Below the pieces are notes generated by a model, which was given only the letters and a program-made list of their open reading frames with translations, did not search any database and had not been told where the DNA came from. A stretch of DNA of 64,000 nt from an uncultured Lachnospiraceae bacterium (GTDB taxonomy: Bacteria > Bacillota > Clostridia > Lachnospirales > Lachnospiraceae): positions 100,985-164,984 of the forward strand of contig CADACD010000003.1 of assembly GCA_902786365.1 (NCBI GenBank), read 5' to 3'. Shown here piece after piece: positions 1-64,000 of this stretch (position 1 is its first letter; each line of letters opens with the position of its first letter). Made by a program: the position numbers and the translations under genes.

Positions 1-458
1 CTGTAGCTTCTCCACTTCTTGAGACAACTATCCAGGGTGCTACACATGTGATTATTAATATCTCAGGAGACATCAGTCTTGCAGATGCGAATGATGCAGC
101 AAGCTATGTGGAGGAACTGACAGGTGAAGATATTGAGGTAATCTTCGGTGCAAGATATGATGATACATACCCAGACGAGTGTACAGTAACAGTTATCGCT
201 ACAGGGCTTGATGACGAGACAACAAAGAACCCGGCGTTTAATGCTGCAGCAAAGAGTACAGGTGTAAAACCATTGGTAAAACCGGTAAACAGACCAAATA
301 AAGATTTAAGACCGTTTGCAAGTTCAAACCAGAGAACTGTGCAACAGTCATCACAGAGAACATCTTCATATACAAGACCGGTTGCATCACCACGAAACAT
401 CGATGAGAGACCGATTAATGTTCCGGAGTTTCTTAAGAAAAACAGAAATGAAAATTAG
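1..458 (+). CDS. ftsZ: Cell division protein FtsZ, C-terminal part (5' end outside window)
   Basis: FtsZ is the tubulin-like GTPase that polymerises into the division ring. The reading frame is open from position 3, so the window starts inside the gene and the GTP-binding domain is missing. The visible start of the frame reads VASPLLETTIQGATHVI, which is the C-terminal half of the FtsZ/tubulin fold (GTPase-activating subdomain). It is followed by a Ser/Gln/Arg-rich disordered linker and then the conserved C-terminal peptide INVPEFLKKNR, which in this family binds FtsA/SepF-type membrane anchors. A strong terminator follows 46 bases after the stop. The neighbouring spoIIGA-sigE genes are the usual clostridial and Bacillus neighbours of ftsZ. 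The identification is secure; the start cannot be seen. Confidence 0.95.
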   Translation, partial: VASPLLETTIQGATHVIINISGDISLADANDAASYVEELTGEDIEVIFGARYDDTYPDECTVTVIATGLDDETTKNPAFNAAAKSTGVKPLVKPVNRPNKDLRPFASSNQRTVQQSSQRTSSYTRPVASPRNIDERPINVPEFLKKNRNEN

Positions 459-503
459 TAAGGAAAGCTGAATGAAGCTTATCGTATATCAAATATTAAT
501 CAA

Positions 504-541
504 AGCAACAGTATGCTAAGTTATACTGTTGCTTTTTTTTG
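504..541 (+). terminator. Rho-independent terminator after ftsZ
   Basis: Perfect 11-bp inverted repeat (AGCAACAGTAT / ATACTGTTGCT, 504-514 and 523-533) with an 8-base loop, followed by a run of eight T. It separates the ftsZ transcript from spoIIGA. Confidence 0.92.
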
Positions 542-604
542 TTTATTAGGAAATTTTTGTCAGATTTTAGCATAAAGTTTTAATAGATGGCAGACAGAAA
601 ACGA

Positions 605-633
605 CAGACAATGCATAATGTTTATTATATAAT
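605..633 (+). promoter_or_regulatory. Candidate sigma-A promoter of the spoIIGA-sigE operon
   Basis: CAGACA (605-610), 17-bp spacer, TATAAT (628-633), 27 bases upstream of the spoIIGA start. In Bacillus this operon is activated by Spo0A. Only imperfect 0A-box-like heptamers are visible upstream (for example TGTCGTT on the minus strand near 600), so Spo0A control is inferred from the family rather than seen. Confidence 0.5.
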
Positions 634-660
634 GCGTATTGCCGAAACGGGGAGGGACAA

Positions 661-1518
661 ATGAATGGTGAAAGCTATGTTATATATGTAGATGTGTTTT
701 TTTTGATTAATTTTATCATGGATTATATTGTGATAAAACTGACATCAATGGTGATGAGACAAAAGTGCAGGCGTATAAGGATATGTTCTGCTGCCATGTT
801 TGGAGCAATGTACAGTGTCGTGATTCTAAAGCCACTTTCCAACCACTTATCAGGTCTGACACTGATTAGTATATTCATTGCATTAATTATGATATTCATT
901 GCATTTGGCTATCAGGATCTGACTACATATTTAAAGAATGTAATATTTTTGACAATTGTATCTTTTTTGTTTAGCGGGGTGATGAACTATATTTATTACT
1001 CGACACAGATGGGTTCCATCATCAATGAGACGATTCATGGAACATCTAATAAAAGTATGAATGCCAGAAAATTTGTTACCGTAACGGTGATAGCATATTT
1101 TATTATGGTGTTTGTTACAAGATTTGTGACAGCACATAAAAAAGATATGAACCTGATTTTTGATGTGATGTTAAGTTATAATGGTAAATCAGTAGTTGCA
1201 AGGGCTCTTTTGGATACAGGGAATAGTCTGACAGAACCTTTAAGCGGAGAGATGGTACATATCGCAGAGTATAAAATTATAAAACCCATGTTGGAAGGAG
1301 ATGAAAGAGCAGAAGGAAATATCTATGTGATACCATTTCATTCAGTAGGGGAGGAAAATGGTATGATGTATGGTTTGAGAATAGACGAAATGGTGGTTGT
1401 GGTTGATGGAACACCAAAGTTTGTTCCTAAACCGGTTATTGCGGTGTATCATGGACAATTGTCAAAATCAGAGAAATATTCTATGATACTGAACAGGGAT
1501 ACACTAGAGGGAGTTTAA
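661..1518 (+). CDS. spoIIGA: SpoIIGA, membrane-embedded sigma-E processing protease
   Basis: SpoIIGA is the mother-cell aspartic protease that removes the pro-sequence of sigma-E after a forespore signal. The protein has 285 residues. The first ~150 are strongly hydrophobic with about five membrane spans, beginning YVDVFFLINFIMDY. The C-terminal half is a soluble retroviral-type aspartic protease half-domain with the active-site motif LLDTGNSLTEP near residue 185. The start has a good ribosome site (GGGGAGG). Its substrate gene sigE begins 37 bases downstream, the arrangement seen in other spore formers. Family length and domain order are normal. Confidence 0.95.
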   Translation: MNGESYVIYVDVFFLINFIMDYIVIKLTSMVMRQKCRRIRICSAAMFGAMYSVVILKPLSNHLSGLTLISIFIALIMIFIAFGYQDLTTYLKNVIFLTIVSFLFSGVMNYIYYSTQMGSIINETIHGTSNKSMNARKFVTVTVIAYFIMVFVTRFVTAHKKDMNLIFDVMLSYNGKSVVARALLDTGNSLTEPLSGEMVHIAEYKIIKPMLEGDERAEGNIYVIPFHSVGEENGMMYGLRIDEMVVVVDGTPKFVPKPVIAVYHGQLSKSEKYSMILNRDTLEGV

Positions 1519-1555
1519 AACAGAGAGTATAAATAGTTTGACAGAGGTGTAAAAT

Positions 1556-2296
1556 ATGTTAATAAAGGTTTCTGTTCCGAACAGAATGCAGTTTAAGGTG
1601 ATTCCAAATATTAAAAATATTCTGTTTGGCAAAAAAGGGGAGATTCATTACATAGGCGGAGCAGATATACTTCCGCCGCCGCTTGAGGCAGAAGAAGAGC
1701 AGGATATCATATGCAGGCTGAATACAGAGGAGGAGATAGAGGCAAAGAAGATACTCATAGAAAGGAATCTGAGGCTTGTCGTATATATAGCGAAAAAATT
1801 TGATAATACGGGAATCGGTGTAGAAGATTTGATATCGATTGGAACAATCGGATTGATAAAGTCAATCAATACATTTGATCCGGAAAAAAATATTAAACTT
1901 GCCACATATGCATCAAGGTGTATCGAAAACGAGATATTAATGTATTTGAGAAGAACAAGTAAAACAAAAATGGAAGTTTCGATAGATGAACCACTGAATG
2001 TGGACTGGGATGGAAACGAGCTTCTTCTGTCAGATGTATTGGGAACAGAAGAAGATGTGATTTCGAAAAACATCGAAGATGAGGTGGAACGAAAAATTCT
2101 CATAAAAGCGGTTTCAAAACTGAATAAAAGGGAAAGGACAATTGTGGAGCTCCGGTTTGGTCTTAATAATGAAAATGGAGAGGAACTCACACAAAAAGAA
2201 GTTGCAGACATGCTGGGAATATCCCAGTCATATATATCAAGGCTGGAAAAAAAGATTATTGGAAGGCTGAAAAAAGAAATAGTAAAAAGCTATTAG
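1556..2296 (+). CDS. sigE: RNA polymerase sigma-E (early mother-cell sporulation sigma factor), pro-form
   Basis: Sigma-E directs the early mother-cell programme of endospore formation. The 246-residue product starts with an amphipathic pro-sequence and the stretch [13 protein letters not shown], which matches the conserved SpoIIGA cleavage region of pro-sigma-E. Sigma regions 2 ([12 protein letters not shown] ... [13 protein letters not shown]) and 4 ([17 protein letters not shown], then an HTH with [15 protein letters not shown]) follow in order. It is cotranscribed with spoIIGA. In Bacillus and many clostridia sigG follows immediately; here sigG lies 5 kb further on, after four unrelated genes. 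A short imperfect hairpin (2351-2368) follows but is a weak terminator at best. Confidence 0.95.
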
Positions 2297-2563
2297 GGAG
2301 CAGGCGTTATATCTGAATGGTAAAAGCTGTTGTAAGCAGTAACCGGTAAGGCAGATGTAACGTCTGCTGTTTCATAAATAGTTCATCTTTTTATGTACAG
2401 ATACGACGTATCAGCCTATGTATCCCGCCCTGTGAATAGTAACATGAAATTTCTTCAAATTGCTTTGACAGTAATTGTGAATTGTGATATAGTAAAGAAT
2501 GGTTTTATGGCTACCGAATTTAGTATTTTTTGATAATTTAACAATTTGAAAGGAAACAATACA

Positions 2564-3754
2564 ATGAAGAAACATATAGTGAAACGAGCAGCAGTATTAT
2601 CAGTTGCCGCTGTTGTGGCAATGACAACGTTTACAGGATGTGGCAGCAAGAAAGACGAAGAAAATGCTTCTGCAAGAAAAGTTGTAGATTATGATATTAA
2701 TGATTATGTGACATTAGGTCAATACACAGGTCTTGATATTAATGAAAAGATTGAGACAGTGACAGATGCGGATGTACAGAGCACACTTGATAGTATTATT
2801 AAAGAACATACCACATACGAAACTGTAGCTGGTAGAAATGTTGTTCTGGGAGATAAAGTTATTATCGATTATACAAGAACAGCAGAAGGTCAGGATGATG
2901 TGGTTCAGGCAGATTTTGAGTTGACAGTAGGTAATCAGAGTCTTGGAGAAGAATTTGATGAAAAGCTTCTTGATGTGGCAAGTGGTGCTAATATCACATT
3001 TACTCTTGATGAGACTTCATATGATAGTGAAACAGGAGAAGAGGGAACAATTCAGGCAACATATAATGTGACTGTCAAAGAGATACAGCAGGCAGTTGTG
3101 CCGGAAGTGACAGATGCATTCATTGCTGAAAATACAGATTATGATACAGTTGAGGCATATAAAGAAGCAAAGAAAAAAGAACTTGAAGAGGAGAATGCAA
3201 GTAATGCCAAGAGTACGACACAGGCAGAACTTTTAAATATGATTATTGAAGGATCACAAGTATCCGGTTGCCCTGCATTTATCTATAATATGAATTACAA
3301 TTCCGTAGTACAGTCATACGCACTCTATGGTTCTCATTTCGGTGCAGACCTTGAAACATATCTTGGCTATGCGGGAAAGACAATGGATGATTTAAAGAAT
3401 GATGCGGTTGAAATGACAAAGCAGACATTAGTGATAGAAGCGATTGTGAAAGATGCAGGAATTGATATAACAGATGAACAGTTTGATGAAAAACTGAATG
3501 AGTATGTGGAAAAATACGACAGTTTTAATTCAACAGATGATGTTTTAAAAGCATTTTCGCGTGAAGAATTATTATTTGATATGAGAAGAGATGTAGCAAT
3601 AGAGTACATTTATGAAAATAATAATGTAAATCAGGTGATGGTATCAAATGAAGTATCATCAGATGATGTGGTAATATCAGATGTTGATTCAGAAGATATT
3701 GAAACATCGGAAGATGAACAATTAGATGATAATGAAACATCAGAAGATGAGTAA
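2564..3754 (+). CDS. Trigger-factor-related FKBP-type peptidyl-prolyl isomerase lipoprotein
   Basis: Probably an extracytoplasmic folding factor anchored to the membrane by lipid. The start is set at the ATG preceded by GAAAGGAAA, giving a signal peptide with lipobox FTGC (Cys about residue 25). An FKBP-like domain follows at about residues 85-180 (VVLGDKVIIDYTRT ... GEEFDEKLLDVASG), then a helical region resembling the trigger factor C-terminal chaperone domain, and a very acidic Asp/Glu/Ser tail. The ribosome-binding N-domain of true trigger factor is absent, so this is not tig. The gene is monocistronic-looking, with a terminator downstream. The acidic tail ends at a stop that interrupts a tandem repeat (see next entry). 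The exact substrate is unknown. Confidence 0.8.
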   Translation: MKKHIVKRAAVLSVAAVVAMTTFTGCGSKKDEENASARKVVDYDINDYVTLGQYTGLDINEKIETVTDADVQSTLDSIIKEHTTYETVAGRNVVLGDKVIIDYTRTAEGQDDVVQADFELTVGNQSLGEEFDEKLLDVASGANITFTLDETSYDSETGEEGTIQATYNVTVKEIQQAVVPEVTDAFIAENTDYDTVEAYKEAKKKELEEENASNAKSTTQAELLNMIIEGSQVSGCPAFIYNMNYNSVVQSYALYGSHFGADLETYLGYAGKTMDDLKNDAVEMTKQTLVIEAIVKDAGIDITDEQFDEKLNEYVEKYDSFNSTDDVLKAFSREELLFDMRRDVAIEYIYENNNVNQVMVSNEVSSDDVVISDVDSEDIETSEDEQLDDNETSEDE

Positions 3755-3805
3755 TTAGATGATAATGAAGCATCAGATGATGAAGAATCAGATGAAGATG
3801 AATAA
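3755..3805 (+). other. Read-through remnant of the acidic tail of the upstream PPIase
   Basis: After the TAA at 3752-3754 the same frame stays open for 16 codons (LDDNEASDDEESDEDE) and ends at TAA 3803-3805. It is a second copy of a 33-bp repeat: CAA TTA GAT GAT AAT at 3719 corresponds to TAA TTA GAT GAT AAT at 3752. A single C-to-T change therefore seems to have shortened the tail. Confidence 0.7.
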
Positions 3806-3850
3806 TCAGATAGTAAACAGTAAGATGTCAGTTTATGATTAACATATATA

Positions 3851-3897
3851 CAGACAGCTAATGAAGAATGGGCTTTATTGGCTGTCTGATTTTACTT
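3851..3897 (+). terminator. Hairpin terminator after the PPIase lipoprotein
   Basis: Inverted repeat CAGACAGC (3851-3858) / GCTGTCTG (3881-3888), extended by AAT/ATT pairs, followed by ATTTTACTT. The T-run is short, so termination may be partial. Confidence 0.65.
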
Positions 3898-3946
3898 ATA
3901 TATAGAGAATGCATTACAGAGAGTGTATATTGATGGAGGAATTGAG

Positions 3947-4504
3947 ATGGAAATGAAAAAACTTGTTAGTAATTTGAAAGGTCATTTACAGACTGTGTTG
4001 AAACATAAAAAAGAAGTAATGTTTAACTGTTTTAAATGTGGATTGATTATTCAGGGAATGATACATGATTTGTCTAAGTTTTCTCCGTCAGAACTTGTGC
4101 CAAGTGTCATAAACTTTCAAGGCGATAGAAGTCCTAATGAAGGAGAAAGAGAAAAATATGGATATTCAAAGGCATGGATGCATCACAAGGGGAGAAATAA
4201 GCATCATTTTGAATATTGGACAGATTACAGTACACAGACAAGAGAACTTGAGCCGGTGGAGATTCCTAAAAGATATGTCGTAGAAATGTTTTGTGACAGA
4301 GTTGCCGCAAGCAAAATTTATCTAGGTGAAAATTATGATGATTCTGCACCTCTTAATTATTTCTTGAAGGGAAAGAAAAAAAGAAAAATTCACCAGAAGT
4401 CAGGAGAACAGCTTGAAAGACTTCTAAGAATGTTAGAGGAAAAAGGAGAGGAGGAAACTTTCAAATATATACGCAGAGCTTTATTTTTACATAAGGAGTT
4501 GTAA
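3947..4504 (+). CDS. DUF5662 family protein (putative metal-dependent, HD-like)
   Basis: The function is unknown. The start is placed at the ATG seven bases after GGAGG (a GTG 24 bases earlier also opens the frame). The 185-residue protein is soluble and mostly helical. It contains histidine/aspartate clusters typical of DUF5662 proteins: MIHDLSKFSPSE (about residues 42-53) and HHKGRNKHHFEYW (about 82-94), which could bind metal like an HD-domain hydrolase, though I see no full canonical HD signature. Lys/Glu-rich helices occupy the C-terminus. It is 29 bases upstream of the glycerophosphodiesterase gene and probably cotranscribed with it. Family membership is fairly sure; catalysis is only inferred. 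Confidence 0.7.
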   Translation: MEMKKLVSNLKGHLQTVLKHKKEVMFNCFKCGLIIQGMIHDLSKFSPSELVPSVINFQGDRSPNEGEREKYGYSKAWMHHKGRNKHHFEYWTDYSTQTRELEPVEIPKRYVVEMFCDRVAASKIYLGENYDDSAPLNYFLKGKKKRKIHQKSGEQLERLLRMLEEKGEEETFKYIRRALFLHKEL

Positions 4505-4533
4505 ATCGTGGTACATTTTGGAAGGAAGTGCTT

Positions 4534-6357
4534 ATGAATCAATTTGGTATTGCAATTAAGATGTTGAAAAAAAATTTAAAAAGTATAGTGATTTTTGAGG
4601 CTGTCTATCAATTATTTACAACAGCAATATTTACCCCGTTAATAGCGCAGATGGTAAGGCTGGCATTACATCTTGCGGGTATTAATTACCTTACTAATTC
4701 GAGAGTGATGGATTTTCTTTCTAAGCCTACCACAATAGCCATTTTGTTTCTGACAATTGTGTTTGTGGCGATTTTTAGTTTTATGGAAATAGGAGCCATA
4801 TGTTACTGTTATAATATGTCATATCATGGATATGATACCAATGTGACAGATATGATAAGAGAAGGAATCAGAGCAGGCTTAAGACTGCTTGGAAATAAGA
4901 ATTTTCTGATGTTATTTTTTGTGATTATTATTATGCCTATAACACATCTTGGAACAATTGTAAAATACATTTCGTCTGTTCAGGTTGTGGAATTTCTGAT
5001 AGAATTTATGAAATTACAGCATAATGTAATAAGAAATATTATTATTTGTTATGCATTTTTTGCAGTCATCGCAATAGTATGGATTAGCAGCATTTATTAT
5101 TACTGTGTGGAAAAGATGAATTTTAGAAATGCAAGACGGGCAAGTATTTCATTAAATAAAAAGAGGTATCCGCAACTGGTAATGTCATATATGATCTGGC
5201 AGATTTTCTTTGCAGCTGTGTTGGTTTTTGTATATATAGTTCTGACTTTTGTTATTACAAGAATATTGATGATCTTTCTCAAAAGTAAATTAGCATATAC
5301 GATTTCATTATATGTGGCAAAAAGAATTTATGAAGTCGCGCAAACACTATATTCATGTATGATTACACCAATTTCACTTTCAATTCTCGGTGGCTGCTAT
5401 TATTCAAGAAAGAAAAAAACAAATGAACAGATAGTGATTCCTGTTATCAAAGAAAAAAAGACAGCAGTTGAGAAAAATGCCTTTTTGAAATTGAAAAAAA
5501 CAATCTCTGTAGTTGTGATTATATCAGCATTTTTAAATATTTTATATGTCAGTTTTGATATAGGAATTTCCGGAATATATAATGTACAGTTGTTTAACAA
5601 ACCAGTAGTAGCAGCCCATAGAGGATATTCGGCAGAAGCACCTGAAAATACGATTCCTGCATTTGAGGCTGCCATTGACCATTTTTCGGATTATGCTGAA
5701 CTGGATGTGCAAGAGACAAAGGATGGAGAAGTGATTGTTATGCATGATTCCAATTTCAAAAGGGTTGCGGGAATAGATAAGAATGTGTGGGAAGTTACCT
5801 ATGATGAAATACAAGATTATGATGTTGGCAAATGGTATTCGGATGAGTTTGAAGGAACGCGGATACCAACACTAAAAGAAGTTCTTGAGATGTCAAAAGA
5901 CAGACTTCGGTTAAATATTGAGATTAAACTGACCGGGCACGAAAAAAATCTTGAAGAGTCTGTCGTAAGAATGATAGAAGAATATGAAATGGAAGAAGCG
6001 TGCGTAGTTACATCATTTCAGTCAAAGGCACTTAAGAATGTTAAAAGATACAATGAAAATATAAAAACAGGATATATCTTAAAGGTTGCATATGGAGATT
6101 TTTCAGGTTTAATGTATGCAGATGCTCTTAGTGTGAAATATACTTTTGCAAGTGCGGCTTTTATTAACAGTATACACAGTTCAGGGAAAAAAGTTTATGT
6201 ATGGACAGTAAATTCATCAGATTTGATTTATGAGATGCTTAAGCGGGGCGCTGATATGATTATTACAGACGATCCTGTACTTGCAAAAGAAACCATTACC
6301 TCATATGAGACAAATCCATATGTTGTAAAACTCATTAAGATATACATGAAAAAATAA
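4534..6357 (+). CDS. Membrane-anchored glycerophosphodiester phosphodiesterase
   Basis: Hydrolyses glycerophosphodiesters (lipid head groups or teichoic-acid-like polymers) to glycerol 3-phosphate. The first ~330 residues hold about seven to eight transmembrane segments of the GDPD-associated membrane domain. The C-terminal ~250 residues are a GDPD TIM barrel with the catalytic motifs AHRGYSAEAPENT (the HR and E..NT pairs), ELDVQETKDGEVIVMHD, and downstream NIEIKL and VWTVNS strands. The start is taken at the ATG after GGAAGGAAG (a GTG two codons upstream is possible). The catalytic domain most likely faces outside the cell. The protein ends 16 bases before thiD. The family is clear; the substrate is not. 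Confidence 0.88.
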   Translation: MNQFGIAIKMLKKNLKSIVIFEAVYQLFTTAIFTPLIAQMVRLALHLAGINYLTNSRVMDFLSKPTTIAILFLTIVFVAIFSFMEIGAICYCYNMSYHGYDTNVTDMIREGIRAGLRLLGNKNFLMLFFVIIIMPITHLGTIVKYISSVQVVEFLIEFMKLQHNVIRNIIICYAFFAVIAIVWISSIYYYCVEKMNFRNARRASISLNKKRYPQLVMSYMIWQIFFAAVLVFVYIVLTFVITRILMIFLKSKLAYTISLYVAKRIYEVAQTLYSCMITPISLSILGGCYYSRKKKTNEQIVIPVIKEKKTAVEKNAFLKLKKTISVVVIISAFLNILYVSFDIGISGIYNVQLFNKPVVAAHRGYSAEAPENTIPAFEAAIDHFSDYAELDVQETKDGEVIVMHDSNFKRVAGIDKNVWEVTYDEIQDYDVGKWYSDEFEGTRIPTLKEVLEMSKDRLRLNIEIKLTGHEKNLEESVVRMIEEYEMEEACVVTSFQSKALKNVKRYNENIKTGYILKVAYGDFSGLMYADALSVKYTFASAAFINSIHSSGKKVYVWTVNSSDLIYEMLKRGADMIITDDPVLAKETITSYETNPYVVKLIKIYMKK

Positions 6358-6373
6358 TAAAATAATGGAGATA

Positions 6374-7189
6374 ATGATGGACAGCAGAAATGAAATATCA
6401 GAGATAAAAAAGGTTTTAACTATTGCAGGCTCGGATTCAAGTGGTGGAGCGGGAATACAGGCTGATTTAAAGACGATACAGGCACATAATATGTATGGAA
6501 TGAGTGTGATAACATCTGTCACAGCACAGAATACAACAGGCGTATATGGAATATATGATGTGCCACCGGAATTTGTAGAAAAACAGATAGATGCTGTATT
6601 TCGGGATATAAGGCCGGATGCAGTTAAAATTGGAATGGTTTCTAATAAAGACATCATTAAGGTGATAGTAAAAAAATTAAAAGAATACAAGCCTGATATC
6701 ATAGTTGCTGATACGGTGATGGTATCGACAAGCGGATGTATGCTTATTAAAGAAGAGGCGATGAGAGAGCTTATAGAAGAACTGTTTCCGATAGCAGATA
6801 TTATCACACCTAATGTCCCTGAAGCAGAGGTATTAAGCGGTATAGAGATTCGAACAGAAAATGATATGTTAAATGCAGTTGAAATAATTTCAAAAAATAA
6901 CAAGGCGGTGTTATTAAAAGGCGGGCATATAGGAGAACAGGCAAATGATTTGCTACGGGTTCACAATCAAAATTATTGGTTCAAAGCCAAAAGAGTCGAC
7001 AATGATAATACACATGGAACAGGATGCACGCTATCGTCAGCAATCGCATGTGAGCTGGCAGGTGGAAAAGAACTTAGTGAAGCTGTCAGAGCTGCAAAAA
7101 GGTATGTCTTAAGTGCTATCAGTGCAGGGCTGAACCTTGGGAATGGCAGTGGACCTCTATGGCATAATGTGGATTTAGACAAGAGATAA
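6374..7189 (+). CDS. thiD: Hydroxymethylpyrimidine/phosphomethylpyrimidine kinase ThiD
   Basis: Phosphorylates HMP and HMP-phosphate to HMP-PP in thiamine synthesis. It is a ribokinase-fold protein of about 270 residues. It shows the N-terminal substrate motif TIAGSDSSGGAGIQAD, the DTVM and ITPNVPEAE segments, and the C-terminal anion hole/catalytic base GTGCTLSSAIA. Starts at 6365, 6374 and 6377 are all in frame; the GGAG at 6367-6370 favours 6374 or 6377. No TPP riboswitch is visible upstream and no other thi gene is near, so it is probably used for salvage of HMP (or pyridoxine, since ThiD can be bifunctional). It may be cotranscribed with the glycerophosphodiesterase. Confidence 0.88.
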   Translation: MMDSRNEISEIKKVLTIAGSDSSGGAGIQADLKTIQAHNMYGMSVITSVTAQNTTGVYGIYDVPPEFVEKQIDAVFRDIRPDAVKIGMVSNKDIIKVIVKKLKEYKPDIIVADTVMVSTSGCMLIKEEAMRELIEELFPIADIITPNVPEAEVLSGIEIRTENDMLNAVEIISKNNKAVLLKGGHIGEQANDLLRVHNQNYWFKAKRVDNDNTHGTGCTLSSAIACELAGGKELSEAVRAAKRYVLSAISAGLNLGNGSGPLWHNVDLDKR

Positions 7190-7295
7190 GTGGTATCTAT
7201 TTCCATATAAATCATATTGTAAAAAGTATAAAATATTCCCATTTCGTTAATCATTTTAAATGGATATAAATTTAAGATGATGGAGGAATGGGAAT

Positions 7296-8078
7296 ATGTC
7301 TCTTTATAAGGTCGAAATATGTGGGGTAAACACATCGAAACTTCCGCTGCTTACAGAGAAAGAAAAGGAAGAACTATGGGATAAAATAGAAAAGGGAGAC
7401 AAAGAGGCAAGAGAAAAATTTATACAGGGAAATTTAAGACTTGTGTTAAGTATTACAAAGAGATTTGCGGGCAATAATGAAAACATTGATGATTTATTTC
7501 AGATTGGCTGTATTGGTCTTATTAAGGCGATAGACAATTTTGATAGAAGTGTGGGAGTCAAATTTTCAACATATGCAGTTCCGATGATAATGGGAGAGAT
7601 AAGGAGATTTTTAAGAGACAATAATTCAATCAGAGTAAGTCGTTCATTGAAAGATATTGCATACAAAGCGATATATACAAAGGAAATGTTAATCAAATCG
7701 GGACATAAAGAGCCGACAGTTGCAGATATTGCAAATGAACTTGGGATTGAAAAAGAAGAGATTGTGTACGCACTTGATGCGATACAAAGCCCGGTTTCAT
7801 TATATGAGCCTGTATATTCTGAAGGTGGAGATACACTTTATGTAATGGATCAGATTAGCGATAAAAATAATAAGGAAGATGCATGGGTGGAAAAACTTGT
7901 TCTTTCCGATGCATTAAAAAGACTGAATGAAAGAGAAAGAAATATCATAGAAATGAGATTTTTTAAGGGTTCCACCCAGATGGAGGTTGCGAATGAAATC
8001 GGCATATCACAGGCACAGGTCAGCAGACTAGAAAAAAATGCACTAAAATCTATGAAAAATTATCTTACACAGAAATAA
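7296..8078 (+). CDS. sigG: RNA polymerase sigma-G (late forespore sigma factor)
   Basis: Sigma-G drives late forespore gene expression, including SASP and germination genes. The 260-residue product carries the N-terminal signature KVEICGVNTSKLP that is typical of sigma-G. Region 2 follows (NLRLVLSITKRFAG ... DDLFQIGCIGLIKAIDNF), then region 3, and a region 4 HTH (MEVANEIGISQAQVSRLEK). It has a GGAGG ribosome site. Unlike the usual spoIIGA-sigE-sigG order, it is separated from sigE by about 5 kb. The preceding 106 bases contain no sigma-F/G promoter that I can call with confidence. Confidence 0.94.
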   Translation: MSLYKVEICGVNTSKLPLLTEKEKEELWDKIEKGDKEAREKFIQGNLRLVLSITKRFAGNNENIDDLFQIGCIGLIKAIDNFDRSVGVKFSTYAVPMIMGEIRRFLRDNNSIRVSRSLKDIAYKAIYTKEMLIKSGHKEPTVADIANELGIEKEEIVYALDAIQSPVSLYEPVYSEGGDTLYVMDQISDKNNKEDAWVEKLVLSDALKRLNERERNIIEMRFFKGSTQMEVANEIGISQAQVSRLEKNALKSMKNYLTQK

Positions 8079-8214
8079 ATAAAAAAGCTGTAGAAGCGGT
8101 TAAATTGTAAAATTCAGTAACAATTTTAAATTCTGTGAATAGTATTAGTATAAGGGAAAAGTAATTTTTATTCGCCGGATAATTTTAGTGTAGAAAGATG
8201 GTAAGAAACACTTC

Positions 8215-8526
8215 ATGAATCTGATAAATGTTAATATATCGTCCGGCGATATTTTAGGAGTGGATATGAGGATTTTTGATTTGCGTGAAAAAGAAGTGAT
8301 TAATCAGTGTGACTGCAAAAGACTTGGATTTGTATGTGATATTGAATTTGATGCATGTACCGGATGCATAGAATCCTTAATCATACCGGGGGAACCTAAG
8401 ATATGTGGTTTATTTGGCAGAGATACGGAGTTTATAATTCCATTTAAGTGTGTAGTACAGATTGGAGAGGAAATTATACTTGTAAAAGTGAAGGTGGATG
8501 AAGTGCTTAGGAAGTGTAAATTCTAA
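8215..8526 (+). CDS. YlmC/YmxH family PRC-barrel sporulation protein
   Basis: Small (103-residue) beta-rich PRC-barrel protein of the YlmC/YmxH family, which is found in spore formers and often lies near sigma-G or division genes. The middle reads LGFVCDIEFDACTGCIESLIIPG and the end IIPFKCVVQIGEEIILVKV, as in the family. Six cysteines are present. The biochemical role is not established. It lies 137 bases after sigG. An 8-bp perfect inverted repeat (8172-8179 and 8242-8249) brackets the start codon, so translation could be structure-dependent; this may be chance. The ribosome site is weak. Confidence 0.8.
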   Translation: MNLINVNISSGDILGVDMRIFDLREKEVINQCDCKRLGFVCDIEFDACTGCIESLIIPGEPKICGLFGRDTEFIIPFKCVVQIGEEIILVKVKVDEVLRKCKF

Positions 8527-8547
8527 TCATGTAAAGCTCTAATGAAC

Positions 8548-8576
8548 TTGACCAAATGTGGTTTATTCATTATAAT
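8548..8576 (+). promoter_or_regulatory. Sigma-A-type promoter of nrdR
   Basis: TTGACC (8548-8553), 17-bp spacer, TATAAT (8571-8576), 37 bases upstream of the nrdR start. Confidence 0.75.
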
Positions 8577-8612
8577 TGATAAAGATACATTTGATTGAAA
8601 TGGAGGATTATC

Positions 8613-9062
8613 ATGAGGTGCCCATACTGCAATGAGGAAGGTACAAAAGTAATTGATTCGCGCCCGGCAGACAATAATTCCATCAGAAGAAGGAGACAGT
8701 GTGAGAGCTGTGGGAAGAGATATACCACTTATGAGAGAGTAGAGAATGTTCCTCTTATTGTAATAAAAAAAGATATGAATAGGGAACCTTACAACCGTTC
8801 CAAAATTGAGGCAGGAATTGTAAGGTCATGTCATAAAAGACCGGTTTCCATGGAAGAAATTACAGTGCTGGTAGATGAAATAGAAAATATGATTTTCAAT
8901 CTCGATGTAAAGGAGATAAGCAGTTCAAGAATAGGTGAAATACTTATGAATAAACTGAAAGATTTTGATTCAGTGGCATATGTAAGGTTTGCATCCGTTT
9001 ATAGAGAGTTTAAAGATGTCAATACGTTTATGGACGAAATAAAAAAACTTCTTGATAAATAG
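8613..9062 (+). CDS. nrdR: Transcriptional repressor NrdR
   Basis: NrdR represses ribonucleotide reductase genes by binding NrdR boxes under control of ATP/dATP. The start is the ATG eight bases after TGGAGG; a longer frame upstream lacks support. The ~149-residue protein has the N-terminal four-cysteine zinc ribbon (CPYCNEEGTKV ... CESCGKRYTTYE) followed by the ATP-cone domain, beginning VIKKDMNREPYNRSKIEAGI. This is the normal family architecture and length. It has its own promoter and is followed 100 bases later by yqeG. No reductase genes lie in the window. Confidence 0.95.
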   Translation: MRCPYCNEEGTKVIDSRPADNNSIRRRRQCESCGKRYTTYERVENVPLIVIKKDMNREPYNRSKIEAGIVRSCHKRPVSMEEITVLVDEIENMIFNLDVKEISSSRIGEILMNKLKDFDSVAYVRFASVYREFKDVNTFMDEIKKLLDK

Positions 9063-9162
9063 TTGTTATTGACAAACAGTCACAGTTCGCCGGCACATTG
9101 CTAAAATGAACCGGAATGACCATGAACGGTGATGACAATAAGCGATAGTGGAGAAAAGTACC

Positions 9163-9678
9163 ATGAAAATTTTTAGAAAATTATATCCGTCAGAGATGGA
9201 AGATGGAACATATGTGATTGATTTTAAAAAATATTATGACATGGGATACCGGGGGATTCTGTTTGATATAGATAACACTCTGGTTCCGCATGGTGCACCA
9301 GCCGATGAAAAGGCAATTGCATTTTTTAAAAAACTACGTGAAATGGGATTTAAAACATGTCTTATTTCAAACAATAAAGAACCCAGAGTAAAGTCGTTTG
9401 CCGATAAAGTAGGTTCGGAGTATATTTTTGATGCACATAAACCATCAAGAAAAAATTATATGAAGGCATTTGAACTCATGGACACTAAGAAAAACAATAC
9501 ATTATTTGTAGGTGATCAGATATTTACAGATATATATGGAGCAAACAGAGTTGGAATGCATACCATTTTAGTAAAGCCGATACATCCAAAAGAAGAAATT
9601 CAGATTGTATTGAAAAGATATCTAGAAAAAGGTGTATTGTGGACTTATAAGAAAGATAAAGGTCATAGGGAACAATAA
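9163..9678 (+). CDS. yqeG: YqeG family HAD-type (IIIA) phosphatase
   Basis: Small HAD-superfamily phosphatase of the YqeG family; its physiological substrate is unknown. The start is the ATG preceded by GTGGAGAAAAG (a GTG five codons earlier is possible). HAD motifs are complete: motif I FDIDNTLV (about residue 35), motif II LISNNKEPR, motif III lysine in HKPSRK, and motif IV GDQIFTD. In Bacillus yqeG heads the yqeG-yqeH-aroE cluster. Here a shikimate dehydrogenase homologue is indeed next, but on the opposite strand and without yqeH. Confidence 0.9.
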   Translation: MKIFRKLYPSEMEDGTYVIDFKKYYDMGYRGILFDIDNTLVPHGAPADEKAIAFFKKLREMGFKTCLISNNKEPRVKSFADKVGSEYIFDAHKPSRKNYMKAFELMDTKKNNTLFVGDQIFTDIYGANRVGMHTILVKPIHPKEEIQIVLKRYLEKGVLWTYKKDKGHREQ

Positions 9679-9682
9679 TCTC

Positions 9683-9725
9683 AAGGTCATACTTTTTCAC
9701 GGAGGCATGAAACGTATGACCTTTT
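9683..9725. terminator. Bidirectional terminator between yqeG and the shikimate dehydrogenase gene
   Basis: Inverted repeat AAGGTCATAC (9683-9692) / GTATGACCTT (9714-9723) with CTTTT on the + strand side. It sits between two convergent genes, so it probably serves both. Confidence 0.75.
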
Positions 9726-9743
9726 GAATTATCGTAAAATCTG

Positions 9744-10613
9744 TTAACTTAAAAAATATTTTTCTTTTACTTTTTCAACCGGCATGTCCTGCCCTGTCCA
9801 TATTTTAAAGGCTTCCGCACCTTGATAAAGAAGCATATAAAGACCGTTGAAAGTCTGGCAGCCATGTGATTTTGCCATAGAAAGAAGCTTCGTTTCTTTT
9901 GGGTTATATATGATATCTGATACAATCAAATCTTCTCTGAATACACTTTCATCAGTGATAATACAATTGTCGACATTAGGAGCCATTCCCACGCTTGTTG
10001 CGTTTGTGAGAATATGGCTGTTTTCGATACTTTTATTCAGTTCAGTTTTATCAGCCAGATCATATAATGCAGCTTTACAGTCTGTATTTTTATTGATACT
10101 ATCAACCATTTTCTGAGCTCTATCAAAAAATTGGTCTCTGATACTGAAAACATTGATTGATTTTACACCATCTAATGCTGCCTGTACACATAATGAGGTG
10201 GCAGCTCCGCCTGCACCCAGCAAAGTCATATTTTTGCCTATAATATCATGTCCTGCATCTTTAACGGCACGCATATAGCCGATGCCATCAGTGTTGTATC
10301 CGGTAAGAACACCATTATCATTCACAACTGTATTGACTGCACCAATCATTTCGGCAGCAGGGCTTAATTTGTCGGCAAGTTCACACATCAGATTTTTATC
10401 AGGCATAGTACAGTTAAAACCACGTACACCCATTATTCTCATTCCGTCAACAGCAGTTTTGAGATTGGTTGTGTCCACATCAAAACAGAGATAAACGTAA
10501 TCTAAATTAAGTAAATGGAATGCTTCATTGTGCATCATTGGTGAAATGCTGTGTGCCACAGGACTTCCAAGTAGACCTGTCAGCTTTGTGTGGCCTGTTA
10601 TGTTGATACTCAT
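9744..10613 (-). CDS. Shikimate/quinate dehydrogenase, YdiB-like
   Basis: NAD(P)-dependent reduction of 3-dehydroshikimate (or dehydroquinate) in the shikimate pathway. The 289-residue protein has the substrate motif GSPVAHSISPMMHN, the catalytic lysine in CTMPDKNLM, a Rossmann GAGGAATS motif near residue 130, and GLYMLLYQGAEAF at the end. The segments TMPDK, RDQFFDRA and NKNTDCK resemble E. coli YdiB more than typical AroE (which reads NVTxPxK), suggesting the broader quinate/shikimate subfamily with NAD use. It has a good ribosome site (AAAGGA). It is transcribed against all its neighbours and is the only shikimate-pathway gene in the window, so whether it is the main biosynthetic enzyme is open. 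Confidence 0.85.
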   Translation of the reverse strand: MSINITGHTKLTGLLGSPVAHSISPMMHNEAFHLLNLDYVYLCFDVDTTNLKTAVDGMRIMGVRGFNCTMPDKNLMCELADKLSPAAEMIGAVNTVVNDNGVLTGYNTDGIGYMRAVKDAGHDIIGKNMTLLGAGGAATSLCVQAALDGVKSINVFSIRDQFFDRAQKMVDSINKNTDCKAALYDLADKTELNKSIENSHILTNATSVGMAPNVDNCIITDESVFREDLIVSDIIYNPKETKLLSMAKSHGCQTFNGLYMLLYQGAEAFKIWTGQDMPVEKVKEKYFLS

Positions 10614-10751
10614 ATTTTTATGTCCTTTCGTATATGGAATTTGTATGAAATAATAGTAAAACTTTATGAAAAATATGTCAATAGAAATGCAGAGAAATGC
10701 AGGCGGAGGATACTTGCGAAAAGAAACAAAAGAAAAAAATAAAAAAAGTTG

Positions 10752-10780
10752 TTGACAATATAAAAGTAATGTGATATTAT
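10752..10780 (+). promoter_or_regulatory. Sigma-A promoter of the leucine tRNA
   Basis: Consensus TTGACA (10752-10757), 17-bp spacer, TATTAT (10775-10780), 24 bases before the mature tRNA 5' end. Confidence 0.88.
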
Positions 10781-10803
10781 AATTTTCGCATTAAGAAATG
10801 CTT

Positions 10804-10887
10804 GCGGAAATGCTGGAATTGGCAGACAGGCTAGACTAAGGATCTAGTGTTGGCAACGACGTGAGGGTTCAAGTCCCTTTTTCCGCA
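10804..10887 (+). tRNA. tRNA-Leu (anticodon AAG)
   Basis: Class II tRNA with long variable arm. Acceptor stem GCGGAAA / TTTCCGC with discriminator A. D-arm sequence TGGAATTGGCAGACAG is typical of leucine tRNAs. Anticodon stem CTAGA / TCTAG with loop CTAAGGA places U33 before anticodon AAG. T-arm is GAGGG TTCAAGT CCCTT. CCA is not encoded (ACTA follows). The adenosine at position 34 is unusual for a bacterial non-arginine tRNA and would need TadA-type deamination to inosine to read CUC as well as CUU. Confidence 0.93.
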
Positions 10888-10902
10888 CTAAATATTGAGA
10901 CA

Positions 10903-10935
10903 GGGTAGAAGAGAGTATTCTCAGCTACCCTTTTT
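10903..10935 (+). terminator. Terminator of the tRNA-Leu transcript
   Basis: Stem GGGTAG (10903-10908) / CTACCC (10925-10930), extended by inner pairing (GAGA / TCTC), followed by TTTTTA. Confidence 0.85.
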
Positions 10936-11084
10936 ATACTATATGGACGATTGAAAGAATAAGGAAACAAATAAGGTAAAAGGATGCAGAGAGATACGTG
11001 ATTTTGCATTAATGACAGAGTATATAATAAATTAGATACATAACATAATTACAAACTAAAAATTGAATATGGGAGGTAATGTGT

Positions 11085-11798
11085 ATGACACCACATAACA
11101 AGGCGCAAAAGGGAGATATTGCAAAGACAGTTCTTATGCCTGGAGATCCGTTAAGGGCCAAGTTTATCGCTGAAAAATATCTTGAAGAAACGGTGATGTT
11201 TAATGATGTAAGGAATATGTTTGGCTATACCGGATATTATAAAGGAACAAAGGTATCGGTGATGGGTTCGGGTATGGGAATGCCATCAATAGGGATATAT
11301 TCATATGAATTATATTCTCAGTATGATGTTGAAAATATCATCAGAATTGGTTCAGCAGGTTCGTATTGCGATAAGGCAAAAGTGTTTGATGTTGTTCTTG
11401 CAGATAGTGCATATTCAGAGTCGAGTTTTGCAAAAACACAGAATGGATATGATAAGGATATCACTTATCCATCAAAGAAATTATGTGAACTAATTAAAGA
11501 AACAACAACAGAATTAAAGAAGGATATCATTGTGGGGTGTGTACATTCATCAGATGTATTTTATCGTGAAGATAAGACTCCGTATTTTCAAAGATTATAT
11601 GAGGAGAAAGGCTGCATGTGTGTTGAGATGGAAAGCTTTGCATTGTTTCACAATGCAAATGTCTTAGGAAAGAATGCAGCATGTATTCTAACAATTTCAG
11701 ATTCGTTTGTCTCTGAAAGAATTACAACAGCACTTGAAAGGGAAAAGTCATTTACCGATATGATGGAGATTGCTCTTGATACTGTTTTGAAATTATAA
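11085..11798 (+). CDS. deoD: Purine-nucleoside phosphorylase, DeoD type
   Basis: Cleaves purine (deoxy)nucleosides with phosphate for base salvage. The protein has about 237 residues of the trimeric/hexameric PNP-UDP fold, with phosphate/ribose motifs MPGDPLRAK, VMGSGMGMPSIGIY and RIGSAGSY, the purine-side EMESFALF motif, and ISDSFV near the end. The GGGAGG at 11071 is eight bases before this ATG; the ATG six bases earlier is too close. It lies 17 bases upstream of dgt, so purine nucleotide catabolism leads the macromolecular-synthesis operon. Confidence 0.94.
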   Translation: MTPHNKAQKGDIAKTVLMPGDPLRAKFIAEKYLEETVMFNDVRNMFGYTGYYKGTKVSVMGSGMGMPSIGIYSYELYSQYDVENIIRIGSAGSYCDKAKVFDVVLADSAYSESSFAKTQNGYDKDITYPSKKLCELIKETTTELKKDIIVGCVHSSDVFYREDKTPYFQRLYEEKGCMCVEMESFALFHNANVLGKNAACILTISDSFVSERITTALEREKSFTDMMEIALDTVLKL

Positions 11799-11815
11799 TA
11801 GAGGGGAGCGGTTGG

Positions 11816-12823
11816 ATGAATATCAGACAGGAAAGTGAAGAAATTGAGTTTGCAACTCTCAGTGAATATGCATCATTTAGCAGATATTCCAAGGGACGTG
11901 ATACAAAAGAGGACGAGTGTGATATCAGAACATGTTATCAAAGGGATCGTGATAGAATCATACATTGTAAGGCGTTTAGAAGATTGAAACATAAAACACA
12001 GGTATTTCTTGCACCGGCCGGGGATCATTACAGAACAAGGCTTACACATACCTTGGAAGTGTCCCAGATTGCAAGAACCATAGCAAAGGCACTCAGAATG
12101 AATGAGGATTTGACAGAAGCCATAGCACTTGGACATGACCTTGGGCATACACCGTTTGGACATGCGGGGGAGTCGGCACTCAATGATGTGTGCAAGGAAG
12201 GATTTGCCCATTACAGACAGAGTCTTCGGGTTGTTGAGCTGCTAGAAAAGAAAGGGCAAGGGCTTAATCTCACAAAAGAGGTTCGAGATGGAATTGTCAA
12301 TCACAGAACATCAGGTAATCCATCAACAATAGAAGGAAAGATTGTGAGGATATCAGATAAGATAGCATATATCAATCATGATATTGATGATGCGATAAGA
12401 GGAAAGATTTTGAGTGAGGAAGATTTGCCGGCGGAATATACTGATATTTTGGGACATTCCAAAAAAGAAAGGTTAAATACAATGATTCTTGATATTGTCA
12501 GGCAGAGCAGAAATAAGCCGGATATTATCATGTCAGAAATTATTGATAAAGCAATGAAGGATTTAAGAAATTTTATGTTTAAGCATGTTTATTCCAATCC
12601 AATGGCAAAAGGGGAAGAAAACAAAGCAAAGACAATGTTAAAGTCCTTGTATCAATATTATCTTGAACATCTGCATGAGATGCCGGAAGAGTATATATGG
12701 CTGGTTGAACAGAAAAATGAATCAGCTGCGCGGGTTGTATGTGATTACATAGCAGGAATGAGTGACCAGTATTCTGTAAGAAAATATGAAGAATTGTTTG
12801 TACCGTCATTTTGGATGTCATAA
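11816..12823 (+). CDS. dgt: dGTP triphosphohydrolase-like protein
   Basis: HD-domain enzyme that hydrolyses dNTPs to the deoxynucleoside and triphosphate, limiting dNTP pools. The 335-residue protein has FRRLKHKTQVF and the metal ligands HTLEVSQIAR (H), ALGHDLGHTPFGH (HD plus the extra family histidines) and DKIAYINHDIDDA (final D). Its length fits the short Gram-positive dGTPase-like class. Upstream deoD could take over its deoxyguanosine product. In many clostridia dgt directly precedes dnaG, as here (69 bases). Confidence 0.92.
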   Translation: MNIRQESEEIEFATLSEYASFSRYSKGRDTKEDECDIRTCYQRDRDRIIHCKAFRRLKHKTQVFLAPAGDHYRTRLTHTLEVSQIARTIAKALRMNEDLTEAIALGHDLGHTPFGHAGESALNDVCKEGFAHYRQSLRVVELLEKKGQGLNLTKEVRDGIVNHRTSGNPSTIEGKIVRISDKIAYINHDIDDAIRGKILSEEDLPAEYTDILGHSKKERLNTMILDIVRQSRNKPDIIMSEIIDKAMKDLRNFMFKHVYSNPMAKGEENKAKTMLKSLYQYYLEHLHEMPEEYIWLVEQKNESAARVVCDYIAGMSDQYSVRKYEELFVPSFWMS

Positions 12824-12892
12824 GAATCAGTTATAAAATCTTGTGGTGAATAAAGCGAATTTAAACAGATGAAAGGGATAGAGGGAGCAGAA

Positions 12893-14677
12893 ATGTATTA
12901 CAGTGAAGATTTGATTGAAAAAGTTCGTTCTAGTAATGATATAGTAGATGTGATTTCTTCTTATGTGAAATTGAAGAAAACAGGATCAACTTATTTTGGT
13001 CTTTGCCCATTCCATAATGAAAAGTCGCCATCATTTTCAGTCACTCCATCAAAACAGATGTATTATTGTTTTGGTTGTGGAGAAGGAGGAAATGTATTTT
13101 CATTTATCATGAGATATGAGAATTATACATTTTTAGAGGCAGCAAAGATGTTGGCGGACAGGGCAGGGATTGATTTGCCACAGGCAGAATATTCTGAGGA
13201 GGACAGAAGAAAAGCGGAGCTTAAGTCAACACTTTTAGATATCAATAAGAAGGCTGCTCTTTATTTTCATCATCAGTTGAAAAGTGAGAAAGGAGAAAAT
13301 GGAAGAAACTATTTTGAGGGAAGAGGACTTGATGAGGAGACAATAAAACATTTCGGACTAGGGTATTCTAATAAGACGAGTGATGATTTATACAGATATA
13401 TGAGAAGTCAGGGATATACAGATGATATCTTAAAAGAGGCCGGACTGTTTTCTTATTCAGAGAAAGGAACATATGACAAATTCTGGAACAGGGTCATGTT
13501 TCCGATTCTTGATATTAATGGTAAGGTGATTGGATTTGGTGGCAGAGTTTTAGGCGAGGGGGAACCTAAATATTTAAATTCTCCGGAGACAAAGATATTT
13601 GAAAAAAGCCGGAACTTATATGGAATGAATTTTGCAAGGATATCAAGAAAATCATATATTCTGATATGTGAAGGCTATATGGATGTGATTGCCCTTCACA
13701 GAGCAGGGTTTACCAATGCAGTAGCAGCACTTGGAACAGCATTTACATCACAGCATGCAATGTTAATCAAGCGCTACTCAGATGAAGTGGTACTTACATT
13801 TGACAGTGACAGTGCCGGAAAAAAAGCGGCGCTTAGGGCAATCCCTATTCTAAAACAGGTCGGGGTGTCGATTAAGGTTTTAGATATGTCGCCGTATAAA
13901 GATCCGGATGAGTTTATTAAAAATCTGGGTGCAGACGAATATCAGAAAAGAATTGATAATGCAACCAATAGCTTTATTTTCGAAATCCGAATGATGAGAG
14001 AGGAATATAATATTAACGATCCGCATTCCAAGGCAGAATTTTATGGAAATGTAGCCAAGAAACTACTTGATTTTTCGGAGGAGCTGGAAAGAAATGTATA
14101 TGTGGAAGCAGTGGCAAAAGAATTTATGATACCGATTGACAGCCTGAGCAGGGCAGTAAAAACATTGGCATTAAATTATAAGGTACCGGTATCCGAATCG
14201 GATGCAGGCAATTATGAAACAGGTGGCATCGGCAGCCGTGAGAAGAAAAATAAAAGGCCAAAAGCAGAAGATGGCGTAAAACAGGCACAAAAATTACTGC
14301 TCACATGGATGGTCGAAGATAATATTATTTACAATAAAGTAAAAGATTTGATAAGTGAAGAGGATTTTATAGAACCGCTTTATAACATGGTTGCAAAACT
14401 GTTGTTTGAACAGTTTAAAGCGGGGGAAAATAATCCGGCAAAGATATTGAATAGTTTTACGAAAGAGGACGAGCATAAAAGAGCAGCAGAATTATTTAAT
14501 ACATCACTTACGGAAAATTTAAGTCATGATGAAAAGGAAAAGGCATTAAATGAAATGGTGATAAAAGTGAAAAAGAACAGCCTTGATTACCAATTTAAAA
14601 ATGCGAGTGACTTTTCGCAATTGCAAAAGATATTGGAAGAGCAGAAAAAATTACAAAAAATACATATTTCTCTTTGA
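12893..14677 (+). CDS. dnaG: DNA primase DnaG
   Basis: Makes RNA primers for the replication fork with DnaB helicase. The start is the ATG after GAGGGAGC (an upstream in-frame extension is not supported). The ~594-residue protein has the CHC2 zinc finger (CPFHNEKSPSF ... YYCFGCGEGG) at about 40-65, the TOPRIM domain with VCEGYMD-like ILICEGYMDV (about 260) and TFDSDSAGKKAA, and a C-terminal helicase-interaction domain. It sits between dgt and rpoD in the classic macromolecular-synthesis operon, 29 bases before rpoD. Confidence 0.97.
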   Translation: MYYSEDLIEKVRSSNDIVDVISSYVKLKKTGSTYFGLCPFHNEKSPSFSVTPSKQMYYCFGCGEGGNVFSFIMRYENYTFLEAAKMLADRAGIDLPQAEYSEEDRRKAELKSTLLDINKKAALYFHHQLKSEKGENGRNYFEGRGLDEETIKHFGLGYSNKTSDDLYRYMRSQGYTDDILKEAGLFSYSEKGTYDKFWNRVMFPILDINGKVIGFGGRVLGEGEPKYLNSPETKIFEKSRNLYGMNFARISRKSYILICEGYMDVIALHRAGFTNAVAALGTAFTSQHAMLIKRYSDEVVLTFDSDSAGKKAALRAIPILKQVGVSIKVLDMSPYKDPDEFIKNLGADEYQKRIDNATNSFIFEIRMMREEYNINDPHSKAEFYGNVAKKLLDFSEELERNVYVEAVAKEFMIPIDSLSRAVKTLALNYKVPVSESDAGNYETGGIGSREKKNKRPKAEDGVKQAQKLLLTWMVEDNIIYNKVKDLISEEDFIEPLYNMVAKLLFEQFKAGENNPAKILNSFTKEDEHKRAAELFNTSLTENLSHDEKEKALNEMVIKVKKNSLDYQFKNASDFSQLQKILEEQKKLQKIHISL

Positions 14678-14706
14678 TAGCTTTTAAGAGTTGGAGGTAG
14701 CAGTAG

Positions 14707-15837
14707 ATGGAAGAAAGCAGAATGGATTTCGAAAAAAAGATGGAGAGTATATTGGAAGTGGCTAAAAAGAATAAGAGCACTGTAAGATATGAAGATATTA
14801 CGAAAGTGTTTGGGAAGGCAGCAAGTGAAACAGAACTTTTTGATAAGATTTTCGAAAGACTTGAGAGCGAAAAAATAGAGATTTTGCCTGTTTCTGAGAG
14901 TGAAATGGAAGAATTGGATGAAATTGAAGAAATGGAAGGATTAGATGAGATAGACGAGAGTGAAGAGATTGATTTGTCTCAGATAGACTTGTCAATTCCT
15001 GATGGAGTTGGAATAGAAGATCCTGTCAGAATGTATCTCAAAGAAATCGGCAAAATTCCATTGTTATCAATGGAAGAAGAAATTGAACTTGCAAAGAGAA
15101 TGGAGCAGGGAGATGATGAGGCAAAAAAGCAGCTTGCTGAGGCGAATTTAAGACTTGTTGTAAGCATCGCAAAAAAATATGTGGGAAGAGGACTACAGTT
15201 CCTTGACCTGATACAGGAAGGGAATTTAGGACTTATCAAAGCTGTTGATAAATTTGATTACAAAATGGGATATAAATTCAGTACCTATGCAACATGGTGG
15301 ATCAGGCAGGCAATCACAAGGGCAATAGCAGATCAGGCAAGAACAATCAGAATTCCGGTGCATATGGTTGAGACGATTAACAGACTGACAAGGACATCAA
15401 GACAGCTTTTACAGCAGTTGGGAAGAGAACCTTCGGCAGAGGAAATTGCACAGAGAATGGACATGCCTGTGGAAAAAGTCAGGGAGATTCTCAAGATTGC
15501 ACAGGAACCAGTTTCTTTAGAGACACCTGTTGGGGAAGAAGATGACAGTCATCTGGGAGACTTTATTCAGGATGAAAATATTTTGTTACCGGCAGATGCT
15601 GCAACATATACGATGTTGAAAGAACAGATAGTTGATGTTTTGACAACTTTGACAGAAAGAGAGAGAAAAGTGCTAAGTCTCAGATTTGGACTGGAGGATG
15701 GAAGACCAAGAACATTGGAAGAAGTTGGTCAGATTTTTGATGTGACAAGGGAGAGAATAAGACAGATTGAGGCAAAAGCACTTAGAAAGTTAAAGCATCC
15801 AAGCAGAAGCAAAAAGTTAAGAGATTATCTTGATTGA
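14707..15837 (+). CDS. rpoD: RNA polymerase primary sigma factor (sigma-A/RpoD)
   Basis: Housekeeping sigma factor. The 376-residue protein has a short region 1.1 followed by an acidic Glu/Asp stretch, region 1.2 ([12 protein letters not shown]), region 2 ([20 protein letters not shown], then [15 protein letters not shown]), region 3 and a complete region 4 ([14 protein letters not shown]-type sequence and the [20 protein letters not shown]). The length matches Bacillus SigA. Ribosome site GGAGG. It follows dnaG in the operon and precedes trmK by 74 bases. The promoters called in this window fit its consensus. Confidence 0.97.
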
Positions 15838-15911
15838 GATGAAGAGTATATATACTAAAGAATATTACTAGAGTGAAGAAATGTGAATCATTATGAAAAA
15901 AAGAGGAAAAA

Positions 15912-16607
15912 ATGAAAATTTCAAACAGATTAAAAAGAGTAGCATGTAATGTCACACCGGGATACAGAGTGGCGGATATAGGAACAGACCATGGATATGT
16001 TCCTATCTACCTGGTTGAAAATCAATTAGCGGTGCATGTGATTGCGATGGACATCAATGAAGGCCCATTAAAAAGGGCTAATGAAAATATAAGAAACAGC
16101 CATTTAGAAAGTTTTATCGAAACAAGACTGTCAAACGGATTTGAAAAGCTTTCGTATGGTGAGACTGATATTGCTGTCATTGCAGGAATGGGCGGCGAAT
16201 TGATGAAAAGCCTTTTAAAGAGTGGGGCACATGTAGTGAGCGGATTGGAAGAGCTTGTGCTGTCACCTCATTCAGAAATCCATGTTGTGCGGGAATATAT
16301 CAGATGTATTGGACATAAGATAGTAAATGAAGAAATGCTTGTCGATGAGGGCAAGTATTATACTATTATCAAGACACATAAGGGTCAGGAGGATACATAT
16401 TCAGCCACTGAATATAAATATGGGAAGATTCTCATAGATAGAAGGGATGTAGTTTTGATGGATTATCTGAAGTATAAAAAAGATAAGTTTTTAAGTATTT
16501 TAGAAAATTTTGAAACACAAAAAATAGAGAATGATTCAAAATCATGGGAAAGGTACAGACAGATAAAAGTGGAGGTAGAAGAGATAGAAGGTATACTAAA
16601 AGGATGA
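15912..16607 (+). CDS. trmK: tRNA (adenine(22)-N1)-methyltransferase TrmK
   Basis: Class I SAM-dependent enzyme that methylates N1 of A22 in the D-loop of some tRNAs. The 231-residue protein has the SAM-binding motif VADIGTDHGYVPIYL near residue 25, the acidic ribose-binding loop AMDINEGPL, and VIAGMGGELM, all conserved in the TrmK/YqfN family, followed by a coiled-coil-like C-terminal arm. It is directly downstream of rpoD, as in Bacillus. The usual next gene, a Nif3-like yqfO, is absent and replaced by the nucleoside kinase. Confidence 0.93.
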   Translation: MKISNRLKRVACNVTPGYRVADIGTDHGYVPIYLVENQLAVHVIAMDINEGPLKRANENIRNSHLESFIETRLSNGFEKLSYGETDIAVIAGMGGELMKSLLKSGAHVVSGLEELVLSPHSEIHVVREYIRCIGHKIVNEEMLVDEGKYYTIIKTHKGQEDTYSATEYKYGKILIDRRDVVLMDYLKYKKDKFLSILENFETQKIENDSKSWERYRQIKVEVEEIEGILKG

Positions 16608-16623
16608 AAGAGAGGTTTTTTGT

Positions 16624-18288
16624 ATGGCAGACATATGTAATGTAAAGGTGGGAGAAGTCACAAAACAGTATGAGGAAGGAACGAGTTTTTTAGAGATTTC
16701 AAGAGATTTTGCAGGACAGTACGATGCAGAAATTGTGCTTGCAAAAAATAATGGAAAATTGATAGAGCTTTTTAAGAAAGTCACCTCAGACTGTGAGATA
16801 GATTTTCTGACAGTGAAGACATCACCAGGAATTGATGCTTATAAGAGAAGTGCAACACTAATTATGCTCAAGGCAGTTTATGATGTTGTTGGAAGAAAAA
16901 ATATCGAGAAAATCAGTGTAAAATATTCAATCAGTAAAGGATATTATTGTACAATTGATGGAAATCTTATTTTAAATGAAGAATTATTAAATACAATCAA
17001 AGAAACAATGAAGATGATTGTGAATGAAGATGTTCCAATCAATAAGAGAACTGTTGGTACAACGGCAGCAGTGAATCTTTTTAGAAGGCATAAGATGTAT
17101 GATAAAGAAAAGCTTTTTAAATTTAGAAGAGCATCTAAGGTCAATATATATAGTATAAAAGGTTTTGAAGATTATTTTTACGGATATATGGTTCCAAGTA
17201 CAGGATATATCAGGTTCTTTGATTTGTATCTGTATGACGAAGGGTTTGTCCTCCAACTGCCCATTAAGGAAAACCCTTGTGAAGTACCTGCGTTTAAACC
17301 GCAGAATAAATTGTTTCAGGTAATGAAAGAATCAGATAAATGGGGAGAAATGCTTAATATTGACACTGTAGGTGCATTAAATGAAGAAATTGCAAAAGGC
17401 AATATTAATGATATCATTCTTGTTTCAGAGGCTTTGCAGGAGAAAAAAATTTCTGAAATAGCAACTACAATTGCTAACGATGGGGGAAAAAAATTTATCA
17501 TGATTGCGGGCCCGTCATCATCGGGAAAGACTAGTTTTTCACACAGATTGAGCATACAGCTTAAGGCAAACGGACTTAAGCCTCATCCAATCGCAATAGA
17601 TAATTATTTTGTTAACAGGAGTCTGACTCCAAGAGATGAAAATGGAAATTATAATTTTGAAATTTTAGAGGCGATAGATGTAGAACAATTTAATAGAGAT
17701 ATGACAGCACTTTCAGCAGGAAAAACTGTGAGAATGCCTACCTTTAATTTTATTACAGGAGAGAGAGAGTATAAGGGAAATTCACTGACGCTTGGCAGGG
17801 ATGATATTCTTGTTATTGAGGGAATTCATGGATTGAATGATAAACTTTCCTATACACTTCCAAAAGAAAGTAAATTTAAAATATATATCAGTGCATTGAC
17901 ACAGCTTAACATTGATGAACACAACAGAATCTCCACAACAGACGGACGACTGATTAGAAGAATGGTAAGAGATGCAAGAACAAGGGGGATTAGTGCGCAG
18001 GAGACAATTTCAAGATGGCAGTCTGTAAGAAATGGGGAAGAAAGCTACATATTTCCATTTCAGGAAGAAGCTGACATTATGTTTAATTCGGCATTAATAT
18101 ATGAGCTTGCTGTTTTAAAGCAGTTTGCAGAACCACTGTTATTTGGAATTGAGAAAAGCTGTCCCGAGTATATAGAAGCAAAGAGACTGCTTAAATTTTT
18201 AGATTATTTTCTGGGTGTGAATACGGAAAGTATTCCAACAAATTCACTTGTGCGTGAATTCGTTGGAGGAAGCTGTTTTAATGTTTAA
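16624..18288 (+). CDS. Nucleoside kinase with TGS/threonyl-tRNA-synthetase-like N-terminus fused to a uridine-kinase domain
   Basis: Probable ATP-dependent nucleoside kinase. The 554-residue protein begins with a TGS-like beta-grasp segment (about 1-65) and a region resembling the second additional domain of ThrRS (about 65-250, with the FRRHKMYDKEKLF stretch). It ends with a P-loop uridine kinase/phosphoribulokinase domain from about 290 (Walker A AGPSSSGKTSFSHR, substrate loop AIDNYFV, VIEGIHGLND). This three-part architecture is known in clostridia and Thermotoga. No anticodon-binding or aminoacylation motif is complete, so it is not a synthetase. It starts 16 bases after trmK. The preferred nucleoside is not deducible. 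Confidence 0.87.
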   Translation: MADICNVKVGEVTKQYEEGTSFLEISRDFAGQYDAEIVLAKNNGKLIELFKKVTSDCEIDFLTVKTSPGIDAYKRSATLIMLKAVYDVVGRKNIEKISVKYSISKGYYCTIDGNLILNEELLNTIKETMKMIVNEDVPINKRTVGTTAAVNLFRRHKMYDKEKLFKFRRASKVNIYSIKGFEDYFYGYMVPSTGYIRFFDLYLYDEGFVLQLPIKENPCEVPAFKPQNKLFQVMKESDKWGEMLNIDTVGALNEEIAKGNINDIILVSEALQEKKISEIATTIANDGGKKFIMIAGPSSSGKTSFSHRLSIQLKANGLKPHPIAIDNYFVNRSLTPRDENGNYNFEILEAIDVEQFNRDMTALSAGKTVRMPTFNFITGEREYKGNSLTLGRDDILVIEGIHGLNDKLSYTLPKESKFKIYISALTQLNIDEHNRISTTDGRLIRRMVRDARTRGISAQETISRWQSVRNGEESYIFPFQEEADIMFNSALIYELAVLKQFAEPLLFGIEKSCPEYIEAKRLLKFLDYFLGVNTESIPTNSLVREFVGGSCFNV

Positions 18289-18348
18289 AAGGCATATCTG
18301 TGAATAGATTTTTAAAGTCGAATTATGTAAAAAAAATTATAAAGGTTA

Positions 18349-18377
18349 TTTACAAAAAATCGGAATAGTGATAACAT
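18349..18377 (+). promoter_or_regulatory. Promoter of rnpB
   Basis: TTTACA (18349-18354), 17-bp spacer, TAACAT (18372-18377). Transcription would start about seven bases later, exactly where the P1 helix of RNase P RNA begins. Confidence 0.7.
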
Positions 18378-18383
18378 ATCATA

Positions 18384-18733
18384 TGTTGAGTAGAACAGAT
18401 AATCGCAGATGCAGTACCGAAAGGAAGCATATGAGGAAAGTCCGGGCTTCGCAGGGCAGGATGCCGGATAACGTCCGGTGGAGGTGACTCCAAGGCAAGT
18501 GCAACAGAAATATACCGCCACTATTGTGGTAAGGGTGGAAAGGCAGTTTAAGAGACTACCGCTGTGATGGTAACATTGCAGGCACATGTAAACCCCATCC
18601 GAAGCAAGACCGAACAGAAAACGATTGGCGGCCCGTCAGGTTTTCGGGTAGGTTGCTTGATTCTATTGGCAACAATAGAACTAGACAGATGATTATCAAA
18701 AACATAACCCGGCTTACAGTTCTGCTCAATATG
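18384..18733 (+). ncRNA. rnpB: RNase P RNA (class A)
   Basis: Catalytic RNA that removes 5' leaders of tRNA precursors. Recognised from the universally conserved cores: GAGGAAAGTCCGGGCTTC (CR-I, P3/P4 side) near 18432, ACAGAAATATACCGCC near 18503, GGTAAGGGTGGAAAGGC with GTTTAAGAGACTACCGC, and near the 3' end AGATGATTATC with AACATAACCCGGCTTACAG. The ends are set by pairing of TTGAGTAGAAC at the 5' end with GTTCTGCTCAA at the 3' end (helix P1). Length about 350 nt, normal for type A. The deacetylase gene starts 50 bases downstream. Confidence 0.95.
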
Positions 18734-18782
18734 ATTAATAAAAAACGCAGACCTAATTGATTTGCCAGAAGCGAGGTGTTTT

Positions 18783-19652
18783 ATGAAAAAAAGAGTTGTT
18801 ATTCTTGGTATTTCAATCATGATAGCCTTGATTGTTGAGATAATCGGATTATATGGAATATTACAGATAAATAAGAAAAATACAAAGAACTCTGCGAATA
18901 ATGAAAATGAAACGAAATTGATTGAAAATGATACAGAGAGTGAAAAGACAGGAGAAACAGAATCGGTAGAAGCGACAGAGGAAACCGAAACGGCGACAGA
19001 GGAAGAAACAACAACGGAGTCGCATACAGAGGAAATAGATCCGAATAAGCCGATGATTGCTCTTACATTTGATGATGGTCCGTCAAGTGAGAATACACCA
19101 AGATTATTGGAGGCATTAAAGGAATATGGTGCACATGCAACATTCTTTGTTGTCGGATATAATCTGGATGGAAATGAAGATATTTTAAGACAGGCGGCAG
19201 ACCAGGGATGTGAGATAGGTAATCACACCCTGTCACATAGTAAATTGACAGATCTTGATGACAATGCACTTGATTCTGAAATAGGTGGAATGGCAGAAAA
19301 AATCAAGAGTATTACAGGACAGGAAGTTGTGACAATAAGGCCTCCGTATGGAGCTGTTGATGACCGTGTAATGCAACATATTAACTCACCAATTATACTG
19401 TGGTCGATAGATACTGAAGACTGGAAGACAAGAGATGTCAACTCCAATATACAGAGTATTCAGCAGAATGTATTTGACGGTGCAATCATCTTGATGCATG
19501 ATATTCATCCGGAGTCTGTCGATGCTGCAATTCAGGTATTGGGATGGCTGAAAGACCAGGGATATCAGATGGTAACAATCAGTGAATTAGGATATTACAG
19601 AAGAGGCGGACTTAGAACCGGAATCAGATATGGTTCGATTGAGCCGAATTAA
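18783..19652 (+). CDS. Membrane-anchored polysaccharide deacetylase (NodB domain)
   Basis: Secreted carbohydrate esterase family 4 enzyme, probably acting on peptidoglycan or another wall glycan. The start is the ATG after GCGAGGTG. The 289-residue protein has one N-terminal membrane anchor, a Thr/Glu-rich linker (about residues 40-85), then the NodB domain: LTFDDGPSSENT (catalytic D and metal D), GNHTLSHSKL (metal His pair), RPPYGAVDD, WSIDTEDW and ILMHDIHPES. All five CE4 motifs are intact, so activity is likely. A strong terminator follows. The glycan substrate cannot be told from sequence. Confidence 0.9.
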   Translation: MKKRVVILGISIMIALIVEIIGLYGILQINKKNTKNSANNENETKLIENDTESEKTGETESVEATEETETATEEETTTESHTEEIDPNKPMIALTFDDGPSSENTPRLLEALKEYGAHATFFVVGYNLDGNEDILRQAADQGCEIGNHTLSHSKLTDLDDNALDSEIGGMAEKIKSITGQEVVTIRPPYGAVDDRVMQHINSPIILWSIDTEDWKTRDVNSNIQSIQQNVFDGAIILMHDIHPESVDAAIQVLGWLKDQGYQMVTISELGYYRRGGLRTGIRYGSIEPN

Positions 19653-19701
19653 TACAAAATTAATACAGAATGAGCACAGAATTGACAGAAACTCAAAATA
19701 A

Positions 19702-19744
19702 AAAGTTCTTCGGATTAAAGTGATTAATCTGAAGAACTTTTTTC
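19702..19744. terminator. Terminator between the deacetylase and pyrI
   Basis: Long stem AAGTTCTTCGGATTA / TAATCTGAAGAACTT with one mismatch, followed by TTTT. The A-rich 5' side makes it usable from both strands, which suits the convergent genes around it. Confidence 0.88.
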
Positions 19745-19777
19745 TATGGAAATTATTTAATTTCAAATTATGATTGA

Positions 19778-20209
19778 TTAGAAGTTAGGAGTATATCTTT
19801 CTTCACAGTATTTGCATCTGTACTCTTCTTTGTTTGAATCAGATAGTATAAATATCTGGTCAAGTGTTTTTTCTTCGGATGTGATACAACGGGGATTTTT
19901 GCATATAAAAACATTTTTGATTGTGCGTGGCAGTGTCAAATCCTTCTTTTCTGTAATCTCACCATTTTGTATAATATTTACTGTAATATCATGGTCGATA
20001 CAGCCTAGAATATCCAAATCAACAAGGTCAAGAGAACCTTCTATCTTTATAATATCTTTCCTTCCCATTTTTTCACTTCTCGCATTTTTGATAATAGCAA
20101 CCTGACAGTCTAATTTATCAAGCTGCAGATATTTATAGATTGACATTGATTTGCCGGCCTTGATATGGTCAAGAACAATGCCCTCATTTAATGAACCTAC
20201 ATTTAACAT
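19778..20209 (-). CDS. pyrI: Aspartate carbamoyltransferase regulatory subunit
   Basis: Regulatory chain that gives ATCase allosteric control by CTP/ATP. The 143-residue protein has an N-terminal nucleotide-binding domain (MLNVGSLNEGIVLDHI ... GRKDIIKIEG) and a C-terminal zinc domain with four cysteines (CKNPRCIT and CKYCEERY). Normal length is ~150. It follows pyrB by 17 bases with ribosome site AAGGGCGG. The presence of PyrI indicates a heteromeric, feedback-regulated enzyme of the E. coli type, unlike the PyrI-less enzyme of Bacillus. Confidence 0.95.
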   Translation of the reverse strand: MLNVGSLNEGIVLDHIKAGKSMSIYKYLQLDKLDCQVAIIKNARSEKMGRKDIIKIEGSLDLVDLDILGCIDHDITVNIIQNGEITEKKDLTLPRTIKNVFICKNPRCITSEEKTLDQIFILSDSNKEEYRCKYCEERYTPNF

Positions 20210-20226
20210 AATTATCCGCCCTTTCC

Positions 20227-21150
20227 TTAATCTGAAACTTTAATTTCTAAAAGTGTCAATATTAGTGCCATTCTTACATACACACCATATTGTGCTTGTT
20301 TAAAATAGACAGCACGTTCATCATCATCTACCTCGATAGAAATTTCATTTACTCTCGGCAGAGGATGTAATACGAGCATATCAGGTCTTGCAAGACTCAT
20401 TTTCTCAGCATCTAAAATATAGCTGTCTTTCAATCGAATATAATCCTCTTCGTTAAAGAATCTTTCTTTTTGTACTCTTGTCATGTAAAGAATATCAAGC
20501 TCACCTATCACTTCATCAAGACGTTCGACTTCTTTATATTCTAAATTATTTTTTTCTAATACATCCTGTATGATATAGCTTGGAACCTTGAGTTCATTCG
20601 GAGAAATAAGAACAAATTTAATTCCGGTATATCTTGAAAGTGCATTGATTAGTGAATGGACTGTTCGACCAAATTTTAAATCGCCACATAAACCAATGAC
20701 TAGATTATCAAATCTTCCCTTAAGAGAACGAATCGTCATAAGATCTGTAAGAGTCTGTGTGGGATGCTGATGCCCTCCGTCGCCTGCATTAATAACAGGG
20801 ATAGAAGATTTTGAGGCAGCTACGAGTGGAGCACCTTCTTTATAATGGCGCATTGCACATATATCGGCGTAGCAAGATATGATTCTAATTGTATCAGAAA
20901 CAGTTTCTCCTTTTGCAACTGAACTTGAATCGGCAGAAGAAAAGCCGAGTACATTTCCACCTAAATTAAGCATTGCAGCCTCAAAGCTTAATCTTGTCCT
21001 GGTACTTGGCTCATAAAAAAGAGTTGCTAATTTTTTGCCTTTACAGGCTTCCTTGTATTTATCGGGATTATGCTCGATATCTGATGCAAGGTCAAGTAAT
21101 TCATCAAGTTCTTCTGTGGATAGGTCTAATGGACTAAGTAAGTGACGCAT
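20227..21150 (-). CDS. pyrB: Aspartate carbamoyltransferase catalytic subunit
   Basis: Catalyses carbamoyl phosphate plus aspartate to carbamoyl aspartate in pyrimidine synthesis. The 307-residue protein shows the carbamoyl-phosphate motif [13 protein letters not shown] near residue 48, the [11 protein letters not shown] loop, and the aspartate-side HPLPRVNEI near residue 265, all intact. First gene of the pyrBI operon; ribosome site GGAGG. The 149-base leader contains a small GGGGCA/TGCCCT hairpin but no clear terminator or PyrR loop, so the mode of control is not visible. Confidence 0.96.
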
Positions 21151-21299
21151 AAATTCCTCCGTTCTTATCTAACGACAATAAATATGATGTGGAGGGCACA
21201 AGTATTTTGCCCCTGGTATCATAAATATAGATAATATAAATTTCTATAATATATTAATATATGTTCGGACAGATTGCAAATATTTTTATAAAAAAGTTT

Positions 21300-22553
21300 C
21301 TAACCTGCTAATTTGATAACTTCTATTGTATCAATTCTCATCTTATCCATTGCAATGACTTTGAGAGAAACATTATCAATAATAATCTTGTCACCTGGAT
21401 TTGGAAAACGGTCTAATTTCTCAATAATGAGACCGCCTACCGAATCGTAATTATCAGAGTGAAGTTTCAAGTTCAAACGGTCATTCAAATCAGAAATCTT
21501 TAACTGTCCTTCTATAATAAATTTATTTGCTGTGACTTCCTTTATGGCATCCTCCTCATCAACATCATATTCATCATGAATTTCGCCAACAATTTCCTCA
21601 AGAAGATCTTCTAATGTAATCAGACCGGAAGTAACACCATATTCATCAAGGACAATTACAATATTGACGGAAGTTTTTTTCATCTCCATCATCAGTTCAG
21701 AGACTTTCTTTGTTTCATAAGTAAAGAAAGCGCTTCTAAGAAAATCTCTGACATCAAAGATTGTGTCAGGGTTATAAAGCAGCAAATCTTTCATATTGAT
21801 AATGCCTATTACAGAATCAGAAGATTCCTGATAAATTGGAATTCTGGTATATTTTTCAGTACGGAAAATATCGATTAATTCGTCATAAGTACTGTTGATA
21901 TCAGCCATTGTCATATCAACCTTTGGAACCATGACATCAGATGCAACAGCATCGCCGAAATCGAACACATTATTAATCATTTGGCGTTCTTCCTGCTCAA
22001 TGACGCCCTCTTCATGACTGACATCAACAATTGTTCGGAGTTCATTTTCGGTTATTAGATTTGCTTTAGCATTAGGGTTAATTCTTAGAATCCTTAACAG
22101 TCCGTGAGATAACAGGTTAATGATATATATCACTGGTGTGAGTACAGTCATAAGTGCATATATGATACTTGCATATAGCAGTGCAAAATGCAGAGAATAC
22201 ATCGTTGCAAGGGTTTTTGGTGTTATTTCTCCAAAAATCAATATCAGAAGTGTCAGTGTACCGGTTGCAATACTGATGGCATATTTTCCATAAAGCCTCT
22301 GTGCCAAAAGAGTGGCAAGAGAAGAGGCAATGATATTGACAAGATTATTTCCTATCAGGATAGCACTGAGCATTTTTTGCTTATTTTCAATAATTTTATT
22401 GACAAGTTCCGCCTTTTTATTATTCTCTTCCATCAGTGTTCTTATCTGGATGCTGCTTACTGTTGTAAATGCAGTTTCAGCAGAAGAAAAGAAAGATGAC
22501 ATGAGGATGAGCAGTATCAGAATGACGAGCATGGTAATTTCTATAGTCTGCAA
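21300..22553 (-). CDS. CNNM/CorC (HlyC) family transporter-associated protein with CBS pair
   Basis: Membrane protein of the CNNM/CorC family, linked to Mg2+/Co2+ efflux or homeostasis in relatives. The start is the TTG nine bases after AAAGGAG (the frame opens eight codons earlier). About 417 residues: four hydrophobic segments of the CNNM/DUF21 domain (about 1-165, with SSFFSSAETAF and ILIFGEITPKTLA), a CBS pair (about 195-320, VMVPKVDM and IINMKDLL), and a C-terminal CorC_HlyC domain (about 340-415, with YDSVGGLIIEKL). Monocistronic. The name hemolysin for this family is historical. Confidence 0.9.
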   Translation of the reverse strand: MQTIEITMLVILILLILMSSFFSSAETAFTTVSSIQIRTLMEENNKKAELVNKIIENKQKMLSAILIGNNLVNIIASSLATLLAQRLYGKYAISIATGTLTLLILIFGEITPKTLATMYSLHFALLYASIIYALMTVLTPVIYIINLLSHGLLRILRINPNAKANLITENELRTIVDVSHEEGVIEQEERQMINNVFDFGDAVASDVMVPKVDMTMADINSTYDELIDIFRTEKYTRIPIYQESSDSVIGIINMKDLLLYNPDTIFDVRDFLRSAFFTYETKKVSELMMEMKKTSVNIVIVLDEYGVTSGLITLEDLLEEIVGEIHDEYDVDEEDAIKEVTANKFIIEGQLKISDLNDRLNLKLHSDNYDSVGGLIIEKLDRFPNPGDKIIIDNVSLKVIAMDKMRIDTIEVIKLAG

Positions 22554-22832
22554 TGTTAAAATCTCCTTTATTATCACTATTAAATATGTTGAATTGAATT
22601 GTACATTATATTTTTTATACTGTAAAGAATTTTTTGAGGATGATTAATCAACAAAAAAGGAATAGATTATAAAGATTGTTAATATAATTAATGTAAAGAA
22701 GAGTGATTTTGATACAGACAGTATTGCAGGAGTGATATTTTATAGCAGATAAAAAATAAATGGAAGCTGTCATATCTGCCATTGCAATCATGATGTAAGA
22801 TGCTGTCGATAGGCGGAATCAGAGGACGGGAT

Positions 22833-23189
22833 ATGAAGAATAAGTTGAGAACCGGTTTAAAAACAATTATTTTTATGTGCGTTTCTACATTTGTATTATT
22901 GCTTTTGGTATCAGGGATTTATTACAAATTTCATATTGATAACACTAAAATCATGGCGGGCGTTGTGGGAATCTATTTTTTATCAACCTTTGTAGGCGGA
23001 TTTATTTATGGAAAAATCAAAGAAAAAAATAAGTATTTATATGGAATTCTGATAGGAATTATTTACTTTGCAGTGCTGCTGACGGTTTCAATGTTATGCA
23101 GGCATGGTGTTAAAATGAACGATTCGAATGTGATATATGCATTATTAAGCTGCATATTTGGAGGAATGTTGGGAGGTATGCTTGGTTAA
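22833..23189 (+). CDS. TIGR04086 family small membrane protein
   Basis: Unknown function. The start is the ATG after AGAGGACGGG. The 118-residue protein has four predicted membrane spans, with basic loop KIKEKNKYLYG after the second and a glycine-rich end (FGGMLGGMLG). Proteins of this size and pattern (TIGR04086) are recurrently found in clostridia between yajC and the SCIFF gene, which is exactly its position here: scfA starts 76 bases downstream. A role linked to export of the peptide or to the Sec machinery is conceivable but is inference from position only. Confidence 0.75.
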   Translation: MKNKLRTGLKTIIFMCVSTFVLLLLVSGIYYKFHIDNTKIMAGVVGIYFLSTFVGGFIYGKIKEKNKYLYGILIGIIYFAVLLTVSMLCRHGVKMNDSNVIYALLSCIFGGMLGGMLG

Positions 23190-23204
23190 TTAAAAAAAAA
23201 CACT

Positions 23205-23232
23205 TTGAAATATTTATCAATTATGATATAAT
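23205..23232 (+). promoter_or_regulatory. Sigma-A-type promoter of scfA
   Basis: TTGAAA (23205-23210), 16-bp spacer, TATAAT (23227-23232), 33 bases upstream of the scfA start. Confidence 0.8.
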
Positions 23233-23265
23233 AATGCAAGTTAATGAATAAAGGAGGATTTTTCA

Positions 23266-23406
23266 ATGAAACACGTAAAAACATTAAGTACAAGAACATT
23301 GAAAGAGACAATGCAGAAAGGTGGATGTGGCGAATGTCAGACATCCTGCCAGTCAGCTTGTAAGACATCTTGTACAGTTGGCAACCAGAGTTGTGAAAAT
23401 AAATAA
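23266..23406 (+). CDS. scfA: SCIFF six-cysteine RiPP precursor peptide
   Basis: Precursor of a ranthipeptide of the SCIFF family (six cysteines in forty-five residues), almost universal in clostridia. The 46-residue peptide starts MKHVKTLSTRTLKETM and has six cysteines at 21, 24, 28, 32, 36 and 43, spaced as in the family. It has a strong ribosome site (AAAGGAGG) and its own promoter. The radical SAM maturase scfB follows 105 bases later. In the family, the maturase forms thioether bridges from Cys to a Thr-type acceptor. The biological role of the mature peptide is still debated (quorum-like signalling has been proposed in Clostridium). Confidence 0.96.
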   Translation: MKHVKTLSTRTLKETMQKGGCGECQTSCQSACKTSCTVGNQSCENK

Positions 23407-23419
23407 TATCGCCTTACAT

Positions 23420-23480
23420 AGAATTATATATCATAATTCTCATAACAGAGCCAATGCAGTAAAATGTATTGACTCTGTTA
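23420..23480 (+). promoter_or_regulatory. Two hairpins between scfA and scfB
   Basis: Hairpin 1: AGAATTAT (23420-23427) / ATAATTCT (23433-23440). Hairpin 2: TAACAGAG (23443-23450) / CTCTGTTA (23473-23480), extended by CAAT/ATTG. Neither is followed by a T-run, so they look like processing or stability elements that would let the peptide message exceed that of the enzyme. Confidence 0.6.
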
Positions 23481-23511
23481 TCGTGCGTTAGAAAGGTATG
23501 GTAATTATAAA

Positions 23512-24873
23512 GTGATACATCAATATAAGAGCAATGGTTATAATATTGTTCTGGATGTAAATAGCGGCTCTGTTCATGTTGTGGATAATTTATGCTATGA
23601 TTTGATTTCGATGTATGAGAATAATGACAAAGAGACAATCATGAATGAGTTGGGCATGAAATATAGCGATAAAGAGATAGAGGAAGCATTTTTTGAAGTT
23701 GAGGAACTTAAAAATGCCGGGCAGCTTTTTACAGAGGACATTTATAGACAATATATAACAGATTTTAAAAAACGAAAGACTGTTGTCAAAGCATTGTGTC
23801 TTCATATAGCACATGACTGTAATCTTGCATGTAAATATTGTTTTGCCGGAAAAGGTGAATACAATGGCGAAAAGGCAATGATGAGTCTTGAAGTTGGAAA
23901 AAAGGCAATTGACTTTCTAATAGAAAATTCAGGTAACAGAAGAAATCTTGAAGTTGATTTCTTTGGCGGAGAACCACTTATGAACTGGGAAGTGGTAAAA
24001 GAGATCGTAAGATATGGACGTTCCAAAGAGAAGGAGTTCAACAAAAACTTTAGGTTTACACTTACAACAAATGGAGTTCTGTTGAATGATGAGGTAATGG
24101 AATTCGCGAACAAAGAGATGTCAAATGTTGTACTGAGTCTTGATGGAAGAAAAGAAGTGAATGACAGAATGAGACCATTTAGAAACGGAAAGGGAAGCTA
24201 TGATGTTATTGTTCCGAAGTTTCAGAAAATGGCAGAAAGCAGGAATCAGACAAATTATTATGTGAGAGGAACTTTCACTCATGATAATCTTGATTTTTCA
24301 GAAGATGTTATTCATTACGCAGATTTAGGATTTAAACAGATGTCAATGGAACCGGTAGTCGGTGAAGATGATGAAAGATATGCAATCAAAGAAGAAGACC
24401 TTCCTAAGATTATGGAAGAATACGACAAGCTTGCAAGAGAGTATATCAAGAGATACAAAGAGGGAAGAGGATTTAATTTTTTCCATTTTATGATAGATTT
24501 GCAGCAGGGACCATGTGTGGCAAAGCGATTGTCAGGTTGTGGTTCGGGAACAGAATATCTTTCGGTTACTCCTTGGGGAGATTTATACCCATGTCATCAA
24601 TTTGTCGGACAAGATGAATTTTTACTCGGAAATGTATTTGATGGTATTAAGAGACAGGATATTTGTGATGAGTTCAAAATGTGCAATGTCTATGCGAAAG
24701 ACAAATGTTCAGAGTGTTTTGCAAGATACTACTGTAGTGGTGGCTGTGCAGCAAATTCGTACAAGTTCCACGGTTCCATTACAGATGCCTATGATATTGG
24801 ATGCGAAATGCAACGAAAACGTATTGAATGTGCCATCATGATAAAAGCGGCACTTGCAGACAACTATGAATAA
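23512..24873 (+). CDS. scfB: SCIFF radical SAM maturase (SPASM domain)
   Basis: Radical SAM enzyme that installs thioether crosslinks in the SCIFF peptide. The 453-residue protein has an N-terminal RRE-like peptide-recognition region (about 1-85), the radical SAM cluster motif CNLACKYCFAG (CxxxCxxC) near residue 105, GGEPLMNW, and a C-terminal SPASM/twitch region with many cysteines (CGSGTEYLSVTPWGDLYPCHQF ending in CAANS; CSECFARYYCSGGC) for two auxiliary 4Fe-4S clusters. It begins with GTG, with GAAAGG upstream at long spacing, so expression may be modest. It is placed between scfA and secDF as in most clostridia. Confidence 0.95.
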   Translation: MIHQYKSNGYNIVLDVNSGSVHVVDNLCYDLISMYENNDKETIMNELGMKYSDKEIEEAFFEVEELKNAGQLFTEDIYRQYITDFKKRKTVVKALCLHIAHDCNLACKYCFAGKGEYNGEKAMMSLEVGKKAIDFLIENSGNRRNLEVDFFGGEPLMNWEVVKEIVRYGRSKEKEFNKNFRFTLTTNGVLLNDEVMEFANKEMSNVVLSLDGRKEVNDRMRPFRNGKGSYDVIVPKFQKMAESRNQTNYYVRGTFTHDNLDFSEDVIHYADLGFKQMSMEPVVGEDDERYAIKEEDLPKIMEEYDKLAREYIKRYKEGRGFNFFHFMIDLQQGPCVAKRLSGCGSGTEYLSVTPWGDLYPCHQFVGQDEFLLGNVFDGIKRQDICDEFKMCNVYAKDKCSECFARYYCSGGCAANSYKFHGSITDAYDIGCEMQRKRIECAIMIKAALADNYE

Positions 24874-24905
24874 AAAATCATCAATATAAAAGTATAAAGA
24901 AAGGA

Positions 24906-24923
24906 ATGTTTAAGAAAAAATGA
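24906..24923 (+). other. Five-codon leader ORF overlapping the secDF start
   Basis: ATG TTT AAG AAA AAA TGA encodes MFKKK and overlaps the secDF start through ATGA. It is the ATG near the only good ribosome site (GAAAGGA, 24899-24905), whereas the secDF ATG is 14 bases further. Translation of secDF may therefore depend on termination-reinitiation. It could also be coincidence. Confidence 0.4.
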
Positions 24924-27265
24924 AGTTCAGTAAAGGAAAGAGTACCGGTCTTTTCCTGCTTTCACTGATATTGATTGTGGCGTTAGGTTTTTTGGCAGCG
25001 TTCGGTGCAGGAAAGACAAATACAGGTTCAGCAAAGAATATTATTCTTGGTCTTGACCTAAAGGGTGGAGTAAGTGTTACTTACCAGATAAAAGATGAAG
25101 ATTATACAAAAGAGCAGGTTGAGGACACAAAGTATAAATTGGAGCTTCGTGTAGCCAACTTTAGTACAGAATCAGAAGTATACACGGAAGGTGATGATAA
25201 GATTACGGTTGACATTCCGGGTACATTTGATGCACAGACAGTTATCGATGAACTTGGTAAACCGGGTTCACTCATGTTTGTGACAGAGGCAGATGATGAC
25301 TTTGAGGGAGATGCCACATATCCTTTATATGTCACTCCTGATGGAACAAGATATAAAGTATGGGTATCAGGCGATGATATTGAAAGTGCAGATGCACAGG
25401 CAAGAACATCATCAGAGACAAATGCAGTACAGTATGTTGTTTCACTTGTAATGAATAGCACTGGTACAGCGAAATTTGCAGAGGCTACAGATGTCAATTA
25501 TGGAAGTTCGATTGCAATTTTATATGATGATGTAGTTATCAGTGCACCGACTGTTAATGCGAGAATTACAGACGGACAGGCTATTATAGAAGGTCAGGAA
25601 TCAATGGAGGCAGCCGAAAATCTTGCTTCTACTATCCGTATCGGTTCACTGAGTCTTCAACTTGAGAGAATCAGTTCCAAAGTAGTAAGTGCTAAACTTG
25701 GTAATGATGCCATTGAGACAAGTTTACTGGCAGGTCTTATCGGTTTGATTATCGTTATGATATTCATGATTTGTATCTATAGAATACCGGGTGTAGTTGC
25801 GAGTATCGCACTTGTATTATATACTATCATGGAGCTTCTCGTATTAAATGGATTTGATTTAACGCTTACATTACCGGGTATTGCAGGTATTATTCTTTCA
25901 ATTGGTATGGCGGTTGACGCAAATGTTATTATCTATGCGAGAATTAAAGAAGAGATTGCAGCAGGAAAGAGTACAGAATCTGCAATCAAGACAGGTTTCA
26001 AGAAGGCTACATCAGCGATTGTGGATGGTAACATAACAACCTTTATTGCAGCATTAGTGCTTATGTGGAAAGGTTCAGGTCCTGTGCAGGGATTTGCTAT
26101 TACATTGGCAGTAGGTATTGTTTTATCAATGTTCACAGCACTTGTTGTTTCAAGATTTTTGGTAAACTGTTTCTATGGAATGGGCTTCAAGGATAAGAAA
26201 TATTATGGTGTTGCCAAAGAAAGAAATACAATTGATTTCCTTAAGAATAAGAAGATATGGTTTTCTATTTCAATCATCCTCATTATTGCAGGATTTGCAG
26301 TAATGGGTATCAATAGTTCAAAGGACAAAGGAGCTTTCAACTATAGTATTGAGTTCCAGGGTGGTACTGCAACAACAGTAGAATTTGACAAAGATTATTC
26401 TATTGATGAATTTAATGATAATATCAAGCCAGAGATTGCAAAGGTAATTGGAAGCAATGATATTCAGGGACAAAAAGAAACAAATTCAAACAGAATTGTC
26501 ATTAAGACAAAATTCTTAAGTGATGAAGAAAAAGATGCAATAAAAGATCTTTTGATTAATAACTTTGGTGCTGTATTACAGGAAGGTGAAAGTGATTTTG
26601 AGGAAACAGATATCAGTTCAAGTGTCAGCGACCAGATGAAAGATGATGCCATTATTGCAGTGATTCTTGCAACAATCTGTATGTTGATTTATATCTGGTT
26701 CAGATTCAAAGATTTGAAATTTGCAGGAAGTGCTGTTATTGCCCTTATCCATGATGTTTTAATTGTTATCGGTTTCTATGCAATTTCGAGAATCACAGTA
26801 GGTACAACATTTATCGCTTGTATGTTGACAATCGTAGGTTACTCAATTAATGCGACAATCGTGATTTTCGACAGAATCAGAGAAAACCTTGCATTGAAAG
26901 ATAAGAACCAGGTTAACTTAAAAGAAGTGGTTAATTCAAGTATTACACAGACATTGACAAGAAGTATCTATACATCATTTACAACATTTGTAACTGTTGC
27001 AGTATTATATGTTTTAGGTGTTTCTTCCATCAAAGAATTTGCACTTCCTATCATGGTAGGTATTATTGCCGGTGGTTATTCATCTGTATTTGTAACAGGT
27101 TCACTTTGGTATATCATGTCAAAGAAGAAATATGTAGCCGGTGAGAAAAAAGCTGAAAATGCAAAAAAAGAAGAAAATAGAGTAAATACTGAGAAAAAAT
27201 TGAATAATGCAGATACTCAGAAAAAATCAAATGGTTCAAAGAAGAACAATAAGAAAAAGAAATAA
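24920..27265 (+). CDS. secDF: Fused SecD-SecF protein export subunit
   Basis: Accessory Sec subunit that uses the proton gradient to pull translocating proteins. A single 781-residue chain contains both halves. SecD (about 1-440) has TM1, the GLDLKGGVSVTY motif, a large extracytoplasmic P1-type domain and five TMs (GIILSIGMAVDANVIIYARI). SecF (about 450-750) has EFQGGT, then TMs with the equivalent VGYSINATIVIFDRIRENL. The tail is very Lys/Asn-rich. A fused form as in Bacillus is complete in length. Normally followed by recJ; here a 6.6-kb defence island intervenes. Confidence 0.96.
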   Translation: MKFSKGKSTGLFLLSLILIVALGFLAAFGAGKTNTGSAKNIILGLDLKGGVSVTYQIKDEDYTKEQVEDTKYKLELRVANFSTESEVYTEGDDKITVDIPGTFDAQTVIDELGKPGSLMFVTEADDDFEGDATYPLYVTPDGTRYKVWVSGDDIESADAQARTSSETNAVQYVVSLVMNSTGTAKFAEATDVNYGSSIAILYDDVVISAPTVNARITDGQAIIEGQESMEAAENLASTIRIGSLSLQLERISSKVVSAKLGNDAIETSLLAGLIGLIIVMIFMICIYRIPGVVASIALVLYTIMELLVLNGFDLTLTLPGIAGIILSIGMAVDANVIIYARIKEEIAAGKSTESAIKTGFKKATSAIVDGNITTFIAALVLMWKGSGPVQGFAITLAVGIVLSMFTALVVSRFLVNCFYGMGFKDKKYYGVAKERNTIDFLKNKKIWFSISIILIIAGFAVMGINSSKDKGAFNYSIEFQGGTATTVEFDKDYSIDEFNDNIKPEIAKVIGSNDIQGQKETNSNRIVIKTKFLSDEEKDAIKDLLINNFGAVLQEGESDFEETDISSSVSDQMKDDAIIAVILATICMLIYIWFRFKDLKFAGSAVIALIHDVLIVIGFYAISRITVGTTFIACMLTIVGYSINATIVIFDRIRENLALKDKNQVNLKEVVNSSITQTLTRSIYTSFTTFVTVAVLYVLGVSSIKEFALPIMVGIIAGGYSSVFVTGSLWYIMSKKKYVAGEKKAENAKKEENRVNTEKKLNNADTQKKSNGSKKNNKKKK

Positions 27266-27294
27266 TCAGAGTAGAGGTTTGTAATTATTTGATG

Positions 27295-27376
27295 AAACCC
27301 AATGCCTGTAGAGGCGACGGGTTTTCTCGAATGTGTTGAAAATAGTCATTTGTCTATGTGGCAGATGGCTATTTTT
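27295..27376 (+). terminator. Tandem hairpins ending the secDF transcript
   Basis: First hairpin AAACCC (27295-27300) / GGGTTT (27319-27324) with inner GCCT/AGGC. Second hairpin AAAATAGTCATTTG / CAGATGGCTATTTTT (27339-27376) ends in T5 and looks like the functional terminator. They mark the left limit of the inserted island. Confidence 0.75.
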
Positions 27377-27652
27377 AATTGTAAAATAGTTCAAAAATTA
27401 ATCAATAAGGGCGCAAGCGTGGCATTTTTCGATGGTTTTGTCAAGTGTTTTTTGATAAAAAGTGGGGATTTTAATAAAAAAGAAATTTAAAAGTCTTATA
27501 TTTACTAGCTTAAAGATTCCGAGAGATTATTGAAACCATTTTTGGGGATGGAAATAAGTATCAAACAAATTCACTTATAGTGAAAGAAAATCGGAGTGGA
27601 TTTTTTAGAAAAATTGAGTTAAAATGGATAAATCAAAATAAAAGAAGGAGGT

Positions 27653-28382
27653 ATGTCTTATAAGTTTACAACCTAATAATTTTAGGCTTGAACCAACAAC
27701 AGTCTGGTCGTTTCCAGATAGAGGCAGTTGGGCAACGCATTCAGGAAAGTATCGAGGAAATTGGTCACCATATGTACCAAGAAATTTGATACTTCGTTAT
27801 TCTAATCCCTGTGATTGGGTATTAGATCAATTTATGGGTAGTGGAACAACCTTAGTCGAGGCAAAACTACTCAATCGTCATGCGGTAGGTGTTGACATCA
27901 ATCCGCAATCTGTTTCAAACTCTGAAACAAATTTACAATTCCAATGTGAAACAAATTCAAAAATCTTTACACGAAATGGGAATGCTACTGACTTGCATTT
28001 TATCAAAGATAGTCGAATTGACTTTATTTGTACGCATCCACCGTATGCTAATATCATCAAATATAGCAAAGGGATAGAAGGGGATATATCATTACTTGGT
28101 GTGGCAGAGTTTTTAGATGAGATGCAGAAGGTGGCGAATGAAGCATATCGTGTTTTGAAAAAAGGAAAAATGTGTGCTGTAATGATTGGGGATGTAAGAA
28201 ATTATGGAAAGGTCATTCCATTAGGATTTCGTATGATGGAATGCTTTTTACAGGCAGGATTTACGAATAAAGAAATTATTATTAAAGAGCAACATAATTG
28301 TCGTTCTACTGATTATTGGGAAAAACAAAATAATAATTTTCTGCTTCTTGCACATGAGTATATATTTGTATTTCAGAAGTAA
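27653..28382 (+). CDS. Site-specific DNA methyltransferase (N4/N6 type) with a probable frame break near codon 7
   Basis: DNA amino-methyltransferase of the PF01555-like group. The motif order is SAM-binding DQFMGSGTTLVEAKLL followed by catalytic THPPYANI (a TSPPY-like motif IV), and the N-terminal signature FPDRGSWATH and YRGNWSPYVPRNLI is typical of this family. The coding frame is open from 27642 but has no ATG/GTG/TTG until a TTG at 27786, which would delete this signature. The well-placed ATG at 27653 is one base out of frame; removing one base near 27671 yields MSYKFTPNNFRLEPTTVW, a convincing N-terminus. An ATA at 27660 is the only alternative start. Probably a young pseudogene. No cognate endonuclease is adjacent; specificity unknown. 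Confidence 0.7.
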
Positions 28383-28489
28383 GATAATTCTCAAAGAGTG
28401 AAAGTTTTGGTTGTTATTTTGTATGTTTGCAAGTATAATAAATATGTAAAAGCTTGTCCTTTTGTGGACATAGAGAAGAGGAATCGTCA

Positions 28490-29323
28490 ATGAGTAATTC
28501 GAGTGTTGCTCCATTTGTGAAATGGGCTGGGGGGAAGCGTCAGTTGATTCCACAGATAAAGGAGAGAATGCCTGAAAAATATAATAACTATTATGAGCCA
28601 TTTGTGGGTGGCGGTGCAGTTACATTTGAATTGCTACCTTCAAATGCTCTCATAAATGATATTAACAAAGCACTAATAAACGCATACAAGAAGATATGTG
28701 GTGAGCCTGAAGCATTTCTGCACACAGTAAATAAACTTGATTCAGAAATGTGGGAGGATGGTAAAGAGTATTATTATTCTCTCAGAGAGCATTACAATGA
28801 CAAGCTGATGAAAGCAGAGTATGATGTGGAATTGGCGGCATTGTTTGTATTTATCAATAAGCATTGTTTTAATGGTTTGTATCGAGTAAATGGAAAAGGC
28901 TTGTTTAATGTTCCGTATAATAATAGTCGCAGGGCTTCTGTTGACAAAGAATCTATTATGGCTACTTCAAAGTATTTGCAAGGCATAAGAATTATAGATG
29001 GAGATTTTGAAGTGGCGTGTAAGGATGCAAAAAAGGGCGATTTTGTATTTATTGATAGTCCGTATGCACCATTAAATCCAACATCTTTTGAGTCATATAC
29101 CAAAGAGGGGTTTGACATAGAGAGTCACAAACGACTTGCAAATCTATTTGATGAATTAACAGCCAGAGGTTGTTATTGTATGCTTACAAACCATAATACT
29201 GATTTGATAAATGAGTTGTATGGTAACAAAGGTTACAGAATAGATGTTGTAAGTGTTAAGCGTATGATTAATTCGGATGCATCCAACAGAGTTGGTGAAG
29301 AAGTGATTATATGCAATTATTAA
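28490..29323 (+). CDS. dpnM: DpnM/Dam-type adenine-N6 DNA methyltransferase (GATC)
   Basis: Methylates adenine, by family most likely in GATC. The start is the ATG after AGAGGAATC; a TTG twelve codons upstream is not supported. The 277-residue protein (DpnM is about 284) has the alpha-class order: motif X/I FVKWAGGKRQLIP and YYEPFVGGGAVTFEL, then motif IV DSPYAPL (DPPY-like) followed by SFESYTKEGF, as in Dam/DpnM. It is the first gene of a DpnII-type cluster (dpnM, dpnA, dpnB). All catalytic motifs look intact, so GATC sites are probably methylated even though the endonuclease is damaged. Confidence 0.9.
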   Translation: MSNSSVAPFVKWAGGKRQLIPQIKERMPEKYNNYYEPFVGGGAVTFELLPSNALINDINKALINAYKKICGEPEAFLHTVNKLDSEMWEDGKEYYYSLREHYNDKLMKAEYDVELAALFVFINKHCFNGLYRVNGKGLFNVPYNNSRRASVDKESIMATSKYLQGIRIIDGDFEVACKDAKKGDFVFIDSPYAPLNPTSFESYTKEGFDIESHKRLANLFDELTARGCYCMLTNHNTDLINELYGNKGYRIDVVSVKRMINSDASNRVGEEVIICNY

Positions 29324-29337
29324 AGGAGAAAATAGAC

Positions 29338-29561
29338 CATGTATAATGTAGTGGCAGATAAGATTTGATGCTAATGATGAGGATTGGACTTGTGATGAAG
29401 TGACAGATTTTGGAACTAGAGAAGGTCTTTTGGCATGGGATAAAGACTCAGAGTGGATGTTGTACTTGAAGAGATGTGTACAGTTTTGAGGCAGTATCTT
29501 GAAAATGGGGAGAATGCCTATATCGGATTTGTATGATGTTGAGATTTTATTTTCAAAATAA
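29338..29561 (+). pseudogene. Shattered small gene between dpnM and dpnA
   Basis: Begins with RBS AGGAG and ATG TAT AAT GTA, but the frame breaks repeatedly. Protein-like segments in three frames line up in order: MYNVVADK, then RFDANDEDWTCDEVTDFG and AWDKDSE, then DVVLEEMCTVLRQYLENGEN with AYIGF, then YDVEILFSK and a stop at 29561. Joining them needs about three single-base changes and gives a protein of roughly 80 residues, acidic and not recognised by me. Intact core genes around it argue against sequencing error. Confidence 0.6.
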
Positions 29562-29589
29562 AGCGGTATTTTATTAAGGAGTTGAGATA

Positions 29590-30393
29590 ATGGAAAACTT
29601 ATTTGCAAAGAAAGTGCCATTATACTACGAGACAGAAGAATCACAACTGGTATCAGGTGATTCCTTTAAAATTCTAACAAAAATGGAACCGGAAACTGTG
29701 GATATGATATTTGCAGATCCGCCTTATTTTTTAAGTAATGATGGTATCACCTGTCAGGGTGGGAAGATGGTTTCAGTAAATAAAGGCTCATGGGATAAGC
29801 TTTCGGAAAGTGGAACCAGCGTCGAAGAAAAACATAAGTTTAACAGAAAGTGGATTAAGTTATGTAAGAAAGTACTAAAGCCGAATGGCACGATTTGGAT
29901 ATCAGGAACACTACACAATATATATTCGATTGGTATGTCATTGGAGCAGGAAGGCTTCAAAATAATCAACAACATAACATGGCAGAAAACAAATCCACCA
30001 CCAAACTTAGCATGTCGATGCTTCACACATTCTACAGAAACCATTTTATGGGCAAAGAAGAATGATAAGAAGTCTCGGCATTTTTTTGATTATCAGAAAA
30101 TGAAAGAAATGAACGGTGGAAAGCAGATGAAGGATGTGTGGACAGGTGCGTTGACGAAATCCACGGAGAAAACAGAAGGCAAGCACCCTACACAGAAACC
30201 GGAATATCTGCTTGAAAAAATCGTATTAGCATCAACGGAGCAAGGACAAGTTATATTGGATCCTTTTTGTGGTTCAGGAACTACCGGAGTAGAGGCGGTA
30301 CGATTTGGGCGGAAGTTTATTGGAATAGATGTAAGCGAAGAATACTTGGAGATATCCAAGAAAAGATTGGAGAAGGTAGCAAATGACAAATAG
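29590..30393 (+). CDS. dpnA: DpnA-type second DNA adenine methyltransferase of the DpnII system
   Basis: Beta-class adenine methyltransferase that in Streptococcus pneumoniae DpnII also methylates GATC, including single-stranded DNA, protecting incoming plasmids. The 267-residue protein (DpnA is about 268) has motif IV first, MIFADPPYFLSNDGI, and the SAM motif later, ILDPFCGSGTTGVEAVRFGRKFIGIDV, the beta order. VSVNKGSWDK and FTHSTETILWAKK are also DpnA-like. Its last codons overlap the start of the endonuclease gene by 11 bases, so the two are translationally coupled. It appears fully functional. Confidence 0.92.
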   Translation: MENLFAKKVPLYYETEESQLVSGDSFKILTKMEPETVDMIFADPPYFLSNDGITCQGGKMVSVNKGSWDKLSESGTSVEEKHKFNRKWIKLCKKVLKPNGTIWISGTLHNIYSIGMSLEQEGFKIINNITWQKTNPPPNLACRCFTHSTETILWAKKNDKKSRHFFDYQKMKEMNGGKQMKDVWTGALTKSTEKTEGKHPTQKPEYLLEKIVLASTEQGQVILDPFCGSGTTGVEAVRFGRKFIGIDVSEEYLEISKKRLEKVANDK

Positions 30394-31199
30394 AAATTTT
30401 GATGAATGGCTGAGTAAGTTCAGACCGAGTATATCAAGATATGATTACTATATCGACTTTGAAAAGGTTGTAAGAAACGTTGATGAAATCAAGGTGGAAT
30501 TAAACATCTTAAATTCCTTGATTGGTTCTAAAAATATTGAAGAAGAATTTGAGATGATAGTGGTAAAGTACCCGGAAACATTGCAATGTGTTCCATTGCT
30601 TCTTGCGGTGAGAGGTTATGAAATTTATGCTCAAGATGAAGAAGGTGCATTCCTGTATAATTTCAAGCAGATGAATTACAGTGTGGACCAGTACAAGGTT
30701 TTCATGCGTAAGACCGGATTATTTGATATGATTGCAAATCACTTGGTAAATAATCTTGTGGATTATGCTTTGGGTATTGAAACCGGATTGGACTCTAATG
30801 GTCGTAAGAATCGTGGTGGTCACCAGATGGAAGATTTGGTTGAGAAGTATATTGTGGAAGCTGGATTTGTAAAGGATGTAAGTTACTTTAAGGAAATGTA
30901 TCTTAAGGATATTGAAGAAAAGTGGAATATTGATTTATCTGCGCTTTCTAATCAGGGAAAAGCTGCTAAGAGATTTGATTTTGTAATAAAGACGGATAAG
31001 ATGATTTATGGTATTGAGACAAACTTCTATGGCGGCGGTGGCTCAAAGCTTAATGAAACCGCAAGAAGTTATAAGATGCTTTCGCAGGAGGCAGATACAA
31101 TAGATGGATTTACCTTTGTTTGGTTTACAGATGGATATGGATATGATTTATAGTATCGATGATATGGAGAATAGGGTTATGCAGAAGATATTTGAATAA
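30383..31199 (+). pseudogene. dpnB: DpnII-type GATC restriction endonuclease, C-terminus disrupted
   Basis: Homologue of R.DpnII/MboI, which cleaves unmethylated GATC. The frame runs 30383-31153 (256 residues; DpnII is about 288). Conserved parts include NFDEWLSKF, NSLIGSKNIEEEF, VDYALGIETGLDSNGRKNRGG and the PD-(D/E)XK-like core KRFDFVIK ... GIETNFYGGGGSKLNE. It stops just after WFTDGYGYDL. The lost C-terminus is visible one frame over at 31146-31199 (IYSIDDMENRVMQKIFE), matching the DpnII ending. About 15-17 codons between them appear deleted with a frameshift, beside a short direct repeat GGATATGGATATG. The enzyme is probably weakened or dead, leaving modification without restriction. Confidence 0.85.
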
Positions 31200-31217
31200 C
31201 AAGAGGAGAAAGTTGAA

Positions 31218-32978
31218 ATGGCGAGTTTAAACGATTTTAAATTAGTTAATATAAAAAGCAAAAAGATGTTTTCTTTTATAAAAAATGTGAGAAGAACAGA
31301 ATTGAATGATGTACAAAAAAGTAGAATGGGTTTTTATCATTTGGTTTTAGAAAATGTGACAGGAATAAGGGATGCAGATGATGTGTCTGAAATGATTATT
31401 GATACGGATTATAATAAACTATTGTATGGAAAAAAAGTTAATGACCTTGGTATTGATGCAATAAATTATATTGGAGATGATGATGAACAGGAAATAACAG
31501 TGCAACTCTTCAATTTTAAGTTTCGGGAAAACTATAAAGTTGATAAAAATATGGAAGAAGCAAGTGTTAATGGTAGCATCAAATTCTTGGAATACATATG
31601 CACAAGTGATGAAACAGCAATTGCAAAATTGCCAGATGATATTGTAAAGGAGAATATAGAAAAAATCTATAGATATCTAAATAGTAATAGATTATGTAAT
31701 ATCGAATTGTATATGGTTTCCAATGAGAATAAAACTTTTACGGAAGATGCAGAAAAGTACTTGGGGTTATTACAACAACACTTTGGAATTCGAATAAAAG
31801 CAATTGCATTAGATGATGTTATTGGATATTTTGATATGAAAAAGCAGTCAAGCCCATGTAAGTTTATGATATCGCCTAATGACTTTTTGGTTTTTCAGCA
31901 GAATGAGTTGTCAACTCAAAGGTCTTATATTGTAAAACTGTCTTTACTAGATTTGATAAGAATAACATGTAATGACATAGAACTAAAAAAGAGATATGAT
32001 AATGAAGATGATGAAAAATTAATAAATGTTAAATTAGATTATGCGTTATTGTATGATAATGTTAGAGGTTATTTGGGAGAAACTATATATAATGTTAATA
32101 TTCAAAAGACATTAAAAAACAACCATAAAGAATTTTTTATGTTAAATAATGGAATTACCATTACCGCTAAAGGCATAAGCGTTGATGAGGCAAATAGTGG
32201 AAAGAGATTTTTATTTACAGTAGATGATTACCAAATTGTTAATGGTGGACAAACTATTCGCTCTATATATGAATTTTTTGAAAATGAAAAAGAAAATACA
32301 GATGTGTTACATAATCTGAATGAAACGTATGTTTTGCTTAGATTTTTCAAAATTTCAGAAGAGGAAAAGTTAAAAAATAGAATTGCAGAATATACAAATA
32401 GCCAAAATGCTATTTCTAGTGCGGATTTAAAATCTGTTGATGCAATACAGATACAGATTGAAAAATATTTCAAAGAAGAAAAAATATTATACGCAAGAAA
32501 AGCTGGAGTAGTGGGGGATGACGATGTAGAGTATGACTTAAGAATATCTAAAGAGAAATTAGCACAGATACTGTATTCTGCAAAGGGATTTCCAGATAGG
32601 GCAAGTAATCAGAAAAAAAGACTGTTTCAGGAGTATTATGATGATATTTTTTCGGAAGATTTTAATGTAGAAAATGCTGTAAAACTTGTAAAATTATATT
32701 ATGAAATAGAAAGGGTATTTGAAGATGAATTTAAAGAGATAAAGGCTTATGAGCAGAAATTCTTTTATATATTGTTTGTAGTACATGAATATCAAAAAAC
32801 AATATTTAAAGCAATAGAAATATTGCAGAATTTGATATCTGAAGAATGTAAAGAAATAACTGAATCAAGAATGTTGTTAAAAACTAAATTTAAAGATAAG
32901 TTGGTATCAAAGCTTGAACAAAAAGAAGAAATCAATATTTTAGATTTGCTTTCAGGTAGTGGAGGTATAGAAGTTTAG
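31218..32978 (+). CDS. AIPR family abortive-infection phage-resistance protein
   Basis: Defence protein of the AIPR (abortive infection, PF10592) family. The 586-residue protein has an N-terminal region with nuclease-like residues (LGIDAINYIGDD ... VQLFNFKFRENY, a possible D...QxK variant of the PD-(D/E)XK core). The AIPR core is centred on residues 305-400: MLNNGITITAKGI, then DDYQIVNGGQTIRSIYEF, ending EYTNSQNAISSADLKSVD. The C-terminal ~180 residues are helical and charged. It has a good ribosome site (AGGAGA) 18 bases after the endonuclease remnant, so it is probably in the same transcript. The frame is intact. In relatives AIPR proteins cause dormancy or death of infected cells; the trigger is unknown. 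Confidence 0.88.
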   Translation: MASLNDFKLVNIKSKKMFSFIKNVRRTELNDVQKSRMGFYHLVLENVTGIRDADDVSEMIIDTDYNKLLYGKKVNDLGIDAINYIGDDDEQEITVQLFNFKFRENYKVDKNMEEASVNGSIKFLEYICTSDETAIAKLPDDIVKENIEKIYRYLNSNRLCNIELYMVSNENKTFTEDAEKYLGLLQQHFGIRIKAIALDDVIGYFDMKKQSSPCKFMISPNDFLVFQQNELSTQRSYIVKLSLLDLIRITCNDIELKKRYDNEDDEKLINVKLDYALLYDNVRGYLGETIYNVNIQKTLKNNHKEFFMLNNGITITAKGISVDEANSGKRFLFTVDDYQIVNGGQTIRSIYEFFENEKENTDVLHNLNETYVLLRFFKISEEEKLKNRIAEYTNSQNAISSADLKSVDAIQIQIEKYFKEEKILYARKAGVVGDDDVEYDLRISKEKLAQILYSAKGFPDRASNQKKRLFQEYYDDIFSEDFNVENAVKLVKLYYEIERVFEDEFKEIKAYEQKFFYILFVVHEYQKTIFKAIEILQNLISEECKEITESRMLLKTKFKDKLVSKLEQKEEINILDLLSGSGGIEV

Positions 32979-33793
32979 TTGATAAATGTGCGAATTTAGA
33001 AGAGTGAGACAGTGTTTAGTTGTTGGTGACAACAAAATGACAATACAATCTCACGACAATTCATGCAACATGTAGAAATCAGACAAAACACCCTGGTTTC
33101 TACCACTAAAACCAACGAAAACACCACATAACAACTTTGCTAAGGGGAGTGTAAATCAGGTTTATGGTGATGAAAATGATACAGTTGAAGTATATTTGGC
33201 AAAACAAACGAAATGATATGGAGTAAACATGCATGTGGTATCCATATGCATCAATGTTCAGTTGGTATATGTGAAAAAGATGAAAAAAGATACATTTATA
33301 TATGGACCCCAAGCATTTACCAAAATAAAAATTCAATATCTTTAATTAGTTTTAATGATAGTCCATTCTATAGTACTAATGATGATATAAAGAAGGATAT
33401 ATTAGTTTCAGAAGAGACATTTGGATTAATGGTATATAGTATGTATTACAGAGATGAAGAAAGTAGTTTTCAAGAAATTTTAAGGTACATGGCAACACAT
33501 AAATATATGAAAGCATTTAAATACCGGATGGCATGATATTATAACTATGTCTAATGAAATAAGCATTCACAGAAATTGGTATATTATATATTGAATTAAT
33601 AATGATGATACAAGCATTAAAAAGGATATTTTAGCAAATTGACAAATGCTCAGTTTGATAAGATTTCGGATGATGGAGATATACTTTATTCAAACGGAGA
33701 TAAGTACATTAAGCTGAAAAAATATTGGATATAGAGGATGTTGATGCAATTTATATAAACGATGAAAAATATGTTTGTGACTGACCGGTAAAG
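32979..33793. other. Degenerate right end of the defence island
   Basis: Apart from the hypothetical frame at 33213-33536 this ~800-base stretch has no intact gene. It contains an inverted repeat GTAGAAATCAG (33072-33082) / CTGGTTTCTAC (33093-33103) without a T-run. Broken protein-like segments follow at 33650-33783 (FDKISDDGDILYSNGDKYIK, then, one frame away, DIEDVDAIYINDEKYVCD and TGA). It looks like the residue of one or two small accessory genes. Confidence 0.5.
33213..33536 (+). CDS. Hypothetical protein of doubtful coding status
   Basis: Open frame of 107 codons, ATG start, no convincing ribosome site. The product has no signal peptide or membrane segment; it contains IKKDILVSEETFGLMVYSMYY and ends MKAFKYRMA. 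I do not recognise it. It lies in a decayed stretch, so it may be a remnant of a longer gene. Codon usage is AT-rich like the rest of the island. Confidence 0.3.
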   Translation: MIWSKHACGIHMHQCSVGICEKDEKRYIYIWTPSIYQNKNSISLISFNDSPFYSTNDDIKKDILVSEETFGLMVYSMYYRDEESSFQEILRYMATHKYMKAFKYRMA

Positions 33794-33845
33794 AGATATG
33801 CGGGTGTGAAAATTTGCTCAATTTTCATACCTGCATATCTTTTTA
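33794..33845 (+). terminator. Strong terminator at the right border of the island
   Basis: Twenty-one-base arms (starting AGATATGCGGGTGTG, ending ACCTGCATATCT) with three mismatches and a 5-base loop, followed by TTTT. It isolates recJ from the defence genes. Confidence 0.85.
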
Positions 33846-33850
33846 TGAAG

Positions 33851-33879
33851 TTGTAATTTGAATCATGCTATGATAAGAT
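33851..33879 (+). promoter_or_regulatory. Candidate promoter of recJ
   Basis: TTGTAA (33851-33856), 17-bp spacer, TAAGAT (33874-33879), 42 bases upstream of the recJ ATG. Confidence 0.45.
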
Positions 33880-33920
33880 AGGTGTGAAAATAAATTTGTG
33901 CGAAAGAATGAGTGAAGAAC

Positions 33921-35831
33921 ATGGAAAAGTGGCTTGTACAGGCGAAAAAGGCAGATTTTGCCGGATTGGGAAACAGGTTTGGAATCAATCCGGTGATTGC
34001 AAGAATTATCAGAAATCGTGATATTATATCAGAGGAGGAGTATGGAGAATATTTAAAATGTGAGATGGATAAATTATATTCTCCGCTTTTGATGAAAGAT
34101 ATGGAAAAGGCGGTTCATATCATCAAAAAGGCGATGGAAGATAAGAAAAAAATAAGGGTGATAGGTGATTATGATATTGACGGGGTGACATCAGGCTATA
34201 TTCTGACAGATGCTTTGGAAAAGCTGGGGGCAGATGTGGACTTTGATGTACCTGACAGAATCACTGATGGATATGGTATTAACAACAGACTGATTAAGCA
34301 GGCATATGACGATGGGATTAGTCTCATTGTAACCTGCGATAATGGTATAGCGGCAAGTGCACAGGTTGATTATGCGAAAGAAATTGGTATGCAGATTGTT
34401 GTCACTGACCATCATGAAGTGCCATATAGTATAGAGAACGGAGAAAAAAAACATATCATTCCCAAGGCAGATGCAGTTGTTGATCATAAAAGACCAGACT
34501 GTGAATACCCGTTTAAAGAGCTGTGTGGTGCAGGAGTTGCCTATAAGCTGATTGATGCGTTATATGATATGCTTGATGCCAGTAGAATGGAAAAGGGGAA
34601 TGAGACAGCAGAATATAATACAGGTAATATAGATGGAAAATGTACAGTCAAAGAAAACACAGACAATAAGAAAGAAAAGTTTATGGAAAAGTATCTCTGT
34701 TTTGCCGCAATCGGAACAGTAGGGGATATCGTTCCGCTTTTGGGAGAGAACAGAACCATAGTAAAGAATGGACTGAGGCTAATCGATAATGTGAGTAATG
34801 ATGGAATAAAAGCATTGATTGAAGCGAACGGACTGGGAAAGAGAAAAATTAGTAGTACGCATATTGGCTTTGTGATTGGTCCGTGTATCAATGCGGGTGG
34901 TCGCCTTGATACAGCAAAGAGGGCGTTTTCACTATTTAGGAGCCGGACATACGAAGAGGCTATTGAAAAGGCACAGGAATTAAAGGGGTTAAATGATGAA
35001 CGAAAATATATGACATCGCAGAATACAGAGAAAGCAATTCAATTGATAGAAAATGATACCTCATTACAAAATGACAGTGTATTGATTATCTATCTAGCCG
35101 ACTGTCATGAAAGTCTTGCAGGAATCATTGCAGGAAGAATCAAAGAACGATATTATAAACCGACGATTGTATTTACTGACAGTGAAGATGGTGTAATAAA
35201 AGGTTCAGGACGTTCTGTGGAGGGGTACTCCATGTTTGAAAAACTGACATGGGCAGATAATTTTTATAAAACTATGGAAGGGAATGCGTCTGGTGAGCCG
35301 TTGCTTGTAAAATTTGGCGGTCATAAAATGGCCGCAGGTCTGTCAATGAAGAAAAATCAGATGGAATGGTTAAGAAAAATCTTAAATCAACATGACAGTA
35401 TAGACAAAGAAATCCTTGTCAAAAAAGTATGGATTGATGTTGCAATGCCATTCGAATATATTACTGAAAACTTAATCAGTCAGTTGGAAATATTAGAGCC
35501 GTTTGGAATGGCAAACGAAAAACCGGTATTTGCAGAAAAATGCACATCGATAGAGCGTATTAGAATATTTGGTCAGAACAGAAACGTTGTATCACTCACA
35601 GTAAGAAACAAAGCAAATTACAAAATGGAAGCTACATACTTTACAGAAGGCGATAAATTTATCGAAGAAATCAGAGAACGTTTTGGAGAAAAAGAAACAG
35701 AACTTCTTTTAAACGGTAAAAAAAACAACATTGGAATGAACATACTATACTATCCTGAACTCAACGAATACAACGGACAAAAAAATATAAAAGTTGTTAT
35801 CAAAGGCTATTTATGGTATAATTTGCACTAA
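33921..35831 (+). CDS. recJ: Single-stranded-DNA-specific exonuclease RecJ
   Basis: 5'-3' ssDNA exonuclease for recombination and repair. About 636 residues from this ATG (GTG at 33912 is equally possible). The DHH phosphoesterase motifs are present: VIGDYDIDGVTSGYIL near residue 83 (motif I), CDNGIAA (motif II), VVTDHHEVP (motif III) and VVDHKRPD (motif IV). The DHHA1 domain has GSGRSVEGYSMFEKL and FGGHKMAAGLSM, followed by the OB domain (MANEKPVFAE). In Firmicutes recJ normally follows secDF and precedes apt; the apt side is conserved here. Confidence 0.94.
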   Translation: MEKWLVQAKKADFAGLGNRFGINPVIARIIRNRDIISEEEYGEYLKCEMDKLYSPLLMKDMEKAVHIIKKAMEDKKKIRVIGDYDIDGVTSGYILTDALEKLGADVDFDVPDRITDGYGINNRLIKQAYDDGISLIVTCDNGIAASAQVDYAKEIGMQIVVTDHHEVPYSIENGEKKHIIPKADAVVDHKRPDCEYPFKELCGAGVAYKLIDALYDMLDASRMEKGNETAEYNTGNIDGKCTVKENTDNKKEKFMEKYLCFAAIGTVGDIVPLLGENRTIVKNGLRLIDNVSNDGIKALIEANGLGKRKISSTHIGFVIGPCINAGGRLDTAKRAFSLFRSRTYEEAIEKAQELKGLNDERKYMTSQNTEKAIQLIENDTSLQNDSVLIIYLADCHESLAGIIAGRIKERYYKPTIVFTDSEDGVIKGSGRSVEGYSMFEKLTWADNFYKTMEGNASGEPLLVKFGGHKMAAGLSMKKNQMEWLRKILNQHDSIDKEILVKKVWIDVAMPFEYITENLISQLEILEPFGMANEKPVFAEKCTSIERIRIFGQNRNVVSLTVRNKANYKMEATYFTEGDKFIEEIRERFGEKETELLLNGKKNNIGMNILYYPELNEYNGQKNIKVVIKGYLWYNLH

Positions 35832-35881
35832 GGTGTAAAAATGAAATTAATTATTAAACATATAAAGAAAGGATTGTCAAA

Positions 35882-36406
35882 ATGAAAAAAATTGAAGAGT
35901 ACGTAAGAGCAATCAAAGATTTTCCAAAAGAAGGGATTATATTTAGAGATGTTACATCTATTATGCAGGATGCAGACGGATTTAAGCTTGCTGTAGATAG
36001 TTTGCAGGATAAGATAAAAGATATGGACTGTGATGTGATTTTGGGACCAGAATCAAGAGGATTTATATTTGGAGCACCTATCGCATACAACTTACATAAG
36101 CCATTCATCCCGGTTAGAAAGAAAGGAAAGCTTCCTTGTGAGACAATTTCCATGCAGTATGAGTTAGAGTATGGTGTTGCAGAAATCGAAATTCACAGAG
36201 ACGCAATCATACCGGGACAGAAAGTTGTTATTATCGATGACCTTATAGCAACAGGAGGAACTATAGAAGCAATCATTAAGCTCGTAGAACAGCTTGGTGG
36301 AGAAGTTGTGGGAATGTGCTTTTTGATAGAATTAGAAGGGCTTGAGGCAAGAAAGAGACTTTCTGAATATAAGATTGAATCTGTAATTAAATACGAAGGA
36401 AAATAA
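35882..36406 (+). CDS. apt: Adenine phosphoribosyltransferase
   Basis: Converts adenine and PRPP to AMP. The 174-residue protein has the type I PRTase fold with the base-binding GPESRGFIFGAPIA near residue 58, the flexible loop VRKKGKLPCETISM, and the PRPP motif VVIIDDLIATGGT near residue 119. Ribosome site AAAGGA. It is 50 bases after recJ, the usual recJ-apt pair. The relA gene that often follows apt is missing; a hairpin and a new operon come next. Confidence 0.96.
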   Translation: MKKIEEYVRAIKDFPKEGIIFRDVTSIMQDADGFKLAVDSLQDKIKDMDCDVILGPESRGFIFGAPIAYNLHKPFIPVRKKGKLPCETISMQYELEYGVAEIEIHRDAIIPGQKVVIIDDLIATGGTIEAIIKLVEQLGGEVVGMCFLIELEGLEARKRLSEYKIESVIKYEGK

Positions 36407-36440
36407 AGAGGCTGTTTTCTTGTTTTTCCTGCAAAATTAC

Positions 36441-36476
36441 GAAAATCGCTAGCACATGGATTTGCTGGCGATTTTC
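36441..36476 (+). terminator. Hairpin after apt
   Basis: Stem GAAAATCGC-AGCA / TGCT-GCGATTTTC (one mismatch) followed by ATCATTG rather than a T-run. A terminator-like structure, possibly incomplete as a terminator. Confidence 0.55.
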
Positions 36477-36499
36477 ATCATTGTCCTAATTTTAGAACA

Positions 36500-36527
36500 T
36501 TGACACATGGTAAAAATATGTTATAAT
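36500..36527 (+). promoter_or_regulatory. Sigma-A promoter of the pantothenate/CoA operon
   Basis: Consensus TTGACA (36500-36505), 16-bp spacer, TATAAT (36522-36527). The 159-base leader before the first gene contains no riboswitch that I recognise. Confidence 0.82.
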
Positions 36528-36686
36528 GCAATCGGGTAGTATTCTTGGTAGAAACTATACCGCGTTATAGAAATATTCTATTATGTTTTTGACAAAACTT
36601 GTTTGCAAATCCAATTGAGAATGAAACTTATATTGTTACACAAATGAGATTTCGAAGACGTGCCTTTTATGAAAGGCGGTGGTTTG

Positions 36687-37571
36687 ATGAAGATAGGATT
36701 TGTAGGTGCAGGCAAGGTTGGATTTTCGCTGGGAAAATATATGACCGAACATGGTGTGAGTGTATCAGGTTATTATAGTAAGAGCAGTGATTCAGCCAGG
36801 GAAGCATCAGAATTTACAAACACAAAGTATTTCGACAGTATTGAAGAGATTTTATCAGATAGTGACGTATTGTTTTTAACAGTTCCTGATGGAGCAATTA
36901 AGGACGTTTGGGATTCTCTGAAACAATATTCATTAACAGGCAAGTTCATTTGTCATTGCAGTGGTGCGATGTCATCATCAGTTTTTTCAGGAATAGGTCA
37001 GGCGAAAGCCTTTGGTTATTCTATCCACCCATTATTTGCAGTCTGTGATAAACTGCAATCTTATCGGGAATTATCAAGAGCATATTTTACAATTGAATAT
37101 TCAGACGAAGAGTCAAAAAAGCATTGTATGTATTTTAAAGACATGTTTGAAAAGATGGGAAATGAAGTAAGGTTTATTTCCGCCGGACAGAAGGTTTTGT
37201 ATCACAGTGCGGCAGTTTTCGCAAGCAATCTTGTCACAGGACTTTATTCTTATGCGACAGAATTATTACAGGAATGTGGTTTTGATGAAGAAAGTAGTGA
37301 AAAGGCATTAGCTCCATTGTTTATGAATAACTGTGAAAACGTTGTATCAAAAGGTATTGTAGATTCACTTACAGGACCAGTAGAGCGGGCAGATTCAGAT
37401 ACAATTAAAAAACATATGGAAGCTTTACCAAAGGAGCAATTAGGAATCTATAAAGATTTGTCAGAAAGACTGATTAAAGTGGCAAAACAAAAAAATCCGG
37501 ACAGAGATTATTCAATCATTGAAAACGAATTATATTATCAGAATGGAAACGAAGTGACAGACAGAAAATGA
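36687..37571 (+). CDS. panG: Rossmann/DUF2520 reductase, probable PanG-type ketopantoate reductase
   Basis: Probably reduces ketopantoate to pantoate with NADPH. The start is the ATG after AAAGGCGGTGG. The 294-residue protein has an N-terminal Rossmann motif KIGFVGAGKVGFSLGKYM, VLFLTVPDGAI, and CHCSGAMSS, followed by FGYSIHPLFAV and a helical DUF2520 domain (VASNLV-like ASNLVTGLY, LTGPVERAD). This is the family that includes PanG, described as an alternative ketopantoate reductase in Francisella and some Firmicutes. No classic panE is in the window, and this gene heads an operon with panB and panC, exactly where a ketopantoate reductase is needed. Family membership is clear; the activity is inferred. 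Confidence 0.7.
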   Translation: MKIGFVGAGKVGFSLGKYMTEHGVSVSGYYSKSSDSAREASEFTNTKYFDSIEEILSDSDVLFLTVPDGAIKDVWDSLKQYSLTGKFICHCSGAMSSSVFSGIGQAKAFGYSIHPLFAVCDKLQSYRELSRAYFTIEYSDEESKKHCMYFKDMFEKMGNEVRFISAGQKVLYHSAAVFASNLVTGLYSYATELLQECGFDEESSEKALAPLFMNNCENVVSKGIVDSLTGPVERADSDTIKKHMEALPKEQLGIYKDLSERLIKVAKQKNPDRDYSIIENELYYQNGNEVTDRK

Positions 37572-37708
37572 ATGAATAACTGATTGAGAGAAATAGATTG
37601 AAAATGAACATTATAGATTACTATGAATGATGATCTAGAATTTGATTCAAAATAAAAACTTATTGTAAATTGTCCAGTTGATGTATGTGAGGAAAGGAGA
37701 ATGACAAA

Positions 37709-38548
37709 ATGAAAAACACAGTGTTAACATTCAAAAAAGCGAAGGAAGAGGGAACAAAGATTTCAATGCTGACAGCATATGATTATTCGACAGCTAGTCT
37801 GATGGACGCAGCAGGAGTAAATGCTATCCTGGTAGGAGATTCACTTGGTAATGTAATGCTGGGATACGAGGACACAGTATCAGTAACGATGGAAGATATG
37901 ATTCATCATGGGGCGGCAGTTGCAAGAGGGGCAAAAAATGCAATGGTTGTCATAGATATGCCATTTATGTCTTACCAGACAAGCGTCTACGATGCTGTAG
38001 TGAATGCAGGAAGGCTGATGAAAGAAGGTCGTGCAAATGCTGTAAAATTAGAGGGTGGTGTGGCAGTTGCACCTCAGATTAAAGCAATTGTAGATGCTGG
38101 AATTCCAGTTGTGGGTCACATCGGATTGACACCACAGTCAATCAATGCATTTGGCGGACATAAAGTTCAGGGAAAAACAATCGAAGCAGCGAAAAAGCTT
38201 TTGGAGGATGCAAAAGCAGTAGAAGCGGCAGGCGCATTTAGTGTAGTAATCGAAGGAGTACCGGCAGCACTTGCCAAACTGGTAACAGAAAAGCTTTCTA
38301 TACCGACAATCGGAATCGGAGCAGGTTCAGATTGTGACGGTCAGGTGCTTGTTTATCAGGATATGCTTGGAATGTATTCTGATTTTACTCCTAAATTTGT
38401 CAAGAAATTTGCGAATGTAGGAGAGGTAATGAAGGGTGCGTTTGCACAGTATATCGAAGAGATAAATAATGGAACATTCCCAACACAGGAGCATTGTTAC
38501 AGTATTGATCCTATGATTATTGAAAAGATAATAAAAGAAGAACAGTAA
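37709..38548 (+). CDS. panB: 3-methyl-2-oxobutanoate hydroxymethyltransferase
   Basis: First step of pantothenate synthesis: ketoisovalerate plus methylene-THF to ketopantoate. The 279-residue protein has the substrate/Mg motif [17 protein letters not shown] and [19 protein letters not shown], the [20 protein letters not shown] stretch, the catalytic-region IEGVPAALA and [14 protein letters not shown]. Ribosome site GGAAAGGAG. The spacing from the preceding reductase is 137 bases; from panC it is 56. Confidence 0.97.
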
Positions 38549-38604
38549 TTAACTAATAAGAAAAAAACAGGATATTGACAGGAAAATGGAAAGGAAATAG
38601 TATC

Positions 38605-39456
38605 ATGATTTTAGAAAAAACGATAGACGGAGTAAAAAAACAGGTAAAGGAATGGAAAGCACAGGGACTTAGCGTAGGATTTGTACCGACAATGGGATTT
38701 CTGCATGAAGGACACCAGAGTCTTATCAAAAGAGCTGTAGAAGAAAATGATAAAGTAGTTGTCAGTGTATTTGTCAATCCAATACAGTTTGCACCGTCAG
38801 AGGATTTAGAGGCATATCCAAGAGATTTAGATGCAGATATGAAATTATGTGAAGAGACAGGGGCAGATATGCTGTTCAATCCGGAAGTTTTCGAAATGTA
38901 TGGTGATACATTTACTACATTTGTGGATATGACAGGAGTGACACAGGAGCTTTGTGGAAAGAGTAGACCGACACATTTTAAAGGAGTATGTACCGTTGTC
39001 AATAAATTATTTAATATTGTAACTCCTGATAAGGCATACTTTGGTCAGAAAGATGCACAGCAGCTTGCAGTTATCAGACGTATGGTAAGAGATTTGAATA
39101 TGAATCTGAAAATAGTCGGATGTCCGATTATAAGGGAACAGGATGGACTTGCCAAGAGTTCAAGAAACACATATTTATCAGCAGAAGAAAGAAAAGCGGC
39201 ACTTGTTTTAAGCAAAGCCATTTTTGCAGGACAGCAGATGGTGCAGAATGGAGAGAAAGACGGCGATAAGGTGCTGAGAATAATGACCGATATCATTGAG
39301 GCAGAGCCTCTTGCAAGAATTGATTATGTAGAGATGGTAAAGTGGGATACGATTGAAGTGTGTCATGAGATTAACGGTCCTATTCTCGTTGCAATTGCTG
39401 TTTATATCGGAAAAACAAGGCTGATTGATAACTTTATCTATGGAATGGAGGGTTAG
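38605..39456 (+). CDS. panC: Pantothenate synthetase
   Basis: Condenses pantoate and beta-alanine with ATP. The start is the ATG after AAAGGAAA (the frame opens ten codons earlier). The 283-residue protein has the nucleotidyl-transferase signature VPTMGFLHEGHQSLIKRA near residue 28, VSVFVNPIQFAPSEDL, the GVCTVVNKLFNIV strand and FGQKDAQQLAVIRRM, and the KSSRNTYLS motif. Followed by panD after six bases. Confidence 0.97.
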   Translation: MILEKTIDGVKKQVKEWKAQGLSVGFVPTMGFLHEGHQSLIKRAVEENDKVVVSVFVNPIQFAPSEDLEAYPRDLDADMKLCEETGADMLFNPEVFEMYGDTFTTFVDMTGVTQELCGKSRPTHFKGVCTVVNKLFNIVTPDKAYFGQKDAQQLAVIRRMVRDLNMNLKIVGCPIIREQDGLAKSSRNTYLSAEERKAALVLSKAIFAGQQMVQNGEKDGDKVLRIMTDIIEAEPLARIDYVEMVKWDTIEVCHEINGPILVAIAVYIGKTRLIDNFIYGMEG

Positions 39457-39462
39457 ATTATC

Positions 39463-39852
39463 ATGAATATTACGATGTTAAAAGGAAAAATACACAGGGC
39501 AACTGTGGTGCAGGCAGAGTTGAATTATGTTGGAAGTATCACAATTGATGAGGAGTTGATGGAAGCATCAGGTATTTATGAATATGAACAGGTTCAGATT
39601 GTCGATGTGAACAATGGAAATCGTTTTGAGACATACGTGATCGCAGGAGAACGTGGCAGTGGAATGATTTGCTTAAATGGTGCAGCAGCCAGACAGGTGT
39701 CTGTTGATGACAAGGTAATCATCATGTGTTATGCACAGATGACTCCGGAGGAAGCAAAAGGTCATGCACCAAAGGTTGTCTTTGTCGATGAAGACAACAA
39801 AATCGTGAGAACCACAAGATATGAGAAGCATGGATTGCTCAGTGATATGTAA
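39463..39852 (+). CDS. panD: Aspartate 1-decarboxylase
   Basis: Makes beta-alanine from aspartate for pantothenate. The 129-residue pro-enzyme has the self-cleavage site Gly-Ser in [13 protein letters not shown] (Ser at about residue 26), which yields the pyruvoyl cofactor, and the family motifs [15 protein letters not shown] and [11 protein letters not shown]. Normal length. A short inverted repeat (ACTATAC 39871-39877 / GTATAGT 39893-39899) separates it from coaBC. Confidence 0.97.
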
Positions 39853-39939
39853 ATCAATGAGTGAATGGAAACTATACCAGATAATGAAGACAGTATAGTA
39901 TTCAGAGAAATGAATTATACAAGACAGGAAGTGATATAG

Positions 39940-41136
39940 GTGTTAAAAGGAAAAACAGTCGTTCTGGGAGTGACAGGGAGTATTGCCGCATATAAAATTG
40001 CAAATCTTGCAAGCAGTCTTGTCAAGCTTCATGCAGATGTGCATGTTATCATGACAGAAAATGCAACAAACTTCATCAACCCGATTACATTTGAGACATT
40101 GACAAAAAACAAATGCATGGTTGAGACTTTTGACAGAAATTTCCAGTTTCATGTTGCACATGTGTCATTAGCAGACAAGGCAGATGTAATGCTTGTTGCA
40201 CCTGCATCAGCGAATATCATCGCAAAGATGGCAAATGGAATCGCAGATGATATGTTAAGTACAACTTATCTTGCTATGAGATGCCCGGTTATTGTATCTC
40301 CTGCAATGAATGTCAATATGTATAACAATCCTATTGTGCAGGATAATATAAAAAAACTAGAATCATACGGAATTACAGTTATTCCACCAGATAACGGATA
40401 TCTGGCATGTGGTTATACAGGGACAGGTAAAATGCCTTCAGAAGAGGTTCTTCAAAATTATATTGTAAGAGAAATTGCAAAAGAAAAGGATTTGTTAGGG
40501 AAAAAGGTGTTGGTGACAGCAGGTCCTACAAGAGAAAAGATAGACCCTGTCAGATTTATTTCCAACCATTCTACCGGAAAAATGGGTTATGCCATAGCAA
40601 AACAGGCAATGCTTCGCGGGGCAGAGGTAACATTGGTGAGCGGACCGGTAAGCATCACACCACCGCCGTTTGTGGATGTGGTAAACGTGGTCAGTGCGAA
40701 AGATATGTTTGAGGCTGTCAGTGAAAGTTATGAAAGTATGGATATCATCATCAAGACAGCAGCAGTTGCAGACTATACACCTGCCAATAAAAAAGAGGAA
40801 AAGATTAAAAAGACCGATGGTGATTCGGATTTAAACATTGAACTGGAGAGAACAACAGATATCTTGAAATGGCTTGGCGAAAATAAAAAGTCAGGACAGG
40901 TATTATGTGGATTTTCAATGGAAACACAAAATGTTTTAGAAAATTCAAAAGCAAAATTAGAGAAGAAAAATGCTGATTTGATAGCTGCCAATTCACTTCG
41001 GGATGCAGGTTCAGGATTTGGAACAGATACAAATCATCTGATTCTTATCAAAAAAGATGAAATGGTTGATTTGCCACTTTTATCAAAAGAAGAGGCAGCA
41101 GACAGATTGCTTGATGAGCTTGGAGAAATGTTGTAA
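39940..41136 (+). CDS. coaBC: Bifunctional phosphopantothenoylcysteine decarboxylase/synthetase
   Basis: Joins 4'-phosphopantothenate to cysteine and decarboxylates the product to 4'-phosphopantetheine. The 398-residue protein begins with GTG. The N-terminal CoaC flavoprotein (about 1-180) has GVTGSIAAYK, active His in FHVAHVSLA, PAMNVNMY and the ACGYTGTGKM flap cysteine. The C-terminal CoaB domain (about 185-398) has VTAGPTREKIDPVRFISNHS, TGKMG, the dimerisation strand and KKADLIAAN-like KKNADLIAANSL. Complete. Confidence 0.97.
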   Translation: MLKGKTVVLGVTGSIAAYKIANLASSLVKLHADVHVIMTENATNFINPITFETLTKNKCMVETFDRNFQFHVAHVSLADKADVMLVAPASANIIAKMANGIADDMLSTTYLAMRCPVIVSPAMNVNMYNNPIVQDNIKKLESYGITVIPPDNGYLACGYTGTGKMPSEEVLQNYIVREIAKEKDLLGKKVLVTAGPTREKIDPVRFISNHSTGKMGYAIAKQAMLRGAEVTLVSGPVSITPPPFVDVVNVVSAKDMFEAVSESYESMDIIIKTAAVADYTPANKKEEKIKKTDGDSDLNIELERTTDILKWLGENKKSGQVLCGFSMETQNVLENSKAKLEKKNADLIAANSLRDAGSGFGTDTNHLILIKKDEMVDLPLLSKEEAADRLLDELGEML

Positions 41137-41184
41137 TTAAGAACTATCTTTTGATATTTATTGTGGAAAAGAGGAAGAGAAAAT

Positions 41185-41979
41185 ATGATTTTTGTAGTTG
41201 ATATTGGCAATTCCAATATTGTTATTGCAATAATGGACGATAACAGGAATGTGATTGAAACGAGAAGAATCCAAACAGAAAAACAAGGTTCTTTACAGCA
41301 TTTTATGAATGAAATAAAAAATGTATTTGAGATTGACGAAGAAACAATACTTGGTAAGATAAGACTTCGTGACATAGAGGGAGTGGTGATATCTTCTGTT
41401 GTTCCGGAAGTGACGGACAAGGTAAGTGAAGTCATGAAAATTATCACAGGCAAAAATGTACTGGTTGTCAAAAATGATATCGAGACAGGAATCATAATAG
41501 CAACCGATTTTCCAGATAAAGTCGGAACCGATTTGATTGTTGATTCAGTAGCGGCAATGATGGAATATGGTGGAAAAATTGTTATCTTTGATATGGGAAC
41601 AGCCACTACATGTTCCGTAGTTGATGAAGGAACTTATCTTGGAACAATTATCATTCCGGGAGTGGCAATTTCTAATGAGGCACTTGTGAAAAGAGCATCA
41701 CAGCTTCCACCAATAGAATTTAAGGCACCAAAAAATCTGATTGGGAAAAATACAATTGAAAGTATGCAAAGTGGTATCGTATATGCAAGTGCAGCGATGG
41801 TGGATGGTCTGATCAAAAGAGTAGAGGATAGCCTTAATACTGAGGTAACGGTCATAGCAACAGGTGGAATTGCCGGTCTTATTATTCCATACTGCGAGAG
41901 AAATATTATCTATGAACCGGATTTGCTGTTAAAGGGATTGTGGTATCTATATTATAATAATGTGGGAGTTAGTATATGA
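41185..41979 (+). CDS. coaX: Type III pantothenate kinase
   Basis: First committed step from pantothenate to CoA; the type III enzyme is not feedback inhibited and needs a monovalent cation. The start is the ATG after GAGGAAGAG (an eight-codon extension is unlikely). The 264-residue protein has the ASKHA phosphate 1 motif FVVDIGNSNIVIA, the pantothenate-side GTDLIVDSVAA, and phosphate 2 IFDMGTATTCSVVD, then GGIAGLI (adenosine motif). It ends the CoA operon, which lacks only coaD and coaE. Confidence 0.96.
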   Translation: MIFVVDIGNSNIVIAIMDDNRNVIETRRIQTEKQGSLQHFMNEIKNVFEIDEETILGKIRLRDIEGVVISSVVPEVTDKVSEVMKIITGKNVLVVKNDIETGIIIATDFPDKVGTDLIVDSVAAMMEYGGKIVIFDMGTATTCSVVDEGTYLGTIIIPGVAISNEALVKRASQLPPIEFKAPKNLIGKNTIESMQSGIVYASAAMVDGLIKRVEDSLNTEVTVIATGGIAGLIIPYCERNIIYEPDLLLKGLWYLYYNNVGVSI

Positions 41980-42109
41980 TATAGTATGGAAAGCAAAAGT
42001 TCTATGATGCATCTGAATCTTAAGAGATAATAAAAGCTCCCAACTGGAAAGTTTTTTTGTGATAGTAAAACATCTAAAAAAACACAAAGGAAAAATTAGA
42101 GGTATTAGC

Positions 42110-43132
42110 ATGAGATTTATTGGAGGAAAGTCAAATCTGCTTACTGAAATAGGAAAAGTAGTAAGTAATTATACAGATAATGTACATTCTGTTATAGATA
42201 TTTTTTCAGGGAGTGGTGCTGTTTCGGCATATTTTAAAAATAATCAATATAATGTTATTGGTAATGATATTATGTATTTTTCATATGTATTGAGTAGAGG
42301 TACAACTGCTTTGGATAAAGCACCAACATTTGAGAAGTTAGGAATCAATAATCCGATAGAATATCTTAATAATTTACATATTGAGGATACAGATATTGAT
42401 ATATCAGAATGCTTCATTTATCAGCAATATTCACCTCACGATGAGAATAATCGTATGTACTTTCAAAATGAAAATGCGATAAAAATAGATATTATACGAA
42501 TTACTATAGAGAGATGGAAAGAGCAAAATCTCATCAATGAGGAAGAATATTTTTATTTATTGGCAGTGCTTATTTCAGCTGTGCCTTATGTAAGTAATAT
42601 TACCGGAGTGTATGGAGCATATCTTAAACATTGGGATAACAGGACATATCATGAGCTAACACTGAAGAAACCTAATCTGATATCGCATGGAGGAAAGGCA
42701 ATTTTTTTCAATGAAAATTGTGATAAATTATTACCAAATATTGCAGGTGATTTACTTTATGCTGATCCACCTTATAACTCAAGACAATATCTGCCTAATT
42801 ATCATGTGCTTGAAACGATTGCTTTGTATGATTATCCTCAAATACATGGAATTACAGGAATGAGAGATTATAAAAATCAGCGTTCAGAGTTTTGTACAGT
42901 GCGTGGTGTTGAGGCGGCTTTTAGACGCATGATTGAAAATGCTAAAGTGCGTTATATCATGATAAGTTACAACAACGAAGGGTTACTTTCTACGCAGCAA
43001 CTCACAGCTATATGTAAAGAATATGCGGTAAAAAATTCTTTTCAGCTGTATGAAATTGATTATCGCAGATACAATAATGTGGGAACTACCCCTGGTGGTG
43101 TGACAGAGCAAATATATTTTTTTCAAAAATAA
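42110..43132 (+). CDS. FokI-type system: first adenine DNA methyltransferase
   Basis: Adenine-N6 methyltransferase matching the N-terminal half of the fused M.FokI. The start is the ATG after AGAGG (GTG upstream is out of context). The 340-residue protein begins MRFIGGKSNLLTEIG, like M.FokI, with motif I SVIDIFSGSGAVSAYF, NVIGNDIMYFSYVLSRG, and motif IV LLYADPPYNSRQYLPNYHVLE. In FokI each half methylates one strand of the asymmetric site GGATG/CATCC. Here the halves are separate genes, 12 bases apart. It lies 130 bases after coaX and is more AT-rich than its flanks. Confidence 0.9.
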   Translation: MRFIGGKSNLLTEIGKVVSNYTDNVHSVIDIFSGSGAVSAYFKNNQYNVIGNDIMYFSYVLSRGTTALDKAPTFEKLGINNPIEYLNNLHIEDTDIDISECFIYQQYSPHDENNRMYFQNENAIKIDIIRITIERWKEQNLINEEEYFYLLAVLISAVPYVSNITGVYGAYLKHWDNRTYHELTLKKPNLISHGGKAIFFNENCDKLLPNIAGDLLYADPPYNSRQYLPNYHVLETIALYDYPQIHGITGMRDYKNQRSEFCTVRGVEAAFRRMIENAKVRYIMISYNNEGLLSTQQLTAICKEYAVKNSFQLYEIDYRRYNNVGTTPGGVTEQIYFFQK

Positions 43133-43144
43133 AGGAGAATTGAA

Positions 43145-44002
43145 ATGTTATATAGAAAATCGCCCCTTAATTATATTGGTGGAAAATATAAACAGCTTCC
43201 AAAGATAATGCATTTTTTTCCGAAAAAAATAAATATCATGTATGATTTATTTGCAGGTGGCTGTGATGTATGTACCAATATTGCTGCAAATTCCATCTAT
43301 GCAAATGATATTAATTTTTTTGTTATTGATATATATAGAGCATTTCAAAATTTAACAATACATGAACTATTAAATTCTATTGATGGCATTATAAGTCAAT
43401 GGAATTTAAGTATGAATAATGAAAATGCATATATTTCCTTTCGGAAACATTATAATTCAGTTCCTGTAGAAGAAAGAAATCCAATAGAACTGTATGTGTT
43501 GGTTTGTTATTCATTCAATTATCAGTTTAGGTTTAATAATAATAGAGAATTTAACAATCCATTTGGGAGGTCAAGAAGCAGCTTTAATTCTAAAATGCGG
43601 GAGAATCTTATTCATTTTCATTCTAAATTGACAGATATTCATTTTTTAAGCGAAAATTTTCATGATATAGATTTAAATTTCTTGAGAACAGGAGATTTTT
43701 TATATGCTGATCCTCCTTATAGAATTACAACAGCCAGTTATAATGATGGTAGACGTGGTTTCAAAGGTTGGACATTGGAAGATGATTTATTTTTATTTGA
43801 ATTGCTTGACAGACTTGATAGACAGGGAGTTAAATTTGCATTATCAAATGTTACAGAACATAAGGGGGATAGAAATGAAGAATTAATGAAATGGAAGCAG
43901 AAATATCATACTCATAGAATTAACTATAATTATAATAACAGCAATTATCAGGCGAAAAACACTGAGTTAATTACAAGAGAAGTATTGATAACAAATTATT
44001 AA
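43145..44002 (+). CDS. FokI-type system: second adenine DNA methyltransferase (Dam-like)
   Basis: D12-class adenine methyltransferase corresponding to the C-terminal half of M.FokI. The 285-residue protein has SPLNYIGGKYKQLPKI, motif I MYDLFAGGCDVCTNI, a YSFNYQFRFNNNREFNNPFG segment, and motif IV FLYADPPYRITTASY, followed by KFALSNVTEH. Ribosome site AAAGGAG. The two enzymes together would protect both strands of the asymmetric recognition site. All motifs look intact. The endonuclease gene follows after 34 bases. Confidence 0.9.
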   Translation: MLYRKSPLNYIGGKYKQLPKIMHFFPKKINIMYDLFAGGCDVCTNIAANSIYANDINFFVIDIYRAFQNLTIHELLNSIDGIISQWNLSMNNENAYISFRKHYNSVPVEERNPIELYVLVCYSFNYQFRFNNNREFNNPFGRSRSSFNSKMRENLIHFHSKLTDIHFLSENFHDIDLNFLRTGDFLYADPPYRITTASYNDGRRGFKGWTLEDDLFLFELLDRLDRQGVKFALSNVTEHKGDRNEELMKWKQKYHTHRINYNYNNSNYQAKNTELITREVLITNY

Positions 44003-44036
44003 TAGAAAAAATATAGTATGTAAGGAGGTTATTTTG

Positions 44037-45839
44037 ATGTCAGCAAAAAGAACATTTGGATGGATACAGAATCCGGGCGATTTAAAAAAGTTAAAAAAAG
44101 TTGTTGGAATCTTTCAACCGGAATCTGTAGAAAACAGTTGGATGATAAAAGAAAGATTACCATTATTACTTCAATATTCTTTGATTAGTGATGATGATTA
44201 TATGAGATTTATCCATGAATTAAGTAAACCAGCGATTGAAATTGATTATAGTATTTTGAAAGGAAAAGGTTCTGGTAACGGAAGCAGAAAAGATGCTATT
44301 TGCACAGGTATTATTCAAGCTGTTATTAATGCTCAGCAAAAAAAGACATATTTAGATAAAAATGGAAGGGCCATAACTATAAAAAAGCCATACACAGATG
44401 ATTGGTCTGCTGAGGGCTATATAAGATGGGCTATATCATGTGGACTTATTGAATATATAAAAGACAGTGATAAGTGCAAAATTACTTCTTTGGGAGAAGA
44501 ATTGACAAAAACAATAGAAGGTTCACAGGAAGAAAAAGAAGCATTTTCTAAGGCACTTTTATTATATCCACCAGTTAATAGAGTGCTTTCTTTATTGAAA
44601 GAAAAAGATTATCAGACTAAATTTGATTTAGGAAATAAATTAGGATTTAAAGGGGAAATGGGCTTTACTTCAATACCACAAGAAATATATTTGTGTGATT
44701 ATTGTGAAGCTAATACTAATAAAGAAAAGTCAGCGATTAGAAGTAATGAAGAAGGAGATTCTGACAAATATGCAAGAGGAATTGCAAGCTGGTGTACACA
44801 AATGGGATGGGTGGAGTCATCTGTTATGGAGGTCACAGGAATATACAGAAGTCATACATATACAGCACCATTGCAACATTATTCTCTGACAAGAACAGGA
44901 GAAAAGGCACTTATTAAAGCAAAAGGAAATTCAAGTAATTCTAGAATTCCTCGAATATTGATGTTTGAGATGCTTGCTTCTAATAAAGCACATGGAGCAG
45001 ATTATTTGCGATATCAAAGGGCTTGTATTATAAAAGTTTTGTCTAATACAGAAAAGACATTAGAGCAACTGCAAAAAGGACTTAAAAACTATGGACTTGA
45101 ATTAGATATTGCATCAATTAAAGACCATATAGAGGGACTTATATCGATAGGTATTGATATTTCTGTTGATGGAAATAAGTATAGATTGCTTGATAAGATA
45201 AAATGTCTTGAAATTCCGGAGCAATCACTGTGCGTTAAAGATGAAGTAAATGATATTATTGATAGAGTACGAAGTAAATTGAAACATCTTGATCATAAAT
45301 ATCTCGCACTTATTGACCTAGCGTATAGTGATGCATCTTCTAGAGCGAAGAAAAATGCGGATGCACGTGAGTTTGAAATACAAACTGCAGATTTACTCAT
45401 TAATGAATTATCATTTAATGGAATGCGTTTAGGAGATTCGCGAAAACCTGATATTATTGTGTCATATGATACAAATGGAACGATTATCGATAATAAATCA
45501 TATAAAGATGGATTTAATATAAGTCGATCCAGTGCAGATGAAATGAGCAGATATATTAATGAAAACAGGATGCGTTTATCAATATTAAATTCTAATCAAT
45601 GGTGGAATAATTTTGATTCAAGAATAAAAACGTATACATTTTTATTTATTACATCATATCTGAAAGGGGAATTTGAAAAGCAGCTAGAATATATATCTAA
45701 TGCAAATTCAGGAATCAGAGGTGCTGCAATAGGGGTAGAAAACTTGCTATATCTTTCAGAAGGAATCAAAAGTGGTCAATTAAGTTATATGGATTTTTAT
45801 AATAGTTTTAACAATAAAGAGATGATTTTTAATATATAG
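44037..45839 (+). CDS. FokI-type type IIS restriction endonuclease
   Basis: Homologue of R.FokI (about 580 residues; 600 here). The DNA-recognition part has the FokI landmarks RTFGWIQNPGDLKKLKKVV at the N-terminus, YPPVNRVLSLL, TKFDLGNKLGFKGEMGFTS and SDKYARGIASW. The C-terminal cleavage domain (about 410-600) has the catalytic PD-(D/E)XK residues: Asp in DSRKPDIIV (equivalent to D450), Asp and Lys in IIDNKSYKDGFN (D467, K469), then SADEMSRYINENRMR and NSNQWWNNF. All catalytic residues are kept, so it should cut, by homology near GGATG (9/13). AAGGAGG ribosome site. Confidence 0.93.
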   Translation: MSAKRTFGWIQNPGDLKKLKKVVGIFQPESVENSWMIKERLPLLLQYSLISDDDYMRFIHELSKPAIEIDYSILKGKGSGNGSRKDAICTGIIQAVINAQQKKTYLDKNGRAITIKKPYTDDWSAEGYIRWAISCGLIEYIKDSDKCKITSLGEELTKTIEGSQEEKEAFSKALLLYPPVNRVLSLLKEKDYQTKFDLGNKLGFKGEMGFTSIPQEIYLCDYCEANTNKEKSAIRSNEEGDSDKYARGIASWCTQMGWVESSVMEVTGIYRSHTYTAPLQHYSLTRTGEKALIKAKGNSSNSRIPRILMFEMLASNKAHGADYLRYQRACIIKVLSNTEKTLEQLQKGLKNYGLELDIASIKDHIEGLISIGIDISVDGNKYRLLDKIKCLEIPEQSLCVKDEVNDIIDRVRSKLKHLDHKYLALIDLAYSDASSRAKKNADAREFEIQTADLLINELSFNGMRLGDSRKPDIIVSYDTNGTIIDNKSYKDGFNISRSSADEMSRYINENRMRLSILNSNQWWNNFDSRIKTYTFLFITSYLKGEFEKQLEYISNANSGIRGAAIGVENLLYLSEGIKSGQLSYMDFYNSFNNKEMIFNI

Positions 45840-45907
45840 AAAATATATGTGTATGCATGAATTAGTTGAGTAATAATTTTAGAGATATGCAGATCGTTAT
45901 ATGAGTG

Positions 45908-45970
45908 TTTTATATGGAGCTGCCGTATTAAAAAATATTTTTAGTGTGGTAACTCCATATAAAATGAATT
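45908..45970. terminator. Long-loop inverted repeat at the right border of the FokI-type island
   Basis: Perfect 12-bp arms TTTTATATGGAG (45908-45919) and CTCCATATAAAA (45953-45964) around an AT-rich 33-base loop. It lies between convergent genes and could terminate both. Confidence 0.6.
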
Positions 45971-45977
45971 TCAAAAT

Positions 45978-46868
45978 TTAAATAATGTTCTCAAGAATTT
46001 CTTTAGGTACTCTCAAGTCTCCATACCCCGTTCCAAGCTCCAGTCCCGGCTTTGCCGTTCCATGAAAATCAGAACCTCCGGTGATGAATAAATCATATTT
46101 TCTGGCGAGAGCACGCATTCTCGTTTCGTCATCACCTTTATTTTTAGAATAAATTGCTTCAATTCCTAAAAGTCCCGATGCTTTAAGAAGTCGCACGAGT
46201 TCATCAAGCTCACCATCACTTAATTTATACAAAAGAGGGTGTGCAAGTATAGGTTTGCCACCTGCGAGAAGAATGAGTCTCACAGCATCACATACACCAA
46301 TTCTTGTTCGTGGAATATAACATGGACATCCTGGGTTTAAATACTTACAAAAAGCCTCATCATTATCTGATACATAACCGGATTCTTTTAAAAGAATGGC
46401 GTAATGTGCTCTTGTGATGACAGCATCATCGCCAAAACGTTCCCTAATAAGCTCGGGAGTGATATCAAATCCCAATTCCTGAAGCTTTGCAACCATTTTT
46501 ACATTTCTCTGTTCTCTTAAATTCCTGTAATAGTGCACTTTTTCTAAAAAATCTTTGTTTTTGTAATCAATATTCAGACCAAGAATGTGAATGTCCTGTC
46601 CATTATATTCAGCAGAAAGCTCAATTCCGGGGATGAATATGAGGGGTGAGATATTTGCAGAATCATCATTGCTTTTTGTACAATTATTAGTCCGTTTTTC
46701 ATTTGCCTGATTGACAGCCAAGATTGCTTCATTGATACCATCCACCGTATCATGGTCTGTGAGCGCAAATGCAAATAAATTTTTTTGAATCGCATAAGCA
46801 ACAAGCTCAGACGGTGTCATGGAACCATCTGAGGCTGTTGAGTGAACATGTAAATCAATGTATTCCAT
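45978..46868 (-). CDS. PHP-domain phosphoesterase
   Basis: Metal-dependent phosphoesterase of the TrpH/YciV-like PHP family, members of which hydrolyse 3',5'-nucleoside bisphosphates or short RNAs. The 296-residue protein starts YIDLHVHSTASDGSMTPSEL (HxH metal motif), then FALTDHDTVDGI, a helical insertion, PILAHPLL and the terminal GSDFHGTAKPG (DxH). All metal ligands are visible. The ATG overlaps the stop of the ABC-F gene (TAATG), so the two are coupled. The actual substrate is not deducible. Confidence 0.9.
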   Translation of the reverse strand: MEYIDLHVHSTASDGSMTPSELVAYAIQKNLFAFALTDHDTVDGINEAILAVNQANEKRTNNCTKSNDDSANISPLIFIPGIELSAEYNGQDIHILGLNIDYKNKDFLEKVHYYRNLREQRNVKMVAKLQELGFDITPELIRERFGDDAVITRAHYAILLKESGYVSDNDEAFCKYLNPGCPCYIPRTRIGVCDAVRLILLAGGKPILAHPLLYKLSDGELDELVRLLKASGLLGIEAIYSKNKGDDETRMRALARKYDLFITGGSDFHGTAKPGLELGTGYGDLRVPKEILENII

Positions 46869-48502
46869 TAATTATCGCTCTCCTGTTCATCCATAGAGAA
46901 GACCTGACGTTTTCTTGCAAGCTCATCATTTTCAAGATACTCATCATAAGTGGTAATCTTATCAATCAGCTTGCCATTTACAATTTCCATAATTCTGTTT
47001 GCTGTCGTCTGTACAAATTGGTGGTCGTGGGAAGCAAAGAGTACAACACCAGGGAATTTAATTAAACCGTTGTTGAGAGCAGTGATAGATTCCATATCAA
47101 GGTGGTTGGTAGGTTCATCAAGGATGAGAACATTCGCACCGCTAATCATCATTTTTGATAAGAGACAGCGAACTTTTTCGCCACCGGATAACACCTTTAC
47201 TTTCTTTACACCGTCATCACCGGCAAATAACATTCTGCCTAAGAAACCTCTTACATAAGTAGCATCTTTAATTTCAGAATAACCTGTCAGCCAGTCAACG
47301 ATTGTGTAATCATTGTCAAATTCTTTTGTGCTGTCCTTTGGGAAATAAGTCTGAGATGTAGTGACACCCCATTTGTATGTTCCTTCATCAGGCTCCAGCT
47401 CGCCCACTAAAATTCTGAAAAGAGTTGTCTTTGCAATTTCATTGGCACCGACAAAGGCAATCTTATCTTCTCTGCCGACGATAAATGAAATATCATCAAG
47501 AACCTTTACTCCGTCAATTGTTTTTGAAATATGCTCGACAGTCAGAACTTCATTTCCGATTTCGCGGTTTGGTCTGAAATCAATATATGGATATTTTCTG
47601 CTGGATGGTTTAATTTCATCAAGCTCAATCTTTTCAAGGGCGCGTTTTCTTGAGGTAGCCTGCTTTGATTTAGAAGCATTGGCACTGAAACGCTGGATAA
47701 ATTCCTGTAATTCCTTAATTTTTTCTTCTTTCTTTTTATTGGCTTCTTTCATTTGCTTAACAAGTAACTGGCTTGATTCATACCAAAAGTCATAATTACC
47801 TGCATAGAGCTGAATCTTGCCATAATCAATATCAGCAGTGTGTGTACATACTTTATTTAAGAAATATCTGTCATGTGATACAACGATAACAGTATTTTCA
47901 AAGTTAATGAGGAATTCCTCAAGCCATGCAATAGCGTCAAGGTCTAAATGGTTCGTAGGCTCATCGAGAAGTAAGATGTCAGGATTACCAAATAATGCCT
48001 GGGCAAGTAATACTTTTACCTTTTCACTTCCGCGAAGCTCTTTTAAATATTTGTAGTGGAGGTCAGTTTCGATACCCAGACCATTCAAAAGAGAAGCAGC
48101 ATCTGATTCGGCCTCCCAGCCATTTAAATTGGCAAATTCTTCTTCTAGTTTTCCGGCAATAATACCATCTTCTTCTGTGAACTCTTCCTTAGAGTAGATT
48201 TTTTCTTTTTCTTTCATGATTTCATAAAGTCTGGCATTACCCATGATAACAGTGTCGAGTACAGGATACTCGTCATACTGGAAGTGATCCTGCTTTAAGA
48301 AAGAAAGTCGCTGTCCCGGAGTGATGACAACTTCACCATTGGTAGAGTCAATCTCGCCTGATAAAATCTTTAAAAAGGTAGATTTGCCGGCACCGTTCGC
48401 ACCGATGAGACCATAACAGTTTCCTTCTGTAAATTTGATGTTAACATCCTCAAAAAGGGCTTTTTTGCCGAGACGCAAAGTAATGTTGTTAGCACTAATC
48501 AT
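46868..48502 (-). CDS. ABC-F family ATPase
   Basis: Cytoplasmic, ribosome-associated type ABC protein with two ATPase domains and no membrane segment. The start is the ATG after AGGATATTGAG (an upstream in-frame ATG adds six residues). About 544 residues: first Walker A GANGAGKSTFLK, signature LRGSEKVKVLLA, Walker B DILLLDEPTNHLDLD; a charged linker (KEANKKKEEKIKELQEF); second Walker A diverged to FVGANEIAKTTLFR, signature LSGGEKVRCLL, Walker B VLILDEPTNHLDM. The second P-loop reads GANEIAKTT rather than GxxGxGK[ST], a variant known in the YbiT/YdiF-like group. Antibiotic resistance cannot be inferred. Confidence 0.9.
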   Translation of the reverse strand: MISANNITLRLGKKALFEDVNIKFTEGNCYGLIGANGAGKSTFLKILSGEIDSTNGEVVITPGQRLSFLKQDHFQYDEYPVLDTVIMGNARLYEIMKEKEKIYSKEEFTEEDGIIAGKLEEEFANLNGWEAESDAASLLNGLGIETDLHYKYLKELRGSEKVKVLLAQALFGNPDILLLDEPTNHLDLDAIAWLEEFLINFENTVIVVSHDRYFLNKVCTHTADIDYGKIQLYAGNYDFWYESSQLLVKQMKEANKKKEEKIKELQEFIQRFSANASKSKQATSRKRALEKIELDEIKPSSRKYPYIDFRPNREIGNEVLTVEHISKTIDGVKVLDDISFIVGREDKIAFVGANEIAKTTLFRILVGELEPDEGTYKWGVTTSQTYFPKDSTKEFDNDYTIVDWLTGYSEIKDATYVRGFLGRMLFAGDDGVKKVKVLSGGEKVRCLLSKMMISGANVLILDEPTNHLDMESITALNNGLIKFPGVVLFASHDHQFVQTTANRIMEIVNGKLIDKITTYDEYLENDELARKRQVFSMDEQESDN

Positions 48503-48787
48503 ACTCAATATCCTATGCATATTCGTCGCTTCAAATACAAAACAGACGATCGCAAAATCCTTTCATATATTTATTTTTTAATTATCTGAATTCTGAATAC
48601 AATAGTTCGGGTTATTGTTTTTGTTTTATTGGTATCAATTGGAACAATAACAATTCCTATTGTAAATTGTTACTTTACCTATTTTACAGTAAATCGAGTA
48701 TTTTGCAAGAGATTTATGAATAAAATGTAAAAAGTTCCGTTGCTAGAAGTGACAAACCCTCGGTTTCCCGCTCAATAAAATTTTTGA
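48503..48787. other. Divergent intergenic region of ABC-F and tetR
   Basis: AT-rich, no coding frame. It should hold the ABC-F promoter and leader on the minus strand, but no box pair stands out. I see no leader peptide or attenuator of the kind found before resistance ABC-F genes. Confidence 0.4.
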
Positions 48788-48834
48788 TTGACATTTCCAT
48801 TACACTGTTATATTATAATAATCTATAACAGTGT
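48788..48834 (+). promoter_or_regulatory. tetR promoter with overlapping palindromic operator
   Basis: TTGACA (48788-48793), 17-bp spacer, TATTAT (48811-48816). A perfect 11-bp inverted repeat ACACTGTTATA (48802-48812) / TATAACAGTGT (48824-48834) covers the spacer and the -10 box, a classic TetR-type autoregulatory operator. Confidence 0.88.
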
Positions 48835-48849
48835 TACGGAGGTAAGCAG

Positions 48850-49470
48850 ATGAGTAAAGATGAAAAAGAAACAAGAGCTCGAATACACGAGATAGCAATT
48901 GCCGAGTTTTTGGATAAGGGCTTTCAAAATGCCTCGCTCCGGAACATTGTCAAAGATGCCGGAGTCACAACCGGATCTTTTTATTGGTACTACAAGAGCA
49001 AAGAAGAACTGTTTGCCGCAATTGTGGGCGAACATTACGACCATATTCTTCAGATGTATGAGAATGCTTTGGATGAGTTTTGGAAAATGGATTATGAGCA
49101 GCAAAGAGAACATATGGGCGACATCGGTGGCAGATGTATGACAGAAATGATTGAATATATGTACAGTCACATGACAGAATTTAAGCTGCTACTTACCTCA
49201 GCGTCAGGAACAAAGTACGACAATATGCTTCATGAACTGACGGAGAGGGAGATTGAAGGAACGTATCGTTTTGAGGCTCGTATGAAGGAATATGGGTATC
49301 CTATGGCTCAGGAAATTGATTCTGTATTGGCACATAGTATTACAAGTGGCATGTTTGCAGGGATGTTTGAACTTGTTATTCATGATGTATCGCTTGAGAG
49401 AGCGAAAGAATGTGTCAAACAGCTTCATATCTTTTACACAGCAGGATGGAAGGGGCTGATGGGAATGTAG
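48850..49470 (+). CDS. TetR/AcrR family transcriptional regulator
   Basis: One-component repressor. The 206-residue protein has an N-terminal HTH (ARIHEIAIAEFLDKGFQNAS, SLRNIVKDAGVTTGSFYWYY, residues about 8-52) and a helical ligand-binding domain. GGAGG ribosome site. It probably represses its own promoter through the palindrome upstream and the ABC exporter genes 209 bases downstream. A GGGGACA/TGTCCCC hairpin and a second palindrome (AATACACTA / TAGTGTATT) lie between. The ligand is unknown. Confidence 0.9.
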   Translation: MSKDEKETRARIHEIAIAEFLDKGFQNASLRNIVKDAGVTTGSFYWYYKSKEELFAAIVGEHYDHILQMYENALDEFWKMDYEQQREHMGDIGGRCMTEMIEYMYSHMTEFKLLLTSASGTKYDNMLHELTEREIEGTYRFEARMKEYGYPMAQEIDSVLAHSITSGMFAGMFELVIHDVSLERAKECVKQLHIFYTAGWKGLMGM

Positions 49471-49491
49471 CCCCAAATCAGTTCCTGATAA

Positions 49492-49538
49492 TGGGGACAA
49501 TAGTGTCCCCATAAAAAATACACTACAGTTAGTGTATT
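49492..49538. repeat. Two adjacent inverted repeats between tetR and the ABC genes
   Basis: TGGGGACA (49492-49499) / TGTCCCCA (49504-49511), a 4-base-loop hairpin with no following T-run; and AATACACTA (49517-49525) / TAGTGTATT (49530-49538). The second shares ACACT with the tetR operator and may be an operator for the transporter genes. Confidence 0.55.
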
Positions 49539-49679
49539 CTAACGAAAGTTAAATAAATAACTTTTAAACCGTCCGATAAAAGTCAGTCAATAAAATAGCT
49601 GACATATTCGCAAAATTTAACTAATGAACCGGATGAAAAAATTGACAAACATTGTCTGAAAGAAAGGAGATTTTGATTT

Positions 49680-51467
49680 ATGAAAGAAGAAAAAAAGCTG
49701 TCAGCATTTTCGGTGCTGATGGGTTATGCAGGAAATTACAAGGGACTCACCTATTTATCACTTGTATTGTCTGCTGTGACAGGATTACTGGCACTTATGC
49801 CATTTGTCTATCTTTGGCGGATTATTAAGGAAGTCATTGAGGTCAGGCCAAATTTTTCGGAGGCAGTCAACATCACACATAATGGCTGGATGGCAGTCAT
49901 ATTTGCATTAATTTCAATGCTATTGTATTTTGCGGCACTGATGTGTTCGCATGTTTCTGCATTTCGTGTGGCGGGCAATATGAAAAAAGATTTGTTGCGT
50001 CATATTGCGAACCTTCCTATCGGATTTGCGGATGAGATGGGTTCCGGTAAAGTACGAAGAACTGTTACCGAGGCAACTTCATCAACGGAAACACTTCTGG
50101 CACATAACTTGCCGGACATGGTGCAGGCGATAGTGACACCACTCGCAATGGTGGTAATGCTTTTTGTCTATGACTGGCGTTTCGGGCTTGCCTGCCTGGC
50201 ATCCATTATTGTTGCGTTCGTCATGATGTTTCGGATGGCAGGACCGGCGATGGCAGAGGATATGAAAAATTATCAGAATGCATTGGAAAAAATGAGCAAT
50301 GAGGCAGTGGAATATATTCGAGGAGTGCCGGTTGTCAAAACGTTTGGGCAGACAGTCTTTTCATTCCACCGCTTTAAGGAGTCGATTGATGACTATGGGA
50401 AATTCTGTCTGGAATATACATACAGATGTAGAAGTGCTATGATTCTGTTTACTATGTTTATCAACTCTGCATTTGCATTTCTGATTGGACTTATGCTGTT
50501 TTTGACAAGAGGAGGCGGAGAAGTGTCACAGGACATTCTTGTTAATTTCCTGTTTTATGTCATTTTTACACCAGTGATTGTCACAACTATGAACCGTGTG
50601 ATGTTTATGTCAGAAAACAGTATGAAGATTAATGATGCAATTACAAGAATCAATTCTATTCTTGATATCAAACCACTTTTGGAACCGGAAGATAAAAAGC
50701 AGCCAAAAGGGGAGACTGTAGAAATCAGTAATGTTACTTTCCGATATTCAGATGATGCAAAGCCGGCAGTAAAAAATCTGACATTGTCAGCAGACAAGGA
50801 TGAGATTGTTGCACTCGTTGGAGCATCAGGAAGTGGAAAAACTACTGTGGCAGGTCTGGTATCACGTTTTTATGATGCACAGGAGGGAAGTGTGAAGATT
50901 GGCGGAGTGGATGTGAAGGACATCGGAAAAGATGAACTGATGAATACAGTTTCTTATGTATTTCAGGACAGTAAACTCTTGAAACGTTCTATTGCAGATA
51001 ATTTAAAAATTGCAAAACCGGATGCCACAGAAGACGAATTAAAAGCTGCATTAAAGGCTGCACAGTGTGATGATATTATAGAGAGACTTCCGAAGGGAAT
51101 GGATACTGTTCTTGGCAGTGAAGGAACCTATCTGTCAGGAGGCGAGAAACAGCGTATCGCCATTGCAAGGGCAATACTGAAGAAAGCACCTGTTGTCATT
51201 TTAGATGAGGCGACGGCATTTGCAGATCCGGAAAATGAAGTGCTTGTTCAGAAAGCGTTTATGGAACTGACAAAGAGCAGTACGGTTATCATGATTGCAC
51301 ATAGACTGTCAACTGTCAGAAATGCAGATAAGATATACGTTTTAGACCATGGTGAAGTGGCAGAAGAAGGAAAACATGAGGAATTAATTGCAAAGGGCGG
51401 ATTGTACAGTTTGATGTGGAAAGAATATCAGAGTGCGATTAGCTGGAAGGTAGGTGAAGCAGTATGA
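49680..51467 (+). CDS. ABC exporter-type permease/ATPase, first subunit
   Basis: Half-transporter with six membrane spans (about 1-310) and an ATPase domain. The 595-residue protein has Walker A VGASGSGKTTVAG near residue 383, signature YLSGGEKQRIAIAR and Walker B VVILDEATAFADPENE. The phrases RGVPVVKTFGQTVFSFHRF and DEATAFADPENE are typical of the IrtAB/YbtPQ-like branch, whose members can import siderophores despite the exporter fold, so import is possible. Its stop overlaps the next start (ATGA), so the products are a heterodimer. AAGGAGA ribosome site. Presumed TetR-regulated. Confidence 0.88.
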   Translation: MKEEKKLSAFSVLMGYAGNYKGLTYLSLVLSAVTGLLALMPFVYLWRIIKEVIEVRPNFSEAVNITHNGWMAVIFALISMLLYFAALMCSHVSAFRVAGNMKKDLLRHIANLPIGFADEMGSGKVRRTVTEATSSTETLLAHNLPDMVQAIVTPLAMVVMLFVYDWRFGLACLASIIVAFVMMFRMAGPAMAEDMKNYQNALEKMSNEAVEYIRGVPVVKTFGQTVFSFHRFKESIDDYGKFCLEYTYRCRSAMILFTMFINSAFAFLIGLMLFLTRGGGEVSQDILVNFLFYVIFTPVIVTTMNRVMFMSENSMKINDAITRINSILDIKPLLEPEDKKQPKGETVEISNVTFRYSDDAKPAVKNLTLSADKDEIVALVGASGSGKTTVAGLVSRFYDAQEGSVKIGGVDVKDIGKDELMNTVSYVFQDSKLLKRSIADNLKIAKPDATEDELKAALKAAQCDDIIERLPKGMDTVLGSEGTYLSGGEKQRIAIARAILKKAPVVILDEATAFADPENEVLVQKAFMELTKSSTVIMIAHRLSTVRNADKIYVLDHGEVAEEGKHEELIAKGGLYSLMWKEYQSAISWKVGEAV

Positions 51468-53197
51468 AAGAGAGAATGAAAAAGAAATTTGCCCTGTCAG
51501 ATAAAGGGGCAAAGGAGTTAATTTGGGGAATTGTGGCAGTCGTTGCACAGAATCTGGCACTCATGTTTCCGGTAAGTTTGTTGTATCTGTTTACAGGAGA
51601 TTGTATTGATGGAGTGGATTTATCTTCAGGAACCGGTAGTTATCTTTGTGGAATTGCAGTGTGTCTGCTTCTCCTTGTATTGACTTCTATCTGGCAATAC
51701 AATTCAGCATACAAATCAACATATAAGGAATCTGCTGCGAGAAGAATTTCTCTTGCAGAGAAACTGCGTAAGTTACCGCTATCATATTTTGCGAAAAAAG
51801 ACCTTGCAGATTTGACAAACACAATCATGTCGGATGCAGAGGTAATGGAACATGCGGGATCACATATGATTCCACAGTATTATGGAAGTATTATTTCAAC
51901 ACTGATTATCTGTATTGGTTTATTTTTCTTTCAACCAAAGATGGCACTGGCGGCAGTGTGGCCGATTCCGATTGCACTTATCATTGTTTTGACATCGAAA
52001 AAGGTACAGAATTATTTTTCAAGAAGGCAGGTGCAGGCGAAGGTTGACTTAAATGATGGTGTACAGGAATTTATTGAAACCTCTCGTGATTTGAAGAGTA
52101 ATAATGCGGAAGAAGAGTACTTGAAAGAATTGGAAGAAAAAATTGATATTGTAGAAAAAAGGGCAATCGGAAGTGAGCTTGGTACAGCAGTTTTTGTAGT
52201 ATCTGCACAAATGCTTTTGAAATTTGGTATCGGTACAGTGGCATTGGCAGGAAGTACACTGTTAATCAATGGAAAACTGACATTGATGGAGTTTTTCTGT
52301 TTCCTTTTGGTAGCATCAAGGCTATATGAGCCAATGAGTGCGACACTTATTAATCTGGCAGCCATTAATGCCATGCAGATTAATGTGGACAGAATGAATC
52401 AGATTAATGACACAAAAGAGCAGGAAGGTTCTGAATCTTTTGAGCCAAAGGGCTATGATATTGTCTTTGAAAATGCAGGTTTTTCTTATGAGGATGGAAA
52501 GACAGTACTTTCGGATGTGACATTTACGGCAAAACAGGGCGAGGTAACAGCACTTGTCGGACCGTCAGGCGGAGGCAAGACGACCGTATCCAGACTGGCA
52601 GCACGTTTTTGGGATGCAGACAAAGGCAAAGTGATGGTCGGAGGTGTTGATGTAAAGACAGTAGATCCGGAAAAACTGTTATCGGCATTTTCTATTGTAT
52701 TTCAGGATGTCACATTGTTTAATAATACAGTGATGGAAAATATCCGAGTGGGCAAAAAGGATGCAACAGATGAGGAAGTACTGGTGGCAGCAAAACTTGC
52801 CAACTGTGATGATTTTATAAGAACTCTTCCAAATGGCTATGATACTGTGATTGGGGAAAACGGTAGTGAGCTATCCGGTGGAGAAAGGCAGCGTATCTCC
52901 ATTGCAAGAGCATTCTTAAAGGATGCGCCGATTATTTTGTTAGACGAGGCCACAGCGTCTCTTGATGTGGAAAATGAGACGAAGGTACAGGGAGCATTGT
53001 CAAGGCTTATCAAGGATAAAACGGTTATGGTGATTGCTCACAGAATGCGTACAGTGGCAGGAGCCAACAAGATAGTAGTGCTTTCTGACGGTGGTGTGGC
53101 AGAGCAGGGTGCACCTTCTGAATTGTTGAAAAAGAATGGCATATTTGCGCAGATGGTAAAGCTGCAGAGTGAGGGACAGAACTGGTCAATTGTGTAA
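51464..53197 (+). CDS. ABC exporter-type permease/ATPase, second subunit
   Basis: Partner of the preceding half-transporter. The 577-residue protein has six membrane spans (from about 20 to 310) and the ATPase domain: Walker A VGPSGGGKTTVSRL near residue 365, signature ELSGGERQRISIARA, Walker B PIILLDEATASLDVENE and the H-loop VIAHRM. Both ATPase sites look competent. The four-base overlap with the first gene implies coupled translation. The substrate is not evident; the gene pair with a TetR regulator fits drug efflux or siderophore handling. Confidence 0.88.
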   Translation: MKERMKKKFALSDKGAKELIWGIVAVVAQNLALMFPVSLLYLFTGDCIDGVDLSSGTGSYLCGIAVCLLLLVLTSIWQYNSAYKSTYKESAARRISLAEKLRKLPLSYFAKKDLADLTNTIMSDAEVMEHAGSHMIPQYYGSIISTLIICIGLFFFQPKMALAAVWPIPIALIIVLTSKKVQNYFSRRQVQAKVDLNDGVQEFIETSRDLKSNNAEEEYLKELEEKIDIVEKRAIGSELGTAVFVVSAQMLLKFGIGTVALAGSTLLINGKLTLMEFFCFLLVASRLYEPMSATLINLAAINAMQINVDRMNQINDTKEQEGSESFEPKGYDIVFENAGFSYEDGKTVLSDVTFTAKQGEVTALVGPSGGGKTTVSRLAARFWDADKGKVMVGGVDVKTVDPEKLLSAFSIVFQDVTLFNNTVMENIRVGKKDATDEEVLVAAKLANCDDFIRTLPNGYDTVIGENGSELSGGERQRISIARAFLKDAPIILLDEATASLDVENETKVQGALSRLIKDKTVMVIAHRMRTVAGANKIVVLSDGGVAEQGAPSELLKKNGIFAQMVKLQSEGQNWSIV

Positions 53198-53288
53198 TGC
53201 TTTTGTCATCCTTTTAGCCAAAACATATTTAGCGATTTTTTTAGAAACATAAGGTATATGTTGTATTTTGCGAACGAATAGACAACTA

Positions 53289-53317
53289 TTGAATATTAGC
53301 AAAAAAAATGTTATGAT
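53289..53317 (+). promoter_or_regulatory. Promoter of the GH13-like gene
   Basis: TTGAAT (53289-53294), 17-bp spacer, TATGAT (53312-53317), 97 bases before the start codon. Confidence 0.65.
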
Positions 53318-53413
53318 AATGAGAGAACATATACATGTAAAGAGTTCGACATGTAAAAAAAATGAGTAGGAACGTAAATAGTAAAAAGTAAAAAGAAAGA
53401 CGAATGGTTAGAT

Positions 53414-55432
53414 ATGGCTAAAAACAAAGAATTAAAGTATAAGATTAAAGCAGGTAATCCGATGCAGCTTGGAGCAGTAAAGACAAATGATGGAATCAAC
53501 TTTGCTCTGATGTTAAATGGAAGGGAACAAAAGGCGTGCTCACTGATTCTATACGAGAAGGGTACGCTTAAAGTGGCTGCAGAGATTGCATTTACGCAAG
53601 ATATGTGGTATGGCAATATTTGCACCATGTGTCTGCAGGGAATCAGTCTTAATAATTTTGATTATAATTATCGTGTTGGAAATAAAGTAATCACTGATCC
53701 ATATGCAGCAATTATCAATGGAGCAGGAGTATTTGGAGAAAACGATGTCAAAAAGAAGACATCCGCAGGATATGTGGACAAGTTTAATTGGGAAGATGAT
53801 ATAAAACCTATGATAAACTTTTCGGATAGTATTATCTATCGTCTCCATGTCCGCGGATTTACAATGAACAGGTTTTCAAAAGTCAGAAAAAAGGGAACAT
53901 TTGCGGGAATTACTGAAAAGATTGAATATTTCAAAGAGCTTGGGATAACAATGGTAGAACTTATGCCGGCATATGAGTTCAATGAAAATGAGGGAGTCAA
54001 AGATGGAAAGGTCAATTATTGGGGATACACAAGTGCAGACTACCTTATGCCGAAGGTTGCCTATTCTTATAAAAAAGAGGCAAAGAGTGCAATAAATGAA
54101 TTTAAGACAATGGTTAAAGAGCTTCATAAAAATAAGATAGAAGTATGCATGGAATTCTATTTTAGTAAGGACATTTCACCGGCATATATGATAGACTGTT
54201 TCAGATACTGGGTTATTCATTACCATATCGATGGAATTCACTGTAACATGAGCGATGATATCAGGGGTGCAGTCAGTTCAGATCCATATCTTGCAAACAC
54301 AAAGATTATCAGCTATGGTTTTGAAAGTGATGAGTATTCATTTAACAGACATCTTGGAGAGTCAAATGATGTGTTTATGAATATTGCAAGAAAGTTTTTA
54401 AAAGGTGATGAGGGTACTGTTAATGATATGGCTTTCAGAGTCAGATATAATAAAGATTTTGCAACACCTGTCAATTACATTGCCAATAATAATGCTTTTA
54501 CCATGATGGATATGGTATCATTCTCAACGAAGCATAATGAGGATAACAAAGACAGCAATAAAGACGGCCGGGATGATAATTACAGCTGGAACTGTGGCTT
54601 TGAAGGAATTACAAACAGAAAGAATATCAAAAAGTTCAGATTAAAGCAGCTTAAGAATGCATGGTGCCTTTTAATGCTGTGTCAGGGAGCACCTATGATA
54701 TATGCGGGAGATGAGTTTGGAAATTCATGCGATGGAAATAATAACCCATACTGTCAGGATAATGATATCTCTTATCTTGACTGGAGACTTATCAAAAAGA
54801 ATAATGAATTATTTGAATTTGTAAAATACATTATCAAGTTTAGAAAAGAGCATAATATCTTACATCTTGACAAACCATTCAGGCTGAATGATTATAGGTC
54901 ACTTGGAATGCCTGATATGTCATATCATTCTGAGAGAACATGGGCATTAAATACAGATGTGTTTGCCAGACATTTTGCAGTGATGTTGTATGGAAAATAT
55001 TGTAAAGTATTTAAAAAGCCGGAAGAAGAAAATCTGTATATTGCATTCAATATGTACTGGGAGAGTAAAAAATTCGGACTTCCTACAGCCGGTAAGGGCA
55101 AAGAATGGAAAATTGCATTTACTACAGATGAAGAAGGTAAAGTTGAGATAGATGACAGAAATGTAAAATTTTCAAGAAGTATTAAACTCCCGCCAAGAAG
55201 TGTTGCAGTGCTTATCAGCGAGGAAAACGAAGAAGTGATTGCAGAAGAAAATGCAAAAGAGGAAGAGAACAAAAGAATTGCAATTGAAATAAGCAAAAGA
55301 CAGAAAACTCTAAAACAAAGCAATTTGAAGCAGGATTGTATCAATGAAGAGAGCACAATAGAAGAAAGTGCAAATACAAAGATAGAAAGTGTGAATATAC
55401 AAGGTGTGAATATAGGACATACAAATATTTAA
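53414..55432 (+). CDS. Catalytically inactive GH13 isoamylase/debranching-enzyme homologue
   Basis: Homologue of glycogen-debranching GH13 enzymes (isoamylase/GlgX type), 672 residues. Structure is preserved: an N-terminal beta domain, the barrel entry IYRLHVRGFT (about 141-150), GTFAGITEKIEYFKELGIT, and YAGDEFGNSCDGNNNPYCQD. The active site is not. Region I DVVxNH reads MEFYFSK (about 246-252); region II DGFRFD reads DGIHCN (Asp nucleophile to Asn278, Arg to His); region III Glu is Tyr301; region IV HDG reads NNA (Asn359-Asn360). All three catalytic acids are gone. It probably binds glucan or acts as a scaffold/regulator. The C-terminal ~60 residues are charged and low-complexity. Frame and ribosome site are intact, so it is not a simple pseudogene. 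Confidence 0.85.
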   Translation: MAKNKELKYKIKAGNPMQLGAVKTNDGINFALMLNGREQKACSLILYEKGTLKVAAEIAFTQDMWYGNICTMCLQGISLNNFDYNYRVGNKVITDPYAAIINGAGVFGENDVKKKTSAGYVDKFNWEDDIKPMINFSDSIIYRLHVRGFTMNRFSKVRKKGTFAGITEKIEYFKELGITMVELMPAYEFNENEGVKDGKVNYWGYTSADYLMPKVAYSYKKEAKSAINEFKTMVKELHKNKIEVCMEFYFSKDISPAYMIDCFRYWVIHYHIDGIHCNMSDDIRGAVSSDPYLANTKIISYGFESDEYSFNRHLGESNDVFMNIARKFLKGDEGTVNDMAFRVRYNKDFATPVNYIANNNAFTMMDMVSFSTKHNEDNKDSNKDGRDDNYSWNCGFEGITNRKNIKKFRLKQLKNAWCLLMLCQGAPMIYAGDEFGNSCDGNNNPYCQDNDISYLDWRLIKKNNELFEFVKYIIKFRKEHNILHLDKPFRLNDYRSLGMPDMSYHSERTWALNTDVFARHFAVMLYGKYCKVFKKPEEENLYIAFNMYWESKKFGLPTAGKGKEWKIAFTTDEEGKVEIDDRNVKFSRSIKLPPRSVAVLISEENEEVIAEENAKEEENKRIAIEISKRQKTLKQSNLKQDCINEESTIEESANTKIESVNIQGVNIGHTNI

Positions 55433-55457
55433 AGTATAGACACAAAAAGAACAAATC

Positions 55458-56183
55458 ATGATGAAAGGTAACTGCATAAGCATGGAAAAAAGAATGGATT
55501 TTAAATGTCTCTCAGCATCAGGTCTTAAGCTGATAGCAGTTATAACAATGACCATTGATCATATTGGGGCGGCATTGCTGCCTCAGTATTTATTTTTGCG
55601 TATGATAGGAAGACTTGCATTTCCGATATATTGTTATATGATAGTCAATGGATTGTTTCACACAAAAAATTGTGGTAAATATATTTTGAGATTATTTACG
55701 TTTGCGTTAATATCAGAGGTGTTTTTTGATCTGGCATTTTATGGTGAGGTAATTAATAAGGAACATCAGAATGTATTTTTTACATTAGGAATTGGACTCA
55801 CAGTCATAGCGGTCATAGAAAAATTGAGGATAAAGTATGGGATATATTCGATATTTGTATCGACAGCAGATATTATTATATTGGCAGCAGGTTGTGCCAC
55901 TGCATATTTTTTGAGAACAGATTATTCGTTTTATGGTGTGCTGATGATATATGGATTTTATTCTTTTAGATTTAATGCTGTTGTATCGAGTGTATTTCAG
56001 ATATTTATTAACTGTATTATACTTAGGGGAGTGCAGGGATTCGCAGTATTTTCACTTATACCAATATGGTTGTACAATGGTGAGAAAGGGAGGAATGCAG
56101 GTTGGGTAAAATGGCTGTTTTATGTCTATTATCCGATACACTTGTTGGTAATTTTTGTATTAAAAAAAATACTATTTTACTAA
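55458..56183 (+). CDS. TraX family membrane protein
   Basis: Integral membrane protein of the TraX family; the founding member acetylates F-pilin, but chromosomal Firmicute members have unknown, probably acyltransferase, roles. The 241-residue protein has about seven to eight membrane spans and the family start LKLIAVITMTIDHIGAALLP and LRMIGRLAFPIYCYMIVNG. Start candidates are ATG 55458 and ATG 55482; ribosome sites are weak for both. It follows the GH13-like gene by 25 bases and is probably cotranscribed with it. Confidence 0.85.
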   Translation: MMKGNCISMEKRMDFKCLSASGLKLIAVITMTIDHIGAALLPQYLFLRMIGRLAFPIYCYMIVNGLFHTKNCGKYILRLFTFALISEVFFDLAFYGEVINKEHQNVFFTLGIGLTVIAVIEKLRIKYGIYSIFVSTADIIILAAGCATAYFLRTDYSFYGVLMIYGFYSFRFNAVVSSVFQIFINCIILRGVQGFAVFSLIPIWLYNGEKGRNAGWVKWLFYVYYPIHLLVIFVLKKILFY

Positions 56184-56215
56184 GTGAGTGAATGGAGGTT
56201 TTATTTAATTTTGTT

Positions 56216-56244
56216 TTGAAATATAAAGTGGCATATGATACAAT
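56216..56244 (+). promoter_or_regulatory. Promoter of the pyridoxamine kinase gene
   Basis: TTGAAA (56216-56221), 17-bp spacer, TACAAT (56239-56244). Confidence 0.65.
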
Positions 56245-56372
56245 GTAACTTGCTGTAGTTTTTACAAAGTAAAAGCACTGTGTTTTGATAGGATCTCATA
56301 AGTTAAAATATACAGTATTTTTACGATTCAGAATGTAGAATAATATGCTATAACCTGCGAAAAGGAAATGGA

Positions 56373-57209
56373 GTGGTAGAAGTGTCACATAACAATCAGA
56401 AAAAGATAGCATTAATTAACGATTTTACAGGATTTGGAAAATGTTCCATTACAGTGGCACTGCCGGTTATTTCAGCACTTAGGGTACAGTGTTGTCCTGT
56501 AGTTACTTCAATTTTTTCAAATCATACTGCATACCCGGAATATTTTTTTGATGACTATACAGATAAAATGCAAGAATATATCAATCAATGGAAAAAGCTG
56601 GAACTAAAGTTTGAGGGAATTGCTACAGGTTTTTTAGGTTCTGCAAGACAGATAGAAATAGTCAGCCAGTTTATTAATGAATTTAAAACAGAAAATACAG
56701 TGCTGATAGTTGATCCAGTGATGGGCGATTATGGAGTGAAATATGATACATATACAGAAGAAATGTGTGAGAAAATGAAAATGCTGGTATCGATGTCTGA
56801 TATCATAACACCAAATCTTACGGAATGTTGCATTCTCACAGACACAGCTTACAGAGATGATATAGATTACACTGATGTCAGAAAGATGGCAGAGAAACTG
56901 TCAGATATGGGGCCGGATAAGATAGTCATAACAGGAATAGAAAGAAAAGATTATATCAATAATTTTGTATATGAAAAGGGAAAAGAAGAAAAGATTATTA
57001 AGAGTAAAAAGATTGGAATAAGCCGTTCTGGGACAGGCGATATATTTTCAGCTATTATATCGGCAGATGCAGTCAACGGAGTGGAATTTGAGACTTCTGT
57101 GCGAAAAGCGATACGTTTCATAAGAAGATGTATTGTGCTTTCAGACGATAGAGAGATACCGACAGAAGATGGTGTATGTTTTGAAGATGTGCTCACAACG
57201 CTCAGATAA
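56373..57209 (+). CDS. Pyridoxamine/pyridoxal kinase (PdxY-like, ribokinase fold)
   Basis: Salvage kinase for vitamin B6 vitamers. The 278-residue protein has the PdxY/PdxK-type opening KIALINDFTGFGKCSITVALP, the substrate loop NHTAYPEYFFDDYT, DPVMGDYGVKYDT, ITPNLTEC and the anion hole SRSGTGDIFSAII with catalytic Asp. A GTG start is used: either 56373 or 56382, both near GGAAATGGAG. It differs from the ThiD at 6374, which has the GSDSSGGAG opening, so the window carries two distinct members of the fold. Confidence 0.88.
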   Translation: MVEVSHNNQKKIALINDFTGFGKCSITVALPVISALRVQCCPVVTSIFSNHTAYPEYFFDDYTDKMQEYINQWKKLELKFEGIATGFLGSARQIEIVSQFINEFKTENTVLIVDPVMGDYGVKYDTYTEEMCEKMKMLVSMSDIITPNLTECCILTDTAYRDDIDYTDVRKMAEKLSDMGPDKIVITGIERKDYINNFVYEKGKEEKIIKSKKIGISRSGTGDIFSAIISADAVNGVEFETSVRKAIRFIRRCIVLSDDREIPTEDGVCFEDVLTTLR

Positions 57210-57300
57210 ATGATGTTAATATGTGGTAAAATAAATTGAAAAATATTCCAACAGATTACAGATAAAACATTAATAACAAAAGTAAAGAAAGGGTTTCTAA

Positions 57301-58608
57301 ATGTTAGTAAAGAAAAACATAGATATTATTTTGGCGTCAAAGTCTCCAAGGAGACAGGAGCTGCTCCACCAGATAGATATAAGTTACAGATGTATGCCAA
57401 GCAGTAAGGAAGAAGTGATTACGACAAATTGCCCGGCAGAGGCAGTAAAAGAGCTGTCAGCACAAAAGGCACGTGATATTGAAGAACAGATAAAAAGTGC
57501 ACAGCAGGTAAGTAATAAAGGTTCAAAGATAATCATAGGTGCAGATACTGTCGTGGCTTTTGAAGGGAAAATACTTGGAAAGCCAAAAGATGAGAAAGAT
57601 GCATTTTCAATGTTATCAATGTTAAGTGGCAAATCTCATGAAGTATATACAGGTGTGACAGTGATTTATCTGTCAGGGTATGAAAATTATCCGAGAAAAG
57701 AAATTGTATTCAGCGAATGTACAAAAGTGAAAGTGGCACAGTTGTCAGAAGACGATATCAAAAACTATATAGCAACAAAAGAGCCGATGGATAAGGCAGG
57801 TGCCTATGGAATACAGGGAAAATTTGGAAAGTATATCAACGGCATAGAAGGTGACTACAATAATGTGGTAGGACTTCCAATTGCCAGGCTGTTTCAGGAA
57901 GTGAGGGATAAACTTGGAATTAACCTGACAGATGTTGTAATTGAAAAAAGAGATAAAGTAAAGGCATGTATCTTTGATTTGGATGGAACAACACTTGATA
58001 CATTGGAATCTATCGGTTCTACAGTCAACCTTGTGCTTGATGAACTTGGACTTAAAACACATGAAATAGAAGAATATAAGCACTTTGCAGGTGATGGACA
58101 GTATGAACTTGTTAGGAGGTCATTGATTGCGGCTGGCGATGAAAAACTTCAAAATTATGATGTTGCAATGAACAGATATATTGAACTTTTCAAAGACAGA
58201 TGTACATATCATGTCAGGTTGTATGATGGTATAAGAGAGTTGATGGAGGCTTTAAAAGCAAAAGGAATAAAGGTAAGTATACTATCTAATAAACACCATG
58301 ACAATGTTGTGAGTATTCTTAATGAATTATTCGGAGAGAATTATTTTGATTGTGTGCTGGGGCAGAGAGATGACCATAAAAAGAAGCCGAGTGGTGAGGG
58401 AATCAATATCATTTTGAATGAAATTGGGGAAAATCCCGAACATTGCATTTATATTGGTGATACAGACACAGACATGTTGACAGGAAAGAATTATGGATTG
58501 TATACTGTAGGTGTTGGCTGGGGATTCAGAACAAAAGAAGAACTTGTCAGTGCTGATGCAGATTATATAGTGGATAAACCGGAAGAAATTTTGAAGATAT
58601 GTGAATGA
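57301..58608 (+). CDS. Fusion of Maf nucleotide pyrophosphatase and HAD phosphatase
   Basis: Two-domain house-cleaning enzyme of 435 residues. The N-terminal Maf domain (about 1-205) has LASKSPRRQELL, GADTVVAFEGKILGKP, HEVYTGVTV and DKAGAYGIQGKF, the motifs of the dTTP/UTP pyrophosphatase YhdE class. The C-terminal HAD domain (about 218-435) has motif I FDLDGTTLDTLESI, motif II ILSNKHHD, motif III lysine in KKKPSGEG and motif IV YIGDTDTDMLTGKNYG, as in phosphoglycolate phosphatases. The linker is short and in frame, so this is a genuine fusion. It could hydrolyse a noncanonical NTP to NMP and then dephosphorylate it. Strong ribosome site (AAAGGG). Confidence 0.9.
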   Translation: MLVKKNIDIILASKSPRRQELLHQIDISYRCMPSSKEEVITTNCPAEAVKELSAQKARDIEEQIKSAQQVSNKGSKIIIGADTVVAFEGKILGKPKDEKDAFSMLSMLSGKSHEVYTGVTVIYLSGYENYPRKEIVFSECTKVKVAQLSEDDIKNYIATKEPMDKAGAYGIQGKFGKYINGIEGDYNNVVGLPIARLFQEVRDKLGINLTDVVIEKRDKVKACIFDLDGTTLDTLESIGSTVNLVLDELGLKTHEIEEYKHFAGDGQYELVRRSLIAAGDEKLQNYDVAMNRYIELFKDRCTYHVRLYDGIRELMEALKAKGIKVSILSNKHHDNVVSILNELFGENYFDCVLGQRDDHKKKPSGEGINIILNEIGENPEHCIYIGDTDTDMLTGKNYGLYTVGVGWGFRTKEELVSADADYIVDKPEEILKICE

Positions 58609-58650
58609 ATGATAAAATAAAACAGATGAATAATAGGAAAAGGAGACGTA

Positions 58651-59685
58651 ATGAAAAAGAGAATAGTTCGTGCAGCCGCAATACTGATGTCTATGGCTGT
58701 GATGGTTACAGGGTGCAGAGTAGGTGGTAAAAATATAAGGATTACGACAGGACTTAGTGATTCGGATTTGTTTAAGATAGATGGAAGTAAGTTCAGTGTC
58801 TCTGAGGCGAAGATGTATCTTACAACAGAAAAAAATGTATATGAAGAGTCGTTTGGCTCTGATTTATGGGATAAAAATGTTGGAGATGTTACATTTGAGG
58901 AATATGTAAAGGAGAATTTAAAGGACAGACTCGCACAGATAAAAACCCTTAATCTTCTGGCCAAGAATAAAAAAATAAGATTATCAGATGATGAGACAAC
59001 AAAGGCTCATTCGGCAGCTGAAAAATACTTTAGTGGATTGAATGATGAGGAAAAAGATTATATGAAAATAGAATTGTCTGATGTGGAAAGTGCTTATGAA
59101 AGTTATCTGCTGGCAGAGAAAGTATATGACGAGATTGTAAAGGATGTGAACCCTGAAATCAGTGATGCGGACGCAAAAGTAATTAAAGTGGCAAGCATTT
59201 ATATCAAAACGTTTACTGTCGATGAGAATGGTAACCGGGTGGATTATACAGGCGAAGAAAAAGAAAACGCCAAAAACAAAATCAATGATATTTTAAAGCA
59301 AATTAAAGAGGGTTCTGACTTTATCTCTGTTGCAGAGGATAAAACCGAGGCAGATGAGATAGAATATACATTTGGAAAAGGTGAAATGCTTCAGGAATTT
59401 GAAGATACAGCATTTGCGTTGAAAACGGATGAGGTAAGTGAAGTGGTAGAAACGGAAGATGGATATTTTATTATCAAATGTATCAATGATTATCTTGAAG
59501 AGGAGACACAAAAGAATAAGGAAGAAATGATTTTGGAAGCAAAAAATAAAGCATTTCTTGAAGTGTATGAACCGTTTGTAGACACTCTTTCGTCAGAGTT
59601 TAATGCTAAAGCATGGGAAAAGATAAAATTTTCGGATATGAATGATGTAAAGGTGGCTAATTTCTATCAGTGTATTGAGGAATAA
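58651..59685 (+). CDS. PrsA/SurA-like parvulin-type foldase lipoprotein
   Basis: Extracytoplasmic peptidyl-prolyl isomerase or chaperone. The 344-residue protein has a lipoprotein signal with lipobox MVTGC (Cys about 23), a SurA-N-like helical region (about 40-165), and a parvulin domain (about 175-290) with VASIYIKTF, IKEGSDFISVAEDKTE, FGKGEMLQEFEDTAFAL and EDGYFIIKCIND. The catalytic parvulin residues are only partly recognisable (the usual HILV opening is ASIYIKT), so chaperone action may dominate. Ribosome site AAAGGAG. Monocistronic, with a terminator after it. Confidence 0.82.
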   Translation: MKKRIVRAAAILMSMAVMVTGCRVGGKNIRITTGLSDSDLFKIDGSKFSVSEAKMYLTTEKNVYEESFGSDLWDKNVGDVTFEEYVKENLKDRLAQIKTLNLLAKNKKIRLSDDETTKAHSAAEKYFSGLNDEEKDYMKIELSDVESAYESYLLAEKVYDEIVKDVNPEISDADAKVIKVASIYIKTFTVDENGNRVDYTGEEKENAKNKINDILKQIKEGSDFISVAEDKTEADEIEYTFGKGEMLQEFEDTAFALKTDEVSEVVETEDGYFIIKCINDYLEEETQKNKEEMILEAKNKAFLEVYEPFVDTLSSEFNAKAWEKIKFSDMNDVKVANFYQCIEE

Positions 59686-59717
59686 ATTAATACAGTATTT
59701 GCATAGGAAATATAAAG

Positions 59718-59770
59718 AATGTCAGGTGATGAAAAAGATGATGGATAGACTTTTTCATTACCTGACATTT
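59718..59770. terminator. Bidirectional terminator between the foldase and the YfhO gene
   Basis: Long stem (arms about 59718-59738 and 59750-59769; AATGTCAGGT ... ACCTGACATT outer part, GAAAAAG/CTTTTTC inner part) with a following TTTGTT. Placed between convergent genes. Confidence 0.82.
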
Positions 59771-59807
59771 GTTATAATAGAGTAAATATTAGTGAGCCAT
59801 TAATTAT

Positions 59808-62786
59808 TTATTCTTCTGCCTTCTTAGTTTTTCTGTTCTTTTTCATTATATCAGCAATCAATATGGCGATAAATACTAAAACACTTAAGATGGATAGAGA
59901 AATACCGGCTTTTAATCCTCTTGGCGAATAATCAAACGATATCGTATGTTCGCCCTTATCCAAATAGAAGGAAAGCAGTGCATCTTTAAAAGCATGTGTG
60001 GATGTCTTTTTGCCATCTACATAAACAGTCCATCCTTCATCGTAAGGAATTGATGTATAGAGAAGACCACTATTTTTAACATCAATTTTTGCCTCCACAT
60101 GAGTATCATCAAATTTTGTAATATCAAGAGTACTTTCACTTAATTTATCAAAAGTATCAAGGAAGATATTTTTATCAAAGCTGTAAGCATACAGCTGAAT
60201 GGAAGATACATCTGGGTCAGAAGAATATACAACAACTTTAGTGCCGGTTTCTAATTCTCCGAGATCAAGCATGTGACTGTGTGTCATGGAATAATAGTTC
60301 TTTGTGGCTGTACTTCCGTCAGAAAAAGTTTTATCAACTGTTATTCTGTCAAGAGAAGTGGTAACATAGATAAACAGGTGAGTATCATTTTCAAGATAAA
60401 TTTCATTATCATCACCGATTGTGTTGACCATCAGTCTTGTATACATGGGATGTTCTTCGCTGTCAAGCCCAAGTATACTGCTCACCATTTCATTTTGCAC
60501 TGCAAATGGATTAGGATTTGTGATCTCCCATTTCTCTTCCATATCAGCAGGAACCATGAATCCGAGCGGGAGCCAGTATTTGTTTTCATACATATAATAA
60601 TCTGCTTCGATTCCGGAAGTTTTTGTGTAGGTTTCTTTCTCAAACAGGCTGATATAATCTGTTTCCGGTAACGTATTTGAACTTAATACATATTTTATGG
60701 AAAACATGGCTGCTGTAAGTGGCGTATGTCCATAATAAGCATAGGCGTTTGTCGATTCTTCGAAACCAAGTGCACCATAATATTCACTGAGTCCTGAATT
60801 GGTGGTTGATGAGAAAATCGATGCACCGTGATAATTGCTCCATGCAGCATCATTTTTTGAACGTCTGTCTTCTTTTTCGATTCTAAAGAAACTGGTATTT
60901 GATTCGGCATTTTCATTGATATTTGCCTTATCGACTAAGGTAGTAATTGTCTTGTTATCATCAAGATAGGCAGAACGTGTACATGTGCTTAAAGCTGTCT
61001 CGTCTGTATTGATATAGCATTCGGCAGTAATCATGATGATAAGCAGATAAGCGACAAATCCTTGCTTATAATTGTTGTTTCTGAATAATGAAAATACTAT
61101 CATATAAAAAATCAAAAATGTAATACTGATATAAATTGTGGATGCAGAGTACGTATCAGAAACAAATAACTGTTCAATTAAAAGAATCAGTGCAATGGCA
61201 CCGGCAAAGCAGGAATACAATTGTTTTCTCGTTACTTCCCTCAAATAAATCAGAGCCTCATATCCCATAGACAGAACCATGAAAATATATAAGAACGATT
61301 CACGGCATGGAAGGCTGTTAGGATAATGGAATCCATGCCAGATATAATTAGGGATATTTGTATTAAAACTATATAATAAAAAGCAGACAATTGATATTTT
61401 TGCTATCTTTTCTTTTGTATTAATCTTAGGATTGATGACATAAAGAGGAAGCAGAAGAAATACAATTACACCACAGTAAATATTAGGATCATGTGCTGAA
61501 AAAACAGCAGGTTCTACATTGATTAAAGCTCTCGATAACATGAATAATGCTGAGAAATAAGTAATCACTGTTTTTGGAAATTCAAATTCTCCTGATGCTG
61601 TTGATGATAATGCAAAGTAAGCTGGAAGAAATGTCACAGCAGCAAAACCACCGGCAAGAAGAGAATAGAGTACAAAATTTTTAAAACGTACTGAATAGTA
61701 AGACAATGTTTTTGTGCTGTCATCTGCATAAATAAGTCCGATATAGTAAATTGCGCAGAAGATACAGATCATAATTGCAATATAGTAATTAGATAGAATT
61801 GCAATTCCAAGTGATATACAGTAAAGATAGCATTTGTTTTCTTTGACAAGTCTTTCAAGTCCGAGAATGATAAGTGGAAGCAGTACAAGACAGTCAATCC
61901 ACATAAGATTCCAGCTGTATGCACAGAAGTACGAAGAAAGTGCATAAAAGACAGAAAGAGATGCAATGGTAGCTTTTTTTGTATCAAAATGTTTGCTCAG
62001 ATAATAGGCAAACGTAGAGCTTGACAGTGCTGTTTTGACAATGATGAAAACACTCATAATTTCAGGAATGTGGGAAGGTTTCACAAGACCGATAAACCAG
62101 TTGATCGGGCTTGCAAGATAATAGGCGTATAATGCACTGAAATTGACACCCATTCCGATATTCCATGAATAAGTAAAGTTGCCACCGGATTTTATTTTGT
62201 TGTAAAATTCCATCATAAATGGAGCGTATTGATGGTAACAGTCACTTCTCAAGTACATATTGTCGCCGAATGGATAGATTTTTCTTATGTGGTATATAAT
62301 AACAAGTATGATAAGTGGAATAATAAATGCCACAAAATAAGAAAAATTCTCTGCGATAAAAGAAACTGTTGTATTCTTATTTTCCTTTTTGTTAAAGATA
62401 AATAATTTGCTAAAGATGTAGTTGAGTATCACAACGAAAATGCTTGAAATGACTTTTGCAATAAAGTCATTCATTCCAAACAAAGTAACAGTCAGATACA
62501 TAAATACAAGACTGAATACAAGTGAAAATAGTCTTGCTCCGAGAAATCCGGCAAATTCATTGAAGAGTGTCGAAAAATCGGTTTTCTTACTTCGAAATAC
62601 AATCAGTTTGTTAGTGACAAATGCAAACAAAAATGCAATGCACCAAGATAATGTATTAGCTATCAGGTAGTTTACCGAAATACGTGTGAGGATAAAATAC
62701 ACTGAAAAATCTATGATTGTTGTTAGAACACCAAATATGAGATAATAAATTGTTTCCTTATTAATAAATTTTTTAAGTCTGTTCAT
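59808..62786 (-). CDS. GtrA flippase-YfhO glycosyltransferase fusion
   Basis: Large membrane protein for glycosylating a cell-surface polymer. The start is set at the ATG giving MNRLKKFINKETIYYL, the usual GtrA opening; the frame stays open to 62873, overlapping the GT2 stop. About 992 residues. Residues 1-130 are a four-span GtrA/GtcA domain (YYLIFGVLTTIIDF ... FVVILNYIFSKLFIF), which flips undecaprenyl-phosphate sugars. Residues about 145-990 are YfhO: 10-12 spans with LRSDCYHQYAPF and WNIGMGVNFSALYAYYLASP, a large external loop domain, DEGWTVYVDGKK and a final span. GtcA and YfhO are separate proteins in Bacillus. It is directly downstream of the partner GT2. Confidence 0.88.
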   Translation of the reverse strand: MNRLKKFINKETIYYLIFGVLTTIIDFSVYFILTRISVNYLIANTLSWCIAFLFAFVTNKLIVFRSKKTDFSTLFNEFAGFLGARLFSLVFSLVFMYLTVTLFGMNDFIAKVISSIFVVILNYIFSKLFIFNKKENKNTTVSFIAENFSYFVAFIIPLIILVIIYHIRKIYPFGDNMYLRSDCYHQYAPFMMEFYNKIKSGGNFTYSWNIGMGVNFSALYAYYLASPINWFIGLVKPSHIPEIMSVFIIVKTALSSSTFAYYLSKHFDTKKATIASLSVFYALSSYFCAYSWNLMWIDCLVLLPLIILGLERLVKENKCYLYCISLGIAILSNYYIAIMICIFCAIYYIGLIYADDSTKTLSYYSVRFKNFVLYSLLAGGFAAVTFLPAYFALSSTASGEFEFPKTVITYFSALFMLSRALINVEPAVFSAHDPNIYCGVIVFLLLPLYVINPKINTKEKIAKISIVCFLLYSFNTNIPNYIWHGFHYPNSLPCRESFLYIFMVLSMGYEALIYLREVTRKQLYSCFAGAIALILLIEQLFVSDTYSASTIYISITFLIFYMIVFSLFRNNNYKQGFVAYLLIIMITAECYINTDETALSTCTRSAYLDDNKTITTLVDKANINENAESNTSFFRIEKEDRRSKNDAAWSNYHGASIFSSTTNSGLSEYYGALGFEESTNAYAYYGHTPLTAAMFSIKYVLSSNTLPETDYISLFEKETYTKTSGIEADYYMYENKYWLPLGFMVPADMEEKWEITNPNPFAVQNEMVSSILGLDSEEHPMYTRLMVNTIGDDNEIYLENDTHLFIYVTTSLDRITVDKTFSDGSTATKNYYSMTHSHMLDLGELETGTKVVVYSSDPDVSSIQLYAYSFDKNIFLDTFDKLSESTLDITKFDDTHVEAKIDVKNSGLLYTSIPYDEGWTVYVDGKKTSTHAFKDALLSFYLDKGEHTISFDYSPRGLKAGISLSILSVLVFIAILIADIMKKNRKTKKAEE

Positions 62787-62869
62787 TTTATGAAAAATTC
62801 CTTTCGAAAAATTGATTGCTGCATTTTTTAACAAAAGCGGCAAAAATGATAATAATGCCAAAGATACTA

Positions 62870-63841
62870 TCAATGGCCGGCAGGATAATTTTTGTGATTC
62901 TGCTCATTATCAACTGTAATATTAGTATGGTGTATAATAAAAAGCGGCCTTGCTTTTGTTTCAATATAAATATGACCAATATACTCACCTAATACACCGA
63001 TGGAAAATTCGGTAATCCCACCTAAAAACAATACTGCCGATAACGTGGTCACATACCCCGGTACGGAAATTCCAAAAATAAGTGTTTGTATAAGGGTAAT
63101 GATGATATAAGTAAATGCGGCAACGGAAATGAAAAATCCGAAGCCTGTAACCATTCTCAGTGGTGCAACCGAAAATGCTGTAATTCCATCGATAGCGTAT
63201 TTAAATAATCCCCAGAAACTCCATTTGGTTTTACCGACAGTTCTCTGTACATTTTCATATGGTATCCATTTTTTCTTAAAACCTACCCATTCAAAAATTC
63301 CCTTTGAAAATCGTTGGGATTCGCAGAGAGATAAAACAGCAAGAACCATCTGTCTTGACATAATCCTGTAGTCAACAGCACCGGATACAAGGTTGATGTT
63401 TGTGAGCTTATTAGTGATGTGATAAAAACTTCTTGAAAACATACTTCGAATCCTTGCTTCGCCTTTTCTGTTGGTACGCTGTGCGGCAACACAATCATAA
63501 CCTTCCTCAATGCCCTCAATCATATGTGGTATTAAAGAAGGAGGATGTTGCAGGTCAGCATCCATAATGATTACATAATCTCCTGTAGAATGCAAAAGTC
63601 CGGCATACATACCGGCTTCTTTGCCAAAATTTCTTGAAAAAGAAATATATTTTACATTATCATATTTATTAGAAAGCTCTAATATAATATCAAAAGTATT
63701 ATCACGACTTCCGTCATCAATAAAAATATAATTAAATAAATAGCCGTCAATGCTGTCAGTCACTTTTGAAGTTTCATCATAGAAAAGATGAAGAACCTCC
63801 GATTCGTTGTAGCACGGCACGACTATATCAACTGTATTCAT
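62870..63841 (-). CDS. GT2 polyprenyl-phosphate sugar transferase (CsbB/GtrB-like)
   Basis: Transfers a nucleotide-sugar residue to undecaprenyl phosphate on the inner membrane face. The 323-residue protein has the GT-A motifs VVPCYNESEVLHLFY, YIFIDDGSRDNT, FSRNFGKEAGMYAGL, DADLQHPP, the QRTNRKGEARIRS loop, and two C-terminal membrane spans with GVLGEYIGHIYIETKARP. This is the CsbB/GtrB/DPM1-like layout. It forms an operon with the GtrA-YfhO fusion, supplying its lipid-linked sugar. GGAGATG ribosome site; promoter at 63892-63920. Confidence 0.92.
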   Translation of the reverse strand: MNTVDIVVPCYNESEVLHLFYDETSKVTDSIDGYLFNYIFIDDGSRDNTFDIILELSNKYDNVKYISFSRNFGKEAGMYAGLLHSTGDYVIIMDADLQHPPSLIPHMIEGIEEGYDCVAAQRTNRKGEARIRSMFSRSFYHITNKLTNINLVSGAVDYRIMSRQMVLAVLSLCESQRFSKGIFEWVGFKKKWIPYENVQRTVGKTKWSFWGLFKYAIDGITAFSVAPLRMVTGFGFFISVAAFTYIIITLIQTLIFGISVPGYVTTLSAVLFLGGITEFSIGVLGEYIGHIYIETKARPLFIIHHTNITVDNEQNHKNYPAGH

Positions 63842-63891
63842 AAAAAATCATCTCCAGACTGCCATTAAAAGGGCATAAAAATATAACTTAT

Positions 63892-63920
63892 ATAATACTA
63901 AAAAAAAGGCTTGTTTGCAA
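63892..63920 (-). promoter_or_regulatory. Promoter of the GT2/GtrA-YfhO operon
   Basis: On the minus strand: TTGCAA (63920-63915), 17-bp spacer, TATTAT (63897-63892), 50 bases upstream of the GT2 start codon. Confidence 0.72.
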
Positions 63921-64000
63921 GTTCTATATAAAAGTAATGATAGAGTTGAGATGGATTTATTTGCAATTGTAATATTCATAAAATGTTCATAATCTATTTT

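What the first reader, a model, noticed from the sequence alone, without database searches (positions are those of the whole stretch)
53414..55432. A full-length GH13 debranching-enzyme homologue that has lost every catalytic residue
The barrel framework and the GDEFGNS motif are preserved, but region I (MEFYFSK), region II (DGIHCN: nucleophile Asp to Asn, Arg to His), region III (Tyr301 at the acid/base Glu) and region IV (NNA for HDG) are all changed. The frame is open over 672 codons and has its own promoter, so selection seems to keep a non-enzymatic protein. A glucan-binding regulator or scaffold for glycogen metabolism is a plausible new role.
Basis: partly seen in the sequence, partly recalled or inferred. 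Interest (0 to 1): 0.72.

Follow-up and report, generated by a model that had tools for sequence, protein, structure and literature searches.

The report
Conserved inactive relative of debranching enzyme
A protein built like the enzyme that trims branches off glycogen has lost its cutting apparatus, yet most sampled genera of one large family of gut bacteria keep it with half of its sugar groove intact, which suggests that it senses or holds glycogen instead of cutting it.

Summary
The ORF at 53414-55432 is a GlgX/isoamylase homologue (TIGR02100 312 bits, cut-off 641; best fold matches ISA1 and GlgX) in which nucleophile, acid/base, transition-state Asp and the region I Asn and His are replaced, and about 44 residues after strand 3 are deleted. 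It is not a decaying copy. The same genome has an intact GlgX. A relative occurs in 123 of 150 sampled genera of the bacterial family (Lachnospiraceae by record titles) and in none of 233 sampled genomes of the class outside it. I aligned 136 distinct members: none keeps the triad, one keeps the nucleophile Asp. 45 of them, tested, form one clade inside GlgX; dN/dS is 0.06. The loss is lopsided: GlgX-conserved columns around strands 3-5 are nearly all gone, those around strands 1, 2, 7 and 8 mostly kept, including residues that touch sugars in a solved GlgX. Best reading: a non-catalytic glucan-binding protein, a bacterial counterpart of plant ISA2. Glucan binding is inferred, not shown. It is unlikely to be an obligate GlgX subunit: GlgX was not detected in 82 of the 123 genera. 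Weak points: no biochemistry, middling fold model, no glycogen genes next door, partners unknown.

The parts
53414..55432 (+). pseudo-GlgX gene, 672 codons plus stop
   Evidence: open frame; TIGR02100 312.5 bits, below cut-off 640.9; PF00128
53441..53812 (+). N-terminal beta domain (residues 10-133), CBM48-like by position
   Evidence: aligns with the GlgX/ISA1 N-domain; PF02922 itself was found only in the intact GlgX, not in this protein
53828..54883 (+). (beta/alpha)8 barrel, residues about 139-490, eight strands predicted
54020..54028 (+). W203-G204-Y205, kept sugar-contact motif after strand 2
   Evidence: W 136 of 136, Y 122 of 136 with 14 F; equals W222/Y224 of S. venezuelae GlgX by motif
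54152..54169 (+). region I, E247-K252 in place of DVVFNH
   Evidence: alignment
54173..54181 (+). approximate junction of the deleted loop after strand 3 (own-GlgX residues 293-336 missing)
54230..54247 (+). region II, D273-N278; nucleophile Asp is Asn278, Arg is His276
54308..54325 (+). region III, Tyr301 at the acid/base Glu
54488..54496 (+). region IV, N359-N360-A361 in place of HDG
54509..54607 (+). loop 7, D366-G398, strongly conserved in the family and in GlgX; D380 here is Glu in 132 of the 135 rows with a residue
54707..54763 (+). GDEFGNSCDGNNNPYCQDN (432-450), loop 8; N444 and Y446 correspond to sugar contacts N534 and Y536
54911..55228 (+). C-terminal beta domain, residues about 500-605
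55229..55429 (+). helical tail (606-672), variable in length and sequence within the genus
   Evidence: alignment and model
55458..56183 (+). TraX-family membrane protein gene, 25 nt downstream, probable operon partner
   Evidence: PF05857 E 6e-44; its cluster is the first downstream gene in 24 of 84 loci

Best explanation
A GlgX (glycogen debranching enzyme, GH13_11) gene was duplicated or acquired before the Lachnospiraceae diversified. One lineage lost the catalytic half of its barrel and was then kept as a non-catalytic protein. SHOWN by sequence: loss of catalytic residues in all 136 members aligned, a single clade for the 45 put in a tree, purifying selection within the window's genus, retained residues around strands 1, 2, 7 and 8; the fold is predicted. 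INFERRED: the retained half-cleft binds alpha-1,4-glucan chains (maltooligosaccharide or glycogen ends) without cutting them, and the bound or free state of the protein regulates or positions glycogen metabolism in the cytoplasm. The partner that reads this state is unknown; in most genera it is probably not GlgX.
For: No triad in 136 of 136 distinct members: 88 keep none of the three acids, 46 one, 2 two, both without the nucleophile; 23 of 23 GlgX rows keep all. Sugar contacts of S. venezuelae GlgX mapped on the family: kept W222 136/136, Y224 122/136 (14 F), E470 132/135, N534 134/134, Y536 125/134; lost nucleophile D342 1/136, H271 2/136, E378 16/136, D450 33/136. Glu at the E470 position is 108 of 111 here but 8 of 23 in GlgX rows (15 Trp), so it is not merely a GlgX constant. 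Of columns at least 95% conserved in GlgX, strands/loops 3-5 keep 1 of 58 and 1, 2, 7, 8 keep 45 of 68. dN/dS window against L007 0.061 (core 0.046); intact GlgX of the same two genomes 0.022. One clade, SH-aLRT 100, inside GlgX. 123 of 150 genera.
Against: No binding or activity data. Loops 7 and 8 may be kept for folding or for a protein interface. The window protein itself has Asp, not Glu, at 380. Other sugar contacts are not kept (W380 40/136, H449 51/136) and R212 could not be mapped. The mapping is by sequence, not on a structure of this protein; the model has mean pLDDT 68.5 and is poor exactly in loops 7 and 8. No glg gene was recognised among recurrent neighbours. glgC is in 147 of 150 genomes, so co-occurrence with glycogen synthesis says nothing. 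Pfam's CBM48 model does not find the N-domain.
Confidence: 0.5

Rival explanations
1. Scaffold or allosteric subunit whose kept face is a protein-protein interface, with no use of the sugar cleft; partner another glucan enzyme (GlgP, GlgB, a pullulanase or a maltodextrin glucosidase).
For: Plant ISA2, a non-catalytic GH13_11 paralogue, is found in heteromers with ISA1 (passages). Intact GlgX is somewhat commoner where the pseudo gene is present: 41 of 123 against 3 of 27, Fisher p 0.021.
Against: GlgX was not detected in 82 of 123 genera with the gene, and in 60 of those no type I pullulanase either. The p value takes genera as independent. Several sugar-contact residues are kept at near invariance.
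Confidence: 0.22
2. A new enzyme: the old catalytic half is gone, but residues such as K214, H238, E380, D433, E434, D493, S503, H505 or W510 form a new active site.
For: Some residues are far more conserved here than in GlgX rows: K214 98%, H238 100% (61% in GlgX), E380 97%, D493 96%, W510 100%. GH13 proteins with odd triads can be active (BmaN1, passages). In 60 genera neither GlgX nor type I pullulanase was detected, 58 of them with glgC.
Against: No shifted triad: only 4 of 111 rows have an acid within two residues of all three catalytic positions. D433 and E434 are shared with ordinary GlgX. A roughly 690-aa GH13 protein, maltodextrin-glucosidase-like in the one case tested, was in 12 of 12 such genomes looked at and may do the work.
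Confidence: 0.15
3. A decaying GlgX copy on its way out.
For: Catalytic positions carry many different residues, as expected after loss of constraint at those sites.
Against: dN/dS 0.05-0.23 within the genus (dS saturated beyond the nearest pair); 131 of 136 rows lie in a frame closed by its own stop and 5 run to a contig end; the rows are stop-to-stop stretches of 372-813 aa, 133 of them at least 568 aa; one deep clade.
Confidence: 0.02

Closest known systems
GlgX / isoamylase-type glycogen debranching enzyme (TIGR02100, GH13_11)
   Same: Predicted fold, N-domain, barrel, C-domain, loops 7 and 8, GNNNxYCQDN signature; the clade is nested in GlgX.
   Different: No catalytic triad, loop after strand 3 deleted, half the curated score.
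Plant ISA2 (non-catalytic isoamylase)
   Same: GH13_11 paralogue kept over a whole lineage with catalytic residues changed; the paper reports at least 4 of 5 conserved residues varied in every ISA2 examined (section read).
   Different: Plant ISA2 has an extra N-terminal beta-sandwich and is seen in complexes with ISA1 (passages); here no extra domain, and GlgX was not detected in most genera. Independent origin is likely from the lineage restriction but ISA2 was not put in the tree.
BmaN1-type alpha-amylases with aberrant triad
   Same: GH13 barrel with changed catalytic residues, Glu at the start of region I (passages).
   Different: BmaN1 keeps Glu231 and a neighbouring Asp203 and is active; here no regular substitute exists.
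GlgD, regulatory partner of GlgC
   Same: Precedent for a regulatory non-catalytic subunit in the same pathway (passage).
   Different: Unrelated fold (recalled); acts on a synthesis step.

Membership tests
GlgX (TIGR02100) | score above curated cut-off 640.9 bits | tested here: not met
   312.5 bits for the window protein; 331.5 and 316.7 for two relatives; 658.3 for the intact GlgX of the same genome. Note that 17 of 42 genomes with a strong GlgX match also fall short of this cut-off, at 610-636 bits
GlgX (TIGR02100) | Asp-Glu-Asp triad | tested here: not met
   Asn278, Tyr301, Asn360; 0 of 136 members have the triad
GlgX (TIGR02100) | GlgX fold and descent | tested here: met
GlgX (TIGR02100) | alpha-1,6 debranching activity | not testable with these tools
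   needs an assay
Plant ISA2 | catalytic residues changed in a conserved GH13_11 paralogue | tested here: met
   all eight catalytic-region positions checked are changed in the window protein; conserved over 123 of 150 genera
Plant ISA2 | extra N-terminal beta-sandwich before CBM48 | tested here: not met
   alignment to GlgX and ISA1 begins at residues 4-10, leaving no room for a further domain
Plant ISA2 | heteromer with a catalytic isoamylase | not testable with these tools
   GlgX not detected in 82 of 123 genera, which argues against an obligate one
BmaN1-type GH13 | Lys followed by Asp at the nucleophile and His at the stabiliser | tested here: not met
   acid at +1 of the nucleophile position in 3 of 111; stabiliser position is mostly N, D or T
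c-di-GMP-responsive GlgX of Streptomyces | ExR(X)6R motif and Arg438/Arg579 equivalents | not tested
   only read about

The most novel reading that the evidence does not exclude
Lachnospiraceae own an ancient glycogen chain-end reader: a dead debranching enzyme that keeps one wall of the substrate groove, lives on without a detectable active GlgX in two thirds of the genera that carry it, and controls carbon storage, perhaps with a TraX-like membrane protein and DUF5662 encoded in the same operon.
Probability: 0.3. Interest if true: 0.8.

Novelty: new variant of a known kind. Interest (0 to 1): 0.64.

Why it matters
Of 150 sampled genomes of this gut bacterial family 147 have glgC, so glycogen storage is probably near universal there. 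A conserved non-catalytic GlgX would be a bacterial parallel to plant ISA2, whose role a 2025 paper calls unclear (passage), and would make it testable in simpler organisms. In practice, genomes with only this gene can be misread as having a glycogen debranching enzyme; a published survey counts two glgX homologues in Blautia obeum (passage), one of which may be this protein (not checked).

Tried and rejected
Decaying enzyme: rejected on dN/dS, open frames and clade depth. Shifted catalytic acids as in BmaN1: rejected. Obligate GlgX subunit: made unlikely by distribution. Link to glycogen by glgC co-occurrence: uninformative, 147 of 150. DUF5662 as a specific partner: it is the first downstream gene in 33 of 84 loci, but is present in 130 of 150 genomes, 108 of 123 with the pseudo gene, and in the window genome lies elsewhere. 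Frames that run on into other genes (L012 into Maf, L021 into a methylguanine methyltransferase) involve different partners and gave no lead. Plasmid collection: 515 records with a match, all under 60% identity; the 15 rows shown are annotated GlgX at 30-35% (their residues were not checked).

G149 gave a weak split hit with the pseudo profile but no GlgX in two searches; it is left unexplained and counted as lacking both. Only the best 7 candidates per genome were scored and the best 8 (up to 46 candidates in the first look), so absence means 'not detected'. Of the five non-family genomes with a split hit, four loci were looked at: three show all four GlgX catalytic motifs by simple pattern, the fourth (L154) three of four.

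Papers: ten searches gave no title or listed abstract on a non-catalytic GlgX in bacteria. I saw listings only, apart from passages of PMC12892837, PMC12510319, PMC10395257, PMC4236520, PMC9530166, PMC5347038 and PMC11046441 and one section of PMC12510319. The library holds open-licence papers only.

Full report
What is there. The frame at 53414-55432 (+) encodes 672 aa. Family models place it near GlgX but far under the cut-off: TIGR02100 312.5 bits against 640.9; Pfam sees the alpha-amylase domain. By sequence the best solved relatives are plant ISA1 and GlgX/TreX, with ISA2 further down the list. The window belongs to a 3.1-Mb genome in 126 contigs that also carries an intact GlgX (G000:C1:110345-112378; 658 bits) and two type I pullulanases. 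Record titles of the close relatives read Lachnospiraceae or Clostridiales; that some come from rumen samples is my reading of their RUG isolate names, recalled.

The loss. Aligned with the intact GlgX, the window protein has Glu247/Ser251/Lys252 in region I, His276 and Asn278 in region II, Tyr301 at the acid/base and Asn359-Asn360 in region IV. In addition GlgX residues 293-336 after strand 3 and 364-377 in loop 4, and the shorter stretches 107-119 and 449-456, are missing in more than 80% of 111 family rows.

The family. A search of 60 genomes (own included) with the protein gave any match in 38; the 29 other loci taken from it, L007-L035, are of the window type. A profile of the window and 30 relatives (A1) was run on 150 genomes, one per genus, at least 90% complete: 127 hits at E 1e-60 or better, of which 4 (G012, G077, G081, G149) are split or unclear, leaving 123. 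All 123 were fetched or already held and aligned. With eight more genomes of the window's genus and five that were only this makes 136 distinct proteins, window included, from 128 genera. None has the triad; 88 have none of the three acids, 46 one, 2 two (L034 and L130, both without the nucleophile); one row (L028) has the nucleophile Asp alone. All 23 GlgX rows keep all eight catalytic-region residues. Five rows run to a contig end; three of these are short, 372-467 aa. In a sample of 243 genomes of the class (Clostridia by inference), 8 of 10 from the same bacterial family (own genome included) have it and none of 233 others at E 1e-60; five of those others gave split, GlgX-like hits.

Descent and selection. 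In a tree of 45 family members, 23 GlgX and 2 pullulanases as outgroup the family is one side of a branch with SH-aLRT 100 and lies inside GlgX (quick search, no bootstrap; 45 of the 111 rows then held were used). Nei-Gojobori dN/dS, window against L007, is 0.061 (0.046 for residues 1-608) at dS 1.0; the intact GlgX of the same two genomes gives 0.022. Other pairs of the genus give 0.05-0.23 with saturated dS; for one, the core ratio could not be computed. So constraint is strong, somewhat weaker than on GlgX.

A half-kept cleft. I compared 151 columns that are at least 95% conserved in the 23 GlgX rows. In strands and loops 3, 4 and 5, 1 of 58 is kept in at least 90% of 111 family rows and 47 are lost (under 50%); in strands and loops 1, 2, 7 and 8, 45 of 68 are kept and 9 lost; the N-terminal part keeps 3 of 16 (segment borders set by me by hand). 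A paper on S. venezuelae GlgX with acarbose lists sugar contacts (passages). I mapped them on the own GlgX by motif and spacing, without that sequence in the alignment: W222, Y224, E470, N534 and Y536 are kept in 136/136, 122/136 (14 F), 132/135, 134/134 and 125/134 rows; D342 remains in 1/136, H271 in 2/136, E378 in 16/136, D450 in 33/136, W380 in 40/136 and H449 in 51/136; R212 could not be mapped. The window protein has Asp at the E470 position. K214, H238, E380, D493 and W510 are far more conserved here than in GlgX, so something of its own is selected. This pattern is why I favour glucan binding without cleavage; it is an inference.

Distribution against active enzymes. GlgX: 44 of 150 genera with profile A2 (two as pieces at contig ends or in short frames), 42 with TIGR02100 at E 1e-150. 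Both genes 41, pseudo gene only 82, GlgX only 3, neither 24; Fisher p 0.021, odds ratio 4. Type I pullulanase: 38 of 150; 60 of the 82 pseudo-only genera have neither, 58 of these 60 with glgC. In 12 genomes of that kind a roughly 690-aa GH13 protein is present in each by frame length and match pattern; the one scored (L155) is maltodextrin glucosidase/cyclomaltodextrinase-like, below the cut-offs.

Neighbourhood. In 85 loci (one of 86, L124, was not recovered by the ORF filter; six are from the window's genus), the first downstream gene on the same strand is DUF5662 in 33 of 84 and TraX in 24 of 84, 55 of these 57 within 67 nt or overlapping; upstream genes vary. DUF5662 was named by Pfam on one example and TraX on the window's gene; a sugar-binding lipoprotein upstream in 12 loci was named by Pfam, while ABC-F ATPase and exonuclease III upstream are my reading of the sequences. 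In the window TraX follows by 25 nt. DUF5662 occurs in no held paper and is common in the family regardless. No glg gene was recognised among the recurrent neighbours, though in two genera the intact GlgX gene lies within a few kb (L069, L104).

Relation to known things. It works most like plant ISA2 (non-catalytic GH13_11 paralogue under selection) but lacks ISA2's extra domain and, in most genera, an active GlgX. It should not be filed as GlgX: the triad and the curated score fail. Ten searches of an open-licence library showed no report of such a bacterial family.

Noticed in passing
window 44034-45839 (+): FokI-like type IIS restriction enzyme: all three recognition subdomains and the FokI cleavage domain match.
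   Followed up: partly
window 59808-62873 (-): GtrA domain fused to the membrane protein YfhO in one 1021-aa frame.
   Followed up: partly
window 57301-58608 (+): Maf domain fused to a HAD phosphatase.
   Followed up: partly
L012 901-3333 (-); L021 1399-3798 (+): The pseudo-GlgX frame runs on without a stop into Maf (L012) or a methylguanine methyltransferase (L021): possible fusions with different partners.
   Followed up: partly
150-genus sample: In 60 genera with the pseudo gene, 58 of them with glgC, neither GlgX nor type I pullulanase was detected: how they debranch glycogen is open.
   Followed up: partly
window 50111-50201 (+): ARAGORN tRNA-Ala prediction lies inside an ABC transporter frame and is probably false.
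   Followed up: no
window about 3977-4429 (+): The DUF5662 gene of this genome lies here, about 49 kb from the pseudo-GlgX gene that it follows in many other genera.
   Followed up: partly
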